Source of the DNA: Candidatus Hermodarchaeota archaeon
GTDB taxonomy: Archaea > Asgardarchaeota > Hermodarchaeia > Hermodarchaeales > Hermodarchaeaceae
DNA: 64,000 bases
Reading direction: 5' to 3'
NCBI GenBank assembly: GCA_016840065.1
Contig: JAEOTB010000054.1
Coordinates: forward strand, 16,483-80,482
In this document: positions 1-64,000 of the stretch, piece by piece
Layout: each line of letters opens with the position of its first letter
Position numbering within the stretch: position 1 is the first letter of the stretch
Made by a program: the position numbers and the translations under genes
Notes under the pieces: model-generated
What the model was told of the DNA's origin: nothing
The model's input: the letters and a program-made list of their open reading frames with translations, nothing else
The model's database searches: none

Positions 1-3000
1 AAGAGTGAAGGTAAAGGTGCCCGTGAAGACTTGGTCGCCGCCCACGGGGCAATTGGTGATGGTGATGTTCTGCAGGTTACTGGTGTCGAGGATAGCTCCC
101 GTGTCCAAGTCAGTCCAAACTAGGATAAGACTAGTGTTTTCACCCCAAGGCGTATGTTCGGGTGATTGAGCCACAACGGCAGTGTAGTGCAGCCGTATTG
201 TTACCGTGACGCTGGCGCTGCTGTTCTGGTAGAAGCCCAGGCTGACGTTGGCATAAACGGTAACCGTTAGCGTATAGGACCCAGTGGTCCAAGAGTCCGT
301 ATCGAGGGTGAAGCTGAGGCTAGTAAACGTCTGATCGCCACCCACCGGGCAATTCGAAATCACAACTGATGAAAGGTTACCACTGGCGACATCTACACTT
401 CCTAGGTCGAGGTCCACCCACTGCACAGTTATGGAGGTGTTGAAATCGAAGGGGGTTTGCTCAGGAGGAGATACAATGGTTTGAGTTTGGTGGCTTCTGA
501 TGGTGACCGTCACTGAACCACTGCCAGTGTCGTAGGAAGTGTTGCCGTAGACGTATACGGTTAGGGTATGTCCGTCAACGCCCCAACCCTCTGTATCCAA
601 AATTATGGTGAGACTGCCAGTGAAGGTTTGATCGCCGCCTACTGGACAGCCCGTGACGGTTATGTTGTCGAGAGCGGAGACGGAGATAGTGGTGCTGGTA
701 TCTACATCCTCCCAGTTCACGACCAGAGTTGTGTTTTCACCCCAAGCGGTTTGGGCGGGAGGATTGATGGTCACGGAAACATAGTGGGCACGGATGGTTA
801 TTGTCACCGTGTAGATGTCCGTCTCATATTGCTGTGGTGACATATCGGGGTAGACCGTGATTGTGATTTGATAGCTGCCTACGCTCCAGTCATCGGTTTT
901 TAGCGTGAAGCTTAGGCTACCGGTGAAGGTCTGGTTGCCGCCGACAGGACAGTTGGACACGGTAATGTTGTCGAGGTTGCTGACATTGATTGATGTGCCT
1001 GTGTCGAGGTCGTTCCATGTAACGGTAATGGAGGTGTTTAGGTCAAAGGCAGTAGGTGCCGGTGTGGAAGCGATGGCTTCTGCCTGATGGATGCGGATGA
1101 CCACCGTGACGCTTCCTGTGGCATCACTATAGTTGCGTGGACCAGTGGTCGCATAGATGGTCACACTGAGCGAGTAACCTGCGCTGATGGACCAAGAGTC
1201 CGTGTCCAAGGTCGGAGCGAAGGTGCCAGTGAAAGTTTGGTTACCACCCACCGGACATCCTGACACTGTTATATTACTCAGGTTACTGGTGTCAAGAATA
1301 GCTCCTGTATCGAGATCTGTCCAGATGATAGTGAGCGAGGTGTTTTCACTCCAAGGCGTGGGTTCGGGGGATTGAACCACTACGGTTGTGTAGTGGATTC
1401 TGATGATGACGGTTACGCTACTGCTGCTATTCTGATAGAAGCCAAGGGCAGCACTAGCGTTGATGGTGATTGTTAGTGTGTAAGATCCTACGGACCAGCT
1501 GTCAGTGTCGAGGGTGAAGCTTAAGCTACTGAAAGTTTGGTCGCCGCCCACTGGGCAATTAGACACAACCACGGCGGAGAGGTTGCCGCTAGGCACATCA
1601 CTGCTACCTAAATCGATGTCCACCCACTGCACAGTTATGGAGGTGTTGAAATCGAAGGGGGTCTGCTCAGGGGGTGAGGTTATTGTCTGGGTTTGGTGGG
1701 CGCGGATGGTTATGGTGACGGTGCCGTCTCCAGTGTCGTAGGAGGTGTTGCCGTATACGTAGACGGTGAGGCTGTAGGAGTTGACGCCCCAGTCCTCTGT
1801 ATCGAGGGTGAAGGTGAGGGAACCGGTGAATACCTGGTCTCCTCCTACGGGACAGTTGGTGACGGTGATGTTGATGAGGGCGGAGACACTGATGTCGCTA
1901 TCAGTGTCGATGTCTCGCCAATTGACGGTGAGGCTCGTGTTTGTGCCCCATGGATTTTGGGCTGGTGGGTCAACGGTAACTGTGACATAGTGGGCGCGGA
2001 TGGTTATGGTGAGGTTGTAGCTGTCGATGTCGTAGAGTTGGGGTGCCATGTCTGGGTAGGCGGTGACGGTGATGAGGTGGGCTCCGACATTCCAGTCGTC
2101 ACAGACCAAGGTGAAGATGAAGCTGCCTGTGAAGGTCTGGTTGCCGCCAACGGGAGTGTTGGAAACGGTGATATTGTCGAGGTTGCTGACATCGATGGTT
2201 GTTCCTAGGTCTAGGTCATTCCAGGTCACGGTCAGGGAGGTGTTGAGACCCCAGGCAATGGGTGCGGGGGTGTTGACTATGACTTCGACTCGGTGGAGCC
2301 GTACCACCACAGTGACTGACCCACTCGCGTCAGCATAGTTACCTGAAGCGGTATAGACGGTCACAGTGAGCGAGTAACCGGTGCTGATGGACCAGGAGTC
2401 CGTGTCCAAAGTGGGCGAGAAAGTACCAGTGAAGGTTTGGTCGCCACCGACCGGGCAATCAGAGACCGTGATATTATCAAGCTGGCTGGTGCTCAATATT
2501 TGGCCCGTATCGAGATCTGTCCAGATGACAGTAAGGGTGGTGTTCAACCCATAAGGTGTGGAGTTGGGTGGCTGAACTGTTACAGCGGTGTAGTGGATTC
2601 GTATGATGACGGTTAAGCTACTGCTACTGTTCAGGTAGTAGCCGAAGGCTCCGTTTGCATAAACGGAAACAGTTAGGACATAGGTTCCAACCGTCCAAGA
2701 GTCGGTATCTAGAGTGAAGCTAAGGGAATAGAAGGTTTGGTCGCCACCGACCGGACAATTGGATACGACGATGGAGGAGAGGTTACCGCTGGGCACATCA
2801 CTGCTACCCAAGTCTAGATCCACCCAATCAACTGAGATTGAGGTGTTGAAGTCGAATGGAGTCTGTTCAGGGGGTGATACTACAGTTTGGGTTTGGTGTT
2901 CTCTTATGGTTATGATGACAGGTCCGTTGGTCGCGTAGTAACTGGAGTTGCCGTAGACATAGATTGTGAGACTAAAACTCCCTACGCTCCAGGCTTCAGT

Positions 3001-3560
3001 GTCAAGGATGAAGGTGAAACTGCCAGTGAAGGTTTGGTCACCGCCCACCGGGCATCCAGTGACGGTGATATTATCGAGGGCGGTGAGGTCGATGGCAGTG
3101 GAGGTGTCAGAGTCCTGCCAGTTGATGGTCACAGAGGTGTTGGTACCCCATGGGCTTTGAGCGGGTGGGTCGGCTGTGACGCTGGCGTAGTGGGCGCGGA
3201 TAGTGACGGTTACTTGATAGCTACCGATTTGGTAGTTGTTTGTGTTGGAGTAGACGGTTGCGTTGACGAGGTGGTCGCCCACACTCCAGGTATCTGTTTT
3301 GAGGGTGAAGGGGCCAATGGTGGAGGAGCTTTGGTCGCCGCCCACCGGGCAGTTGCTGATGGTTACATTGTCTAGTTCGGTGTCTGTGAGAGTGGTTCCG
3401 TTGTCCAGATCTGTCCAGGTGACGGTGAGGCTTGCGTTGAGTCCCCAGGCTGTTGGGTTGGGTGTTTGGATTGAGACGCTTACTCGGTGGGCTCGGATGG
3501 TGACTTGGACGGTGGCGTTGTCGTCTTCGTAGAGGCGGGGTGAGGTGAGGGCATATACCT
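1..3560 (-). repeat. About 12 tandem ~300-bp (~100 aa) coding repeats organised as a ~1.2-kb four-repeat higher-order unit
   Basis: The CPVGG-encoding segment recurs near 36, 336, 635, 938, 1243, 1542, 1841, 2145, 2444, 2742, 3042 and 3339. FDFNTSI(T/S)V-encoding sequence recurs at about 434, 1640 and 2840, i.e. spacing 1206 and 1200. Confidence 0.88.
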
Positions 3561-6500
3561 GGACTGTGAGGGTTTCGGTGGCCAAGTTCCAGGTGCTTGT
3601 GTCGAGCCAGAAGGTAAGGCTGTTGGCTGTTGTTACCAAGCTGCCGTTAGCGAATAGTACGGTGACGTTCAGGAGGTCCGAGTCAGTGAGGAGGGATCCA
3701 TCTTCGAGGTCCGTCCATTGGACGACTAGCTGGGTTTGCCATCCCCAGGGCGTTTCATCTGGGGGTTCGACAAAGACGGCTGTCTGGTGGGTGCGGATCG
3801 TTATTCTTAGGTTGCCCTGGCTGTAAACATAGAGGCTAGTGTTGGAGTAGACATAGGCGGTCAGGTTGTAGGTGTTCGTCGTCCAGTCATCAGTGTCGAG
3901 GATGAAGGTGAGGCTGGTGTGGTTGGAGATTGCGGTACCATTCTGGAAGCGGACATCCACACGATCTAGGACACTAGCTGTGAGGTCAGTATTTGTGTCA
4001 AGATCTGTCCAGGTGACGGTAACGGTGACGTTGTTGCCGATGCCTACGGGGTCGGGCTGGTCTACTATTGTTTGTGTGAGGTGCGCCCTTATGTCGAAGG
4101 TAAGGCTCCGGCTGGCACTGGTGTAGTCAGTACTAGTGGGTGTGACCGTTATGTCTAGCTCATAGAGGGCGACCTCGGTGAGTACTGAGGCGTTAATCGT
4201 GATAAGGTATTCTCCGCCCCCTAGGGAGGTCCAGGTGAAGTTGATGTTTAGGACCAGTGGCGTCCCATTTAGTTCACAGGTTATGGTTGTGACTGCTGGG
4301 AAGGTTCCGTGTTCGCTACTGGCGGAGTCATCAACAAAGTAGTTGATGGTGACGCTCATGTCGGTGCCCCAGGGTTCGGGGTTGGGGGCGTCGTAGAAGA
4401 CTACGGTGTTAATCTGCCGGAGCGTTAAGATCACATCTACTGTGCGGTTAGCGTAGAAGGGGTTGTTTGCTCCAGCGGCATCATACCAGGTGAAGTTAAC
4501 AGTAAAGGTGTATTGACCTGCTCCTGGGAGGGTGGAGGTGTCGATGGTGATGTTCCATATTCCAGCGGCAAATTCAGTTATGGTCGCGTCGGTCCAGAGG
4601 GCTCCTGAATACCAGAGGGTGAGGTTGACGTTGGGGGAGCTGGGGAGATTTGCTCCACCTTCATCCAGGTCGGTTATGGTGACTGTGAGGTTAGCTTGCT
4701 CGTTGAGTGGGAGGGTGGAGGGAGTGGTTGAGGAGAGTTGGGTGTTTCTGGCCCGTACGCTGACATAAGCAGTCACGGTCCTGTTGGCAAAGAAGGGGTC
4801 ATTGGCTGAGCCGTTGAGGTACCAGTAGAAGCGGATTTCAAAGGTGTGGGTGCCAAGCCCCTCAAGATAGCTGGTGTTTAAACTGATTTCGTACACTCCT
4901 ATTGAGCCGCTATAGGTGATGGTAGCATACCCGAGGGTATCCCATCGGTGGGTGCTGTTCCAGACTTGGAGGTGGATGTGCCCGGTACTGTTACTTACGG
5001 GGTTGCTGCTGTTATCAAGGTCTGTAAGGGTGATGTCGAATACCGAGTCATTCCCGAAGGGAACGGTGAGGATGGCCCCGGTAGAGAGTTGAGTGTTTCG
5101 TGCTTGTACCAAGATGGTTAGGGTGAGGGTTTGGGTCTGGTAGCTTGTTCTTTGGGCTGTGACGGTCATGTAGTAGGTTCCAGGTTCGCTGACTTCGCCC
5201 GAGTCTATAGTGAAGTTGTACCATCCGCTGCCCTGCGCGGTGGGATTGACGGCGTTGGTCCAGTTTGAGGTGACTGTGGCGCTTTCGATTCCCGTCTCAT
5301 CCACTTCTCGTCTATAGGCGAAGTTGACATTGGTTGTCTCCCCATAGGGAATCGAGAATCCTGGAGTGGAGGGAGATGTCAGGGTTGTCTCCTCGACCAC
5401 ACTGACGGTTATCAGGCAGTAGGCATCAGCATGGTACTGTTTTGTGGCGTTCACTCGGAGAGTATAGTTTCCTGCATTCTGGGCAGTAGAGTCGAGTTCT
5501 ACGACATAGAAACCGCCGACTAGCTCGAAGGTGTCAGAGCCCGTCCAATTACCCACAACGGTTGCACCCTCAAGGAAGGTGTCCGTGGGAGAGGTATCAT
5601 TACTATAGAAACGGACTCGCGGGTAGAAATAGCTGCCCGTCTGACGAATCACCTCAATCGTACTATATTGGGGAATAAGGGTGGTTGTCCCGTGGGTAAC
5701 TGTTATAATGGTGGAGTTAAAGCCAGCCGCAGTCATGGATTGTGTGTCGCCATTATCATAGCTTACGCAGAGAGTGTATTCGCCTGCAGCGAATTCGGTT
5801 CCATTGTCAAAACTTACCGCGGAGAAGGAGGCGGCGCCTGCGACGACTGATTGTGTGTCCTCAGCGACAATGGTACCTGAGGGATCATAAAGAGTGAGGT
5901 TTGCTTCACCAGTGGTCTTGCCGAAGGTTGCGCTAACAGAAAGGCTGTTCGGCGTATTAGGTGCAATTTGGAAGGTATCAAAATTAAGGGTGACCGTATC
6001 GACTCGATTTGGTGAGGTTAGGGTAAAGTTCCACCAGCCGTAGGCATCGTTGATGGTGGAGTGGGTCATGCGGATGTGAGTACTGTTGCTGTCAGTGGTT
6101 ACAGGGCTTGTACGGTTATTGAAGAGCGCGTCGATGACCGTATCTATTGTCCATGTCTCAGTGGTGGGCAGAGCGATAGTGAGGTTATAATCGTCAAAGT
6201 AGAAAGGTTGGTACGCATAGTACCATGTGTTCCAGTATACACTGGTTTCGTTCTGAGCCGAGAAGGTTGTACCCTCTGGCCCTGTCTGCTGCTCGGTGGT
6301 GGAATCCTTTGTTATGTAAAGAGTGAGATTGTAATCAAAGTAGACGCCGCTGCTGTTGCTGGAGTAGGTCTCCCAGAGGGCTTGCACCGTTGAATGGCTA
6401 GCACCCGGGTTTGCCCAGGTTCCGGTGAGGGTGATGGTGCCGGTTCCATAACCGGTGCTGGTCACAGCGGTGCTGTTCAGGCGGAGGTCAACCCAGGCAT

Positions 6501-7461
6501 GGTCTGGTTGTGCCTTTCCTGTTATCTCCAGTGTGACATCATCGAAGTCTAGAGCCCATTCCTCAGCTGCCGGGGCGTCGACGTCCGCGGTGAAGCTGAG
6601 TCCCAGCCGGACTGTGAGAAGTGGCAGGCTCCATGTGAGAATGTCATCATAAGGAATACTCACATTGACCTGATACCATTGCCCATCGTTCGGAGCTGTT
6701 GATGCTAGGAGTCTTGGGTAAACTATCCCTTCAACTTCGACATAGATGACTAGGTTACCTCGGCAGTCTGGTTGACCCACAGAGATTTGGTTTACTTGGA
6801 CATAGAATGTCAGCTTTGCATATGATACGTCGGTTCGGGGAATGCTTATGTTGTTGAACCAGGCAGCATAGGAGTCGTCATTCATGTCATAGTTATTGCT
6901 CCAGGCGGCTTGAACGCGAACACCATTTGTACTAGACCGACCATAGGAAGTTCCATACGAACCAGAATGGGAGTTAGGGCTTGCGACCCAGTAGCTGGTG
7001 TAGTTCCATTCGGTGGGGTCTGATCCGCTGCTGGCTTCAAAGTCGCCGTTCTCGCGGGTTCCATTTATCCAGTAGAGTTTGTCGTGGAGGTTATCGACAT
7101 TGCCTATTAGCTCGTAGCCAGTCCATCCCGCGGGTAGGCGTATCTCTCCGTATCGGTCGTCGCCATAGTCCATTGGATTTGATTCGGGAACCTCCAGCGA
7201 TTGGTTTGTTCCCACAGCATACTCGGTCGTGTTCAGTACGGTTCCAAGCCCGTCGTACTGGTATTCTCCATCAACCAAGGTGGGTCCAGCAGGTGGTAAG
7301 GGGGTAGATATACCCAAGAGGGAGGAAGGCACCTCAGAGCTAGACCCAGCAGAATCTGGTATCCCCGCCATGTTGATTAATGGAAATGCGGGTGCTATGA
7401 GGGAGGAGGACAGAATGAAGAGTGAAAAGAGAAGAAGTAACGCTTGTTTCCTGAATCTCAT
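1..7461 (-). CDS. Giant secreted/cell-surface repeat protein (Ig-like/adhesin-type repeats), N-terminal part; continues beyond the left edge of the window
   Basis: Reverse-strand ATG at 7461 (MRFRKQALLLLFSLFILSSSLIAPAFPLINMAG..., signal-peptide-like). Frame checked at several points down to position 1 (e.g. Trp codons at 2092-2094 and 418-420 are in phase with the start) and no stop was found. Thr/Asn/Val-rich repeats with CPVGG(D/N)QTF and LDTDSW motifs. Absent from the ORF track, presumably because it has no stop in the window. Confidence 0.88.
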   Translation of the reverse strand, partial: MRFRKQALLLLFSLFILSSSLIAPAFPLINMAGIPDSAGSSSEVPSSLLGISTPLPPAGPTLVDGEYQYDGLGTVLNTTEYAVGTNQSLEVPESNPMDYGDDRYGEIRLPAGWTGYELIGNVDNLHDKLYWINGTRENGDFEASSGSDPTEWNYTSYWVASPNSHSGSYGTSYGRSSTNGVRVQAAWSNNYDMNDDSYAAWFNNISIPRTDVSYAKLTFYVQVNQISVGQPDCRGNLVIYVEVEGIVYPRLLASTAPNDGQWYQVNVSIPYDDILTWSLPLLTVRLGLSFTADVDAPAAEEWALDFDDVTLEITGKAQPDHAWVDLRLNSTAVTSTGYGTGTITLTGTWANPGASHSTVQALWETYSSNSSGVYFDYNLTLYITKDSTTEQQTGPEGTTFSAQNETSVYWNTWYYAYQPFYFDDYNLTIALPTTETWTIDTVIDALFNNRTSPVTTDSNSTHIRMTHSTINDAYGWWNFTLTSPNRVDTVTLNFDTFQIAPNTPNSLSVSATFGKTTGEANLTLYDPSGTIVAEDTQSVVAGAASFSAVSFDNGTEFAAGEYTLCVSYDNGDTQSMTAAGFNSTIITVTHGTTTLIPQYSTIEVIRQTGSYFYPRVRFYSNDTSPTDTFLEGATVVGNWTGSDTFELVGGFYVVELDSTAQNAGNYTLRVNATKQYHADAYCLITVSVVEETTLTSPSTPGFSIPYGETTNVNFAYRREVDETGIESATVTSNWTNAVNPTAQGSGWYNFTIDSGEVSEPGTYYMTVTAQRTSYQTQTLTLTILVQARNTQLSTGAILTVPFGNDSVFDITLTDLDNSSNPVSNSTGHIHLQVWNSTHRWDTLGYATITYSGSIGVYEISLNTSYLEGLGTHTFEIRFYWYLNGSANDPFFANRTVTAYVSVRARNTQLSSTTPSTLPLNEQANLTVTITDLDEGGANLPSSPNVNLTLWYSGALWTDATITEFAAGIWNITIDTSTLPGAGQYTFTVNFTWYDAAGANNPFYANRTVDVILTLRQINTVVFYDAPNPEPWGTDMSVTINYFVDDSASSEHGTFPAVTTITCELNGTPLVLNINFTWTSLGGGEYLITINASVLTEVALYELDITVTPTSTDYTSASRSLTFDIRAHLTQTIVDQPDPVGIGNNVTVTVTWTDLDTNTDLTASVLDRVDVRFQNGTAISNHTSLTFILDTDDWTTNTYNLTAYVYSNTSLYVYSQGNLRITIRTHQTAVFVEPPDETPWGWQTQLVVQWTDLEDGSLLTDSDLLNVTVLFANGSLVTTANSLTFWLDTSTWNLATETLTVQVYALTSPRLYEDDNATVQVTIRAHRVSVSIQTPNPTAWGLNASLTVTWTDLDNGTTLTDTELDNVTISNCPVGGDQSSSTIGPFTLKTDTWSVGDHLVNATVYSNTNNYQIGSYQVTVTIRAHYASVTADPPAQSPWGTNTSVTINWQDSDTSTAIDLTALDNITVTGCPVGGDQTFTGSFTFILDTEAWSVGSFSLTIYVYGNSSYYATNGPVIITIREHQTQTVVSPPEQTPFDFNTSISVDWVDLDLGSSDVPSGNLSSIVVSNCPVGGDQTFYSLSFTLDTDSWTVGTYVLTVSVYANGAFGYYLNSSSSLTVIIRIHYTAVTVQPPNSTPYGLNTTLTVIWTDLDTGQILSTSQLDNITVSDCPVGGDQTFTGTFSPTLDTDSWSISTGYSLTVTVYTASGNYADASGSVTVVVRLHRVEVIVNTPAPIAWGLNTSLTVTWNDLDLGTTIDVSNLDNITVSNTPVGGNQTFTGSFIFTLVCDDWNVGAHLITVTAYPDMAPQLYDIDSYNLTITIRAHYVTVTVDPPAQNPWGTNTSLTVNWRDIDTDSDISVSALINITVTNCPVGGDQVFTGSLTFTLDTEDWGVNSYSLTVYVYGNTSYDTGDGTVTITIRAHQTQTITSPPEQTPFDFNTSITVQWVDIDLGSSDVPSGNLSAVVVSNCPVGGDQTFSSLSFTLDTDSWSVGSYTLTITINASAALGFYQNSSSSVTVIIRIHYTTVVVQSPEPTPWSENTSLTIIWTDLDTGAILDTSNLSNITVSGCPVGGNQTFTGTFAPTLDTDSWSISAGYSLSVTIYATTGPRNYSDATGSVTVVIRIHQAEAIASTPAPTAFDLNTSITVTWNDLDTGTSINVSNLDNITVSNCPVGGNQTFTGSLSFTLKTDDWSVGSYQITITVYPDMSPQQYETDIYTVTITIRAHYVSVTINPPAQTAWGENTTLVVNWEDVDTSTTISVSALDNITVTGCPVGGDQTFTGSLTIILDTEGWGVDGHTLTVYVYGNTSYDTGSGSVTVTIRSHQTQTIVSPPEQTPFDFNTSITVQWVDLDLGSVDVASGNLSSVVISNCPVGGDQTFTSLSFTLDTDSWTTGSYTLTVTVYANVSLGFYQNSSASVTVTIRLHYTAVVAQSPEHTPWGENTSLILVWTDLDTGAILDTSNLQNITITNCPVGGDQVFTGTFTFTL

Positions 7462-7843
7462 ATTATCTAACCCCTGATGCTTTAGGCGATGAATAAGGGT
7501 TGTAAAGCCTTGTGCTGATCGTTAGAAGGACACCTAGGTGTGTTGGGTTCTGATATTTTAGAGCCACTTAAGAACTCCAATAAACGGTCTGGCAGCATAC
7601 ACACTTCAAAACCTCATGAATCCACCGCAATGCATTATAAAGGAGCCAGCAATGCTGTATAAATAGATTTTCAGTTTAATTTTAATTTATATTGTAATCT
7701 GCCCTGTTTTTGTGATTTCGTGAATTAAATCCCTGTTTTTCGAGAAAAATAGCTCTCATTCTTCTGTCAGAAGGTTTTCCATTAGTTGTCGCTGAATGAG
7801 GAGTTTAGTTTCCTGGGGTACTGCTATGCTTCTTAAAGCGTAT

Positions 7844-9970
7844 CTATTCATCATTTGGTGTAACACGGAAGGCTTCGATGCATGAGAGTTTGGTCTGGGT
7901 GTGTAGGCGCTCTGGTATGAGCTGGGCTTGCCATAGTTTGTGAAGCCCCTGGTATATGATGACCTCAACTTCAGGATCTTTTAGCAGATTGTTTCGTTGG
8001 GCTTGACGTTCTAGGGTTTCTGCAAATTCTGGGTTCTCCTCCCAGGAGGTTTCTATTTTCTCTTTAAGGAATGTGAGGAAGTCAGGGTCGAGTTCGGTGA
8101 CTGGTGCTGTCCGCTGTTCTAGGTTACGGGGAACCCGTCGATCGAGATCCATTAAGAGAAGGGGAGGGATGGCGAAAAGGTGGGTTGTCTCGTTATCTCG
8201 CTGAAATCCTAGTAGGAAGAAGGGTATCTGTAGCTCAAGAACGGTATCGGTGGGCAGTAGTGCCTCTGGTTCCATGAGATATTCTTCAAATAACTCCTTT
8301 CTTCCCTGACAATGTTTAATCTGGTCCTGAATTGATTCTTGAATTTTGGTGGAGAGATTCTCCAATGTTTGTTGGCGTTCTTGGATTTCTTGGAGCTTCT
8401 GATCTCGTTCCTGGTCTAGGGCAACAAGTCGGGCTTTCTCTTGTCGAACCAGTTCTGCATAGTGGTTGCGGAGTCCAGATATTCTCTCTTCAGCGTTACG
8501 GTTCAATTCTTCAAGATCCTTCTCAATTTGCTGAATGAGCTTACGCCGATCCTTTATCTTATCCCGCAACTCACTGCTGAAGGATTTATCAAAAACATCG
8601 AGCACAGACCTCATATCATCCATGAATCGAGGAACATTGGGGTCAACCTCTGAATCTACTTTGATGAGTTGGGCAAGGGCTTCTCTTTGCTGTACAAAAT
8701 CCTCATCAACTGGCTCCAAGCTAAATCTTAGCCTTTCGACGAGTTTGGACTCTTCACCCTGCCACCACTCCTTCGCTTCGTCTATTGCTGAGTTTTCCTG
8801 TCGGGATAGCTCTTCTAGGTTCCGATTGATTTCCTGTACCAGATTCTCACGCCGTGTTTCATAGTAGGATTGCATTTCATCAAACTCTCTCTCAGCTCGC
8901 TTAGTCCAGTTTCGAACTTCTTCTTGGAAATGAATCCTGAACTTGTCCCACTGTCCTGCTGCAGAGACATGGCTCTGGATGGCTTCATCATAGAACCTTT
9001 CAGTTGCGTGGATACTCTGGGACTGAACTACCTTTGGGGGGAGAGGTGAAGCATATTCTACCTTTGAGCTTGCTAGGCTGCTCAGCTTCCTGATTAGCTT
9101 GGCAAATTTAGGAGTAACAAGATAGGTTTCGAAGGGGCTGGTTCGAGGGCTCGCGATGATGTCTTCTTGAAGTTTCTCAAGCCCTGCAAGGAACTCGAGG
9201 TTAGTTTCGACTTTGAGGAGGGCTTCGTATCTGCTGGTGGAGGGCATATTACCCCGTTCTACTGCATGCTGATTTAGGGCTAACCCATCGATAATCGCAA
9301 TGTTTCCATTTTGTTGACGCACAATCCATAGGGGCCAAAGAACCTTAGAGAAGAATTGATAGCATCCTTTTTTGAGTGGCTTGAGCTGTCTTGTATTCTG
9401 GCGGATGTCCTCAGCCAGGAGGTAAACAGCTGCTAGTTCTTGGTGGGTGTCTAGCACCAGAGAACTATCCATTTCGAGAGAGTGAATTGATGGCTCATCT
9501 AAGCTTTTTCCGTCTAGGGAAAAGGGAAGCGAGAATTGTGCATCCCCTTCTGTACGCCGACTCTCCGCAACAATTACTTCGATATCCTCTGTAAAGTCCC
9601 CAAAGGGGGCTGGATTACCGTCCCAATCAGTAAGCATAGTTTGATATTTCTCAACAAAGCGTCGCTTGATCTCGGTGAGGACCTTTTGTCCATCTTGTGG
9701 ATTATGGGCTTTATCGGTGGCGACGGCGAAGAGGATGTCATTTGACTTGTGAAGTAGGAAGTAGAAACTCACTTCGCCTAGATTGATGGTTTCGATGCCG
9801 CCATGGCCCAGTTCTTCGGCAAAGGCGTTTAAGGCGCTGTAGAACCCGCTAAATACCGCTTCGTCTACTCCTCGTCTGCTAAACGTCTTGTGGACCATTA
9901 CTTCACCGGTTGCTCGCTTGAGCACATAGACATCACGTATCATTTCGACCAACATCCGATAATGTTTCAA
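7844..9970 (-). CDS. Protein with N-terminal longin-like domain followed by a long coiled coil
   Basis: ORF 708 aa. N-terminus IRDVYVLKRATGEVMVHKTFSRRGVDEAVFSGFYSALNAFAEELG..INLGEVSFYFLLHKSNDILFAVATDKAHNPQDGQKVLTEIKRRFVEKY has a longin-type pattern; the middle is charged and heptad-rich. Confidence 0.6.
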   Translation of the reverse strand: MKHYRMLVEMIRDVYVLKRATGEVMVHKTFSRRGVDEAVFSGFYSALNAFAEELGHGGIETINLGEVSFYFLLHKSNDILFAVATDKAHNPQDGQKVLTEIKRRFVEKYQTMLTDWDGNPAPFGDFTEDIEVIVAESRRTEGDAQFSLPFSLDGKSLDEPSIHSLEMDSSLVLDTHQELAAVYLLAEDIRQNTRQLKPLKKGCYQFFSKVLWPLWIVRQQNGNIAIIDGLALNQHAVERGNMPSTSRYEALLKVETNLEFLAGLEKLQEDIIASPRTSPFETYLVTPKFAKLIRKLSSLASSKVEYASPLPPKVVQSQSIHATERFYDEAIQSHVSAAGQWDKFRIHFQEEVRNWTKRAEREFDEMQSYYETRRENLVQEINRNLEELSRQENSAIDEAKEWWQGEESKLVERLRFSLEPVDEDFVQQREALAQLIKVDSEVDPNVPRFMDDMRSVLDVFDKSFSSELRDKIKDRRKLIQQIEKDLEELNRNAEERISGLRNHYAELVRQEKARLVALDQERDQKLQEIQERQQTLENLSTKIQESIQDQIKHCQGRKELFEEYLMEPEALLPTDTVLELQIPFFLLGFQRDNETTHLFAIPPLLLMDLDRRVPRNLEQRTAPVTELDPDFLTFLKEKIETSWEENPEFAETLERQAQRNNLLKDPEVEVIIYQGLHKLWQAQLIPERLHTQTKLSCIEAFRVTPNDE

Positions 9971-10045
9971 AGATTATTAAGCCTAGCGCCAGTACAATAA
10001 CAGGTATCACCTTTTTGAAGATAACTATAGGAGATTGTATAGGCA

Positions 10046-11518
10046 ATGATGCTAGCCGGGTTGTTAGAAAGAGATAGTAAGCTCCGAAGCCTTGCTAATC
10101 CCCTCTTCTGGGGCCCCCTTCTAGCTATCATCGTTGTAAAACTTTGGGTCTTTCATCTCTCCATAGTTAGGTATATTGAGAGCCAAACAGTTTACTTTAG
10201 CTACGGATACTTTTACTTCGGAATGGATTTTGAGATTGTAGAACCTTATGGTGACTTCCAAGCATACTATATGAACTTTGTAGAGCAGTTTACGCAAGGA
10301 TATCTGCCATATACACCGGATTTGTACATGGTCGAAGAAAGCCAAGTCTATATTTATCCCCCCCTTTTTCTTTACATCATTACTGCGTTCTATTTCCTGC
10401 CCGTAGAATTGGGTTTTCCTGACTTGCTGCTGATGGGGCAGGACCTTCATTTTGCACGAGTTGGATTCAGTTTCATTTTCTTCGATATTGCCACCTGTAT
10501 CATTATCTACGGTGCAGCTAAGAAACTGACATCCAATCGAATTCTTCCTGCTACCGCAATGTTGTTGTTTGGTCTGAATCCCATCACCCTCTGGTGGGGT
10601 GACTACATTTGGATGAGTACACCCATCCATACCTTCTTTCTCATCCTGGGGTTCTACTTCATGTTAGATGGGCGGCTCCGTTGGGCTGCGTTTTGGGTTG
10701 CAATTGCTACGATGGTAAAACAGACCGCAGGACTTCTGCTTCCTCTTATACTCATGGTGGAGCTATCTCGTGGCTGGCGTCGTGTTCCCATCAGCCTTGG
10801 CATTATGGCTTTCGTGATCGTTACCCTCTCATTGCCCTATCTAGTTATCTATCCTGTGAATTATATCTCAGCTGTGGCTAGCGGAATGGGGGGTTACTGG
10901 ATGGAGTCCCTACCCCTTCAGACCTATCCTGTTCCTATCTCTGTTCTTGCCTGGTATCTGCCACCAGTTCTGAATAGCATTATCCTTTGGGCTGTGTATC
11001 TTGGTATACCATTTCTTGTTTCTCTCACAATGCTCTGGGTTATTGCGTATTTGGTCGAGGAGAAAACTGGTCGCCGTTATAGAGAACAAATCCTGGTGCT
11101 TTGTCTTCTTCTCTCCTTGGCATTGCATTCCTTCTTTTCCCGGGGAATCTACAAGTACTATCTTATTGCCTTGTTGCCCTTCCTTGTCCTCCTTATTCCT
11201 GCTCTTAGTGGCCCACTTGTTCCCCTTCGACAAACTAGGTTAATGGACTCGGTGTTTTCGCGGAGTCCTTTGCGGTTGCTTCCTATTAGGCTTCAGCATG
11301 CGGCCAGGTCTTTTCTTACGTTAGGACAGTCGGTTGTTAATCGTTTAGCGACTTGGGCTTTGCTACTTGTTTCTTTCGTGAGTATAGCCCTCTTCACGGT
11401 CCATCGTTTTGTTTCGCCTGCTATCCTACTTACGCTTTTTCTATGCTGTCTTCTAGGAGCTTGGTATCATTTCGATTGGAAATCCCGTTCAAAACCGACG
11501 AAGAAAAATGAAGGATAG
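10046..11518 (+). CDS. Multi-TM GT-C-like glycosyltransferase/mannosyltransferase family membrane protein
   Basis: ORF 490 aa, many hydrophobic segments; ...VYIYPPLFLYIITAFYFLP... and LFGLNPITLWWGDYIWMS...FFLILGFYFMLDGRLRWAAFWVAIATMVKQTAGLLLP resemble archaeal GT-C proteins. Confidence 0.65.
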   Translation: MMLAGLLERDSKLRSLANPLFWGPLLAIIVVKLWVFHLSIVRYIESQTVYFSYGYFYFGMDFEIVEPYGDFQAYYMNFVEQFTQGYLPYTPDLYMVEESQVYIYPPLFLYIITAFYFLPVELGFPDLLLMGQDLHFARVGFSFIFFDIATCIIIYGAAKKLTSNRILPATAMLLFGLNPITLWWGDYIWMSTPIHTFFLILGFYFMLDGRLRWAAFWVAIATMVKQTAGLLLPLILMVELSRGWRRVPISLGIMAFVIVTLSLPYLVIYPVNYISAVASGMGGYWMESLPLQTYPVPISVLAWYLPPVLNSIILWAVYLGIPFLVSLTMLWVIAYLVEEKTGRRYREQILVLCLLLSLALHSFFSRGIYKYYLIALLPFLVLLIPALSGPLVPLRQTRLMDSVFSRSPLRLLPIRLQHAARSFLTLGQSVVNRLATWALLLVSFVSIALFTVHRFVSPAILLTLFLCCLLGAWYHFDWKSRSKPTKKNEG

Positions 11519-11597
11519 TTACTAGAAGCAGTCATATCATGAGCATCTGCTGCAAAACAAGTAATACGGTGCACGTTAAACGAACCCAGATACCAAC

Positions 11598-11885
11598 CTA
11601 GGCTCTAATTCGCTCTCCACAATGTGGACAGTAGGTTTCATCAGGTTCCAGACTGACTGTTTTTCCGCAGAATCTACATTCCATTACCAGGGACTGTTGA
11701 ACCCCAACTCGATCTGCCTCAAATGCAGTCTCCTGTTCTTCTTTAGATGTCTGAGAGCCCCAGAAAAAGATAGGCGGGAGAAGGAAGAAGATTAGGAAGG
11801 GGAACCCAGGGATGAGCAGCCAGAGAACCACCATTAGAAGTGTGAGAATCACACTGATTATGGATATCAGGTACCACCGTTTCAT
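11598..11885 (-). CDS. Small membrane protein with C-terminal zinc ribbon
   Basis: 95 aa; two N-terminal hydrophobic segments, then CRFCGKTVSLEPDETYCPHCGERI. Confidence 0.7.
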   Translation of the reverse strand: MKRWYLISIISVILTLLMVVLWLLIPGFPFLIFFLLPPIFFWGSQTSKEEQETAFEADRVGVQQSLVMECRFCGKTVSLEPDETYCPHCGERIRA

Positions 11886-11921
11886 TTCCTCAGTGAACTC
11901 CTTTGGGTGATTCCCAAGCCC

Positions 11922-12374
11922 TCATTTGGGATCAGGAACCTCGTCTAGGTGCTCTGTGATTCTATTGATAATGTAGTGGGAACGTCGGATTGCTGTAAGG
12001 GAGCCGAATTCGGCATAGTGTAGCTCATCGGAGGATAAGGTTTTTCCGCGTTTTCCCCTCAATTTTTCAAGGAAATCTTCGAGGTGGTGCTTTACCTCCC
12101 GGAGGGAGGAAATAGCTTCTGAGGATGCGCCTATTAGCAGTTGTGCGAGTTCCTTTGCTGGAGGAATTCCTGATGTATCAGAGAGTAGGTTGCGCACCTC
12201 CTTAAAATGGGATTTTATATTTTCGAGTACAACTCGTAGTTCTTCAGCTGTTCGCAGCATGGTCTCGAGTTCTTCTAGACTCTGAGAGGGGGATATTTTC
12301 TCAATTGCTTTCTCAAAGGGACTGAGGATTGTTTCGAGTTGGTTTTGTAATTTCAGGATTTTTGCACGGCTCAT
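11922..12374 (-). CDS. Hypothetical coiled-coil protein
   Basis: 150-aa ORF, charged/helical, between same-strand genes. Confidence 0.6.
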   Translation of the reverse strand: MSRAKILKLQNQLETILSPFEKAIEKISPSQSLEELETMLRTAEELRVVLENIKSHFKEVRNLLSDTSGIPPAKELAQLLIGASSEAISSLREVKHHLEDFLEKLRGKRGKTLSSDELHYAEFGSLTAIRRSHYIINRITEHLDEVPDPK

Positions 12375-12388
12375 AACATCACCATAGT

Positions 12389-14377
12389 TCAGGTTTTTGT
12401 GGTTTTTTGTATTCTGACGAGTCTTAAGCCCTCAAGGAGATTTATTAATTTTAGTACTGCTTCTATGTTTGCTATGGTACCAAATTCAGCTTCTAGTACT
12501 ATTTGTATCTCAAAGAGGTTTCGGTCACCATCAATGAAGTTAGTTAGCTCCAAGAGGAACTCTGTGAATCGGGGTCTCTCTCTTTGACTCCTGAGCCATT
12601 CTGCTTCCTTTGGTGGGAGGGCTCTGTTTAGTTGGTATAATGAGAGGGGCCCAGTGAACTCTCTGTGAGGAATTATTTGTTGAGCTTCATTCTCTGGTTT
12701 TCGAAGGCGAAGTCTTGTAGGAGGTTTATAATCGAGTGATTCGCATCGTAGTTTTTCGAATTCGAGGAGCCGTTTTTCTTCAACCTCTTTCACTCGCTTA
12801 AGGTCGGCAATAAGGCTGTTGACGAATCGTTGAACCTTATCTTTTCTTGAGAGTTTAATAACGCTCTTTATTGCGAGTTCATCACAGCTCACAAGCCTCC
12901 TAATTTTTCTGATGCCCTTCCTGAGGGCTGTAAACATGGTGTATCCCTTTTGAGTTGAAAAGGCGCTGCGAATGGTCTCCTGACTTGTGTGGCTTAGCCG
13001 CTTAAGGGACCGAGCATAGACCTCGGTGGCGATGAAGGTAGCCTCCTCTTGCTCTGCGTTGGCTTGAAGGAGGGTACTCATTGCAACTGCATATGCAACG
13101 CGTTTTAATTGGGAGGCGTCGCACTTGTCCATCGAGTCCTCGCTAGAGTGATAGAAGGCATCAGGCCAGTGGTTCAGCATCGGACAAGGCACACCGATAG
13201 TGGAATCCACCAGCATCACATGATCGCTTCCTCCTCCAAAACCCATAACTTTGAACCGAAAGGGTTGACGACTTCCCCGAGGAGAGAGAAGTCGTGGCTC
13301 TTGAGAGGCTTCTTCTAATAGATACTCAAGTAGATCGTTTATATAACTAGGAATAGAATGGGGAGTACGATAAAGAATCAGAGAACCACCGCACCTTAGA
13401 GAGTCTTGGCCCACCATGTCGCAGTTTATTGCGCTTATGGTTCGTTTTGCTAGCTCTGGGTATTCATGGAGATAACAGATGGTTCCAAAAAACTCGGGGA
13501 CCCACATAAACCGGATTGTGCGAAGGGGTCGAGGAAGTCGACCCTGATTAATGAGCGAGCTTATCGTCCTAGCAATCTCCATTATTAAGGCGCTGCCACT
13601 AGCGTTGTCATTTGCGCTTGGACGCGGATGACAGAGGTGAGCTATGAGTAGTACCTCCTCCTCTGGGTACTTCTCACCCTCGATGACTGCAGTTAGAACT
13701 CTTTGTTCCCCTTTGTAGAGTTCAGCTTCAATCTTTGCATGTAACAATACTTCTTTCTCAGTTTCCACTAGTCTTCGGAGCCTCAATCCTGTCTTACCCG
13801 AGATAGAAAAGGCAAAGCCAATGTTCTTCACTTCATCTTTGACAGGCCAGAGTCCTTCATATTGTACAAGATCCGGGTGTAGAGTTCTTCGTTCTGTGGG
13901 AGGGAAGTGAACTGTTCCAAGGGCACCACGACGGAGAACTGCTTGCCGATGAACGTCCCGGGCACGACCATAGGAGAGCACGATCTTCCCTTCAACTTCA
14001 ACCTTCTGGTAATCTCGGTCATGGCTACCCTCCCCCACGTAAACGAGGGGAGCTTCTACATCTGTTCCCTGACTGTGCGCAACGACACTTACCGGCGTTT
14101 CCGAGAAACGTGTGAGGAGTTTCTGATGTGGGTGAATGAGACGGAGTTCGCCGCTTGTTACGCGCCAGCCCATGGGTGCTGTCCACTGCCAAGTTCTCGT
14201 GTATCCGTCTGCAGGGTAAACACTAATCCTAGTCGTGACACCAGGTAGAGGTTTCATCTGCTGCTCCACATATCGTATCGCTTCATGAAACCCTGGTGAA
14301 GCCTGGATCCTGTGAAATCGTGTTATTTCACTGATGAAATCCTTGGCAATCGACCCGGACAATTCTTCGATAAGCAC
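12389..14377 (-). CDS. DUF4910/M28-like aminopeptidase-family protein
   Basis: 662 aa; IAHLCHPRPSANDNASGSALIMEIAR (metal-binding H..ND.ASG region), VPEFFGTICYL, GGGSDHVMLVDSTIGVPCPMLNHWPDAFYHSSEDSMDKCD. Confidence 0.8.
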   Translation of the reverse strand: MLIEELSGSIAKDFISEITRFHRIQASPGFHEAIRYVEQQMKPLPGVTTRISVYPADGYTRTWQWTAPMGWRVTSGELRLIHPHQKLLTRFSETPVSVVAHSQGTDVEAPLVYVGEGSHDRDYQKVEVEGKIVLSYGRARDVHRQAVLRRGALGTVHFPPTERRTLHPDLVQYEGLWPVKDEVKNIGFAFSISGKTGLRLRRLVETEKEVLLHAKIEAELYKGEQRVLTAVIEGEKYPEEEVLLIAHLCHPRPSANDNASGSALIMEIARTISSLINQGRLPRPLRTIRFMWVPEFFGTICYLHEYPELAKRTISAINCDMVGQDSLRCGGSLILYRTPHSIPSYINDLLEYLLEEASQEPRLLSPRGSRQPFRFKVMGFGGGSDHVMLVDSTIGVPCPMLNHWPDAFYHSSEDSMDKCDASQLKRVAYAVAMSTLLQANAEQEEATFIATEVYARSLKRLSHTSQETIRSAFSTQKGYTMFTALRKGIRKIRRLVSCDELAIKSVIKLSRKDKVQRFVNSLIADLKRVKEVEEKRLLEFEKLRCESLDYKPPTRLRLRKPENEAQQIIPHREFTGPLSLYQLNRALPPKEAEWLRSQRERPRFTEFLLELTNFIDGDRNLFEIQIVLEAEFGTIANIEAVLKLINLLEGLRLVRIQKTTKT

Positions 14378-14497
14378 ATTCCGATACTTGTTATGAAAAA
14401 TGGCAAGATGCCCTCCTGCTTTGGGTAAATATTTGTTTAGAATCCTTTTATTGTTGGTTAACCTTTAAAAGCACATGAACTATACTCTGTTAAACAG

Positions 14498-15439
14498 GTG
14501 AGTGGCTTGTCAGCGAGCCTCCAATTACATGATGTCCAGGACACAGGCGAGATTCTAGAGATAAAGCCAAAGGGTGACATTAGGGACGAGCTCGCTGGTG
14601 ACCGAGTTCTCATAATTGTAAATCATGAGGACCGAAAGATATGGGTGTGGATGGGGGGACAGGCTCGCGTTCGCAGGAAATTTATTGGTGCCCGCCAAGC
14701 ACAAGCCATCCGTAGTCAGGTTGGCCTCACATACAAGGTTATATCTGTTGAAGCTGGCGATGAGTCAGGAGAATTTCTCACAGCAGTTGGTCTTAAGGCA
14801 CCCACAAAGGTTGAGAAACCTGAAGTTGTCACTGAGGTGGATATCCCCACCCGTCCAGCCTCTAAGCCAAAACCTGTAACTACCCCAAAACCCAAACCAA
14901 AGACAACCCCAAAACCCAAACCAAAGACAACACCCACCCCAACCCGTCCAGTTGCGACTACACCAGCACCTTCGAGCCAGCTAGGCCAAGAATATGAGGG
15001 GTTAGAGAAGGTTTTCCCGCTTAAGGAAACAGGCTTAACCTCACCAACAAAGTTGGACCGCATCATCAGCATCATTGAGAGTACTACACTACCACCAGGC
15101 TATGCACGTGAACTGGTTATCATTGGCCATGAGGTCTTTACAACTGTAGAACGTACAGTAGATCAGATGGGTAAGACAAAAACTACAATCCAACTAGAGC
15201 GCAGCCACACGTTACCCGAGGGCACATTTTTTGGCGGCGATTACACTCCACGAATCATCGTTGAAGCTGGACGGGTGCTTGCCACCGAGTTCTTAAAGAG
15301 AGTTAATAATGGAGACAGAACAAGTCTTCGTGACACAACTCAAGACGCTGGGGTTTCACAACTCCTTGACATTTTCCAAATCAGCACAGAAAAACCGAAG
15401 CCCCCAAAGCGGAAGAGAAAAGCTAAGGCAAAGCCATAA
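14498..15439 (+). CDS. Gelsolin-like domain protein with Lys/Pro-rich linker and novel C-terminal region
   Basis: 313 aa (GTG start). RVLIIVNHEDRKIWVWMGGQARVRRKFIGARQAQAIRSQVGLTYKVISVEAGDESGEFLTAVG matches the gelsolin-repeat pattern (hydrophobic strand, (I/V)(Y/W)VW.G, helix, EG.E..EFL). Confidence 0.65.
   Translation: MSGLSASLQLHDVQDTGEILEIKPKGDIRDELAGDRVLIIVNHEDRKIWVWMGGQARVRRKFIGARQAQAIRSQVGLTYKVISVEAGDESGEFLTAVGLKAPTKVEKPEVVTEVDIPTRPASKPKPVTTPKPKPKTTPKPKPKTTPTPTRPVATTPAPSSQLGQEYEGLEKVFPLKETGLTSPTKLDRIISIIESTTLPPGYARELVIIGHEVFTTVERTVDQMGKTKTTIQLERSHTLPEGTFFGGDYTPRIIVEAGRVLATEFLKRVNNGDRTSLRDTTQDAGVSQLLDIFQISTEKPKPPKRKRKAKAKP
14883..14930 (+). repeat. Two tandem copies of a 24-nt coding repeat (linker PKPKPKTT)
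   Basis: CCCCAAAACCCAAACCAAAGACAA occurs twice in tandem. Confidence 0.9.
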
Positions 15440-15536
15440 CCTCAAGCTCTTCGGCTCATTGGTTCCTTTTTGCAAAAATAGATAAAGGCGGGGTTCTTAG
15501 CTCAACTCGTCAAATAATTGGCGGAGTAAGAGAACA

Positions 15537-16793
15537 ATGAGTCGAAACTGCACGAAGTGTGGTGCAACTGTTCCTGGTATTGCAAAATTCTGCCGCGTCT
15601 GCGGTACAGCCATAAAGCCAAAGGTTAGCCCGAAACCGCGTAAGTGCCCTACCTGTAATGATATGGTTCCAGGAGGTCAGCGGAGTTGTCCAAAATGTGG
15701 CACCCGGCTCCCCCGCCCCAAAACCCCATCAGCCACTGGTGAAACAAAGACCTGTTCCAGCTGTGGCTATGATAAGATACCTGTTACGGGTAAATTCTGT
15801 ACCAAGTGTGGAATCTCCCTTTCTGAAGCTGCCCCCCCAGAAGAGGAGCCAGTAGAACCTGAGACTTCCACGGTTTCAGTAAGTGAAGGTGTGTGCCCAA
15901 AATGTGGCAAACCTACTAAACCGAGGGCAAAGTTCTGCACCGGCTGCGGTTCAAGCCTTTCAAACCCATCGTCCTCTACCGTTTCTGTTGTTGAGAAGGT
16001 CACGACTCCCCGGGTTGTATCTGGGTCTGAACCTTCCATTTCCTATGATCCCATCCCAGTTCCAGCAAAGGCTCTCAGTCAGCTTGTAGCAAGAGGAAAA
16101 CAACTGGCTCTAGAGAAGACGTACACGGGGAAGGAGGGTGACGAGAAGGTCATCAAGCGTATAAGCGAGGTAGAGAAGGATGGCGGTTTCCCATTAGAAG
16201 AGATTGTAGATACATACATCCAGGAAAGGGGAGAGCAGGAAAGACTGGAGATGCTTCTTGAGAATGGAGAGGTAACTGAAAGGGTCTACTCTCGACTATC
16301 AAAGGAGTACGATGAGAAACTCCTAGACCTTGAGGAGAAAATCAAGGACGGTAGAGCAACGCTTCTAGGTTATCTTACTAAGCTTAGAAGTGACCTTCAG
16401 GATGCGGAGGAAAAGCTAGAAACCATTGAAACCAAATCCCAGATTGATGACGATAAAACCCTAAAGGCAAAGCAGAAAAAACTCAAGAAGAAGATTCAGA
16501 AGCTTCAGCTAGCCATCTCTGCCGCGGTCCACATTCTTAACAAGGAGAGCGCCATAAGTGGTGGAACTCCTATCCGCTTTGAAATCTCGGAGGTAACTCT
16601 TGGAGAGGCAGCTACAGATATATCCGAATCCAGCGATAAAGACACTAGCACTACCTCACCACCTAAGGAAGATGAGAGTACTCCAGAAGAGAAACCAACC
16701 GAAGATATCGAAGGCGGGAAAATTTGCCCTCGATGTGGTGTGGTCACAGCACCTTCAGCGAAATACTGCACTAAATGTGGTCAGATAATCTGA
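15537..16793 (+). CDS. Multi-zinc-ribbon protein with central coiled coil
   Basis: 418 aa; five CxxC...CxxC zinc ribbons (four N-terminal, one C-terminal CPRCGVVTAPSAKYCTKCGQII) flanking a heptad-rich helical region. Confidence 0.85.
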   Translation: MSRNCTKCGATVPGIAKFCRVCGTAIKPKVSPKPRKCPTCNDMVPGGQRSCPKCGTRLPRPKTPSATGETKTCSSCGYDKIPVTGKFCTKCGISLSEAAPPEEEPVEPETSTVSVSEGVCPKCGKPTKPRAKFCTGCGSSLSNPSSSTVSVVEKVTTPRVVSGSEPSISYDPIPVPAKALSQLVARGKQLALEKTYTGKEGDEKVIKRISEVEKDGGFPLEEIVDTYIQERGEQERLEMLLENGEVTERVYSRLSKEYDEKLLDLEEKIKDGRATLLGYLTKLRSDLQDAEEKLETIETKSQIDDDKTLKAKQKKLKKKIQKLQLAISAAVHILNKESAISGGTPIRFEISEVTLGEAATDISESSDKDTSTTSPPKEDESTPEEKPTEDIEGGKICPRCGVVTAPSAKYCTKCGQII

Positions 16794-16820
16794 TGAGCTG
16801 TCGCCTTGAACTGGGCCGCA

Positions 16821-17402
16821 TTAGATATTTCTAGTTTCTAGCGCATCGAAGAAAGCGTCAGTGAGTCCAGCTCTGTACCTGAATCCACCTGATTTTGATG
16901 CAAGAAGTAGTGGACGAATCTCCTTTTGTAGTTCATCACGTGTTCTGAGTTGGACATCAGAAATCTCAGTTGTGTCTTGTGTTTCTAGTTCTCCCCCCAC
17001 TGATTGAGCCAGAAAAACATAGGAGACCCAATCGATTGGGGAGTGACCTTTACAGTAGAAGGTGACATGGCATTCTAGGACCCATCTCTGAAGTTCTATG
17101 TCCAGTCCTGTCTCCTCTTTTCCTTCGCGGATGGCGGCCGCTTCGAGGCGCTCACCAGGGGATGCGCCTCCGGAGGGGGCGCGGAGAATCCCAGTCTTGG
17201 CGTAGAGGTGCTTCTCTATTACAACGTATTTGTCTTGGTGTAGGATGAATAGAGTAACATCATGATAGCGTCCCTGTTGGGTTGATTGGATTACTAGCTT
17301 GAATTCTTCTGGATTCATTTCAAAACAGAATTCAAGTCGTCGTGGTTTTCCAAAACGTGCTTCCAGGACATTGAGTTCTGCCTGAAAATCCTCATGAGCC
17401 AT
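16821..17402 (-). CDS. NUDIX hydrolase
   Basis: Nudix box GASPGERLEAAAIREGKEETGLDI. Confidence 0.9.
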   Translation of the reverse strand: MAHEDFQAELNVLEARFGKPRRLEFCFEMNPEEFKLVIQSTQQGRYHDVTLFILHQDKYVVIEKHLYAKTGILRAPSGGASPGERLEAAAIREGKEETGLDIELQRWVLECHVTFYCKGHSPIDWVSYVFLAQSVGGELETQDTTEISDVQLRTRDELQKEIRPLLLASKSGGFRYRAGLTDAFFDALETRNI

Positions 17403-17530
17403 AGAAGAAGCCTCAGGGCAAGAATTTGATTCAACCTAAAAAAATGTTGGGAACAGCGAGAGGGAGGGCGGGTGAGGTTAGTTCCCGCCCTTCTCGCTTC
17501 TCAGGTCTTCTATCTCTGCTGATTATGGGA

Positions 17531-18136
17531 TTATAGGTGTTTAAGCTGGATTTCGATAACTCCGTTCTTGAATTGTTGTTCTTCGAGTTCTACTGGGACT
17601 GGCAGTTCGAGCTCACGGAAGGGATTACCGTTCACTTGGACAAAGATGCGTCTTCCCTTGACACTGGTTTGCACGTCTTCAGCGTTGGTTGCAGGCAATT
17701 CAAAGATCACTATGAAGCCGTTCTCCTTGTCGATGACATCGATTAGGTAGTTATCAGACTCTTTTAGCTGTGGATGGGGTAAGGGATTGGGTGTTGGATC
17801 AAGGGGCTTAGGATAGGGCTCTGCGGGTCTGGGTCGTGGCCTTTGTGGAGGTGCTTGGAGGCCAGGAGGAAGAACATGTTCTGCGATGGAGTCGTTGAAA
17901 TTCTGTTTATCTGTAGGTAGGTTGCTGAACTCTTTGGTTTCTACTCGTCCGTCGGGAGTTACGATTGTGGTTCGACCATAGACTATTGGGCCCCATGTGA
18001 TTGTTTTCCCGTGTTCGTCTTCTTTGATTTGGGGTTGGAGTTGCCTTGCTTGGCTAAGTCGACTGGATTGGAGCATGCTGAGGAGAGCTTGGAACTCTCG
18101 CTGTATCATCTTGTTGAATTCGTCTATTAGGCTCAT
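17531..18136 (-). CDS. Hsp20/alpha-crystallin-like small heat shock protein
   Basis: C-terminal DNYLIDVIDKENGFIVIFELPATNAEDVQTSVKGRRIFVQVNGNPFRELELPVPVE..QFKNGVIEIQLK. ATG at 18136 (MSLIDEFNKM) preferred over the track's TTG at 18163. Confidence 0.8.
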   Translation of the reverse strand: MSLIDEFNKMIQREFQALLSMLQSSRLSQARQLQPQIKEDEHGKTITWGPIVYGRTTIVTPDGRVETKEFSNLPTDKQNFNDSIAEHVLPPGLQAPPQRPRPRPAEPYPKPLDPTPNPLPHPQLKESDNYLIDVIDKENGFIVIFELPATNAEDVQTSVKGRRIFVQVNGNPFRELELPVPVELEEQQFKNGVIEIQLKHL

Positions 18137-18152
18137 TATTGCCTCACTCCAT

Positions 18153-18256
18153 TTTACTAACAATTTGTGACTAACTCGTTGTTAGTAACTCTATAATATA
18201 AACTTTTTGTCCATTCTAGAGCAAACCACAACATTTACTAACATAAAGTGAGTAAA
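18153..18256. promoter_or_regulatory. Divergent promoter/operator region between hsp20-like gene and HTH regulator
   Basis: Two same-orientation copies of TTTACTAACANNNNGTGANTAA (18153-, 18234-); perfect inverted repeat TTACTAACAA/TTGTTAGTAA (18154-18163/18179-18188); A/T-rich TATA-like CTATAATATAAAC at about 18190-18203. Confidence 0.65.
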
Positions 18257-18290
18257 TAAACCAGCTAACCCATAAAAAGGAGCTGCATCA

Positions 18291-18827
18291 ATGCCACCCA
18301 CAAAAATCAGCGACGAATTCGACATCCTCTTCCACCTACTGGGCAACCGAACCCGCTATGAGATTCTACGCCACCTGGTCCGTGAACCTATGTTTCTTGG
18401 TCAATTAAGCCGAGAACTCGCCATTGGACAGCAGGCAATACTACGTCATCTACGGGAACTCATCAAACAGGGACTGCTTGAGACCTATGAGGATGAAAGC
18501 ATTCGTGGACCCCCAAGGAAGTACTACAAGTTAGGTAAATGTATTCGTCTCAGTATTCGCATCTCTCCTGAGGGAATTCATGTCATCAGCACGATGCCTG
18601 ATACTGCTCAGCCTCAGACTGTGGAGGAGCTTCTTCGAAGGAACTACCCAGAACTTAGCAGGCTCCTAACCCGCGTCCAATTACTCCCTAGAATCAGAAA
18701 TCATGAAAAACGTCGTATTGCATCAAATGAGCTCCTCAGACAACTAAAAATGAAACGTAGGGAAGTAAGATCAATTGCAGAATATCTTAGCAAGGTAATT
18801 AACTGGGTGCAGGAGAACCAACACTAG
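18291..18827 (+). CDS. ArsR-type winged-HTH transcriptional regulator
   Basis: FDILFHLLGNRTRYEILRHLVREPMFLGQLSRELAIGQQAILRHLRELIKQGLLETYED. Confidence 0.85.
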   Translation: MPPTKISDEFDILFHLLGNRTRYEILRHLVREPMFLGQLSRELAIGQQAILRHLRELIKQGLLETYEDESIRGPPRKYYKLGKCIRLSIRISPEGIHVISTMPDTAQPQTVEELLRRNYPELSRLLTRVQLLPRIRNHEKRRIASNELLRQLKMKRREVRSIAEYLSKVINWVQENQH

Positions 18828-18974
18828 ACTTTTGTTCGTCCAGGTGATATAAGGCTAGTTGATTCTGTTTTTTGCGTGTCTGAAAAACTATTTATGCCCA
18901 ATGGGGGGATAGTAGGATGGAACGAGACAATCACTCCAACAAGCTTTGCAACTCGAGCTTTTGGTGGTTATTTA

Positions 18975-19415
18975 ATGGGGCTTCTAGATAGGTTACGGTC
19001 ATTGTTCAGACGAAGAAAAGCAGCTGATGACAAGTCAGCTGGTAGCAAGTCGCTTAAAGGCAGTGAACAGACATTCAAACAAGTAGTAGTAGGAGAGGTA
19101 TCCGAAAGGAAGGGTGGTATGGGTATATCCCATACTCTAGAGCTTTCTGGAACACCAAAGGTTGACAAGTTGTTAAAGGAATACCAGAAGTTAGAATTGG
19201 AACGTTTTCGTCTAAGAAGCGAATTGGATATCATAGAGAAACGCCTGGCCCTTGGTGCCATCACTGAGAAGCAGCGCAACGGTGCTTATAGGACTCGCCT
19301 TTCTCGAGCAGGGAAAATCAGTTTGCGCCAGGTCACAATTAGAACCAGACTAAGGAAGTTAGGATGTTCCATTCACCGCCATTGGCGTGTTGTTGAACCA
19401 CAACCTCTAGTCTAA
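18975..19415 (+). CDS. Hypothetical protein, basic N-terminus and helical C-terminus
   Basis: MGLLDRLRSLFRRRKA...; ATG at 18975 more plausible than the track's upstream start at 18876. Confidence 0.6.
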   Translation: MGLLDRLRSLFRRRKAADDKSAGSKSLKGSEQTFKQVVVGEVSERKGGMGISHTLELSGTPKVDKLLKEYQKLELERFRLRSELDIIEKRLALGAITEKQRNGAYRTRLSRAGKISLRQVTIRTRLRKLGCSIHRHWRVVEPQPLV

Positions 19416-20569
19416 TCTTTGATTCCTAGTAGAGGAAATGCTAGTTGCTTCACCCTTTCTATGCTGATGTTAATGACTTTCTTCAGTTGATTTCTTTCTG
19501 AATCAGTCAATTGAGGGGCTTTTTGGTCTCGAACGTGGGTGGGTGGCTCTAATCCGGTGGTTTCTTTGAAGAGCTGCAGCCACTCCTTTGGGATTTCATC
19601 ATCAACAACGAATTCGGCGTATTCACTAAACATCAGAGTCCAGCACCTGGGTACAGAGAGGTAAGAGTAACCACCTCCGCCCACTGTTATGAGACGTCCC
19701 CCTGTATAATGGTTGGTGAGTTCCGCCACCCGGGCTGCTACCTTTGTGTAGGTTTCTGTTGTCAACCTGAGATGCCCTAGTTGGTCTTGGAAGTGAGTAT
19801 CTACTCCACTCTGCATGACAATGGCTTCGGGTTGATAGGTTTCAATGATGGGAGGGACAATGGCTTCAAAGGCTTGGAGATAGAACTCGTCTGTAGTGTA
19901 TGGTGGTAAAGGAACATTGACCGAGTAGCCCTCTCCTTCACCTTCGCCAAGTTCTTCTGGAAAACCTGTGCCTGGGTATAGGGTTCGACCTGTCTCATGG
20001 ATGGAGAGGGTGAGAACACCAGATTCATTGTAGAAGATTTCCTGAACCCCATCCCCGTGGTGAACATCGATATCGATATAGAGGATTCGTTCGAGCCCAT
20101 ATTGTTTTTGTAAGTGGCGGCAGGCGATGGCAACATCGTTGAAGATACAGAAACCAGCAGCGCTGCCTGGCCTAGCGTGATGGAGTCCTCCAGCGGGGTT
20201 CCATCCAATACTAGCCTTTCCCTTCATGACATAATCTACACAGGCGAGAGTTGCTCCAACTGCAAGGCAGGTCACTTCATAAGCGCCAGGAAATGCGCTG
20301 GTGTCTCCCATGTCAAGGACGGAGTAATTGTCCTTCTGACTGAGCTTCCGGACTTGATCTATGTAGGATTGAGTGTGGACTAGTCTTACCTGGTCTTCGG
20401 TGGCAGGGGAGAACTCTGGCTCTAGTATGTTGGGACTTTCGAGTATTCCAAGAACTTGACATAACTCATGATGAAGCATTATCCTTTCTTGCCGCAAAGG
20501 ATGTCTTGGACCGAGATCGTAGCGGAGGAAGTCGGGATGGTAAAAAAATGCCACTTTTTTTGTCAACAA
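19412..20569 (-). CDS. Histone deacetylase / AcuC-family deacetylase
   Basis: GWNPAGGLHHARPGSAAGFCIFNDVAIAC, ILYIDIDVHHGDGVQEIFY, LSIHETGRTLYPGTG, QSGVDTHFQDQLGHLRLT. Confidence 0.96.
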   Translation of the reverse strand: MLTKKVAFFYHPDFLRYDLGPRHPLRQERIMLHHELCQVLGILESPNILEPEFSPATEDQVRLVHTQSYIDQVRKLSQKDNYSVLDMGDTSAFPGAYEVTCLAVGATLACVDYVMKGKASIGWNPAGGLHHARPGSAAGFCIFNDVAIACRHLQKQYGLERILYIDIDVHHGDGVQEIFYNESGVLTLSIHETGRTLYPGTGFPEELGEGEGEGYSVNVPLPPYTTDEFYLQAFEAIVPPIIETYQPEAIVMQSGVDTHFQDQLGHLRLTTETYTKVAARVAELTNHYTGGRLITVGGGGYSYLSVPRCWTLMFSEYAEFVVDDEIPKEWLQLFKETTGLEPPTHVRDQKAPQLTDSERNQLKKVINISIERVKQLAFPLLGIKD

Positions 20570-20796
20570 GTTTACTTCCGAGTTCTTGTTTGTATTGAGA
20601 TATTTATAGGAGATGATAGTATTATATGAGAGAATATTGGAGATTCTTCTTCAAGATTACGTTTTTCGAAGGGTACAATGGTTTTGCGATTTCCTCAATT
20701 GATATGAGATATGTTTTAGGATTACTTAATGTTAATGATTCTTATTCAAAGAAAAATAATCCAAAAGCTATTTAAACCAGAAAGACTTAGCACTAT

Positions 20797-21501
20797 TTGG
20801 GCAGGCAAGCGAGTCGCATTTCGCGATTAACCCGCAATCCTTTAGATCTGGTGCAAATGTTGGGAGAAAATCCACCTGAAAGAGAACCGGTAGAATCCTT
20901 GACAAACCAAGCCATGTCTGTAACTGAAGGAACGCCTATCTTCAAACTTGTTTTTGCGGGCGAAGGAGGAGTAGGTAAAACCTCTATTGTTAACCAATAC
21001 CTTAGCGGAGAACACAATGAGCCACCTATGACGGTGGGCTCAGAGTTCGCTTATCAAGAGGTGGAGTTGGAGAAACAGACAGTAGGTTTGAGTTTGTGGG
21101 ATTTTGGTGGAGAAATTCAATTCCGAGACCTCATCCCGGTCTTTTGCATGGGTGCTCACGGTGCTGTGGTCGTTTTCGACTTGAGCCGTTACTCCACTTT
21201 TCGACAGATTATTGCCTGGCTAGACCTCATTAAGCAGACTGAAGACCACATACCAATAATCCTTGTTGGTTCTAAGAGCGATCTTGCGAGCGGGGGCCCC
21301 TCTGAGGAGGAAATTCAGGCGATTCGCGAGAAATATAAAATCAGAGAGTACATTACAGTCTCATCGTTAACTGGAGAGAATATCTCCAAACTGTTTTTAC
21401 GGATTTCAGAGATACTCATCGAGGCCGTTAAGGATGGGGAAATAACTCCTGCCAAGTCGGTCAAGGTACCTTGTCAGGGAAATGAATCCGTCTGCGATTA
21501 A
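20797..21501 (+). CDS. Ras-like small GTPase
   Basis: P-loop GEGGVGKTS; switch II WDFGGEIQFRDLIP; G4-like GSKSDL; G5-like VSSLTGENI. The exact start codon is uncertain. Confidence 0.9.
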   Translation: MGRQASRISRLTRNPLDLVQMLGENPPEREPVESLTNQAMSVTEGTPIFKLVFAGEGGVGKTSIVNQYLSGEHNEPPMTVGSEFAYQEVELEKQTVGLSLWDFGGEIQFRDLIPVFCMGAHGAVVVFDLSRYSTFRQIIAWLDLIKQTEDHIPIILVGSKSDLASGGPSEEEIQAIREKYKIREYITVSSLTGENISKLFLRISEILIEAVKDGEITPAKSVKVPCQGNESVCD

Positions 21502-21615
21502 GGGTAGACAGGTATACCCCTATCCACACTAGCTTTCAAGGCATTTTATTTCTTCAAAGGCAACGTTTTTTATTGTTAATCAAAGAGAAGCCTTGCATAT
21601 CGTGTGGTGGAATAA

Positions 21616-22356
21616 GTGTTTGAGGGTAAACGTGTTTGTGTAGTAATCCCAGCGTATAATGAGGCGGATGCCATCGGTGAGACAGTCAAGGATTTCCTGA
21701 TTCCTGTAGTTGATGAAATCATCGTCATTGACAACAACTCAACTGACGACACTGCGCGTATAGCCCGTAAGGCAGGAGCAAGGGTGGTCCCTGAACCCAT
21801 TCAGGGTTATGGTGCTGCAATCCGCAAGGGGCTCAATGAGGCTCTTGAAGGGGGAAACCATTTCATTGTAATTACAGAGGCAGATGCTTCATTTAGGGGA
21901 TCGGATGTTGGCAAATTGCTGGAGAATTGCCGAGATCGCCATTTTGTCGTGGGCACGCGCACAGCTACACCCTATCTAGGCGAAGGAGCAAACATGGGAT
22001 TATTCCTTGTAGTTGGGAACATGGCTGTGGCGAAGCTTCTGGGGCTCCTTCATGGCTATCCTCCCTTAACTGATGTGGGCTGCACTCTTCGCGTCATTAG
22101 ACGCCCCATGCTAAAGGCTGTCCTTCCAGAGCTAGAGGCAGATGGAGCTGCCCTTTCACCTGAAATGATTGTGCGGGTTCTCAGACATGGTGGACGTATG
22201 AAGGAAATTCCTGTTCATTACCTAGCACGTGTTGGCACGGCAAAAATTACTACATCCCGAAGGAAGGCTTTCAGGAATGGCCTTATGATGATTCAGGTAA
22301 TTCTTGGAACACCAGGGAAAATATTGGTTGGTCCTTTCCTCCGGCTCTTCAAGTAG
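21616..22356 (+). CDS. Glycosyltransferase family 2 (dolichol-phosphate mannosyltransferase-like)
   Basis: VCVVIPAYNEADAIGETV..VDEIIVIDNNSTDDTARIARKAGARVVPEPIQGYGAAIRKGL. Confidence 0.9.
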   Translation: MFEGKRVCVVIPAYNEADAIGETVKDFLIPVVDEIIVIDNNSTDDTARIARKAGARVVPEPIQGYGAAIRKGLNEALEGGNHFIVITEADASFRGSDVGKLLENCRDRHFVVGTRTATPYLGEGANMGLFLVVGNMAVAKLLGLLHGYPPLTDVGCTLRVIRRPMLKAVLPELEADGAALSPEMIVRVLRHGGRMKEIPVHYLARVGTAKITTSRRKAFRNGLMMIQVILGTPGKILVGPFLRLFK

Positions 22357-22370
22357 TTCTGTAACAATCG

Positions 22371-23126
22371 CTAGCGTTTGTCGTGGTAGCGTAGCATCTC
22401 CTCGGCGAAGGTAATATCTTCGGGGTATGTAACATTCAGGTAGGTTCCTCCGAGGAAGTAGCCATGTACTGCATGCCCCAACTTGGTGAGGGTATTTAGT
22501 GTATCAGTTATCTCGATTTCCTTCTTTGCAGATTTGGGTGTTTTCCGGATAGCATCAAAGACTGTTTCATCAAAGATGTAGGAGCCACACCCGAGAATCT
22601 TGTTGGTAACAACTGTGGGCTTCTCGACAAGATAACGGATACGATGAGTATCCATATCGATGTCCACTGAATAGTTGCGGCGAATTAGTTCCTCCTTCTC
22701 CACCCACATGAGACCAATAGAAGCGTTGCAGCCAGTTTCGTCAAAGCCTTGGATGAAACCCGTGTGATTTGAACCCAGATATAACTCATCCCCTAAGTAG
22801 ACTGCAAAGGGCGGCTTTACAATTCCTTCAGTCAGGCCAACAGCGTGACCAATACCTTCAGGGTGCGGCTGCCCTACATACTCTATGGACAACCCGAGTT
22901 CCGAGCCGTCGCCAAAGTAATCCTTCACAACATTCGATTCAGGATTAACAATGAGTATTATCTTCTCAAGACCTGCTTGTTTGCAGCGATCCAGCACGTA
23001 GGCGAGAATAGGCCGCTCCAATACCTGAATCATTGGTTTTGGTACTCTCTCCGAGTAGGGCTTAATCCGTTTGCCAGCACCTGCCGCTGGAATCACAGCA
23101 TAACGGGGGGGCATTGCAAGAAGCAA
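22371..23126 (-). CDS. Sugar-phosphate nucleotidyltransferase
   Basis: YAVIPAAGAGKRIKPYSERVPKPMIQVLERPILAYVLDRC..., YLGDELYLGSN. Confidence 0.88.
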   Translation of the reverse strand: MLLAMPPRYAVIPAAGAGKRIKPYSERVPKPMIQVLERPILAYVLDRCKQAGLEKIILIVNPESNVVKDYFGDGSELGLSIEYVGQPHPEGIGHAVGLTEGIVKPPFAVYLGDELYLGSNHTGFIQGFDETGCNASIGLMWVEKEELIRRNYSVDIDMDTHRIRYLVEKPTVVTNKILGCGSYIFDETVFDAIRKTPKSAKKEIEITDTLNTLTKLGHAVHGYFLGGTYLNVTYPEDITFAEEMLRYHDKR

Positions 23127-23209
23127 AACGCTTCCAAGTGCTTAAAAGCCTTGTCAGTTTCCCCCACTAAGAAGTTTGGTAGTAGGGCGAGGATTTTTAG
23201 GCTAGCAGA

Positions 23210-24271
23210 TTGCAGAAGCCTTTACTCTTCATTCAAGGAACACGAAGGGGCTCTGCCATGCGTTCACGAACCTATTATGCTATCGCTGTCATCAGCCTAA
23301 TACTCATTGTCATCTGGCTCCACCTTGCTCTTCTTCCAGAGGGGGGCCTCTATGCTATCCTGAATGTACTACTTACTGTGAATCTATTCTGGTTGCTGCC
23401 TGCCTTTGGTCTTTTTGCCATAGCTTATGTTCTCAGAGCTGTTCGTTGGTGGCAGTTACTCAGACCCTTCAAAACAGGAGGCAATCCAGCTAACCTCTTC
23501 CCCATCATTGTCGGTGGTATCTTCCTAACCTATGTGGTTCCTCTTCGTGCCGGGGATATTGCGACACCATATTGGCTTCGAGAGAAAAGGGGGACTCGCT
23601 TTACTGCAGGACTCTCTTCTGTGCTTCTTGCAAGGCTCCTAGACTTTGCCAGCCTCACGCTAATAGTGATAGTCTTTGCCATTCTCATCTTTGGTACGGT
23701 AGCTGACGTGATGCGATATATCATTGTAGGTGGAATCATTGGTGTTGCCTTTGTCGCCTTTTTCCTCCTTATTCGTAGCGGGCGATTCGTTGGTTTTCTT
23801 TCTCGGATACTTGGTCGTTTATTCAAACCCTCTGAGCGGCTCCGAGATGATGTGCCTAAATTCGTGGAAAACGCTGCTTCCGATATGAGGACTGTGATTA
23901 GCAGTTGGAACTCTGGAGGTGCACTCCTCACTAGTGTACCCCTCTGGATCCTAGAGACCGCCAAGCTTGTATTCCTTGGTCTAGCCCTTGGTGTTGACAT
24001 TCCTCTTCTAATATCCTGCTTTGCTGCCTCTCTTAGCTACATGGGCGGCCACGCCTCTGGTATTTTCTTGCCCGCAGGAATTGGTATATTCCTCTTTCAA
24101 AACATCACCCTTGGTTTTTGGCTCACAACATCAGGTGTTCCTGCTGCGGTAGTGGCGAGTATTGCCCTCTTGGATGGTCTAATCTATATCATTGGTCTTA
24201 CTGTACTCGGTGTTCCCTCCATTGCGAGTATGGGACGTGGTTATCGAGAACTTCAAGAAGATGAGAGCTAG
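23210..24271 (+). CDS. Lysylphosphatidylglycerol-synthase TM-region / UPF0104 flippase-like membrane protein
   Basis: Multi-TM; FAIAYVLRAVRWWQLLRPFK, VPLRAGDIATPYWLREK, ALLDGLIYIIGL. Internal ATG at 23258 may be the true start. Confidence 0.8.
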   Translation: MQKPLLFIQGTRRGSAMRSRTYYAIAVISLILIVIWLHLALLPEGGLYAILNVLLTVNLFWLLPAFGLFAIAYVLRAVRWWQLLRPFKTGGNPANLFPIIVGGIFLTYVVPLRAGDIATPYWLREKRGTRFTAGLSSVLLARLLDFASLTLIVIVFAILIFGTVADVMRYIIVGGIIGVAFVAFFLLIRSGRFVGFLSRILGRLFKPSERLRDDVPKFVENAASDMRTVISSWNSGGALLTSVPLWILETAKLVFLGLALGVDIPLLISCFAASLSYMGGHASGIFLPAGIGIFLFQNITLGFWLTTSGVPAAVVASIALLDGLIYIIGLTVLGVPSIASMGRGYRELQEDES

Positions 24272-24383
24272 GTAACTCCTCCCTATGTTGACACTCTAGT
24301 TCTACTAAAACCAAAAGGTTAAAAGTTGTCTAGGCACTACGCTGAACCTCAAGATATCCCAATCAACTGTTTGGTGAGAATCT

Positions 24384-25436
24384 ATGCCTTTGAAGAATCC
24401 TCCTCTTGCTGTTGTGAAGACGACTCCGAAGACTTACTTCGACGATGTTTCTCGTCTTTTCAGATTGGCAAAATTTGACAAGGTTATGAACCCAAAGAAG
24501 CGTACCGCTATCAAGCTCAATATTAGTTGGCAGGAATATTTCCCAGCTTGTAGCACTGCTCCATATCAGCTAGAGGGGTTGCTCAAGGTGTTAACCGACC
24601 TTGGCTTCAATGATATAATCGCTGTTGAGAATATGACAGTGGTCACTGATGCTCGTACTGGTATGTACAAGAACCGATTCGTGCCTGTTCTTGAGAAGTA
24701 CGATATTCCCTACACGATTCTTTTGGATGAGAAGTGGAAAGAGGTGAATCCCTCCAAACCAATGGTGTTTGGTCAGGAGGACATGTTGATGCCAGAGACC
24801 ATCCTGGGAGCTCAGGTCATCCATCTACCTACATTCAAATGTCATGGGCACAGCACAATCACCTGTTCGTTGAAGAACGCTTTTGGTTTTCTCAAGACTG
24901 TTCGCCACCATTACCACTTGAAGATACACGAGATTCTCGTGGACTTGTTACGTATTCAGCAGGAGTTCTGTGGTCCACTCTTTGGCTTCGCGGATAGCAC
25001 CATTGCCATGGATGGAGCAGGGCCTCGCACAGGCGTACCCTATGTTAAAGATTACATCGCGGCAAGCGCTGACCTAGTTGCCCTAGATGCTCTGTGTGCC
25101 AAGATGCTTGGTTACGACCCGATGAGTATCGGTCATGTCCGTATGGCCCACGAGCAGGGATTGGGCAACGCAGATTTAGATTCAGTAGACCTGGTGGGTG
25201 ACTGTGTGGATAATGTGTGCTTTGGCTTCAAGACCAAGTTAGATCCAGTTATTCGCTTTGACCGCTTATTCCGTAGCAGCCTCCTTGAGCCCCTGATGAT
25301 GCGATCCGCATTCTTCAAGGTCAATGTTAAAATCAGCCACTATCTACGCGACATTTGGCTGAGGACCCGTGGGAGACGACACATCGCTCGGATCATGAAA
25401 ACCAGATGGGGCAAGTTCTTCCGCACCTATCTTTAG
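24384..25436 (+). CDS. DUF362 domain protein
   Basis: IKLNISWQ...IAVENM...VIHLPTFKCHGHSTITCSLKNAFG..., ADLVALDALCAKMLGYDP. Confidence 0.85.
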   Translation: MPLKNPPLAVVKTTPKTYFDDVSRLFRLAKFDKVMNPKKRTAIKLNISWQEYFPACSTAPYQLEGLLKVLTDLGFNDIIAVENMTVVTDARTGMYKNRFVPVLEKYDIPYTILLDEKWKEVNPSKPMVFGQEDMLMPETILGAQVIHLPTFKCHGHSTITCSLKNAFGFLKTVRHHYHLKIHEILVDLLRIQQEFCGPLFGFADSTIAMDGAGPRTGVPYVKDYIAASADLVALDALCAKMLGYDPMSIGHVRMAHEQGLGNADLDSVDLVGDCVDNVCFGFKTKLDPVIRFDRLFRSSLLEPLMMRSAFFKVNVKISHYLRDIWLRTRGRRHIARIMKTRWGKFFRTYL

Positions 25437-25496
25437 CCCTTGACGTAAAGCTTTTGTTTAACACCCTCACAACGCTTGTAAGGGAGTACGCTGGCT

Positions 25497-27290
25497 GTGG
25501 ACTCTGAACAGACAAGTACTGGAAAAGAACCTAGTACACTTCAACATCTAATTAGTTGGTTGAACCTTTCTGACATTCCTAAGTTACGTCGTGAATCAAG
25601 CTTCTGGGCAGGTCTCATCGTCCGATCCGCCACCATTACCACCTTCCTACTCTTCCTCTTCATCGGTGGGGATATAACGGATATGAATGAGCTTCTGTTC
25701 AAGGGATTGGCTAACCTTTTGCAGGGTACCAGTCCTTACGGTCAGTCCTACGCCTTGGCGACCTTTGGTGGGTCCTTCACCCAGTCATACTTTAACTACC
25801 CGCCCTTTGCCATCATATTTCACATCCCTGGACTCCTCTGGCCTGGTCCTCATAGTATTGGATCTCTAGATTTCATGCCGGGTTTCCTCCTTCTTCACAC
25901 CTTCTTTGACTTCATTATCTATTATCGGCTTCACCAAGCAGGTTACTCCAGAGCTCCCGTTATGCTCTGGGTTAATCCAGGAATGGTCTTTGTTGATGTT
26001 GTAACCTTCATCTCATTACCCCTCCTTCTCCTTACACTAGCTATCCTAAACATAAATGACGCAGTTCGTTGCGGCCTCTACTCAGCCTTGCTAGCAGCTA
26101 GTTATCAGTTGGGAGTTGTCTTTCTTCCCTTCTTTCTGATTTACCACCTTGACAGGAAGAATTTCCGTCGTGCCATTGCTGGTATGCTACCGGTTTTTGC
26201 AGTCACACTATTTTTCTTCGTGATTTCCCCTTTTGCGTTCACCAATGACCTCTTCATCGCTCAGTTCGGTCGGCCGCCTGTCAATTGGCTTGATTCGAAT
26301 CCAAGTAGCCCATTCTTTAACAGGTACTATCCGATGAGTTTCTTGTTCATGGGTTCCTTGCCTGCAATTGTCTTCAACATTGCCATTAGTCTCGGTGTTT
26401 CACCTGCCTTGGCGCCGCGTATCTCCTTACCTATGTTAATCATAGTTGTAGTTATTGCCCTTGTGTTCCTGATTCACTTTCTCCGTAATCCCCGCAGGGG
26501 ATTGGCAATTCTATATCCCGGCGTCCTCCTTACTCTTCTGATTGCTAGCATGTCAGAAGGGATTGCCCATTATTGGGTCCTGACAATTACTCTACCATTT
26601 CTTGCCTGGAATCAACGTCACACCTTTTTCTCAAACCCCAGAGCAACAATTATAGGCTCAGGTTCACCTCAACCCATCGCCCTCGCTGAGGGAAAACCTA
26701 ATAGCTCAGGAATACAAGCTTCAAAAAGTCGGAGAGAGGCAAGAATGTCACGACTCCCAAAATTCATCCGGCGCATCTTCGAATCCATCGATTTAGAACG
26801 TGGGGAACGATTAATCAGTAAGTTCGAGAGCCTACCCTTCATTTGTGGGATACGACGCTATATAGCGTTTTGGCCCCTGCTTGAGGACCAACTCACACTC
26901 GAACTAGGATCTGAAAGAGGATTCGGTAGCAAGGGAGTCGCAAGCTGTGTACGAACGGACCTTCGCCCAATAAATGGAGTCGACGTTGTCTGCGACGCAA
27001 CAACCCTCCCCTTCCGAGATGACGTTTTTGACCGAACCTGGTGCGTCTACCTCATCCATCACATACCCGATGTTCGTCAACTACTACTTGAGGCAAAGCG
27101 AGTCTCTAGAAAAGCATATTTCTTTGATTTCATCCCCCGCACTTGGCTGCACTACTTCTCAATAGTCTTTGACAGATTATTCTTTGGTGATAAAATCCAC
27201 CCGCCCTCACCTCAAGCGATGAAGGATATGGCTCCAGGACTACGCGTCTACCCCCAGGGTGCTTTGGGTGGTGTCCTATATGCCCTCTGA
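25497..27290 (+). CDS. GT-C-like membrane protein fused to a C-terminal methyltransferase-like domain
   Basis: N-terminal multi-TM (~400 aa); C-terminal soluble LTLELGSERGFGSK...VRTDLRPINGVDVVCDATTLPFRDDVFDRTWCVYLIHHIPDVRQLLLEAKRVSRKAYFFD resembles class I SAM methyltransferases. Confidence 0.7.
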   Translation: MDSEQTSTGKEPSTLQHLISWLNLSDIPKLRRESSFWAGLIVRSATITTFLLFLFIGGDITDMNELLFKGLANLLQGTSPYGQSYALATFGGSFTQSYFNYPPFAIIFHIPGLLWPGPHSIGSLDFMPGFLLLHTFFDFIIYYRLHQAGYSRAPVMLWVNPGMVFVDVVTFISLPLLLLTLAILNINDAVRCGLYSALLAASYQLGVVFLPFFLIYHLDRKNFRRAIAGMLPVFAVTLFFFVISPFAFTNDLFIAQFGRPPVNWLDSNPSSPFFNRYYPMSFLFMGSLPAIVFNIAISLGVSPALAPRISLPMLIIVVVIALVFLIHFLRNPRRGLAILYPGVLLTLLIASMSEGIAHYWVLTITLPFLAWNQRHTFFSNPRATIIGSGSPQPIALAEGKPNSSGIQASKSRREARMSRLPKFIRRIFESIDLERGERLISKFESLPFICGIRRYIAFWPLLEDQLTLELGSERGFGSKGVASCVRTDLRPINGVDVVCDATTLPFRDDVFDRTWCVYLIHHIPDVRQLLLEAKRVSRKAYFFDFIPRTWLHYFSIVFDRLFFGDKIHPPSPQAMKDMAPGLRVYPQGALGGVLYAL

Positions 27291-27330
27291 CCTGAAAGAA
27301 TAAAAGAAAGAAGAGAGCCACGAAGAAGCG

Positions 27331-28542
27331 GTGCGTGTTTCCATGAGTAACCCCCCTCCCTACCCATTGGTTCATCCTGCACCTGAGGTTGATGGTCTAC
27401 TCTCAACAATAAGCGTTAAACTACGGCATAGCTTCACTCTTTACCGGAGCTGGTGGAAAGAAATCGGTCTAGGTGCCTATATCCGAATCTTATCTTTCAT
27501 CGGCATCATGTTAGCAGCCTTCACAAACCCCCTCTTTCCAGACGTAAATGACATGAACGAGCTAATCACGCTCGGTATAGTCTATATGTTTCAGGGGCAG
27601 AACCCCTATGGGCAAACTTATGTGCTTTCAGCCTTGGGGGCAACGCCTAGTGATACCTACGTTCAGAACTTTCTAAACTATGGTCCCATGAACCTGCTGC
27701 TGCACCTTCCTTGTATGATTTATCCGTGGATGATTAATGGGGCAGGGTACATGAATTTTCAGCCAAGTTTCTTCCTCTTTCATACAATCTTTGATTTTTT
27801 GATGTTTGACAGGTTGATGCGGATGAATCAGCGCTTTGTCGCTTTGTTTGTTTGGATTAACCCTCTGTTTGTGACGCTTAACTTGGTGACTCATATGAGT
27901 GTCCCATTGCTTCTGGTAGTTTTGGGGTACGAGAATTGGAAGGATCCGGTGCAATCTGTGTTTTGGTTGGGACTCGGTGCACTCACCTACCAGTATATAG
28001 CCTTGCTGCTGATTTTTGCGATTGCCTACCATATCCGGAGCTGTAAAGGAGTGTTACTTGGTTTACTCCCATCCCTAGCTGTCCTCGGTGCTTTCCAGCT
28101 TTGGGCTGTGTTCGAGGGGCGACCCTTCGTCCTTGTAGATGATTTGTTGCTGCAGCAGTTTGGTAGACCTTATGAGCCTTGGTTCCCTGATCACCAATAC
28201 AGTTGGTATACTTGGACCGGCTCTATCCCTGCCGTTGTGTATAACGTGTTGGGTCAGGTTGATCCCCTGATGGTTTTAACCGGTGGTTTGCTTCGACTAA
28301 GTACCTTAATGAACGCCATCGCGCTATCCATTGCGGTAGTCTTTCTCCTCCATATTGTCATTGAACCGAACTATAAGCGGTCTGTCCTCTATGGTGCTCT
28401 TGCCCTTCTTTTAGTATTGCTTAGTTCACCTTCTGGGATCTGGCATCATAATTTCGTTGTGGCGTTCCCGCTCTACATGACTTCTGTTGAGCGGGGGCAG
28501 CTAAAAAGGTGGAAGGATTTCCGAGTAAGGTCAGGGACCTAA
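27331..28542 (+). CDS. GT-C-like membrane protein, tandem paralog of 25497..27290
   Basis: DVNDMNELITLGIVYMFQGQNPYGQTYVLSALG parallels GGDITDMNELLFKGLANLLQGTSPYGQSYALATFG upstream; no methyltransferase domain. Confidence 0.7.
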   Translation: MRVSMSNPPPYPLVHPAPEVDGLLSTISVKLRHSFTLYRSWWKEIGLGAYIRILSFIGIMLAAFTNPLFPDVNDMNELITLGIVYMFQGQNPYGQTYVLSALGATPSDTYVQNFLNYGPMNLLLHLPCMIYPWMINGAGYMNFQPSFFLFHTIFDFLMFDRLMRMNQRFVALFVWINPLFVTLNLVTHMSVPLLLVVLGYENWKDPVQSVFWLGLGALTYQYIALLLIFAIAYHIRSCKGVLLGLLPSLAVLGAFQLWAVFEGRPFVLVDDLLLQQFGRPYEPWFPDHQYSWYTWTGSIPAVVYNVLGQVDPLMVLTGGLLRLSTLMNAIALSIAVVFLLHIVIEPNYKRSVLYGALALLLVLLSSPSGIWHHNFVVAFPLYMTSVERGQLKRWKDFRVRSGT

Positions 28543-28677
28543 CGTCGCATTTAGACTGACTCTGATTTCAGTATTTCCTGAGGGATAATATTAATTTCAC
28601 GCCAAGCACATTGAACCATGCTCAGACGTTATTCCCCAGATAACATTATATAGAATCCGAAAGGAGTATGAGATATT

Positions 28678-28818
28678 ATGTGTCCCAGAAGACCATCTAC
28701 TTCACGTGAAACACATCCCGAGAAAGTAAGGAAACCCTCCAAGAGAGGGAGAAGTTCTCGTCAAGTTCAAGATACCCTCGGAATAGAACGTCCCGAGAAA
28801 ATAGTCAAAGACGAGTAG
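28678..28818 (+). CDS. Putative 46-aa basic small protein
   Basis: MCPRRPSTSRETHPEKVRKPSKRGRSSRQVQDTLGIERPEKIVKDE*; TATA-like CATTATATAG about 30 nt upstream. Below the ORF-track length cutoff. Confidence 0.35.
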   Translation: MCPRRPSTSRETHPEKVRKPSKRGRSSRQVQDTLGIERPEKIVKDE

Positions 28819-28976
28819 CTTGTTCAGTGGTCAATCACTATCCACTCTACATGTGCAATTGGTTGGTCACAACCATCATGCCCTCCGATACTTATGACCA
28901 TGGAGGGGAATGTTCGTTAAGTGTTTCACTAAGATTGTGTGCTACGTTCCGTTCGTTTTCAGTAGGCTTGAATTAA

Positions 28977-30581
28977 TTAGAAGAGTGGTACATCCTGAAC
29001 GTATGGTCGTCCCGTCTTTAAGGCAATCTCTGCTTTAGCAAGTTCATGACCTACATATGCAGCATGGTCTAGTCGGGTGATGAGGTCTTTTGATAATAAA
29101 GCGGCGAGGAGTTGCTGTGATGTCTTGGCAGCGAGAACAACGTCTGGGGTTTGTGCTCGAATTGATGGAAAGTGTCGGATTACAAGTTGCTGCTTTTGTC
29201 GGTCTATATGGATTGTTAAGTATCCCGAAGGATCAAGTTTTACAGGCGATATCTTGGTAGGTGCAGTTTCTGTCGATACGCCCATATTTCCTGCCTTGTC
29301 AAAGGCTACTTCGGTGAAGCGCTTGGTTTTCAGAAGCAACAGGTCTATGCCTAGATCCTTGGGAGATGTTTGTCTTTGTTGGGCTAGGAACATCATTTGG
29401 GCAGCACGATGGAGCTCCCAGACCGCACCTCTGGTTTTGTGGCTGACCTCTGTTGTGAGCATCAAGGTTGCACCAAGTTCACTTGCCATGCCTGCAAGGA
29501 GGGCGTTTACACCGATGCTATCAGCGTCTAGTAATTCTGTGACATTCCCTGCACCCAAGAGGAGGGGTATTGACGGATAGCGGTCTGCGAATAGTGTGTA
29601 AGCGTGGATTGCTTGGCTCAGTCCTGGTGTAACAAGGGAGTCGCAGAGGAGGTCCGCTATAAGATGCGTATATCCTAGTTTTTGAGCAGCATCCAGATTG
29701 ATTTTCATTTGTTGGAGACGGTCTTCGGCTGAGGTTGGTAGTTGTTGCCCCGCCTGGGTAACAGGGATTATGACAAAAGCTGCCTTTTGACGGAGTGACT
29801 TGGGGATTGCCGTCATGTTGTCTCGATCTATGCTGAGAACCAAGGAGGCGCCAGCTTTGATGGCGGCAGCGATTTCCTTTGGGTCACTTGAGTCGATGCT
29901 GATGGGAACGGGGACTGCCCGTTGAACTACCTTAACGGTATGTTTAGCGGCTTTGGAATCAGGTGCATTAGCAATCATCCCCAGGTCAATGATGGTAGCT
30001 CCACTCGCTACATATCGGCGAGACATGGTGACGAGTTCCTTGTCAGGCCTTGCTGGGGCATCGGTGATTTCAGCGACAATTCGAATGGGGTATGTGGGTC
30101 CGGTCATGATTGTGCGGCGACCACTCCCTATCTGAAGTGTTCGTGGTGGTGGCGGAATTGGTAGGGGCGTGGTTTCTGCGGCTATTAGGTCGTTTGCTGC
30201 TTTTGCTTGGAGATGTTCTAGGAAAATGTGGTCTGCCGACTCGGTTGTGGATAGAATCTCTAAGTTCCTGTATAGTGATTGGAGGATGAAGGGGAGATCA
30301 ACAGCATGGCGTGGTCCCTTGAAGGTGGGGATACCTGTTGCCTCCTTTACTAGGGTTGTATCACCTGAGGTCATACCAGGAAGGAGGATACAGTCATGCT
30401 TGTCAAGGACCTGCTTTCGAAGCCTGGAGGCTACATATTTTGGGTGGAGGAAGGCTGCGACCGCTACTGGCAAGACCAAGACTTGGCAAGAGTGGATTGG
30501 TGGTGCTGTTTTGGCTGCGTTGCGGACAAGTGGTTCGGCCAGTTGACCGGTGATTAATAGGATTTTCATTGTGTATCCCAC
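28977..30581 (-). CDS. Archaeal dihydropteroate synthase-like protein
   Basis: 534 aa; N-terminal MKILLITGQLAEPLVRNAAK..., C-terminal TIM-barrel DHPS-like segment (GATIIDLGMIANAPDSK...VPISIDSSDPKEIAAAIKAGASLVLSID). ATG at 30569 is a likely start. Confidence 0.88.
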   Translation of the reverse strand: MGYTMKILLITGQLAEPLVRNAAKTAPPIHSCQVLVLPVAVAAFLHPKYVASRLRKQVLDKHDCILLPGMTSGDTTLVKEATGIPTFKGPRHAVDLPFILQSLYRNLEILSTTESADHIFLEHLQAKAANDLIAAETTPLPIPPPPRTLQIGSGRRTIMTGPTYPIRIVAEITDAPARPDKELVTMSRRYVASGATIIDLGMIANAPDSKAAKHTVKVVQRAVPVPISIDSSDPKEIAAAIKAGASLVLSIDRDNMTAIPKSLRQKAAFVIIPVTQAGQQLPTSAEDRLQQMKINLDAAQKLGYTHLIADLLCDSLVTPGLSQAIHAYTLFADRYPSIPLLLGAGNVTELLDADSIGVNALLAGMASELGATLMLTTEVSHKTRGAVWELHRAAQMMFLAQQRQTSPKDLGIDLLLLKTKRFTEVAFDKAGNMGVSTETAPTKISPVKLDPSGYLTIHIDRQKQQLVIRHFPSIRAQTPDVVLAAKTSQQLLAALLSKDLITRLDHAAYVGHELAKAEIALKTGRPYVQDVPLF

Positions 30582-31363
30582 GAAAATTCAGTGATTTCTT
30601 GGTCCGGAATCCCCTGTATTTGTGTTGTTCCTCCACTGAGGTTAATGATTTTGCTTCGGCTCTGACTGGCTAACCATTCAAGGAGATTTTTGGCTACCGA
30701 TAGTTTTTCTCGTTTTGTTTTGCTTGCCAAGACGTCAGAGGATAAGCTTGGCTTTGAATAGCGCCCCACAAAAACTCCTAAATCCATTCCGACAAGTCCG
30801 ATATTCTTTGCTCCGAGAGCTTCTGCAAGGAAAACACAACGGTCTCCGTCGGTGAAGCCTCCAGTATTGATAACACCGGGGCGTGGACGTGCCTGCGTTG
30901 ATCCCAGAACCCTATTTCCCTCCGCGCATTCTTGTAGGAGTATCGGGACATAGTGTTCCACAGTTGATGTGTTGTCCCCGTGAGCGTGCACTACTACAAT
31001 CGAGCCATCCTGGTGGGCCTGGAGAATATCAGGAACCGTACCGTCTAGATCAGTTAGAACCAGATCTGGTTGGAGATCAAATTCTAGTAGTGCTGTTGTT
31101 GCACCATCTGCTGAAATCAATGTAGCTTCATTGTTGATGTTTCTCTGAGTCATCTCCGCTAGATTTCGGGGTAGTGAGGGACCTGCTCCACAGACTAGAA
31201 CATTCTTATCGGTTATCAGGTTGCTAACCCTTGACAGGCGTATTGCTCTTCCATCAAGTATTCCGCTTAGCAGGTCTGCTGCTCTTTGGTCTTCTTCAAT
31301 ACTGTATCCGAATCTAGCTACAATCTCAAGGTACCGAGGCCACCATTCTTCTAGAGCAACCAA
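30566..31363 (-). CDS. mptE: 6-hydroxymethyl-7,8-dihydropterin pyrophosphokinase (DUF115/MptE-like)
   Basis: NVLVCGAGPSLPRNLAEM...LISADGATTALLEFDLQPDLVLTDLDGTVPDIL...VVHAHGDN. Confidence 0.9.
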   Translation of the reverse strand: MVALEEWWPRYLEIVARFGYSIEEDQRAADLLSGILDGRAIRLSRVSNLITDKNVLVCGAGPSLPRNLAEMTQRNINNEATLISADGATTALLEFDLQPDLVLTDLDGTVPDILQAHQDGSIVVVHAHGDNTSTVEHYVPILLQECAEGNRVLGSTQARPRPGVINTGGFTDGDRCVFLAEALGAKNIGLVGMDLGVFVGRYSKPSLSSDVLASKTKREKLSVAKNLLEWLASQSRSKIINLSGGTTQIQGIPDQEITEFSWDTQ

Positions 31364-31411
31364 TTATAATCGCCTACTAGGCTGACGCGTCCCAGGCTAT
31401 ATTATTTCTTA

Positions 31412-32368
31412 TCATTGACCGCTGGGGTTGTTTTCTTTAATTTCGCGGCGTGCCTCCCCCATGGTTATGGTCTGTTCAGCGACGAGGTCGTGGCGATGCA
31501 CGCACTCTTCATTGCGTTGTCTAAAGGAAAGCTCCATCTCGTCTGGAAGGTCGTGGAAGGCCTGGACGACATCACGAATCATATGGCGTATTGAATCCTC
31601 AACAAAGCAAGGATTCTCTAAGGCTGTTTGTACCACAGCGGCTTCATCAGGACGTTTCAATATCTCAAAGGTGCCCGAGCTCATCGCTTGCTCTACGATC
31701 TTGACTAGCTGGAGTGCGTCAATGGGATAGCCAGCGGGGATCTCAACCATGACGGTTCCATGGCTGCGTTGCATGTGGCTTCCGATTGGCAGGTTATCGA
31801 TTATTTCCCGGGCTTGTTCTTGTTTTATCTTGTGGGTGCTAGTAAGTTCGGCTTCGGAGACATCTCGGAGCAGTTCTTGGGCGCAGGGACACGCTGTCAT
31901 TCCGGTTGCTGTCACGCCAATCCAGCGTCTGAGGCTGGTGTCTTCTTCGCCTTTACCGCGCTTGGCTAGTGCTTTAGCCTCCATAATGCATGACTCGAAG
32001 GTGCGAATGTTGCTCTTGGGGGTAGTACGAGCATACACAGTGTCCGCTCTTCCAAAGACCTCAGCTTCGCTGGCATAATCGTGACGGCGGAGTAGGTCTT
32101 GGGCAATATCTGCACAGATGTCCTCAAGGCGATAGAGCTTCTCTGCATATTGACTCACTACTTCGACTGCTGCCTCGATGCTCCTCGATGGATGGATGCC
32201 CTTCTGGTGAGCCGGCAAATCCACATAGATATCAAAGCTGGGTACAACTATGGCGGGTTGCTCCTCGAAGAAAATACCCTGAATCGGGACTCGAATGTCG
32301 GTTACTCCAACTCGACGGACGGGTACGGCAACTGGTGGTTTTTGTGTATGTGTGTCAGGACGTGGCAA
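31412..32368 (-). CDS. mptA: GTP cyclohydrolase MptA/FolE2
   Basis: RVGVTDIRVPI, GVTATGMTACPCAQELL, QRSHGTVMVEIPAGYPIDALQLVKIVEQAMSSGTFEILKRPDEAAVV. Confidence 0.94.
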   Translation of the reverse strand: MPRPDTHTQKPPVAVPVRRVGVTDIRVPIQGIFFEEQPAIVVPSFDIYVDLPAHQKGIHPSRSIEAAVEVVSQYAEKLYRLEDICADIAQDLLRRHDYASEAEVFGRADTVYARTTPKSNIRTFESCIMEAKALAKRGKGEEDTSLRRWIGVTATGMTACPCAQELLRDVSEAELTSTHKIKQEQAREIIDNLPIGSHMQRSHGTVMVEIPAGYPIDALQLVKIVEQAMSSGTFEILKRPDEAAVVQTALENPCFVEDSIRHMIRDVVQAFHDLPDEMELSFRQRNEECVHRHDLVAEQTITMGEARREIKENNPSGQ

Positions 32369-32601
32369 CCAGCAAAGCTCCTATTGATACACTCTTCAAA
32401 ATAGAAACCAACAGGATAAAAACCTTCACAAGCTACTGGAATAAATTCTACAGGTTAAATACAAGGGTTGCCTTGAAGGTGATACTTAATTAGGTGTTCA
32501 GAGGAAGATTATGTGGGAGATTCGATATGGTTCACTCCTACTGGTTAGGAGGATTCTCCGTCGAGCACTCTCTACCTTGACACCTAGATTGGAGGATTCC
32601 G

Positions 32602-35517
32602 ATGTTGATTTCTCAACGGATAAGGACCTTTGGATTCATCACCTTACTTCTTATTGGGTTACTTTTGTTAACCCCGCTTTCACGACCCCAGTCGTTCAGT
32701 CTTTCTGAAGAGCAGTTGAAGGCATCATACACTCAAGATGAGGTATTAGGTAAGCATAGTGAAAGGCATAATTACATCTCGAATACCGCAGATGGTACGG
32801 AGTTCAGAGACCTTGGGCTAGATCCCTTTGAAGAGAGAAATCGTTGGGAGAGGGATTTTAGCTTCTGGAACACATCCCGAGAGCCCGAGGAGGTGAGGAA
32901 GACTCAACCGAGTAGAAGCTTCACAATTCCGGTGACAGCGGGGACCCCCCATGATTCTATCCTCATCACCTCCGATGCTGACTTTGCTAGTCAGGGGTGG
33001 CCTGGAGCAGGAACCCCATCAAATCCTTATCGTATTGAGAATCTTAACATCACAGCAAACCCTGAAAGTAGCTGTATCGACATTCAGGACACCCGTGTAC
33101 ACTTCGTCATTGCCAATTGTACACTTCACGATGCAGATTATAAATGGGCAGGCATCGATTTACAAAACGTATCCAACGGGTTCATCGTGAATAACACCCT
33201 CAATTATAACGGGTTTGGCATCCGACTCAACGCATCGTCGTGGAACATTATCTATAACAACACGATTGCTGAAGGCGAGTCGTTGTTGATTTACCTTAAT
33301 CTGTCGCCTTCTAACTCTATTATTAACAACACTATTTGGTCAAGTTTGTCACATATCAAAATCAGATCCTCAAATAATATTAGATTAGTCAATAACACCT
33401 GCTCAAAGAGTATCGTTGTAGATTATTCCTTCAATGTCACTATCAGCACAAACACCTTGTCTAGAGTTGAGTTCAATGACGTGAATTCTTCTGTGGTAAA
33501 TAACAACAAGTTGGGATGGTCGATGGCACTCTACGATTCCTTTTCTAACCAACTCGAACAGAACACCCTGAAAGGAACTCTCTACCTATTCGACTCTGGC
33601 AATAACTCCATCATTCAAAATTATTTTTCAGATTATGGGATTTTCATTACAAGTTCCATTGAAACGGCACGACAGTTCCTTGTACAGAGTAACACCATCA
33701 ACAGCCGCCCGTTGGTGTTCTGGCAGGATCAAATTGGCGGTGCGGTTCCTCCTAACGCAGCGCAAATCATTCTCATTAATTGTACTGGAACCATCATCCG
33801 TGACCTAATAATCACTCGTACTCATAGTTGCATTCGACTCCTACATTCGCGGCAAATCACTGTCCAGAACAACACCTGTACCCCCATATTTGGAGATGGT
33901 ATTAACCTCTATAACACAAATGCAAGCATGGTTGTAAACAATACCTGCATTGGCCAGGGCTTTTATGGAGGTAACGAAGGCATCGAACTCAGGAGAGGTT
34001 ATGAGAATATCATCACCAACAACAACTGCACTCAGAACACATTTGGATTCTTGATAGTATATGGCAGTCTCAATGTGATTCATGACAATACAGTGGTTGA
34101 GAACAGACAAGCTGACATTCAAGTTTCAGCCACTGATAGGAATACCTTAACAAACAACACTGCCGACTGGATAAACCTCTGGTATGCTGACTCAAATAAT
34201 ATTTCTTCAAATTACTTAGGGGGAGAACGCTCCAGCGCTCTATTTATTGAAATGGCAGGTAACAACACGATATGTGATAACCATTTTGTTAACGGTGGCA
34301 TTTTCTTAGATCAAACATACCTAATTAGACAAAGGCTAGTTGCAAATAACACGGTTAATGGAAAACCCCTCATCTATCTAGCGGACAAGGTAAACTGGAC
34401 TATCCCAAGTGTTGGGGGGCAAATCGTTCTTGTTAATTGTTCTGAAATGGTTGTGTCAGATTACACGATTAGCGATTGCCATACAGGTATACTACTCCTT
34501 TATTCAAGGCGGTGTCAAGTGATGAGTAATTCGCTCACTCGTTCGGGGATACTAGTCCTTTACACCAATTCCACTCTCTTAGAGCATAACACTTGTACAG
34601 ATTCAGATTATGGAATCCGCGTGAGAGGCTCAAACAACATAATATCCCAAAACACCTGTGCTCGTAACTTGTTTGGTCTTATCCTAGGTAGTGGACAAAA
34701 CAATAGAATTGTGAATAATCTCTGTACCCAAAACGTATACATCGGTATTAGCGTGCATTATGATAGGAATTTGGTAGTGTCGAATAACACATGCAATTAC
34801 AATTTGTTAGGCTTGGAGGTGGCCTCGTGTGAAAACGGTAGAATCGTTGAGAATAATTGTAGCCACAACTTAGAACGCGGAATTCTTATTGATACGCACT
34901 GGGGTGCTAATCTGACTCTAATCCAAAACACTTGTCATAATAACGCTCAAGTTGGAATTTATGGTGGTCACGTCAGAGACGCTTACATCTCGGGGAATGA
35001 TTGTCAGGACAATGGAGGGTATGGGATTGGTATTTTCTGGTCTGGAGATAATAACATCATCGAGCAAAACTGGTGCCTTCACAACGGAAAAGATGGACTA
35101 TATTTGGAGGACCTTACCAACAGTAGAATCACCTACAACGTGTTTGGTGAGAACCACCGGCACGGTATCGCCTTCAATGGCACAAGCACGAATAACACAG
35201 TGATGTGGAATGTCTTTGCCTTCAATGAGGCATCAAACGGTTTTGATAATACTATGTACAACTTCTTTGATTACAACTTCTGGTCGGACTATCAGGGCTT
35301 CGATTTGAATTTCGATGGAATCGGCGATACGCCCTATGTTATTCAGCATCCTTTTGGAAATAGTGATAATCACCCCTTGTTACAATGGCCCGGGGCAGTT
35401 GTCGTTAACAGGATGATAGGAATTATCTTCGGAGCAGCCTTAATCACTGGCATCGTTGTCATCAGCGTCTTTGGTATCATTGGCTTCAGTATTAGACATA
35501 GGCGAATGAAAAAATAA
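32602..35517 (+). CDS. Secreted, C-terminally membrane-anchored NosD-like right-handed parallel beta-helix protein
   Basis: 971 aa; signal peptide, SDADFASQGWPGAGTPSNPYRIENLNI, many NNT/N.I.NNTC PbH1-type repeats, terminal YNFWSDYQGFDLNFDGIGDTPYVI plus TM and basic tail. Confidence 0.9.
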   Translation: MLISQRIRTFGFITLLLIGLLLLTPLSRPQSFSLSEEQLKASYTQDEVLGKHSERHNYISNTADGTEFRDLGLDPFEERNRWERDFSFWNTSREPEEVRKTQPSRSFTIPVTAGTPHDSILITSDADFASQGWPGAGTPSNPYRIENLNITANPESSCIDIQDTRVHFVIANCTLHDADYKWAGIDLQNVSNGFIVNNTLNYNGFGIRLNASSWNIIYNNTIAEGESLLIYLNLSPSNSIINNTIWSSLSHIKIRSSNNIRLVNNTCSKSIVVDYSFNVTISTNTLSRVEFNDVNSSVVNNNKLGWSMALYDSFSNQLEQNTLKGTLYLFDSGNNSIIQNYFSDYGIFITSSIETARQFLVQSNTINSRPLVFWQDQIGGAVPPNAAQIILINCTGTIIRDLIITRTHSCIRLLHSRQITVQNNTCTPIFGDGINLYNTNASMVVNNTCIGQGFYGGNEGIELRRGYENIITNNNCTQNTFGFLIVYGSLNVIHDNTVVENRQADIQVSATDRNTLTNNTADWINLWYADSNNISSNYLGGERSSALFIEMAGNNTICDNHFVNGGIFLDQTYLIRQRLVANNTVNGKPLIYLADKVNWTIPSVGGQIVLVNCSEMVVSDYTISDCHTGILLLYSRRCQVMSNSLTRSGILVLYTNSTLLEHNTCTDSDYGIRVRGSNNIISQNTCARNLFGLILGSGQNNRIVNNLCTQNVYIGISVHYDRNLVVSNNTCNYNLLGLEVASCENGRIVENNCSHNLERGILIDTHWGANLTLIQNTCHNNAQVGIYGGHVRDAYISGNDCQDNGGYGIGIFWSGDNNIIEQNWCLHNGKDGLYLEDLTNSRITYNVFGENHRHGIAFNGTSTNNTVMWNVFAFNEASNGFDNTMYNFFDYNFWSDYQGFDLNFDGIGDTPYVIQHPFGNSDNHPLLQWPGAVVVNRMIGIIFGAALITGIVVISVFGIIGFSIRHRRMKK

Positions 35518-35620
35518 CCCGAATGTCTCCTTTGAACGGTCAAGAGAGACTATTCTACTTGGATGTGAATTTTTGCCCCGATAATCTGTCTTATTAAGAT
35601 GTAGAAGAGATAGCCGGCGT

Positions 35621-37666
35621 ATGGGCGGCTGCTATTCAAAAGGAAGGAAGAGCCGGTATGTTATAGTGCTTCTTCTTGTGTACACATTTTTTTGGGGAGT
35701 TCTGTCCCAGATGAGCCTGCTTTTTACCCCCTTTGATTTAAAACAGGAAGGTTTTTTGAGGTATAAGCTGCCCCTGAAGAGTAACAGGAGTCGGCGATTC
35801 CTAGATCATGATGTTACTTCTGTACGAAAGGGACTCCACAAGCGTTCAACAACCAGTTTTAGGGGAGACATGGGGCGTTCATACCTTGTTTCTGGTCCAA
35901 TCGATATCAGAAGCGATGACGACTTTGCCCTCCAAGGCTGGCCAGGTGAAGGAACACCTGGGAATCCTTACAGAATTGAGAACCTCACCATCGATCCCCA
36001 CTCTTATGCTGATAGTTGTATTGACATTCGTGGCACTCGGGCCCATTTCATTATCCGTAATTGCCTGCTTGTGAATGCTCAGTGGTGGTTTAGCGGGGCT
36101 GGAGTCTTCTTGTTTGATGTTATGAATGGTCAGATAGTCAACAACACCCTAGTTGACAACGTTTACGGTGTTCGGTTGATACAGTCAACGTCGAACTTGA
36201 TCGCGAACAACACGAGTTCTAGACAATGGGCTGGTATCCGTTTCGATAATTCGTACACTAATATCGTCCTGAACAACACGGTGTCTGTTAACGAGCGTGG
36301 TGTCTCACTTCAGAGTTCGAATGACAACACTATTTCAAATAATACACTGATAGCTAATGACTTTGGAGTTCACATCTATATCTCAAATGATAATACAATC
36401 ACGAATAACACCTTCATCGGTTGTGGCATGTATATAACGGGTTTTTCACTACAGGATACGGAACAAGCATTAGTGGCAGACAACACTGTTAACAATAAGC
36501 CGCTAGTTCTATTGTATGATTTAGTGGGAGAAACTATCCTTGGCCCAGCGGGGCAAATCATCCTAATCAACTGTACCAATGTTGTTGTACGAGATTTCAT
36601 CTTGTCCAACTGTTCTGTAGGAATTCTTTTTCTCTTCTCGAGTCAGATAACAGTGACGAATAACACTTGCTCTGCGAATAGCGGTTCTGGCATACGCTTC
36701 ATATATTCAAACTATTGCACCGCAACCAATAATACCTGTATAGCTAATGGGCTTTACAACGATAGCCTCTCTGCAGGTATCTCCCTATTATACTCGCATA
36801 ATTCAACCATTACATCGAACAAATGCACCAGCAACCAGATTGGGATTCTTCTCGAGACCTCTAACGACAACACAATAACAAACAACAGCTGTACCAATGA
36901 CTGGAATGGTATCTACCTTCACATTACAATTAACAGCACACTGAATTACAATAGCATCAATTCGAACTACTCGGCGATTTTGATGCAATCAGCATATCAC
37001 AGCGTCGTCACCCACAACAATTGCTCTAGTCTAGTTAATGATGGCATCCACATCTACGCCTCCGAACACTGCATCATTGAAGATAATTTCTGCACGGAAA
37101 ACGGTGAAGCCGGAATCTCTATCTTATCTTCCCTGGAGAACGTTTTTTCCGGGAATACCTGTACGAGGAGCGGAATGGGTTTTGAGATGTACGGATCTGA
37201 CGAAAATCTAATAGAGGACAACATCAGCAGCGAAAACGAGGAATACGGATTCTACATCGACTACAGTGCTGATAATATCATTTCTTACAATCTGGTTGAG
37301 CAGAATGGTCTCTGGGGCGTTTACATAACCAATCGCTCCTTGAATAACACTATCTACAGGAACTCCTTCATAGGCAACAATGGTAACGTAAACGGGTTTG
37401 ATGATGGCTCTGGCAACTTGTTCGACTACAATTTCTGGTCAGAGTACACAGGCCCTGACCTTGATTTAAACGGGATAGGAGATTTACCTCACCCCATTGA
37501 AGGGATTGCGAATAACACCGATCCACACCCCTTGATGGCACCACAGGGCATTCGACCCCCGACAATGTTTATTTATCAGATGCTAATGTTATCTGGGAAC
37601 ATTGCTACCGTAATAATCCTTGCAGGGGCAATATTGAGATTACGTAGGCTTTCTCGAAGTAGCTGA
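35621..37666 (+). CDS. NosD-like parallel beta-helix protein, tandem paralog
   Basis: 681 aa; SDDDFALQGWPGEGTPGNPYRIENLTI, repeated NNT motifs, YNFWSEYTGPDLDLNGIGDLPHPI, C-terminal TM. Confidence 0.9.
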   Translation: MGGCYSKGRKSRYVIVLLLVYTFFWGVLSQMSLLFTPFDLKQEGFLRYKLPLKSNRSRRFLDHDVTSVRKGLHKRSTTSFRGDMGRSYLVSGPIDIRSDDDFALQGWPGEGTPGNPYRIENLTIDPHSYADSCIDIRGTRAHFIIRNCLLVNAQWWFSGAGVFLFDVMNGQIVNNTLVDNVYGVRLIQSTSNLIANNTSSRQWAGIRFDNSYTNIVLNNTVSVNERGVSLQSSNDNTISNNTLIANDFGVHIYISNDNTITNNTFIGCGMYITGFSLQDTEQALVADNTVNNKPLVLLYDLVGETILGPAGQIILINCTNVVVRDFILSNCSVGILFLFSSQITVTNNTCSANSGSGIRFIYSNYCTATNNTCIANGLYNDSLSAGISLLYSHNSTITSNKCTSNQIGILLETSNDNTITNNSCTNDWNGIYLHITINSTLNYNSINSNYSAILMQSAYHSVVTHNNCSSLVNDGIHIYASEHCIIEDNFCTENGEAGISILSSLENVFSGNTCTRSGMGFEMYGSDENLIEDNISSENEEYGFYIDYSADNIISYNLVEQNGLWGVYITNRSLNNTIYRNSFIGNNGNVNGFDDGSGNLFDYNFWSEYTGPDLDLNGIGDLPHPIEGIANNTDPHPLMAPQGIRPPTMFIYQMLMLSGNIATVIILAGAILRLRRLSRSS

Positions 37667-37694
37667 CGTCGATAGTCTGTATGGAGGTTTCGAA

Positions 37695-38414
37695 TTGATT
37701 GATTATGACAGGATAGCATCAGAGTATGCACAACACCGGCGGGTCCACCCAGAGGTGCTCAATCGACTCCACCTTGATAGCGGCATAGACATGAACTCGA
37801 TTGTGCTTGAGGTGGGCTGCGGAACAGGAAACTACATCCTCGCCATTGAAGGACTGACGGGTGCACAATGCTGGGGAACAGACCCCTCAGACATCATGTT
37901 AGAAAAAGCGCGATTACGTTCCGAGACCGCAACCTTCCAGCGTGGGTTAGCGGAGAGTCTCGATTTCCCAACCGTGTTTGACTTTGTGTTCTCCGTTGAT
38001 GTTATCCACCACCTAAAGAAACCCCGTACCTACTTTGAACAAGCATATCGAATCCTGAAGAGTGGAGGCAAGTTATGCACTGTTACTGACTCGGAGGAGA
38101 TAATTCGAAATCGAGAACCTCTCGCTATTTACTTCCCTGAAACCGTCAAGGCAGACTTGAAGCGTTACCATCCAATTGCTGAGCTTCGTGAAGAAATGGA
38201 GACCGCAGGATTTGTCAAACTATCCGAAACCACCGTCGAGTTCACCTACTTGCTCACCGACATACAAGCCTACAAAGACAAAGCCTTTTCCTGCCTTCAC
38301 CTAATATCAAAGGGATCATTCAAGCGAGGGATCGAAGAAATGGAGCGGGACTTAGAAACAGGATCCATAAAGTGTACACCGCGTTACCTGCTTCTCTGGG
38401 GTACTAGAATCTAG
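37695..38414 (+). CDS. Class I SAM-dependent methyltransferase (methyltransferase type 11-like)
   Basis: VLEVGCGTGNYILAIEG, WGTDPSDIMLEKAR, FDFVFSVDVIHHLKKP, RILKSGGKLCTVTD. Confidence 0.92.
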   Translation: MIDYDRIASEYAQHRRVHPEVLNRLHLDSGIDMNSIVLEVGCGTGNYILAIEGLTGAQCWGTDPSDIMLEKARLRSETATFQRGLAESLDFPTVFDFVFSVDVIHHLKKPRTYFEQAYRILKSGGKLCTVTDSEEIIRNREPLAIYFPETVKADLKRYHPIAELREEMETAGFVKLSETTVEFTYLLTDIQAYKDKAFSCLHLISKGSFKRGIEEMERDLETGSIKCTPRYLLLWGTRI

Positions 38415-38428
38415 GAGAAATAGTAAAG

Positions 38429-39403
38429 GTGCCATTTACGATTCGGAGAGCAGAAACCAGCCAAGACTTTGAAGACTACTACTCGATAAGTTTCGACCTC
38501 TTCAAACGGTACTTTTACAAGGGTTCAAAGGAACCAGATGAGGTGCTGTTTGAAAAGCACAGAATTGAACTTCAGAAAGTAGATTTTAGCGATCCCACCC
38601 GTTCCCTCTATGTCGCACACGACGAAAAAGGTGTCTTTGCTGGGGCATTATGGGTGGGAGTGCGTGAGCAAGGCTTTGTATGGGACTTACCAGAAGAAAT
38701 CCCCAGCTGGGTCTATGATGTGGAAGTGGTGCCATCCTTCAGAGGCCAGGGGCTAGGTCGACAACTTATGCTACAGGCAGAAGAATGGACCAGAGAGAAA
38801 GGAATCAAGACGATTGGGCTGCACACAAGCCATGACCTTGAAGCAGCACTCCATCTCTACAGGTCAATGGGCTACAAAGAGAATAGTGTCATCATGAAAA
38901 AGAGCCTTACAAGCGGGATATCCGTTTTACCTGACACACCGTTCACGACAAGAACGCCAAGTGCAACTGATAACCTTTCTGAGTATTATGAACTAAGAAT
39001 CGATTCTTTCCGTATGCTTATCACTGATGGCGCGGCATTATCAAATGAGGATATCCGTGAACGTTATCCAGAATTCAAGGTTATCTTTGATCTGGCAGAT
39101 CCTGCGCATAGGGCATATCTTGCTGAAACCGCGGAAGGCACGTTTGCTGGCTTCATCTTAGCACGCTTACAAGAAAGGGGAGAAGAGAAGCGGGCATGGT
39201 TTCTAAGCATCCACGTGAGTCCCAAGTTCAGGCGCCAAGGACTCGGCACACTCCTCGTACACAAGATCGAGAGCTGGTGCCAAGCCCAAGGATTCAAGGA
39301 TGTACTGATGTTCTTGAATGTTCGCTTCAAGGGTGCCGTCAAGCTCCTCCAGTCAATGGGGTTTAAAGCCACTAATTTCTACATGGAAAAAGAACTAATC
39401 TGA
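38429..39403 (+). CDS. Tandem-GNAT acetyltransferase
   Basis: Two GNAT motif-A segments: VVPSFRGQGLGRQLMLQAEEW and VSPKFRRQGLGTLLVHKIESW. Confidence 0.9.
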   Translation: MPFTIRRAETSQDFEDYYSISFDLFKRYFYKGSKEPDEVLFEKHRIELQKVDFSDPTRSLYVAHDEKGVFAGALWVGVREQGFVWDLPEEIPSWVYDVEVVPSFRGQGLGRQLMLQAEEWTREKGIKTIGLHTSHDLEAALHLYRSMGYKENSVIMKKSLTSGISVLPDTPFTTRTPSATDNLSEYYELRIDSFRMLITDGAALSNEDIRERYPEFKVIFDLADPAHRAYLAETAEGTFAGFILARLQERGEEKRAWFLSIHVSPKFRRQGLGTLLVHKIESWCQAQGFKDVLMFLNVRFKGAVKLLQSMGFKATNFYMEKELI

Positions 39404-39472
39404 CCGCTTTACTACGAAAACCGATCCTTTGGAGAAGTCAACGGTTTGGATTCTATTGAGCGTTATTTAAAT

Positions 39473-39760
39473 CTAGAATTTGAGTGTTCTGTCGGTTGAG
39501 AGGTAAAGAACCTCTGTGATGATGTCGACTGTGATTTCGGGTATCTTATTTGGTGACCTCGTGTAGTAGGTGATTCCTTTATCGACGGCGATGTAAACAT
39601 AGTATTTGTCTATGACTCCTACCCGCCCCTGAATGACCTCAAGGCCCTTCCCAGTAATAATATCGATGAAGTCTTCAGACTTGACCTGTACTACTATTGA
39701 TCCCGTCACTAGAATCTTCATTGCTTTGATTGGTTCTACTTTTGGTTTTCCTTCAGTCAT
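39473..39760 (-). CDS. Small protein of a window-specific paralog family (copy 1)
   Basis: MTEGKPKVEPIKAMKILVTGSIVVQVKSEDFIDIITGKGLEVIQGRVGVIDKYYVYIAVDKGITYYTRS... Homologous to 39804..40085 and 62920..63154. ATG at 39760 preferred because a leader is conserved before it. Confidence 0.65.
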   Translation of the reverse strand: MTEGKPKVEPIKAMKILVTGSIVVQVKSEDFIDIITGKGLEVIQGRVGVIDKYYVYIAVDKGITYYTRSPNKIPEITVDIITEVLYLSTDRTLKF

Positions 39761-39803
39761 CTCGTGATTCACCATCCGATTGTGGGATTCACCTTAATTA
39801 TCT

Positions 39804-40085
39804 TCAATCCTTGTATCTAAGACGTGCTTTGAATTTTGGTATTAAGATATCAACTCGGATTTCTGTTAACTCGACCTTCGATCGGGTATAGTACACGATT
39901 CCTGGTTCAAGGGTGTAGTAGTAATAGAAAGCCTTTCTGATTTCTTTTCGGCGAATAACAGTAAGGCTCTTTTCTAGCACAATCTCGACGAAATCTTCAG
40001 GTGTGACCTGTAAGAATAGACCTGCATAACCCCACGCATGGCAGAGGGGTTCGATTGGTTGGATTTTCGTTTTCGCTTTTGGCAT
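39804..40085 (-). CDS. Small protein of the same paralog family (copy 2)
   Basis: MPKAKTKIQPIEPLCHAWGYAGLFLQVTPEDFVEIVLEKSLTVIRRKEIRKAFYYYYTLEPGIVYYTRSKVELTEIRVDIL. Confidence 0.65.
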   Translation of the reverse strand: MPKAKTKIQPIEPLCHAWGYAGLFLQVTPEDFVEIVLEKSLTVIRRKEIRKAFYYYYTLEPGIVYYTRSKVELTEIRVDILIPKFKARLRYKD

Positions 40086-40343
40086 CTATTGTTTCACCAT
40101 CCGGTCCTTGTGAAGCCGTGGGCTCCCCGAGCTTACGGGAATCAGAGAGATACTTGCCTCCTTGGCTGCAAGCACAATCTTCTGCACATCTTCGGTGTTA
40201 CGGGGCCAGACCACTCCAAGGGGTGTGCTGGGTTTTGTGAAGCTTTGGTCCTTTGAGTACTGTTCAAGGAGTTCGGGGCTCCAAGAAACATTCTCTGAGC
40301 CAGTAATATCAACTAATTTTTGGAGAATGGGGTGTTGTGTCAA
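40086..40343 (-). pseudogene. Truncated N-terminal fragment of an FAD-linked oxidase (GlcD-type)
   Basis: MTQHPILQKLVDITGSENVSWSPELLEQYSKDQSFTKPSTPLGVVWPRNTEDVQKIVLAAKEASISLIPVSSG matches the start of FAD_binding_4 proteins, then ends after about 12 more residues; rest of the enzyme absent downstream. Confidence 0.7.
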
Positions 40344-40374
40344 GAAGGAATTTCCACCTATTCGTGTATGGGTT

Positions 40375-40743
40375 TTAGGCTGGCGCGTATCGCTTCTGAA
40401 TGTAGATGCCGAAATAGAGTTCCAGTGGGTAGACTGCGAATAGAACTGCTGCTACTGCATCAATCAGGCCGACCGTCAGAGCTGGGTCAGAAGGAAAGGG
40501 GAAGATTAGTGAGTTAATCATGAAGTCCCGCCCTGATGTTGCGAAGGGGAAGAAGGGACGCCACATCCAATCCATCACCGGATTGTTCAGGTATAGTGAT
40601 ACGCCGGCGAAGGACATCACTGCGAAACTGAAGTAGGCAAGGAACTTGGCAATGGGGATACGGGTTCTGTGACCGTACCTATCACCTATGTAGTAGGAGA
40701 GGAACCCGAAGAGGATTAGTAGAAAAGGGTCAATGAGGAACAT
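40375..40743 (-). CDS. Small multi-TM membrane protein
   Basis: 122 aa, three to four hydrophobic segments (FLIDPFLLILFGFLSYYIGDRYGH...). Confidence 0.55.
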   Translation of the reverse strand: MFLIDPFLLILFGFLSYYIGDRYGHRTRIPIAKFLAYFSFAVMSFAGVSLYLNNPVMDWMWRPFFPFATSGRDFMINSLIFPFPSDPALTVGLIDAVAAVLFAVYPLELYFGIYIQKRYAPA

Positions 40744-40872
40744 TATTCAATCACCATCAATGAATTAGGTTCTATTCGTCTCATATTCTTAAGAATTCTT
40801 TTACTATTCTAACTCGGCCATGATTTTCAAGCGGATGCCTAAAGGCTGATAAATGAAGTTGTGTGATGTTCA

Positions 40873-41544
40873 GTGGTGGTTCCTTTGGTTTCCTTCACCC
40901 CTTCTTCGCTACGTAGGATGGGCTTTGTCCCTGGAACTGTCGTGGAGACTATTCTTACTACCATCGCATCAGATGGCACACCGAATGCTGCACCAATGGG
41001 GGTCTGGGTTCATCCAGGCTCAAATCTGGTAATCCGTCCCTATGCTGAGACACAGACTGCCAAGAACCTGCTTGAGGTACCGGAGGCGGTCATCAATATC
41101 ACCGATGACTCACGCATCTTCTTCAATACTGCGTTCAAACGCCGTGGAACCGATACGGAGGACTTCTTTTTTGACCCCTCAAAGAGTGTAAGACCACCAC
41201 GGCTTCGTGGGATGCTTGGCTATCTTGAGGTGGAGATTGAGGAACCTCTGAAGCCCCAAGAAATAGAGAATCCCCTTGAGTATGAATGCAAGATAAAGGA
41301 GGTGGATGCTCCTTCTAGGCTACCTCAGGTCTACTCACGGGCTCGTTTTGCTGCTATCGAATCTGTGATTCATGCTACTAGGATTGTTGCTTTATCTGAT
41401 TCTGATCCTGACCTAACAGAGAGACTTTACAGGCTCGTCCAGGAATATCACAGTCTAGTTCACCGTATTGCACCGAATTCGGTTCATTCAGGTGTGGTGG
41501 ACGATGTTCTATATCTAGTAAAACAGTTGGTATATTGGCTATGA
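40873..41544 (+). CDS. DUF447 family protein (flavin-reductase-like fold)
   Basis: FVPGTVVETILTTIASDGTPNAAPMGVWVHPGSNLVIRPYAETQTAKNLLEVPEAVINITDD; overlaps the next gene by 10 nt. Confidence 0.85.
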   Translation: MVVPLVSFTPSSLRRMGFVPGTVVETILTTIASDGTPNAAPMGVWVHPGSNLVIRPYAETQTAKNLLEVPEAVINITDDSRIFFNTAFKRRGTDTEDFFFDPSKSVRPPRLRGMLGYLEVEIEEPLKPQEIENPLEYECKIKEVDAPSRLPQVYSRARFAAIESVIHATRIVALSDSDPDLTERLYRLVQEYHSLVHRIAPNSVHSGVVDDVLYLVKQLVYWL

Positions 41545-42539
41545 CCTCTGACAACAGGACTGTCACAGTGGAAGCCGGGGCACGCCTTCACCTTGGGTTC
41601 ATCGACCCTCTGGGAGGATCGGGGCGCAGGTATGGCTCCCTGGGCGTAGCCATTCGCCGTCCATTCTTCTCCCTAACTGCTGAGCGTATGAAGCGCGGTG
41701 TTTCAGTGAAAGGCCCTTCAGGTCAGCGCGTTCGAAATCTTGTGAGAATTTACAAGAGGTACTTCGAATATACTGGAGGATTGAGGGTTACAGTCCATGA
41801 GGAAATCCCAGAACATATTGGGTTAGGATCGGGAACACAGATGTCGCTAGCCTTAGGCACAGCCTTCGCAACTCTATTGGAACAAGAGGTGAACATCCAA
41901 GAACTGGCTAAAACAACCGGACGAGGTGAAGTTTCTGGAGTCGGTACAGCCACCTTTGAGAAAGGCGGATTTGTCATCGATGGAGGTATCCCAGTTCCAA
42001 CAGAAGACAAGGATGCTAAGGTTGCTGAAGGCTATGTACCATCCCTTCTTTTCCATCATGAGGTACCAAAGGATTGGGTGTTTATAGTTGCACTACCGAA
42101 TATCCCCCGTGGCTTCAGTGGTACCGCAGAAGAGCAGGCATTCTCCAGGATGTCACCAGCCCAGGCGGAAGAATCTAATGAGATTGGCAGGCTTGTGTTG
42201 ATGCAGCTCCTGCCTGCTCTGGTTGAAGACGATATCATTGGCTTTGGGCGGGCACTGACTACAATTCAGCGGCTCGTTGGGGATTGTTTTGCCCAGGCCC
42301 AGGGTGGACGTTTCGCAAATCCAGTGATTGCTACATGTATCACAGCTATGCTTGAAGCGGGAGCCTACGGTGCAGGGCAGAGTTCTTGGGGACCTGCCTG
42401 CTATGGACTGTCAAGAGGTTCTACCGCTGTGATGGCAATCAAGCAGGCTATCTCCCGGGTTTTGGATGCCACAAGTGGTGGCACAATCATTACTACTCAG
42501 GCTAACAATTATGGTGCTCGTGTAATCACTTCACCATAA
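41535..42539 (+). CDS. Beta-ribofuranosylaminobenzene 5'-phosphate synthase (GHMP-kinase superfamily)
   Basis: VEAGARLHLGFIDPLGGSGRRYGSLGVAI, EHIGLGSGTQMSLALGTA, GAYGAGQSSWGPACYGL. Confidence 0.92.
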   Translation: MAMTSDNRTVTVEAGARLHLGFIDPLGGSGRRYGSLGVAIRRPFFSLTAERMKRGVSVKGPSGQRVRNLVRIYKRYFEYTGGLRVTVHEEIPEHIGLGSGTQMSLALGTAFATLLEQEVNIQELAKTTGRGEVSGVGTATFEKGGFVIDGGIPVPTEDKDAKVAEGYVPSLLFHHEVPKDWVFIVALPNIPRGFSGTAEEQAFSRMSPAQAEESNEIGRLVLMQLLPALVEDDIIGFGRALTTIQRLVGDCFAQAQGGRFANPVIATCITAMLEAGAYGAGQSSWGPACYGLSRGSTAVMAIKQAISRVLDATSGGTIITTQANNYGARVITSP

Positions 42540-42577
42540 CGCTTTATGCTTCCCTTGTTGGAGCCCTGTTTGGGCTG

Positions 42578-43675
42578 CTAGGCTTCTTTATACATTTGGC
42601 GAATCATTTTTGCCTGTGGTAATGAAATCCAGTCCAGCACTGAGCCGCCGCATTCTCTTAGTTGCATCGCCTCAATAATTTCCTCGTAGGGCCCTCCTGC
42701 AAGGCCATCAGCAAATATTGCTGCACCCTGAGCAGCCTCTTTGGATTTGTCTCCCAACCGAGCTATCTGTCTTACTGGGACACCAAACTGGGTCATGCGT
42801 TTTTCTAGGTCTTTGGCTAGCTTGCCTACCCGAGTGAGTCGCCCTGAGAGGAGGATTTCTCGTACATCAGGCACTGCTACCTTTAGCTGAGCTACGGCTT
42901 TTGCAAGTCCTTCAGCGACGCCATTCCAAGCTGCTTGTGCTCTTTTGTCACCTTTGGCAAGGCGTTTCGCGAAATCTTCTGGGCTAAGATTCGGTTCACC
43001 CATCATCGAGAGAACCCCTCCTTGGAAGAGGGTGCCTTTAGAGAAGCCGCGAAGCAGATAGGCGAGTTCACCGTCCATTCCACCAAGAGTTAGGAAGCCT
43101 GGACCACCGATTGTGCCTCCGACGCCGTCAACGACTAATCCCTTGTCGGCAGCCATCGCCGCTGGGTAACCGTATCCTAGCTCAACAACGATTACTGATG
43201 TCTCGTTATAGGGGATGCCAAGACGTTTGGCTTGGTCATAAACGCCAAGTATTGTGCAGCATAATTTGTCTGCTGTGCCGAGGTCGATGCGGTTATGCTT
43301 CCGCCATACTGGGACAGAGTCAAGGTGGATTACGCCTGGGATGAACATCATTTCAATATCGGATTTCTGAACTAGACGCACCATGTCCTTGATAGCTTCT
43401 AACACTGGTATCTTGTCATCGTCGTGGCGTACAAGGACTAGCTGGAAGAATTCTTCGTCTTCAACCTCTTCAGAGTAGAGAAGTGGAAGGCCATATCCGC
43501 TGGGTCCAACTACAAGATCGATGTCGCCAGCTTTGTTAATCACATCAAGGATGCATTGGGGGTCCTTGGCCACATCCACGCTTGTGATGCTCGACTCGAG
43601 GAACACCTTCCCATCCTCAAGTCCACAGAAATCAAAACTACGAGTACCTGGGTCAATACCAATTACGCGAACCAT
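42578..43675 (-). CDS. DUF1464 (ASKHA-like) family protein
   Basis: MVRVIGIDPGTRSFDFCGLEDGKVFLE..., VVVELGYGYPAAMAADKGLVVDGVGGTIGGPGFLTLGGMDGELAYLL. Confidence 0.85.
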   Translation of the reverse strand: MVRVIGIDPGTRSFDFCGLEDGKVFLESSITSVDVAKDPQCILDVINKAGDIDLVVGPSGYGLPLLYSEEVEDEEFFQLVLVRHDDDKIPVLEAIKDMVRLVQKSDIEMMFIPGVIHLDSVPVWRKHNRIDLGTADKLCCTILGVYDQAKRLGIPYNETSVIVVELGYGYPAAMAADKGLVVDGVGGTIGGPGFLTLGGMDGELAYLLRGFSKGTLFQGGVLSMMGEPNLSPEDFAKRLAKGDKRAQAAWNGVAEGLAKAVAQLKVAVPDVREILLSGRLTRVGKLAKDLEKRMTQFGVPVRQIARLGDKSKEAAQGAAIFADGLAGGPYEEIIEAMQLRECGGSVLDWISLPQAKMIRQMYKEA

Positions 43676-43924
43676 TTTTTCCGAACCTCATCATATGATT
43701 GATCTCTTGTCACTATCGAGTCTTCGAGGTTCTTGTTACTTAAACATTTGTCCTTTCCTCTCATCAACAAGTACAAAAAGCTAGAAACAAATAGCCTCTG
43801 ATTGTGGCTTGGTTTAGTACTGCTTTCTAATAGTTAAAAGATTTTATACGCGAATAACTATAGGTCTATTGCAGATAGCTTCGGCGGACGCGTATGAGGA
43901 ACGCGTTTTAGGTCGTGAGGAAAG

Positions 43925-44737
43925 ATGTCGTTTTCGGGTCTAGTCAAGAAACACTGGGTCTATGTTCTTGTAGTAATAATTGCGGTGATTATAGGCGTTC
44001 TTGGCGTCCTAAATCCAGTAACCCTGCCGAACCCCCTTGAAGGGTTGCCTTTCGAAGACGTAATGCTTCTAGGTCTTTCGATGAACTCACTGATTCTACT
44101 TTGGGGCGTAGCCATCTACCTGTTTTATCGATGGGTGATTACTGGGCAGCAGATATCATCGACACTATGTTGGGCGATAGCATTCCTAGTCTATGGATTT
44201 CTCTTTGTTGCCATGAGTGCCCAAGCCCTTGGTGTACCATGGGCCAACATGAAAAACGCACTGGTCTTCTTCGAGTTTCGCCAAGCGATGATCTGGTTCC
44301 TCGCCTTCCTCTGGCTCGGAGTCGCCATGCGACTGACTGAGAACTCACAGGTTCGCTATATCCCAGCTATATTGATAGTAGGTGTGAGTTATGTCTGGTT
44401 CGCATGGTGCTTGATTTCTCTCTATGGTGTCGTTCCCGATAACGTCTTGATTGATACGATTATGTATGGCTTTACCTTCGGTGTCCTGATTCCCGTTTGC
44501 TTCACGCTCGCGTACAGTTTCTTCCTTTATGGCCGCAAAGGAGGAATCAAAGCGCCCTATTACCTTGCTGCTGGGTTCACTTGGCTGGGCTTAACTTATG
44601 GCAGCTGGGCTCCGTGGCATGGAACCAGTTTCTATTTCATCTGCTATTTCCTGTTCATGATATCACTAATACTCATAGCCATAGGCTTTTTGATGTTGTC
44701 AAGAGACGTGGAGCTCCAACGGCTTCGTTCAAGATAG
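43925..44737 (+). CDS. Multi-TM membrane protein of unknown function
   Basis: 270 aa with about seven to eight hydrophobic segments. Confidence 0.7.
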   Translation: MSFSGLVKKHWVYVLVVIIAVIIGVLGVLNPVTLPNPLEGLPFEDVMLLGLSMNSLILLWGVAIYLFYRWVITGQQISSTLCWAIAFLVYGFLFVAMSAQALGVPWANMKNALVFFEFRQAMIWFLAFLWLGVAMRLTENSQVRYIPAILIVGVSYVWFAWCLISLYGVVPDNVLIDTIMYGFTFGVLIPVCFTLAYSFFLYGRKGGIKAPYYLAAGFTWLGLTYGSWAPWHGTSFYFICYFLFMISLILIAIGFLMLSRDVELQRLRSR

Positions 44738-44873
44738 ACCACGTATAAAACGAAGAATCTTACCAGGTGAAATACCTAGGATTAGTTCAAGTAATTCGTT
44801 CGATATGCTAGTAAAAAGAAAAGAGAGGAAAGAGAGGCGACTCCTCTTTCCATTTGTACATCCAAGGAAGGTT

Positions 44874-45377
44874 CTATTTTCGGAAGTAGGTCAATGAAGG
44901 ATCTGGTCTGCCGACAAAGCAGATGTATCTGAATCCGTATTTCTTGATGATATTGAAAGCCTGTCTAGCTTCTCCAGCGTTGCTCTCAAAGTCCATGATC
45001 CAATGTGATCCCTCGACAATCTTCCATCGTCCATTGATTTCCTTTACTTCGATATTGGCTGGGTTGAAGCCGATTGCGTCTTCACCCGGGAATGGACCAG
45101 AGGGAGCCATTCTGCCAACGAGGAAGTAGGTCATCGAAGGGTCAGGTCGTCCCACAAAGCAACTTCGGTTCATCCGGTAGTGCTTGATGATGGAAAAAGC
45201 TAGTCTAGCCTCTGCTTCGAGGTTTTCAAAGTCGAGAAGCCAACGGCGTCCTTGAATGATTTTCCAGCGTCCACGGACTTTTTTGACTTCGATTCGGTCG
45301 GGGTTGAAAGTAAGGCAGTCTTCTCTGACTGGTCTACGTATTTTTAGTCGTCCTTGCCATCTTGGTGGTCTACTCAT
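44874..45377 (-). CDS. Tandemly duplicated ~70-aa domain protein (CFVGRPDPS-type)
   Basis: Two copies: ..FNPDRIEVKKVRGRWKIIQGRRWLLDFENLEAEARLAFSIIKHYRMNRSCFVGRPDPSMTYF and ..FNPANIEVKEINGRWKIVEGSHWIMDFESNAGEARQAFNIIKKYGFRYICFVGRPDPSLTYF. Confidence 0.85.
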   Translation of the reverse strand: MSRPPRWQGRLKIRRPVREDCLTFNPDRIEVKKVRGRWKIIQGRRWLLDFENLEAEARLAFSIIKHYRMNRSCFVGRPDPSMTYFLVGRMAPSGPFPGEDAIGFNPANIEVKEINGRWKIVEGSHWIMDFESNAGEARQAFNIIKKYGFRYICFVGRPDPSLTYFRK

Positions 45378-45433
45378 ATTCAGTTCACCGTTTATCTTCG
45401 GGTCTTGCGTGGTTTATATCTGCTTTCTTTTTC

Positions 45434-46402
45434 CTATTGGTCTTGAATTTGTAGTCCGAGGCGTGTGAAGAAATCGTTTAGGTCGATGTTTCCGCCGCTG
45501 ATTATGACTCCGATTTTCTGGTCCTCCATAGGTAATCCGCTGTAAAGGAGTCCTGCCATGGAAACGGCGCCTGAGGGCTCTACGACGAGTTTCATTCGTT
45601 CCCATAGTATTCTCATCGCGACGAGTATTTCCTTTTCTGATACAGTGACGATGTCGTCGACCTTGTCACTGATTATTTTGAACGTGTGGCTTCCCAATGA
45701 TGTGCGAAGGCCATCGGCTATCGTCTTGGGGTCAATTGAGGGGAGTATTTTACCTTCCTTAAGAGAACGGTAGGCGTCATCGGCGTTTTTGGGTTCCACA
45801 CCGATTACATTCGCGTCTGGGCAAAGCCCCTTGGTTGCGATTGCTGTACCGCTTAGTAGTCCGCCTCCCCCAACTGGTGCGAAAATCCAGTCTAACGGAC
45901 CGACTTCTTTTATCAGCTCATAAGCTGCTGTGCCGGCGCCGTGGATGACACGGAGATCATTGTAAGGGTGGATTAGGGTGTAGCCATGTTCTTCAATGAG
46001 TTCTGTTGTTCTCTTTTCACGGTCAGCTGCAGAATTGCCACAGGTTATGATTTTTGCGCCGTAGCCGCGAGTTGCTTCCATCTTTATTGGTGATGAATTC
46101 TTTGGCATGACTATTGTAGCTTTGACGCCAAGCAGTATTGCAGCTAATGCCACTGCCTGTGCGTGGTTGCCTGAGGAGTGGGTAATGACTCCCTTTCGTC
46201 GCTCCGTTGTGGACAGCTGACTGATGGCGTTGTAGGCTCCTCTGAACTTGAAGGCACCAACCCGCTGGAAGTTTTCGCACTTGAAAAACACCTCTCCACC
46301 TGTAAGAGTGTTTACAGTCCGGCTAGTCATAACGGGAGTGTGATGAGTGACCTGTCGAATCCTGGCAAGGGCAGCTTCTACTTCTTCAAACATCTTGGAC
46401 AC
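45434..46402 (-). CDS. Threonine ammonia-lyase / serine-threonine dehydratase family (PLP)
   Basis: FFKCENFQRVGAFKFRGAYNAI, HSSGNHAQAVALAA, VGGGGLLSGTAIA, IISGGNID. Confidence 0.92.
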   Translation of the reverse strand: MSKMFEEVEAALARIRQVTHHTPVMTSRTVNTLTGGEVFFKCENFQRVGAFKFRGAYNAISQLSTTERRKGVITHSSGNHAQAVALAAILLGVKATIVMPKNSSPIKMEATRGYGAKIITCGNSAADREKRTTELIEEHGYTLIHPYNDLRVIHGAGTAAYELIKEVGPLDWIFAPVGGGGLLSGTAIATKGLCPDANVIGVEPKNADDAYRSLKEGKILPSIDPKTIADGLRTSLGSHTFKIISDKVDDIVTVSEKEILVAMRILWERMKLVVEPSGAVSMAGLLYSGLPMEDQKIGVIISGGNIDLNDFFTRLGLQIQDQ

Positions 46403-46445
46403 AACATTCGCTGAAGCAACGAAGGAATATAGCGTTTCCTATCCA

Positions 46446-47708
46446 CTAGCCTTTCGGTAGTGGACGGAGTTGCTTGTAAATCGATTCAACGGTTTGCCAT
46501 GCACCTTCTAGTGCCTCTTTATGGGTTGAAGCCACAGAATTCACAGTGCAGATAGGGTCCCCAAAGCCTGCGTGGCTACCTGGGATTGGAATATCCACGA
46601 CATCAGGAATGAATCTAAGATCGGGAATCTCACAATGTTCCCGAGCGTAAACGATGATACGAGCACAGCTAGATGTGTGCAGAGGCGCCTCATCTGGGAG
46701 GTTTCCTTCGCAGGCAGCAAGATGTTGTTTCACTTGGTTGACACCCGTCGTTAGTTCTATGGCTTCAATGGTAGCCTGAAAACGGGGGTTAATTTCCATG
46801 AAATAAGGTGTGCCGTCTTGTGTAATTACAAAGTCGAGTCCGTTACTTCCTAGAAGTCCAAGGCTCTCAGTCATCTCTTCTGCTGTCGAAGCAAGGCCTG
46901 ATAAGATAGAGGAGTCCGCCTTTAGAGGGATTACATTTCCACAGTAGGCTTTAGTGCGTTCTCGCCCCAGCTCTGGAAGCCCGATTAGTTGTTCATTGAC
47001 TGAGACGGCACATGCTCTTTGACCAGTCCCGAGGACTGAGACACTGGCGTCTGTTCCTACTACTAGTTCCTGTACAATAACGGGCACTGAATCGAACGCA
47101 TGATGAATCGCATAGCTGGCGGCTTCTTCTTCGGTACGTAGAACTCTGGTGTAGAAGCCACCGCTCCCATGATAGGGTTTGACAACGACTGGAAGAGCCA
47201 GTCTAGTAACTGCGTTCTTGAAGGTCTTTCGGGATTTTGCTGACTCTCCTACTGGAATTTCCGCGCCACAGCGCTGGGCCAAGTCAGCTGTTGCCTTGCG
47301 GTCGCGTGCAGATTTCAAGAGTTCAGGTGTATTACCTGTAAGAGGTCCAAGATTTGTTAGTGCCTCCCATTCAGTGGGGTTGTCATCGAAGCCCCCACCA
47401 ACTAGTACATGCTGAACCCCACCACGCCCTATAAGGATTTGTTCTGCGCCCTCAATTAGTGTCTGTGTTGTGGGAATCGATGGACGGTCTGGACGTGCAT
47501 CGGGTTGCTGGTCGAGCACCGCAATATAACGGTCTGCCCACAGTGATAGATCTAGGTCACCCCAATAATCAACGGCAAGAACACGAAAGCCTGCCAGCTT
47601 TGCTGAACGAGCCAACGGGCGGACATTGAATCCAATGGCAAGTACCCAAGACTCCTCGACAGGTGATGAATCGGAGTGAGCGGTCATCAAGGGAAAATCC
47701 TCAGCCAT
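46446..47708 (-). CDS. ATP-grasp domain protein
   Basis: LPVVVKPYHGSGGFYTRVLRTEEEA, VIVQELVVGTDASVSVL, GSNGLDFVITQDGTPYFMEINPRFQATIEAIE. Confidence 0.87.
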   Translation of the reverse strand: MAEDFPLMTAHSDSSPVEESWVLAIGFNVRPLARSAKLAGFRVLAVDYWGDLDLSLWADRYIAVLDQQPDARPDRPSIPTTQTLIEGAEQILIGRGGVQHVLVGGGFDDNPTEWEALTNLGPLTGNTPELLKSARDRKATADLAQRCGAEIPVGESAKSRKTFKNAVTRLALPVVVKPYHGSGGFYTRVLRTEEEAASYAIHHAFDSVPVIVQELVVGTDASVSVLGTGQRACAVSVNEQLIGLPELGRERTKAYCGNVIPLKADSSILSGLASTAEEMTESLGLLGSNGLDFVITQDGTPYFMEINPRFQATIEAIELTTGVNQVKQHLAACEGNLPDEAPLHTSSCARIIVYAREHCEIPDLRFIPDVVDIPIPGSHAGFGDPICTVNSVASTHKEALEGAWQTVESIYKQLRPLPKG

Positions 47709-47876
47709 ATTCGCTATCTAAACACACCAAGACCCGAACTCAACTATCTCCTACCAAAGAATCACTAATAAAACATTCCCAAATATGGCAACAATGGAAT
47801 CTAATCACCTCTACACAAAATATATGAGGTTTTAGATAGAAATTCAATATGCAGAAACCCAGCGCCAGGAGCAACA

Positions 47877-48347
47877 ATGAGTATCATTAATCTCAACCCA
47901 GATGAAGTAACGATTCAGATTTTCTGTAAGACGTGTCAGACCGAGATAGAGGTTACTATACCTCGTCTTGTGATTGACAATGCCAAATCCTTTCCAATTG
48001 CACACCTCCACCTTCACGGGGACCCACCACATGGGTTAACACTCTATATTGATCGACATTATGGGGTTAGGGGAACCGAACTAAGCGAAGCAGTCACAAT
48101 CGAGAAACCAAAGGAAATTGCGCCCCTCACTAGCTTAGTATTGCTCCGGGTTCCAAAGCGACTTAAACAAACTGCGTTAGCTATGTTGAAGCTGCGGCAG
48201 GGTTCTGCCATAGAGGTTGCGAACATGACTGGTAAGGACCCAGCAGTCGAATCCCAATATCTGGGTCAGCTTTGGCGTATGGGCTACCTGATACGGACTA
48301 GAGTCCAACAACATTACCAGTATCAAATCGCGCAAGCAAATCCTTAA
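47877..48347 (+). CDS. CxxC/His-containing N-terminal domain plus C-terminal winged-HTH-like domain; first gene of putative ParA-containing operon
   Basis: IFCKTCQTEIEVTIPRLVIDNAKSFPIAHLHLHGDPPHGLTLYIDRHYGVRGTE; C-terminal LTSLVLLRVPKRLKQTALAMLKLRQGSAIEVANMTGKDPAVESQYLGQLWRMGYL. Confidence 0.7.
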   Translation: MSIINLNPDEVTIQIFCKTCQTEIEVTIPRLVIDNAKSFPIAHLHLHGDPPHGLTLYIDRHYGVRGTELSEAVTIEKPKEIAPLTSLVLLRVPKRLKQTALAMLKLRQGSAIEVANMTGKDPAVESQYLGQLWRMGYLIRTRVQQHYQYQIAQANP

Positions 48348-48392
48348 TACATCAATAAACTAAGGCTCTATTGGACTTAGGAGTAACCGATT

Positions 48393-49199
48393 ATGTCTGG
48401 AGCAACTATTCACAAATCCATCTCAATTCACTCCTTTAAGGGAGGAACCGGGAAATCAAATATCTCATCTAATACTGCTTTGACCTTGGCAAGGCGAGGA
48501 CACAGTGTTGTCCTTCTAGACTTTGACTTCCGGGCCCCAAGCTTATCCACTTTATTTCAGATGAAGGATGGAGTGAAGTATTGGTTAAATGATTGGCTGG
48601 ACCAGAAGTGTGAACTCACAGATGCATTGGCAGACCTGACCAGCAAGTTTGGTACAAAGGGCAAGTTTCAGGTCGGCTTTACCAACCCGAGCGGCGATGC
48701 CATCAATGAGATGACTCAACACGGCTTAGATGAGGCCTGGCAGGCAAGAGTTCTTCAGCTAATCCTTGACGCGAAGGATACGCTCTTTGAAAGGCATGGA
48801 GTGAATTTCATAGTTTTCGACACCAGCCCAGGTTTTGCCCTAAGCTCAATAAACGCCATTGTAGCATCAGATCATCTAATTCTGGTTCTGAAGGCTGATC
48901 AGCAGGACTTGGTAGGAACAGAGCAGCTAATCAAAGGAGTTTATGACCAGACTCTTGGGAAGCAACCAGAACTAATACTGAACAAGATGCCTGTTAGCAT
49001 TCTCAAGTCTAAGGAGAAGTATGAGAGGATTCTAGGTGAAATACAGCAACAATTAGGAGTCAGAATCGTCTCTGTCATCGCTTGTTTCTGTGAAGTCTTG
49101 GAGAACCTTGGTAGCCAACTCTTCGTGATAGCGAAACCTGAACATCCCTTTACAAAGAGTATCGAACATCTGGCAAGTCACTTTGAAAAAGTGAAGTAG
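48393..49199 (+). CDS. ParA/MinD-type P-loop ATPase
   Basis: ISIHSFKGGTGKSNISSNTALTLARRGHSVVLLDFDFRAPSLSTLF (deviant Walker A), NFIVFDTSPGFALSSINAIVASDHLILVLKADQQDLVGTEQLI. Confidence 0.93.
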   Translation: MSGATIHKSISIHSFKGGTGKSNISSNTALTLARRGHSVVLLDFDFRAPSLSTLFQMKDGVKYWLNDWLDQKCELTDALADLTSKFGTKGKFQVGFTNPSGDAINEMTQHGLDEAWQARVLQLILDAKDTLFERHGVNFIVFDTSPGFALSSINAIVASDHLILVLKADQQDLVGTEQLIKGVYDQTLGKQPELILNKMPVSILKSKEKYERILGEIQQQLGVRIVSVIACFCEVLENLGSQLFVIAKPEHPFTKSIEHLASHFEKVK

Positions 49200-49207
49200 A
49201 TAATGAG

Positions 49208-50179
49208 GTGATAATTATGGAACCCGAACTAAAAACTCTAGTAGATGTGTATGGTCGAGAGAACCTCCCCACTCTTTTCTGTTTATTGTTGTCCAGAGAA
49301 CCTATCTTAGTGACAGGACAAGCGGATAGCGAAGCACTATCAATCCCATTGAAGATATTCACGCCTCACCGACGGGTTGTAACTGATCTTGATGTAACGC
49401 AAATATCACCATCCACCATAGTTGAACGCCTAAAAAGGGTTCAAGCCCAGACTTCTGGGAATTACGTGGTTGTTTTCCAAAACATTCCATCGGATTCAAT
49501 ATCTGAATTTGTGGAGCATCTGGACAGCTCTGATTTTAATCACAGCTGGATAGGAAACATTTCAACTCCAGTTGAAGTTGACGCTGTCACCTTCAGCATT
49601 GAGACAAAGGAGTTTCAGGGTGCTAAAATGGCCCTACCAATCCTAACTTTCGCTCAGACATTGCTTGAAAAGGTATTATCAGGACAGCTCTCGCTGGAGA
49701 ATTTCACCCAAGAACTAAGTAACCAAATCAGCATGGCTGAACAGCTCTATAAAAGACTAACCAAGCTCAAAAAGGCCGAGGACCTTGTAGGATTTCTTGG
49801 TCTGGACCCTCAAACCACCAACTTCGATGATATGTCCACACTCTTCCAACAAGAATATGGACTGCCCCTTGCTGATATGCTTCACCAGAGACTGGTTAAA
49901 TTCACCCGCTTAACCAAACTTTCCCAAATCACCTCCTTGACTCTGCTTCGACTACCCCAGCATTTGAAACTAACTGCTATGGCGATGCTTAGGCTCAGGA
50001 AAGCAACAGCTGGTGAGGTCAGTAAGCTGACTACGAGAACTCGGGGGTTAGAATCAAGGTATCTAAACGACCTAGCTAACATGGGCTTTCTCTGGAAAGA
50101 ACAGGAAGGGCGCCGTGCCTGGTTCAGTATTAAATCAGCAGCACCAACTCCAGGAACTGCACCTGAACCTCCCTTCTAG
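49208..50179 (+). CDS. Unknown N-terminal domain plus C-terminal winged-HTH-like domain shared with 47877..48347
   Basis: C-terminal LTKLSQITSLTLLRLPQHLKLTAMAMLRLRKATAGEVSKLTTRTRGLESRYLNDLANMGFLWK aligns with the C-terminus of 47877..48347. Confidence 0.75.
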   Translation: MIIMEPELKTLVDVYGRENLPTLFCLLLSREPILVTGQADSEALSIPLKIFTPHRRVVTDLDVTQISPSTIVERLKRVQAQTSGNYVVVFQNIPSDSISEFVEHLDSSDFNHSWIGNISTPVEVDAVTFSIETKEFQGAKMALPILTFAQTLLEKVLSGQLSLENFTQELSNQISMAEQLYKRLTKLKKAEDLVGFLGLDPQTTNFDDMSTLFQQEYGLPLADMLHQRLVKFTRLTKLSQITSLTLLRLPQHLKLTAMAMLRLRKATAGEVSKLTTRTRGLESRYLNDLANMGFLWKEQEGRRAWFSIKSAAPTPGTAPEPPF

Positions 50180-50293
50180 GCGATTCTAATCACATCGAGT
50201 AAATACAAGAAATTACAACCTCATAGGCATTGACTATCCCCAACACCAAAAAGAATATACTATTCTAGTTGGTAAGTTTTTAGATAACAGAAG

Positions 50294-52798
50294 GTGAAAA
50301 AGATGGCAGAAGAGGAAACGGACAAAGAGTTACAACAAATAACCCTTCGGGAACGTAACCTAGAATTCTATGAAGCAGCCCAAGCTTGTTTCGCGTGGTA
50401 CCGAAAGAGTCGTGACCATAACTTTGCGGTCCGAGGATGCGAGAACCTCTCAGCGAGTGCGTGGCAAGCGAAGGATAAGGAAGAGATGGATCAGCGGCTT
50501 AGAGAGGTTGTCACGCAATGTCAAACTGTCGCTGCTAATCCGATGCTAAGTGACTCCCAGCGCGCCCAGCTTCAAGGAATGATTTTGGAGTCAGAAGGTT
50601 GGCTTTCCGATCCGCCCGACGCAGACAAGTTCATCGAAGCTGTCAAGGTGTATGTCGATTCAGGAAACGTCTATTACGCCCTACAACTCATTCCCAGTCT
50701 AATTCCCTTTGTCCCCATGGAAAGACAGATCTACTGGGCTGAGTATGGAAACCAACTCGCCGAACCTCTGCCAGATGATCACAAGAACATTTTCTTCATT
50801 CTCTTCTCTGACCCGCTGATAGCTTATGTTGACCTTGAGAAGAAAACGAAAATAGCCGAAGAAATCTTCAAGCGAGCTGAGGCCCTTTCTTCTTCTACTA
50901 CTGATAGCCACCTCAAGGAGTTAGCTATACTCAAGGCTCTGAATACAACCCACCAGTACGGAGTAGAGAGGGACCGAGGTCATGAGATTCGACAAGCAAA
51001 CTTGGATGGGCTTGAGCGAGCGCTTTCTAATATTCACTCCAATCTTTTACGTGGGATCATGCTACAAGTCCTAGGTCTTTCTTATTATCGGCTAGCTGAA
51101 AGAGAAAAGGTTCCTGACATGAGGAGTACTCTATTCCAAGAATCAAGTGGTTTTGCTCAGGAATCAGTTTCCACCTTGGAACGGACGCGAGCATACGGAG
51201 AGTTGTTTAACTCCTATATTCGAGCAGGTACAACTTTTCTTAGCATCGCAGAACTGGCCAAGGATATCGAAAAACGTAACGAACTATATGGATTAGGTAA
51301 GGAGTACTTGCAGAAGGGACGAACGATAGGGGCTAGTACTCAGCTAGTACAACTGCGTGCTAACGTCGCCATCAATCTAGGAGTGGTTATTGAACGCATG
51401 TTGTGGCTCGAGACCGACCTTGAACGTAGAAGGGAATTGCTTCAAGAGGCCTTTGATTTACAGTTAGAGGCTAAGGAGCTCGCTGAGCAAAGTCAGGGAT
51501 ACAGGATGGCAGGTTATGCTAGTATGAACGCTAGCGAGTTCTGTGGGCTGATTTCAGACTTGGTATCCAAGCTCAGTGAGAAACAGAAGTGGGCATCCCG
51601 CCAACTTGGGCTTGGTCGTCAGAGTATAGAATTTTTGAAGGAAACCAAGGATTGGCGAGGTCAAATGGGAGCATACACCAATGCAGCCTTCGCTTATGAC
51701 AAGTTGGCTGAAGTATCTCCCTCCCTTGAAGAGAAACAGAAGCATCTCCAAGAGATGCTTAAATTTGCCTTGCAGAGCCTTGAATTAGTTGAACAGGTCA
51801 ATGACCCCCTGTCAACAGCCTTCGCATATCAGAAAACAGCGGACGCCTACCGTAAGCTTGGAGTTATTTCCGGGGATGTTGAGAAACTAGTTCAAGCTAT
51901 CAAGTTCTACGAGCTATCCAAGGTAGATTACGAAAAGACTGGCGAGAGACACAAGCAGGGAGAAATCAACACCATTCTTGCTGATACGCTGTTGATTCGT
52001 TCAGGTCTTGATTCAAAGTTGCCTGCAGGAAAGCGTCAAGAAATACTTCAGCGATGTCAAAGCATCCATCGTACAACATCGGAATTGTACAACCAGCTTT
52101 TCCTCTTCCATAAAGCTGGTGAGAACCTCTGGAAAATTGGGCAGATACACCTTATCAAGGGTGAGCACAACGAAGCTCGGGAAGCTTTTACTGAAGTGAG
52201 AGACGCCTTCAACAGAATTGCGCGTATGGTACCTGCACTTGCTGAAGGATACAGTTTGTTCATTAAATTCTCCGAAGCCTACATCAGGATTCCTGACGGG
52301 TTAGCTAATTTCGCAAGGGGCGGCTATTCAGAGACTGAAAAAACCTTCAACGAAGTTGCTTCCGAGTTCACAAAGGAGGCAGAGAGTAGCCTCCGCCAAC
52401 TCCGTCAACTCCTAGAGGCTGCAAACTCTGTTTGCCAATTCGTAACCACTGGAAATTCTGGCCCAGCAGAAAAAGCGAAACAACAATTGAACCGCCTCAA
52501 ATCTACACTACAACCTGATGCATACACGCTACGTCTTCCATTCAGTATCCATGATTCGATAAGGAAATTACTGTCCTTCATCGAGGATCCAAGTCAAAGC
52601 TTTCCTCCACCCCTCATTGACCTTCCACTCGAGGAGAAGATGTTGACAATTGCCCAGACTGGACACTTGGTTCGTACAGCCATGAGTTTGTATCAAGCCG
52701 CGTCTCAGCATCAAGAAACCGAAGTCGCTGCGCCAACAGAGGAAACTATCCGCTCCTATGTCGCTCGAATAAGTCAAATGGTTGCCTCCCGAGCGTGA
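50294..52798 (+). CDS. Large alpha-helical (TPR/SNAP-like) repeat protein
   Basis: 834 aa, nearly all amphipathic helices with A..Y...A/Y.KLA/Y patterns (e.g. TAFAYQKTADAYRKLGVISGDVEKLVQAIKFYELSKVDYEKTGERHKQGEINTILAD). Confidence 0.75.
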   Translation: MKKMAEEETDKELQQITLRERNLEFYEAAQACFAWYRKSRDHNFAVRGCENLSASAWQAKDKEEMDQRLREVVTQCQTVAANPMLSDSQRAQLQGMILESEGWLSDPPDADKFIEAVKVYVDSGNVYYALQLIPSLIPFVPMERQIYWAEYGNQLAEPLPDDHKNIFFILFSDPLIAYVDLEKKTKIAEEIFKRAEALSSSTTDSHLKELAILKALNTTHQYGVERDRGHEIRQANLDGLERALSNIHSNLLRGIMLQVLGLSYYRLAEREKVPDMRSTLFQESSGFAQESVSTLERTRAYGELFNSYIRAGTTFLSIAELAKDIEKRNELYGLGKEYLQKGRTIGASTQLVQLRANVAINLGVVIERMLWLETDLERRRELLQEAFDLQLEAKELAEQSQGYRMAGYASMNASEFCGLISDLVSKLSEKQKWASRQLGLGRQSIEFLKETKDWRGQMGAYTNAAFAYDKLAEVSPSLEEKQKHLQEMLKFALQSLELVEQVNDPLSTAFAYQKTADAYRKLGVISGDVEKLVQAIKFYELSKVDYEKTGERHKQGEINTILADTLLIRSGLDSKLPAGKRQEILQRCQSIHRTTSELYNQLFLFHKAGENLWKIGQIHLIKGEHNEAREAFTEVRDAFNRIARMVPALAEGYSLFIKFSEAYIRIPDGLANFARGGYSETEKTFNEVASEFTKEAESSLRQLRQLLEAANSVCQFVTTGNSGPAEKAKQQLNRLKSTLQPDAYTLRLPFSIHDSIRKLLSFIEDPSQSFPPPLIDLPLEEKMLTIAQTGHLVRTAMSLYQAASQHQETEVAAPTEETIRSYVARISQMVASRA

Positions 52799-52824
52799 CC
52801 CACAATCCAGGTTAGTGAAATAGA

Positions 52825-53715
52825 ATGACGCGCACTATCACACTGAGTTATCTTGTTGCCTTTAGTTTGGGTGTCATTTCCTTTGTCCTGTTAATGACAT
52901 TCCTTGGTTGGGATTTGATTGCGTTCACCAACCCAACCTTATTGTTCATACCTGCTCTCTGCTCTGGTATCGTCATGAAGGTTCTCGGCGGATTAGGTAT
53001 AGCGATTAACTACGCGGTGTTTTGTCAGTTAGTCTTTAGGACTTTCTCAGGCTCTATGAAAGGGCGGAAGGGACGAGTAAGGACCTTTAAGGTGATATTA
53101 TTGGTCGTTGCCTTTGTGCTTTGTGGGTATGCGTTGTATCGCATCATAGGTGCCTTCTTCCTGTCGCAGCCTCAGACCCTCTTTGATCTTATACTGAATA
53201 TTTACGGAGCAGTATCCCTGATGGTCTGGATTTACATTCTCCCAGCAATTCGGGGCAGCTATGGTGAAGGCGACAAGAGTGTGCTGGATCGCATTCGTGC
53301 GAAGATAGGGAATGCCCGGTTTTCTCTGTGGAAAGGATACCGTTATCGAATTCGTCGAGATTATGGCACAGTACAGGCAGCTGAATATGAACGTCTACAG
53401 GGGAGCCTTGATGATGTCCGTGGGCAGTTGAGTGGCCTCCTGTTGCTTCCTCTCGCGTTGATTCTGCTCTTATTCCCTCCGCTAATAGGTGTGGTTCTTG
53501 TTCTTTGGGTTAGGCTTTTCTCGTTGAAGAAGAGGCCTCTAATGAAAGGAGAACGGCTCATCCTTGGGATTGTTAGTGCCAGTATCTTGATGATGAGTCT
53601 TTTCATCAATCTATTCATGAGTATGCCCTCGATGACCTCATATCTTGATTTAACCTATGGTTTTGCGATTCTTGCAGGTGTTTTCCTTCTGGCTTACCTC
53701 GTCCTCAAATCCTAG
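52825..53715 (+). CDS. Multi-TM membrane protein, last gene of putative operon
   Basis: 296 aa, about seven hydrophobic segments, 26-nt gap from previous gene. Confidence 0.75.
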   Translation: MTRTITLSYLVAFSLGVISFVLLMTFLGWDLIAFTNPTLLFIPALCSGIVMKVLGGLGIAINYAVFCQLVFRTFSGSMKGRKGRVRTFKVILLVVAFVLCGYALYRIIGAFFLSQPQTLFDLILNIYGAVSLMVWIYILPAIRGSYGEGDKSVLDRIRAKIGNARFSLWKGYRYRIRRDYGTVQAAEYERLQGSLDDVRGQLSGLLLLPLALILLLFPPLIGVVLVLWVRLFSLKKRPLMKGERLILGIVSASILMMSLFINLFMSMPSMTSYLDLTYGFAILAGVFLLAYLVLKS

Positions 53716-53887
53716 CCCATCTCGGGCTTCTAGGGAGTGGTTAGTTCTCTCCGCTATCTGTATCAAGTGAGGGGTGCCAAAGTGGGTTGCCTACCAATGC
53801 AGCAACGGAATCCGGCAGGTAACAACAGGAGGTTCATTATCTCTTCTAGTTGGGTTAGGGGTTCACAACTGTCTACTTGTTCATGCA

Positions 53888-55609
53888 TTATAACACCACC
53901 TTTACTTTTGCATCACGAGGTTCTGGGAGCAAATCCTCACCGATGATTTGACTCAATCGGTCAAATTCGCTTAGAATTGAGCCGTCAGCGTCAACTGCAA
54001 TACAGGCACCATCTATTATTCGTGTTTGAATTGTCCCCTGAGCATTGGGATTGCCTTTCAATCCAGGTGCATCAAGAACTCCTTGCCTTAATGCGAGAAT
54101 ATAGGTTTCGGGGTTCAAGAGTGGATGAACTGCTTTGTTTTGAGGCAGTTTCATTAAAACACTCAGCAGCATTTTCGCTTCCGATACGAGCTGTTCTTTA
54201 CGTTGTATGATCTTTGGATCTAGCTGATAGTTCGGTAGACCTTGTAAACTTTCCTTGACTACTTGTCGTACAATCTTACAGCTTGTAATGATATCGCTGG
54301 GCGTCGCAGCATGATCTGCTTCACAGAACCCAACTACATGGAATATACTTGGTTTCAGATGCATAGCGGTATAGGCTGAGGCTGCGATTTGTCCCTTCGC
54401 TGCATCCAAGTCGACAGGAAGGCTAAGGAGCCCAGCTCGAACTTGTCGATGAACCCTGAAGAATTGATCCTCTAAGGTTTCAATTAGCTCTATCGTTGCC
54501 CACATTTTAGCAAGATCCATTACTGGTGAAACACCTAGGGGCGTATTCAGCATAAACTGAGCGATGTAATCACGTGTACCTACAACTTTTGCAATATAGG
54601 CTGACCAGTAGGCTGCCGCAACAGCAATTGTGTCATGAGCTTGGCGAAGGCTCCAGTGATGTGGCTCGTTCACCTCAACAGGGATACGATGCTGCGCGTG
54701 CCACCGAAGATTTTCGATATTCTCGCGAATAGCGAGAGCTAGAGACCGTTTACTTCGTCCGTCAAGAACACTATACCAATTGATTGGTGTTGCATTCCAA
54801 GCACTCTTAATCGTCTTGTCTAACAAGATTGCCCATTGGGTTAAATCCTGAGTACCACTGTAGCAACGAAGTAACGGGTAATTCCCCTGCTGCGCAGCTT
54901 GATAAATTGAAATCAAATCTTGCTCTGACCGGACAGGTACACCACCTGCCCCTTCGAGAGAGGCGACCATTTCATCAGGACGGAAGAAGAATTGCTGAGC
55001 GTTCTGGTCAGGTGCTATGGAAAGGATATCCAGACACCTACTTCTGGCTATTTCTCCAACACCTTGAATCGTCTCTTCAAGGCTGGGTAAACCAAAATGA
55101 TGTCGGATTAGCGGCCAGGGGCTTCGCTGAGACATTCGAGGCAGTAATGATTTCTTGTAGATACCACTTCGCGAAGATAAATGGGAACCAGTCATCTTCT
55201 CAGGTGAACAACCACTAGATAGAAACATCAACACCTCTTCTTCTGTGGCGCTCCCATCAAAACAATAGTCGAATATTTTAAGCGGGTGAACTTTTTCAAC
55301 AACTGGTGTTGTTCCACCAAAAATCCATGTTCTAGGAGTAAGCTTACGACGCTTCAGAGCGTGTGCCAATTCTTTGACGAGTTGATAAGCAGCCTTTGGC
55401 GTAAGCCGGTAACTAAGCGCTACGACGGGCGCATTGGTTTGTTCGACCTCATCAAGAATGGTTTTCACGGGAATTGCAGGCCCAAGAAACTTGGTTGAAT
55501 AGCCCTTGGCGTCAGCAAGTTGCAGGAAGTTGAGGATTCCCGCAACGTGCACACAATTCCCCAGACAGGCACCTAGAATCAATTTCCCTTGAGAGGTGGA
55601 GCCTGTCAT
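53888..55609 (-). CDS. Cobalamin-binding-domain protein with a large C-terminal region (mutase-like)
   Basis: N-terminal LILGACLGNCVHVAGILNFLQLADAKGYSTKFLGPAIPVKTILDEVEQTNAPVVALSYRLTP...WIFGGTTPV resembles a B12-binding Rossmann domain (H..G retained, first D of DxHxxG replaced by C). Confidence 0.65.
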   Translation of the reverse strand: MTGSTSQGKLILGACLGNCVHVAGILNFLQLADAKGYSTKFLGPAIPVKTILDEVEQTNAPVVALSYRLTPKAAYQLVKELAHALKRRKLTPRTWIFGGTTPVVEKVHPLKIFDYCFDGSATEEEVLMFLSSGCSPEKMTGSHLSSRSGIYKKSLLPRMSQRSPWPLIRHHFGLPSLEETIQGVGEIARSRCLDILSIAPDQNAQQFFFRPDEMVASLEGAGGVPVRSEQDLISIYQAAQQGNYPLLRCYSGTQDLTQWAILLDKTIKSAWNATPINWYSVLDGRSKRSLALAIRENIENLRWHAQHRIPVEVNEPHHWSLRQAHDTIAVAAAYWSAYIAKVVGTRDYIAQFMLNTPLGVSPVMDLAKMWATIELIETLEDQFFRVHRQVRAGLLSLPVDLDAAKGQIAASAYTAMHLKPSIFHVVGFCEADHAATPSDIITSCKIVRQVVKESLQGLPNYQLDPKIIQRKEQLVSEAKMLLSVLMKLPQNKAVHPLLNPETYILALRQGVLDAPGLKGNPNAQGTIQTRIIDGACIAVDADGSILSEFDRLSQIIGEDLLPEPRDAKVKVVL

Positions 55610-55611
55610 AT

Positions 55612-56760
55612 CTATTCAACACTCTCCATTTCTTCATCTAAAGACAGTAATATATCTGAATGAGCGATAGTAGCCAATGAGCCGTGCCATACGTATAGCT
55701 GCAACTCGATTGCAGACAGATTTTCGATGCCCAGACATTCAGCTGTTCGCCCCTCCTTCCAGAAATCACGTCCAGTCAGGTGGCAAGCCATATCTACAGC
55801 TGTACATATTGCGGGTGTAGCTACTCCCACTGATTCACCGATTGCTGCCAGAGGTACAAGCCCTGTGGGAACATCTTCCCAGATATACCGGTGATCAAGA
55901 GATTTGGGTGCTCCAAGACCCTGATAACATGATGTGGTCTGTAGGCACTCATAGAGGTTCTGGCCCTTGGAATCATAGACTTTCCGGAGCCATTCTGCTG
56001 CTGACAAGAGGTTCTTTCCTAATGCTCTTCCAATGGTTACTCGTTCAGTGTCAATCTTCTCAATAAACTGTGCTACGGTTGGTGAAACACCATCAAGATA
56101 ATGATTATACTGGCCATTAGTGGATTCAGCTCGACCAGTATTGAGGATAAGCGGTGCAGGATGAAATACCGCCCCAATATTACTCAAACCCGTTTCCAAT
56201 ATATCTGCTGCTTCCCGAATACCGGGTAAGATCTTAGATATCTGTTCACAGACTTCTTTGGTGTGGGTGCCAGGGAAGGAGGCTATAGGCAATTCCTTCT
56301 TGATAGCTGAAACTTGGGCTTGCCCTGGACCAATGACTCTACTTACCAGTGGAAACGTCTGGGCTTCAGAGATAACCGGCGACCACCCGATTCTACTCTC
56401 TAGGATTTTAGAGAATTCTAAGGCTCCACCGGTTCTTCCAGGGATGAGGAGCACAACATGCTCGGGTGAGAGATACTTCGCACATTGTACAGCGAGATCT
56501 CTATGAGCGGAGGCAGGGACAACAAGAAATACTAGCTTTGCGTGGGAAAGGGCTTCCTGGATTTTTGATGAGCATTTTGCCAGCTCTGCAAATCCTGAAA
56601 CAACACCGTCAACCTCTATCCCGCCCTGCTGGATAATGGGCTTAATACGGGCTTTTGACCGATTGTACAGGTACACCCCGTGCCCATTAAGGGCAAGATA
56701 CGCTGCTAGCCCTTGTCCGCCGTGCCCGGCTCCTAGTATAGATATATTTTCTGTAAACAT
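55612..56760 (-). CDS. Opine (octopine/nopaline)-dehydrogenase-family NAD(P)-dependent dehydrogenase
   Basis: ISILGAGHGGQGLAAYLALNGHGVYLYNRS; VFLVVPASAHRDLAVQCAKYLSPEHVVLLIPGRTGGALEF; later INTGR(AE)STNGQYNHYLDGVSPTVAQFIEKID. Start at 56760 preferred over the track's 56775. Confidence 0.82.
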   Translation of the reverse strand: MFTENISILGAGHGGQGLAAYLALNGHGVYLYNRSKARIKPIIQQGGIEVDGVVSGFAELAKCSSKIQEALSHAKLVFLVVPASAHRDLAVQCAKYLSPEHVVLLIPGRTGGALEFSKILESRIGWSPVISEAQTFPLVSRVIGPGQAQVSAIKKELPIASFPGTHTKEVCEQISKILPGIREAADILETGLSNIGAVFHPAPLILNTGRAESTNGQYNHYLDGVSPTVAQFIEKIDTERVTIGRALGKNLLSAAEWLRKVYDSKGQNLYECLQTTSCYQGLGAPKSLDHRYIWEDVPTGLVPLAAIGESVGVATPAICTAVDMACHLTGRDFWKEGRTAECLGIENLSAIELQLYVWHGSLATIAHSDILLSLDEEMESVE

Positions 56761-56807
56761 AATGTCTCCCTCCAAGATAGGTTTGTGAACGGTTTGCGAG
56801 GCGAATC

Positions 56808-56894
56808 TTTCGCTAGCGAAATTTCCTGTTAGAAAATGGAGGTTACGGGTCGTAACTGTAATATTTTTTACCGTTCATGTACTTGACCGTAAAA
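56808..56894. promoter_or_regulatory. Cluster of inverted repeats in divergent intergenic region
   Basis: Perfect 14-bp palindrome TTTCGCTAGCGAAA (56808-56821); GTTACGggtCGTAAC (56842-56856); TTTTAC-17-GTAAAA (56866-56894). Confidence 0.5.
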
Positions 56895-57019
56895 CTTTTT
56901 ATAGATGGTATTTAATAAGTCTTTCGGGCACTCTTATATCTAAAAGCCCTGCTGGTGAAATTCTGCCACAAAGTCATGAACGTCAGGCACGCACGGTAAA
57001 ATCGCCTAAATCGGCTAGA

Positions 57020-57562
57020 ATGCTAGTTAATCCCATAACAGCTAGTATTCTTCGCCACCTAGCAGAAGAAGAGCATTCGCTTGCTGAGTTAGCGAGCATT
57101 ATGGGTTTGAGTAAAAGCCGAGTTAGTTATCATCTACACCAACTTGAAGAAGAGCACTTGATCGAAAAGACTCGCGAAGATGTTTACCGGGGTGGTGTAA
57201 GATCGTTTTACCGAGCTTTTTCAACTCTACAACTCCCTAGACTTTCCTCACTTTCTGGTGCTGAAAGGGAGGCGCAATTGCTTCCCATCAAGACTTTTCT
57301 CTGGGGCTACCTTTTGGGCAAGTTTGAATCTAGCGCATGGGATTTCAAACACCTCGTGGGGAGGAAAATTGATGAATATGCCCAGGAGCTCGCAGAAACT
57401 CTTGTCGATATGGTTGAGAAAGGCGAAGAAATTGGAGAAGGTACCGCTGACCTGCTTTATCTTCGGCTCCTGAGTCGGTTAGCGAAATCCCACCTTAATA
57501 AGGAACGCATCAAGCTAGAACAAATTGGTCTAGTTCGCGAATCGGATAAAGGTCAAGACTAA
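57020..57562 (+). CDS. Winged-HTH (ArsR/TrmB-like) transcriptional regulator
   Basis: NPITASILRHLAEEEHSLAELASIMGLSKSRVSYHLHQLEEEHLIEKTRED. Confidence 0.85.
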   Translation: MLVNPITASILRHLAEEEHSLAELASIMGLSKSRVSYHLHQLEEEHLIEKTREDVYRGGVRSFYRAFSTLQLPRLSSLSGAEREAQLLPIKTFLWGYLLGKFESSAWDFKHLVGRKIDEYAQELAETLVDMVEKGEEIGEGTADLLYLRLLSRLAKSHLNKERIKLEQIGLVRESDKGQD

Positions 57563-57826
57563 CTCATAACTCGATGATATCTCGTTGAGGTTATGGCAAA
57601 CACCAAGTTGGCTAATACATAGGGCTTTTGGGGCTCCTAATGGCATGTTTTTATAACGTTGTGAAACACTTTTTCATGATAAAAGGGCACATTAATATAT
57701 GACAATGTGTTCCGTTGTTAGTAACACGGTGTTAAATTCATTCGTTGGAGTGGGGAGCAATCGGTTGATACGAATGGGACACTTGCATTAATGAATGGCT
57801 TAACACACGGTGCCATATAAGATGGG

Positions 57827-58816
57827 ATGAAGAAGAAAATGGGACAAGAAAGTCTTAGTGAACAGAGTGTCAAACACGCAAATACCCTCAGAGCTATTCA
57901 GGTCAAAGAAATTTGCCCTAATTGTGGAGTTCTAGAAACAGTTCGGGATGTTCCCCGTGGTGAAATTATCTGCACGAACTGTGGACTTGTGCTCGATGCA
58001 CATCTCATTGATTACGGACCTGAGTGGCGAGCCTTTACCAAACAAGAACGCGATAAACAAAAGCGTGTTGGAGATCCCCCTAGTCTTACCCGGTTCGATA
58101 AAGGCCTCAGCACCGACATCGACTGGCGAAACCGTGATGCTCGGAATAAATCAATAGCTCCAAGCCGCCTTGCTGAGATCTACAGACTTCGCAAATGGCA
58201 CCAACGCTCTCGAGTGCGTATAAATAAGTCTCGAAATCTAGTCAGCGCATTAGCTGAATTAACACGGATAACAAGTCAATTAAATCTCCCCTATTCTGTG
58301 AAAGCATCAGCTGCACACCTCTATCGTCGTGCTCTAGAACTTAGGTTGATTCGTGGACGGAGCATTGAAGGCATAGTGACTGCGTGCGTCTACGCTGCTT
58401 GCAGAATCCGTAATATTCCACTTACCATGCAGCAAATTGCTCGCCATTGTCATATTGATCGAAAAGAGCTAGGACAGTCTTCTAGATTTCTCGTCCGTAC
58501 ACTAGATTTACGTATTCCTGTTTCCCAAGCTAGTGACTATATTCCTCAATTCTCTGAGGCTTTAAAGCTAGATAACCGGGTGATACGTCGAGCCCTCCAA
58601 ATTATCGATGATGCACGAAGCAAATTGATTAGTACAGGTAAAGCACCCACAGGTATAGCAGCATCTTGTCTTTACATAGCTTGTATTCTTGAAGGTGTGA
58701 CTCGTACTCAGCGAGAAATTGCGAAAGTATCCGGAATAACTGAAGTGACGATTCGTAATCGATATAAGGAAATTATTGATCAGCTCGGAATCACTTTACA
58801 ATATCCTCAGAATTAA
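57827..58816 (+). CDS. tfb: Transcription initiation factor IIB
   Basis: CPNCGVLETVRDVPRGEIICTNCGLVLD zinc ribbon, B-reader-like GPEWRAFTKQERDKQKRVGDPPSLTRFDKGLSTDI, two cyclin-like repeats. Confidence 0.96.
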   Translation: MKKKMGQESLSEQSVKHANTLRAIQVKEICPNCGVLETVRDVPRGEIICTNCGLVLDAHLIDYGPEWRAFTKQERDKQKRVGDPPSLTRFDKGLSTDIDWRNRDARNKSIAPSRLAEIYRLRKWHQRSRVRINKSRNLVSALAELTRITSQLNLPYSVKASAAHLYRRALELRLIRGRSIEGIVTACVYAACRIRNIPLTMQQIARHCHIDRKELGQSSRFLVRTLDLRIPVSQASDYIPQFSEALKLDNRVIRRALQIIDDARSKLISTGKAPTGIAASCLYIACILEGVTRTQREIAKVSGITEVTIRNRYKEIIDQLGITLQYPQN

Positions 58817-59112
58817 GAAGGGAAGAATGATAATCGGAGAAAAGCCATTGTAACAGGGCATGAACCTGTGTTCTTTTAGCTGGAGGCGATTCAGAGGTGG
58901 TTTTTCCCTTTCGGGTTGGAGATATTTTCGAAATAGTCTTTGTTGCGCCCAGTTGAGAACATTTTGATTTATCAACGTATATTATATACATGGATATAAC
59001 AGAACATACAAGAAGTTAGAAACCCAAAAACTAGTCAGATGGTTCATAGAATGAATTACTGTTCAGTATTTGAATGCGCAAATTCGGAAGTAAACCGCCC
59101 ATTGATCATTAG

Positions 59113-59811
59113 GTGACCTCTTTGTCAAAGTATTCTACTCTAGGCGAGTTTCTACTCACTAGTGTTAAGGACACAATCAAACTCTCTTTCTCAGATATTG
59201 AGGCGATTTTAAGGTTCACTTTACCAAAATCAGCACGTAAATTCCGAACTTGGTGGGCAAACGACAGAACCCATTCCCATGCAAAGAATGGCTGGCTTGC
59301 CTATGGGTGGCGCGTAACCGAGATTGATTTCACAAACCAGCTCATTCACTTCAGACGCGTCGCAGCACTTAGACTAAAAAAACCTCCCCCCTACCCAAGT
59401 GTTTCAGACGCAGCCTCTATGTCAACACTTCAGCGTGTTCGGCAATTTGAAGGAAAAGCTAGACATTTTCTCTCTGAGTATTTTAGAGCGAAGTTGAGAC
59501 CAGGTATGTTTCCTGGTATCCCCAAGCTGTTTGATTACGTATCAAAGGATAGAAGCATTGTTGGAGAGGCAAAGTATCTTTCATTGGGAAAGGGTCGTAT
59601 TCAACCCGCTAAGTTTGCATCTGTATCTGAGACTGTCTGGTTACTAGAACAAGTTAAGGCAAAACGAAAGTTTCTGATTTTTGGTAAATCAAAGGATATC
59701 CCGATGAAATGGTTACAGCGCTATGGACATCTCGTAAAAGACATCGCCTTCTACTTTTGGAACGAGACAAGCGACCTAGAACTCCTGGCAAAACCGAGTC
59801 AGGACAATTAA
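59113..59811 (+). CDS. DUF7662-like domain fused to a putative PD-(D/E)xK nuclease-like domain
   Basis: YSTLGEFLLTSVKDTIKLSFSDIEAILRFTLPKSARKFRTWWANDRTHSHAKNGWLAYGWRVTEIDFTNQLIHFRR; then LFDYVSKDRSIVGEAKYLSLGKG...ETVWLLEQVKAKRKFLIFG. Confidence 0.6.
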   Translation: MTSLSKYSTLGEFLLTSVKDTIKLSFSDIEAILRFTLPKSARKFRTWWANDRTHSHAKNGWLAYGWRVTEIDFTNQLIHFRRVAALRLKKPPPYPSVSDAASMSTLQRVRQFEGKARHFLSEYFRAKLRPGMFPGIPKLFDYVSKDRSIVGEAKYLSLGKGRIQPAKFASVSETVWLLEQVKAKRKFLIFGKSKDIPMKWLQRYGHLVKDIAFYFWNETSDLELLAKPSQDN

Positions 59812-59888
59812 TGGGTTTTCTTAATGATTGCAGCGTAAGCTCTTGCGTAGAAATAAGTAACCCAAGATTCACGGATAGGATACAATCC

Positions 59889-59926
59889 AGCGCGAGGTAA
59901 TGCAGCGGTTTGCTGCCAGTCGCGCT
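59889..59926. other. Nested stem-loop-forming inverted repeat upstream of pyrB
   Basis: AGCGCGA (59889-59895) / TCGCGCT (59920-59926) outer stem; GCAGC (59902-59906) / GCTGC (59912-59916) inner stem, all perfect. Confidence 0.6.
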
Positions 59927-60014
59927 CATAGGCGATGAAGTCACAGGCGATTATAGGCTTTGGGATAGAGAAGATTTAATTAGAAGATTGTAGTTTGGCA
60001 GGTAAGGCGTTGCA

Positions 60015-60947
60015 ATGACGTTTAGTGTGAAGAACATCATAAGCATCGCTGATCTAGCTGACAAGGATATTCTCACCATTCTTGACCGCGCCGACAAGAT
60101 GGAACGGTTGGCTCGTGGTGGGAAACAATCCCGTCTGCTGGAAGGGCGAATCCTAGCAACCCTCTTTTATGAGCCATCGACTCGAACTCGTCTGAGCTTT
60201 GAATCAGCCATGCTAAGGCTTGGCGGGTCAACTGTTAGCGTTGCCCAAGTTGGAGCTTCCTCAGTAGTAAAGGGTGAATCTCTCGCAGATACGATTCGTA
60301 CCGTAGAGAGCTACTCTGACATCATTGTGCTGCGTCACCCTCAAGAGGGCGCTGCTCAATGGGCTGCTGAAGTGGCCAGTATCCCGATAATCAACGCGGG
60401 AGACGGGGCTGGGCGCCATCCAACTCAAACGCTTCTAGACCTTGCTACTATTAGGAAAAGTCAGGGAAAACTAGAGGGGTTGAATGTAGCCGTTCTGGGT
60501 GATCTGCGCTTTGGTCGAACGGTACACTCCCTTTCCTACGCTATAACGAGGTTTACCGATAAGCTCTACTGTGTTGCTCCTGAGGGTTTGGAACTGCCAC
60601 CAGAGATTGTAATGGATCTGGAAGGGCAAAACAAGGAGATTGTACAAACTGGTGACTTGCAGGGTATTCTGCCTGACTTGGATGTCCTATATGTTACTCG
60701 GATTCAGAAGGAAAGGTTTCCAAGCCCTGCAGACTACGAGCGCGTTCGTGGCCAATATGTTATTGACCTTCCTTTACTCGAACATGCAAAACCAACCTTG
60801 GACATCCTTCATCCACTGCCCCGTGTGGACGAGATTGCACCCGCTGTAGACAAGACACCCTATGCTCGATACTTCTCTCAGGTTTTCAACGGCCTCGTAG
60901 TTAGAATGGCTGTACTCGATTTACTTATGGAGGCTCACAAGACATGA
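60015..60947 (+). CDS. pyrB: Aspartate carbamoyltransferase catalytic subunit
   Basis: FYEPSTRTRLSFESAMLRLGG, GDGAGRHPTQTLLDL, ILHPLPRVDEI. Confidence 0.97.
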   Translation: MTFSVKNIISIADLADKDILTILDRADKMERLARGGKQSRLLEGRILATLFYEPSTRTRLSFESAMLRLGGSTVSVAQVGASSVVKGESLADTIRTVESYSDIIVLRHPQEGAAQWAAEVASIPIINAGDGAGRHPTQTLLDLATIRKSQGKLEGLNVAVLGDLRFGRTVHSLSYAITRFTDKLYCVAPEGLELPPEIVMDLEGQNKEIVQTGDLQGILPDLDVLYVTRIQKERFPSPADYERVRGQYVIDLPLLEHAKPTLDILHPLPRVDEIAPAVDKTPYARYFSQVFNGLVVRMAVLDLLMEAHKT

Positions 60948-61438
60948 CACCAAAGTCATCTGGAGGACCAAGAGAACTCTCTGTTCAGAAAATCAAAGGT
61001 GGGACTGTGATAGACCATATCACAGCAGGCTATGCGCTAGCCGTCCTGCAAATATTGGGAATCACTGGGCGAGAAGGAGACATCCTACTGGTTGCTATGA
61101 ACATGCAAAGCAAACGGCTGAAGAAAAAGGACCTTGTCAAGGTGGAGGGGCGGGAGCTCACCACAGAGGAGATTAACCGAATCGCATTAGTTGCTCCTAA
61201 GGCTACTATTAACATCATTCGCGACTTCAAGGTTCACCATAAGGAACGAATTGCTGTTCCTGATGTAATAGAGGGAATTGTACATTGTGCAAACCCCAGT
61301 TGCATCACGAACAATGAACGTGGAATTTCAAGTTCCTTCAATGTTGTCCAGCGGAACCCTGTAACCCTTCGCTGCACTTATTGTAAACAAATCACAAGCC
61401 ACGACCAAATTATCAACCAATTACTTGGTGAAAGCTAG
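60944..61438 (+). CDS. pyrI: Aspartate carbamoyltransferase regulatory subunit
   Basis: IKGGTVIDHITAGYALAVLQILGI; C-terminal zinc site CANPSCITNNE...LRCTYC; overlaps pyrB by 4 nt. Confidence 0.97.
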   Translation: MTPKSSGGPRELSVQKIKGGTVIDHITAGYALAVLQILGITGREGDILLVAMNMQSKRLKKKDLVKVEGRELTTEEINRIALVAPKATINIIRDFKVHHKERIAVPDVIEGIVHCANPSCITNNERGISSSFNVVQRNPVTLRCTYCKQITSHDQIINQLLGES

Positions 61439-61455
61439 CAAGAGGTGTAGAATAA

Positions 61456-62841
61456 ATGAGTGGTGAATTTGGAGCAGCCTTCCGAAAGCTGTTAGAACAG
61501 CGAACTGAGTCTCAGCGTTCACGGGTTATCCATGCCCTTGACATTGCAAACACCTTATCCCCTGACGCTCCTCAAGCTCAGAGAGAAACACTCGTCGAGC
61601 AAGCTTGCCAGATTGCGCGAAGTGTCGCTCCACATGTAGCCGCCATAAAACTCAACTATCCACTGGTTCTAGCTACAGGTGTTGAGATCGCTCACAAGAT
61701 AAAACAGGTCATTTCTGGTATTCCCCTTATTGCTGATTTCAAAGTCGCAGATATCGATAACACGAACGCCTGGATAGCCCGGCACACCTTCTCAGCGGGT
61801 TTCGACGCAGTCATCGTCCACGCCTTCATTGGAAGAGATGCGATTCAAGCTGTTCTCGACGAAGCCCGAAACTACGGTGGTCGAGGAGTAATACTCGTAG
61901 TTGATATGAGTCATCCCGGTGCGCTTCAGTTCATCCATCCTCAAGCAGAAAAACTTAGCAGACTCGCAGTAGAGCTGGATGTCACAGGGGTTATTGCTCC
62001 TGGCACTCGTCCAGAACATGTTACCCAGATTCGTTCATGGATAGGTCCTAACCACCTCATCCTTACCCCTGGTGTTGGTGCTCAAGGTGGTAAACCAGGC
62101 TCAGCCATCGCGGCAGGTGCAGATTATGAGATTATTGGGCGTTCAATATACCAAGCAAAGAGCCCAACCAAGGCTGCGAAAGAATTCGCTGCAGCGACAT
62201 ACAAGGCAAAAGCACATCGAACACCAGTTAGAGAAGGAGTAGATTTTGTTGATGAAATTTCCCAAATCCTGTACGATACGCAGGCTTTCAAGTTCGGCTC
62301 CTTCACCCTCGGTTCAGGTATAGTGAGCCCTTTTTACATCGACCTTCGGCTCCTCCCTTCTTATCCCGCATCCTTTGCCCGCTTGACAGATTTACAGCTC
62401 CAGTGGCTAGCAGCTCACCCAGAAATTAAATTTGATCGAATTGCAGGAATACCCACGGCAGGCTTGTCCTTTGGTACCATGCTGTCGCAGCGGCTAGAAA
62501 AGCCTCTCATCTATGTACGCAAGAAGGCAAAGGGGTATGGTAGAAAGCGACTTGTCGAAGGCAAGTTCGAGTCCGGTGATACAGTACTCGTTGTGGATGA
62601 CCTAATAACTGATGGTGGAAGCAAACTGGAGACAGCTAAAGTCCTAAGAGACGAGGGGCTTAAGGTCAAGGATGTTTTTGTCGTCGTTGACCGTGAACAG
62701 GGTGGCGGCGCCCAACTCGCAGAAGTAGATCTCCAGCTTAGAGCCCTTGTAAAAATCTCTGATCTGGTGAACACTCTTGTTCAGAGGGGACATCTCACCA
62801 AGCAACAAGCACAGCGAATCCGTGACTACATCAACCGCTAA
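61456..62841 (+). CDS. Bifunctional OMP decarboxylase - orotate phosphoribosyltransferase (PyrF-PyrE fusion)
   Basis: N-terminal ALDIAN...IKLNYPLVL...PLIADFKVADIDNTNAWIA...TPGVGAQGGKPGSAIAAGADYEIIGRSIY (OMPDC), C-terminal FKFGSFTLGSGIVSPFYIDLR...GIPTAGLSFG...DTVLVVDDLITDGGSKLE (OPRT). Confidence 0.95.
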   Translation: MSGEFGAAFRKLLEQRTESQRSRVIHALDIANTLSPDAPQAQRETLVEQACQIARSVAPHVAAIKLNYPLVLATGVEIAHKIKQVISGIPLIADFKVADIDNTNAWIARHTFSAGFDAVIVHAFIGRDAIQAVLDEARNYGGRGVILVVDMSHPGALQFIHPQAEKLSRLAVELDVTGVIAPGTRPEHVTQIRSWIGPNHLILTPGVGAQGGKPGSAIAAGADYEIIGRSIYQAKSPTKAAKEFAAATYKAKAHRTPVREGVDFVDEISQILYDTQAFKFGSFTLGSGIVSPFYIDLRLLPSYPASFARLTDLQLQWLAAHPEIKFDRIAGIPTAGLSFGTMLSQRLEKPLIYVRKKAKGYGRKRLVEGKFESGDTVLVVDDLITDGGSKLETAKVLRDEGLKVKDVFVVVDREQGGGAQLAEVDLQLRALVKISDLVNTLVQRGHLTKQQAQRIRDYINR

Positions 62842-62919
62842 CAAAGGAGCAGAAAATCGGAGTCAGTTAACTGGTTGCGCCTTCTTCTTATGAGATTACT
62901 ACGCAGGTTTAGGTGGTGA

Positions 62920-63154
62920 ATGCTTTACGTCATCAGGTAAGCCGAGACCCCACCCAATCGAATCCCCCAGAGCCACAATCTTTGGCCCAACAATTGTTCA
63001 ACTCAGCCCCGAAGATTTCGTGACTGTGATCGTCGGGAAGAACTTAACCATCATCACCAATGATTATGGAATTGAAGCCCGCGGAAGGCGGAACCCATAT
63101 TATTACGTGGCTTGTGATGTACCAATCACTATACAGAATATTGCTAACACATAA
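62920..63154 (+). pseudogene. Third member of the small paralog family; start codon out of frame with the conserved body (frameshifted or non-canonical start)
   Basis: Open frame 62894-63154 encodes ..GKPRPHPIESPRATIFGPTIVQLSPEDFVTVIVGKNLTIITNDYGIEARGRRNPYYYVACDVPITIQNIANT*, gapless alignment with GKPKVEPIKAMKILVTGSIVVQVKSEDF of copy 1; no ATG/GTG/TTG precedes the conserved block in frame; AGGTGGTGAATG at 62920 is in another frame. Confidence 0.6.
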
Positions 63155-63261
63155 TCGAAAGAGAAACACCTTTAAACCATCAAAAGCTTCCCCTTTGCCG
63201 ATTAGCAAATAGGATAATTTCGTTTTTTCACAGAAATTTAACTTATCATGCTATGCAGCTA

Positions 63262-63327
63262 TTCCATTGAATTGCATTCAACGGAACAGCACGGTTGCGT
63301 GGCACAGCCAACCCTTCCCCTGGAAGG
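63262..63327 (+). promoter_or_regulatory. Candidate structured 5' leader of cold-shock gene: three consecutive hairpins
   Basis: TTCCATTGAA-TTGCA-TTCAACGGAA (63262-63286, 9/10 pairs); GGTT...AACC with inner GGC/GCC (63293-63313); CCTTCC-CCT-GGAAGG (63313-63327, perfect). Confidence 0.5.
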
Positions 63328-63365
63328 AAGCCACAACCCAATCGAAGACAACCGAGGTGAACCAT

Positions 63366-63560
63366 ATGGAAAAAGGAACTGTCAAATGGTTTAATCCAGA
63401 CCGCAACTACGGCTTCATCGAACGAGAAACCGGAAGCGACGTCTATGTCCACGGAAGCGAAGTCGAAGGCAATAAAACCCTCAAAGAAGGCGACAAAGTC
63501 ACCTTCGAAATCGAACAAGGCGACCGCGGACCCAGAGCCGTTAAAGTCAAATTAGAATAA
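63366..63560 (+). CDS. CspA-type cold-shock domain protein
   Basis: [66 protein letters not shown]-like GAGGTGA upstream; track start at 63267 is too far upstream. Confidence 0.96.
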
Positions 63561-63856
63561 ACCACCTCACCACCACAAAAAACCACTAATCTCCTATTGA
63601 ACTCACTTCGAGTTGACCTTCAACCAAAACAGTCCATTCAAGGACAATAAGCCAATGAGTATTAATGGGATGGAAGTCGTCATCCAAAACGTCGCCATCT
63701 TTTACCTTCCGCTCATTGACTGCCATCTACTTTGAGAAATGACATACAAGGACTAGGGAGCCTCTTATCGGTGTAGAGATCGACATTGTAGCAAAGGACA
63801 TTGATTGGCCAAGCTCAGGCGCTACCACCTGAATCAAGCTAGTAGCAGTCTCTGGT

Positions 63857-64000
63857 TTATTCAGTGTCAGTGACTCGCCATCGCTGCCCAGCCAGAATAA
63901 TCACTATCAGTCCTCCAACGCCCAGCACGAATGTCAAGGGATAATGGGAATATTCCCAGGGCATTAGCCCCATTGCTGGTAGCCATAATTCAATGACCAG
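63857..64000 (-). CDS. C-terminal part of a membrane-anchored protein extending beyond the right edge
   Basis: Reverse-strand frame ...LVIELWLPAMGLMPWEYSHYPLTFVLGVGGLIVIILAGQRWRVTDTE*; one TM helix then short tail. Confidence 0.5.
   Translation of the reverse strand: MVIELWLPAMGLMPWEYSHYPLTFVLGVGGLIVIILAGQRWRVTDTE

Follow-up and report, generated by a model that had tools for sequence, protein, structure and literature searches.

The window analysed here, a stretch of 64,000 nt from a draft Hermodarchaeota genome (2.59 Mb in 131 contigs, labelled G000), has its nearest named relatives among Hermodarchaeota records, with 90% identity to YT_063 and 66% to Hermodarchaeum yapensis. Between positions 47877 and 53715, five open reading frames on the plus strand bear out the original prediction of a same-strand gene set with gaps of 45, 8, 114 and 26 nt (Table 1). 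In order, they encode a winged-helix (wHTH) adaptor, H1; a ParA/MinD-type ATPase; a second wHTH adaptor, H3; a helical-repeat protein resembling TPR proteins; and a membrane protein. The H3 reading frame spans 49208–50179 (323 aa), and the gene probably starts at ATG 49217, which is conserved in the sister genome G001 and would widen the preceding gap from 8 to 17 nt.

Table 1. Features of the five-gene locus and its upstream region, in window coordinates
Feature	Position	Strand	Basis
AT-rich promoter-like block CACAAAATATATGAGG upstream of H1	47812..47831	+	Upstream alignment, 8 family genomes
H1 adaptor, 156 aa, CxxC-HGxPxH domain and basic wHTH	47877..48347	+	ORF, orthologues, AF2
H1 N-terminal domain, CxxC ... 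HGxPxH, putative metal-binding	47901..48113	+	Domain alignment, profile matches
H1 winged helix, AspA-like, strongly basic	48126..48329	+	AF2, PDB profile, Foldseek, charge
ParA/MinD-type ATPase, clade A (CxC type), 268 aa	48393..49199	+	Pfam, tree, invariant residues
Deviant Walker A FKGGTGKS, signature lysine K16	48435..48458	+	Sequence, alignments
C231-x-C233 motif, ACFC in window	49083..49091	+	Invariance among clade-A ATPases
H3 second adaptor, orphan N-terminal head and basic wHTH (probable start)	49217..50179	+	wHTH in common with H1
TPR-like helical-repeat protein, 834 aa	50294..52798	+	Weak TPR matches in Pfam; specific to the window's family
Membrane protein, 296 aa, about 7 predicted TM segments	52825..53715	+	Hydropathy

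Among the neighbourhoods fetched, G001 has all five genes in identical order (H1–ATPase–H3–TPR–membrane protein), and the arrangement in the window is therefore not due to chance; in G002 the contig ends inside the ATPase gene. Five genomes of the sister genus have H1–ATPase–TPR, with H3 and the membrane gene not adjoining the ATPase; a contig end cuts the TPR gene short in G004 and G007, and pyrB comes after it in G006, G003 and G005. The five-gene set as a whole is a feature of one genus (g1) only, and what stays constant beyond it is a core formed by the wHTH protein and the ATPase. The idea of five genes forming one conserved system is not supported by this comparison, given the sister genus and a TPR protein found in a single family.

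The two distal genes are of different standing. The TPR protein, which has no PDB relative at E values up to 0.001, is probably a family-level addition, since it is confined to 7 of 228 Asgard genomes, all from the window's family, where it adjoins the ATPase or lies on truncated contigs. Homologues of the membrane protein are patchy across the 29 relatives searched, lie on contigs other than that of the ATPase outside genus g1, and were not found in the sister genus, so this gene is probably a loose passenger and the membrane anchor of the original prediction becomes a weak proposal. G001 also has, some 4 kb downstream from its operon, a second, truncated copy of the gene for the membrane protein (L033, 13173–13559). 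Elsewhere in the window are a 708-aa protein with an N-terminal longin-like domain (7844–9970, minus strand; E = 2e-12 with a longin profile built here) and a Ras-like small GTPase with an N-terminal extension (20797–21501; Pfam Ras, E = 8e-30).

The ATPase and its wHTH partner across archaea

The ATPase contains the predicted deviant Walker A motif, which reads HSFKGGTGKS with K16 as the signature lysine. K16, K21, D45 and D143 are conserved in alignments, leaving the catalytic residues intact, and Pfam returns AAA_31, ParA and CbiA matches (PF13614, E = 8e-15, 55.6 bits against a cut-off of 27). Motif, signature lysine, switch aspartates and Pfam matches together make it a member of the ParA/MinD group of SIMIBI ATPases. 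Its nearest solved relatives are MinD and FlhG/FleN (1hyq, 4v03 and FleN), with profile scores of 78.9, 70.5 and 64.6 bits for MinD, FlhG and Soj versus 46.5 bits for ParA of pNOB8; SegA is not among the solved relatives listed at E values up to 1e-8.

The ATPase falls far below every NCBIfam equivalog cut-off that we looked at. The two MinD models, TIGR01968 and TIGR01969, give 54.6 versus 212.9 and 53 versus 201.75 bits, the ParA model NF041546 gives 46 versus 180 bits, and the model of KGGVGR-motif AAA ATPases, NF047398, gives 62.2 versus 90 bits, the window motif being KGGTGKS. The predicted lack of a ParB or septum-site partner also holds, with no ParB domain in the operon and no MinC or MinE among the window neighbours in Pfam searches. 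On inspection, the ATPase has no extra C-terminal membrane-targeting tail.

We gathered about 120 loci by ATPase similarity and never by the wHTH; iterated profiles run over them place a wHTH homologue beside most of the closer ATPases. In a maximum-likelihood tree of 124 ATPase rows (quick search, SH-aLRT), the window's ATPase falls in clade A (55 rows, support 94), sister to clade B (51 rows, support 99). A wHTH gene adjoins the ATPase in 47 of the 55 rows of clade A versus 3 of 51 in clade B. It usually lies directly upstream, with a 4-nt overlap in many Bathyarchaeia. The clade-A rows without an adjacent wHTH gene are six from Nitrososphaeria, one from a Bathyarchaeon and G012:C176, where the ATPase adjoins an H3-type gene that runs off the contig. 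Adjacency recurs in 27 of the 28 best-matching Asgard loci, with H1 orthologues next to the ATPase in all 8 genomes of the window's family, and in 30/30 best loci of a further Bathyarchaeia-class sample, a 151-genome draw from the class of one Bathyarchaeial genome whose species partly overlap the earlier set. Of the class genomes, 77 have the pair, most of them in one copy.

Conserved over many archaeal lineages, the wHTH protein is thus the dedicated partner of the ATPase, and the breadth of the pairing makes the window operon look like a lineage-specific version of an ancient system. In the neighbourhood survey of ATPase homologues suggested in the original prediction, the wHTH partner is kept widely whereas H3, the TPR protein and the membrane gene are not; the proposed coupling of a SIMIBI ATPase to two wHTH adaptors with different N-termini and a TPR scaffold is supported.

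Clade A is also marked by a CxC motif near the C-terminus of the ATPase, present in 54/55 rows and in none of the 51 rows of clade B. Most clade-A ATPases have it as PC[FYL]C, and both cysteines are invariant in an alignment of 13 diverse members.

Several other settings were seen in clade B. The window genome encodes a paralogue of this clade (G000:C80, locus L052) next to a protein of about 420 aa with longin-like and wHTH similarity, and 17 Asgard rows of this group (related loci L046–L071) form one clade. In Thermoprotei, clade-B ATPases lie in archaellum and chemotaxis operons, adjoining a small coiled-coil protein (L119, L121 and L123). Those of Cyanobacteria (L126–L150) come after a membrane sensor-like protein, and those of Chloroflexi (L145 and L151) are near a nucleotide cyclase, a cNMP-binding protein and a PrsW-type protease; the cyanobacterial sensor and the Chloroflexi cNMP protein have similar coiled-coil ends.

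Adaptor heads, winged helices and upstream DNA

The C-terminal winged helix predicted for the proteins on both sides of the ATPase is indeed common to H1 and H3, with 38% identity over 84 aa (E = 4e-17). AlphaFold2 modelling of the adaptors, another suggested check, succeeded for the wHTH of H1 (pLDDT about 90–96) and not for the N-terminal domains, with low confidence in H1 and a pLDDT of 45 for the H3 head, modelled from two sequences. The H1 wHTH is strongly basic, with a charge of +8 over the final 80 aa and a pI of 10.3; Hermodarchaeia wHTHs carry +6 to +14 in their last 80 residues, and most others are strongly basic too. The wHTHs of most longin-type adaptors, in several Asgard lineages, are acidic, so DNA binding would not be universal.

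The heads joined to this wHTH are of four types: coiled coil, longin-like, CxxC-HGxPxH (H1) and orphan (H3). Short coiled-coil-looking heads occur in Bathyarchaeia, Methanomethylicota and some Asgards. Longin-like heads occur at several Asgard loci, with weak matches to Fuz_longin_1 (E = 6.5e-4) and, in the PDB, to the SRX domain (E = 0.0064) and MON1 (E = 0.036); profile–profile comparison shows that these adaptors have their wHTH in common with H1 (E = 3.4e-9). Some clade members and clade-B paralogues thereby resemble Asgard longin/roadblock adaptors, but are coupled to a ParA/MinD-type ATPase rather than to a Ras-like GTPase.

Of the 228 Asgard genomes, 175 contain matches to the H1 profile, mostly to its CxxC-HGxPxH domain. 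C17, C20 and H47 are invariant in an alignment of 20 diverse members, and the domain, which has no convincing Pfam or PDB family match, may bind metal. On inspection, the proteins that contain it (loci L161–L182) combine it variously with TPR-like, longin-like, wHTH or coiled-coil regions.

The H3 head has no similarity to longin-type or CxxC-HGxPxH proteins in profile comparison. Searched with two sequences over the 228 Asgard genomes, it was found in genus g1 and as one marginal match in G176. A full-length relative of H3 directly follows the ATPase in G187 (E = 4e-9), and G012 has a related truncated gene.

The closest PDB relative of the window's wHTH, by both sequence and fold, is the centromere binder AspA of pNOB8, although the match is modest. 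AspA gives the best match of the wHTH profile in the PDB (E = 0.0024), and at 29.5 bits it is the top scorer among 1830 control ORFs if members of the family itself are left out. Foldseek with the H1 model also places AspA first (E = 3.7e-3), ArsR/MarR folds scoring almost as well. AspA recognizes a 23-bp palindrome that lies upstream of the gene encoding it, and does not itself bind ParA; ParB bridges the two (PMC5120986).

The AspA–ParB–ParA system of pNOB8 (NC_006493) and the pair described here are alike in having a small wHTH gene upstream of, and overlapping, a gene for a ParA/MinD-family ATPase, and in a palindrome just upstream of the wHTH gene, which is seen in the Bathyarchaeia homologues, none having been found upstream of H1 in the window. 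The present system differs in being chromosomal, in having a MinD-like ATPase, in the extra N-terminal heads of its wHTH proteins and in having no ParB/CenpA-like protein; in the window operon, neither the open reading frames nor Pfam reveal a ParB adaptor with a CenpA-like domain between the wHTH and ATPase genes. With no ParB and a MinD-like ATPase, the window system is therefore not AspA–ParBA.

The Bathyarchaeial element is a 21-bp near-palindrome, GTTTCGTAAG-A-CTTAATAAAC. Over 853 kb of fetched loci it occurs 24 times, in every case immediately upstream of the pair; we estimate that about 0.2 occurrences would be expected in random sequence. It has an HTH_45 gene on one side and the wHTH gene on the other (GTTTCGTAAGACTTAATAAAC; conserved form TGTTTCGTAAGACTTAATAAAC; L078–L117 and L200–L229), overlaps promoter-like sequence, and recurs in 29/30 loci of the further Bathyarchaeia-class sample, the thirtieth being cut by a contig end. 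Each of 12 genomes has one strong site, with 0–1 mismatch in 11 of them and 2 in the other; further matches number six, each with 2 mismatches, versus 3 in a backwards control. Part of this conservation reflects common ancestry, and a different regulator could be the binder, for instance the product of the upstream HTH_45 gene. An origin-proximal location of the Bathyarchaeial pair was not found in three one-contig genomes, in which it is not near Orc1/Cdc6 genes.

In the window, an upstream alignment and a simple arm search found no comparable palindrome before H1. The upstream regions of H1 across the family have only a TATA-like block in common, a putative promoter element whose counterpart in the sister genus is ACAGAAAATGTTTAAGAG, with one match per genome in 4/5 genomes.

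A candidate DNA-anchored module and its alternatives

We favour, at an even level of confidence, a reading of the core pair as a DNA-anchored positioning or partition module of ParA/MinD type in which the wHTH protein serves as adaptor. The module would comprise the clade-A ATPase with its CxC motif and the dedicated wHTH partner, whose basic, AspA-like end most likely binds DNA; in Bathyarchaeia its site would be the single palindrome beside its own gene. The variable N-terminal head may touch the ATPase or a cargo. As in ParA/MinD systems, ATPase dimers carrying ATP would capture the adaptor complex and then let it go, with the adaptor activating the ATPase, and this cycling could position or segregate DNA or a DNA-linked cargo. 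The Hermodarchaeial version would use the CxxC-HGxPxH head of H1 and the TPR scaffold, to which genus g1 would add H3 as a second adaptor. Pure partition is disfavoured by the lack of ParB, by an ATPase nearer to MinD and FlhG than to pNOB8 ParA, and by a location that is not near Orc1/Cdc6 genes in the three Bathyarchaeia genomes.

Comparison with other characterized systems sets the pair apart. MinD and FlhG/FleN, its nearest solved ATPase relatives, share the intact deviant Walker A, but the present ATPase scores far below the NCBIfam MinD cut-offs and has, instead of MinC, MinE, FlhF or FleQ, a wHTH partner and a CxC motif. SegAB, described from Sulfolobales, is likewise a minimal archaeal ATPase with a DNA-binding partner; here, however, the partner is a wHTH according to AlphaFold2, with no SegB-type match in Pfam or NCBIfam.

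The main rival is a regulatory role like that of FleN/FlhG, in which the ATPase would bind the wHTH protein and control transcription-factor activity, for example for surface structures, with the palindrome as an autoregulatory operator. We consider this less likely than the DNA-anchored reading. The ATPase does have MinD, FlhG and FleN among its closest relatives of solved structure, sister clade B includes members in the Thermoprotei operons for archaellum and chemotaxis, and an operator would fit a near-palindrome that overlaps promoter-like sequence. A 2016 survey of archaeal pili, moreover, linked FleN/MinD-like ATPases of arCOG00589 to type IV pili (T4P) and to an HxlR-type wHTH, arCOG01057 (PMC4858521). 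This earlier genomic link between a wHTH regulator and a MinD-like ATPase makes the bare association less new, although it was reported for pilus-associated ATPases, which may or may not be the present clade. No regulon is visible, however, because each genome has a single strong palindrome site; no pilus, archaellum or motility gene was recognised adjoining the clade-A loci read; and a TPR scaffold and longin heads would be unusual for a transcription switch.

Positioning in the cytoplasm or at a membrane, with the wHTH acting as a protein-interaction module as it does in ESCRT-II, the heads (longin, CxxC-HGxPxH and H3) and the TPR protein binding cargo and the ATPase behaving like MinD, strikes us as improbable. 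It would account for the longin-like heads with acidic wHTHs in several Asgard families, for the TPR protein in the operon and for the membrane gene in genus g1, but sits poorly with the strongly basic, AspA-like wHTHs of the window, with an ATPase that has no C-terminal membrane-targeting tail and with a membrane protein that is unlinked elsewhere. The membrane targeting entertained in the original prediction loses ground for the same lack of a tail, and because the AspA likeness and the upstream palindrome in Bathyarchaeia point to DNA rather than to membranes. Targeting of membrane proteins as by Get3/ArsA, with the helical-repeat protein as co-factor and the membrane protein as receptor, is extremely improbable and largely refuted by neighbourhood and domain size: the combination of a SIMIBI ATPase, a helical-repeat protein and a membrane protein is superficially similar and there is a weak ArsA Pfam match, but this match is limited to the P-loop, the GET3/ArsA NCBIfam score of 27.9 bits lies under the cut-off of 135, conservation of the ATPase does not extend to the TPR and membrane genes, and 268 aa leave no room for the client-binding insert of Get3.

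A wider form of the favoured DNA-anchored reading, which we offer tentatively and hold to be possible rather than probable, is that the pair constitutes a widespread chromosomal system for positioning or segregating DNA in archaea, built from a CxC MinD-like ATPase and an AspA-like wHTH, with a single centromere-like site in Bathyarchaeia. In Asgard archaea, swapped heads (longin-like and CxxC-HGxPxH) and a TPR scaffold would have turned a DNA-partition device into one that positions cargo. We found no description of a wHTH–CxC-ATPase system in our searches of open-licence papers, and to our knowledge DNA segregation and structure placement in Asgard, Bathyarchaeial and related archaea are largely unknown. 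A conserved ATPase–adaptor pair with a short candidate DNA site offers a concrete candidate for these processes. Longin-like domains are related to those of eukaryotic trafficking regulators, and the exchange of heads that include them in Asgard archaea would connect a positioning ATPase of prokaryotes with eukaryote-like modules. A second result in its own right is the CxxC-HGxPxH domain, which belongs to no Pfam family and is present in most Asgard genomes.
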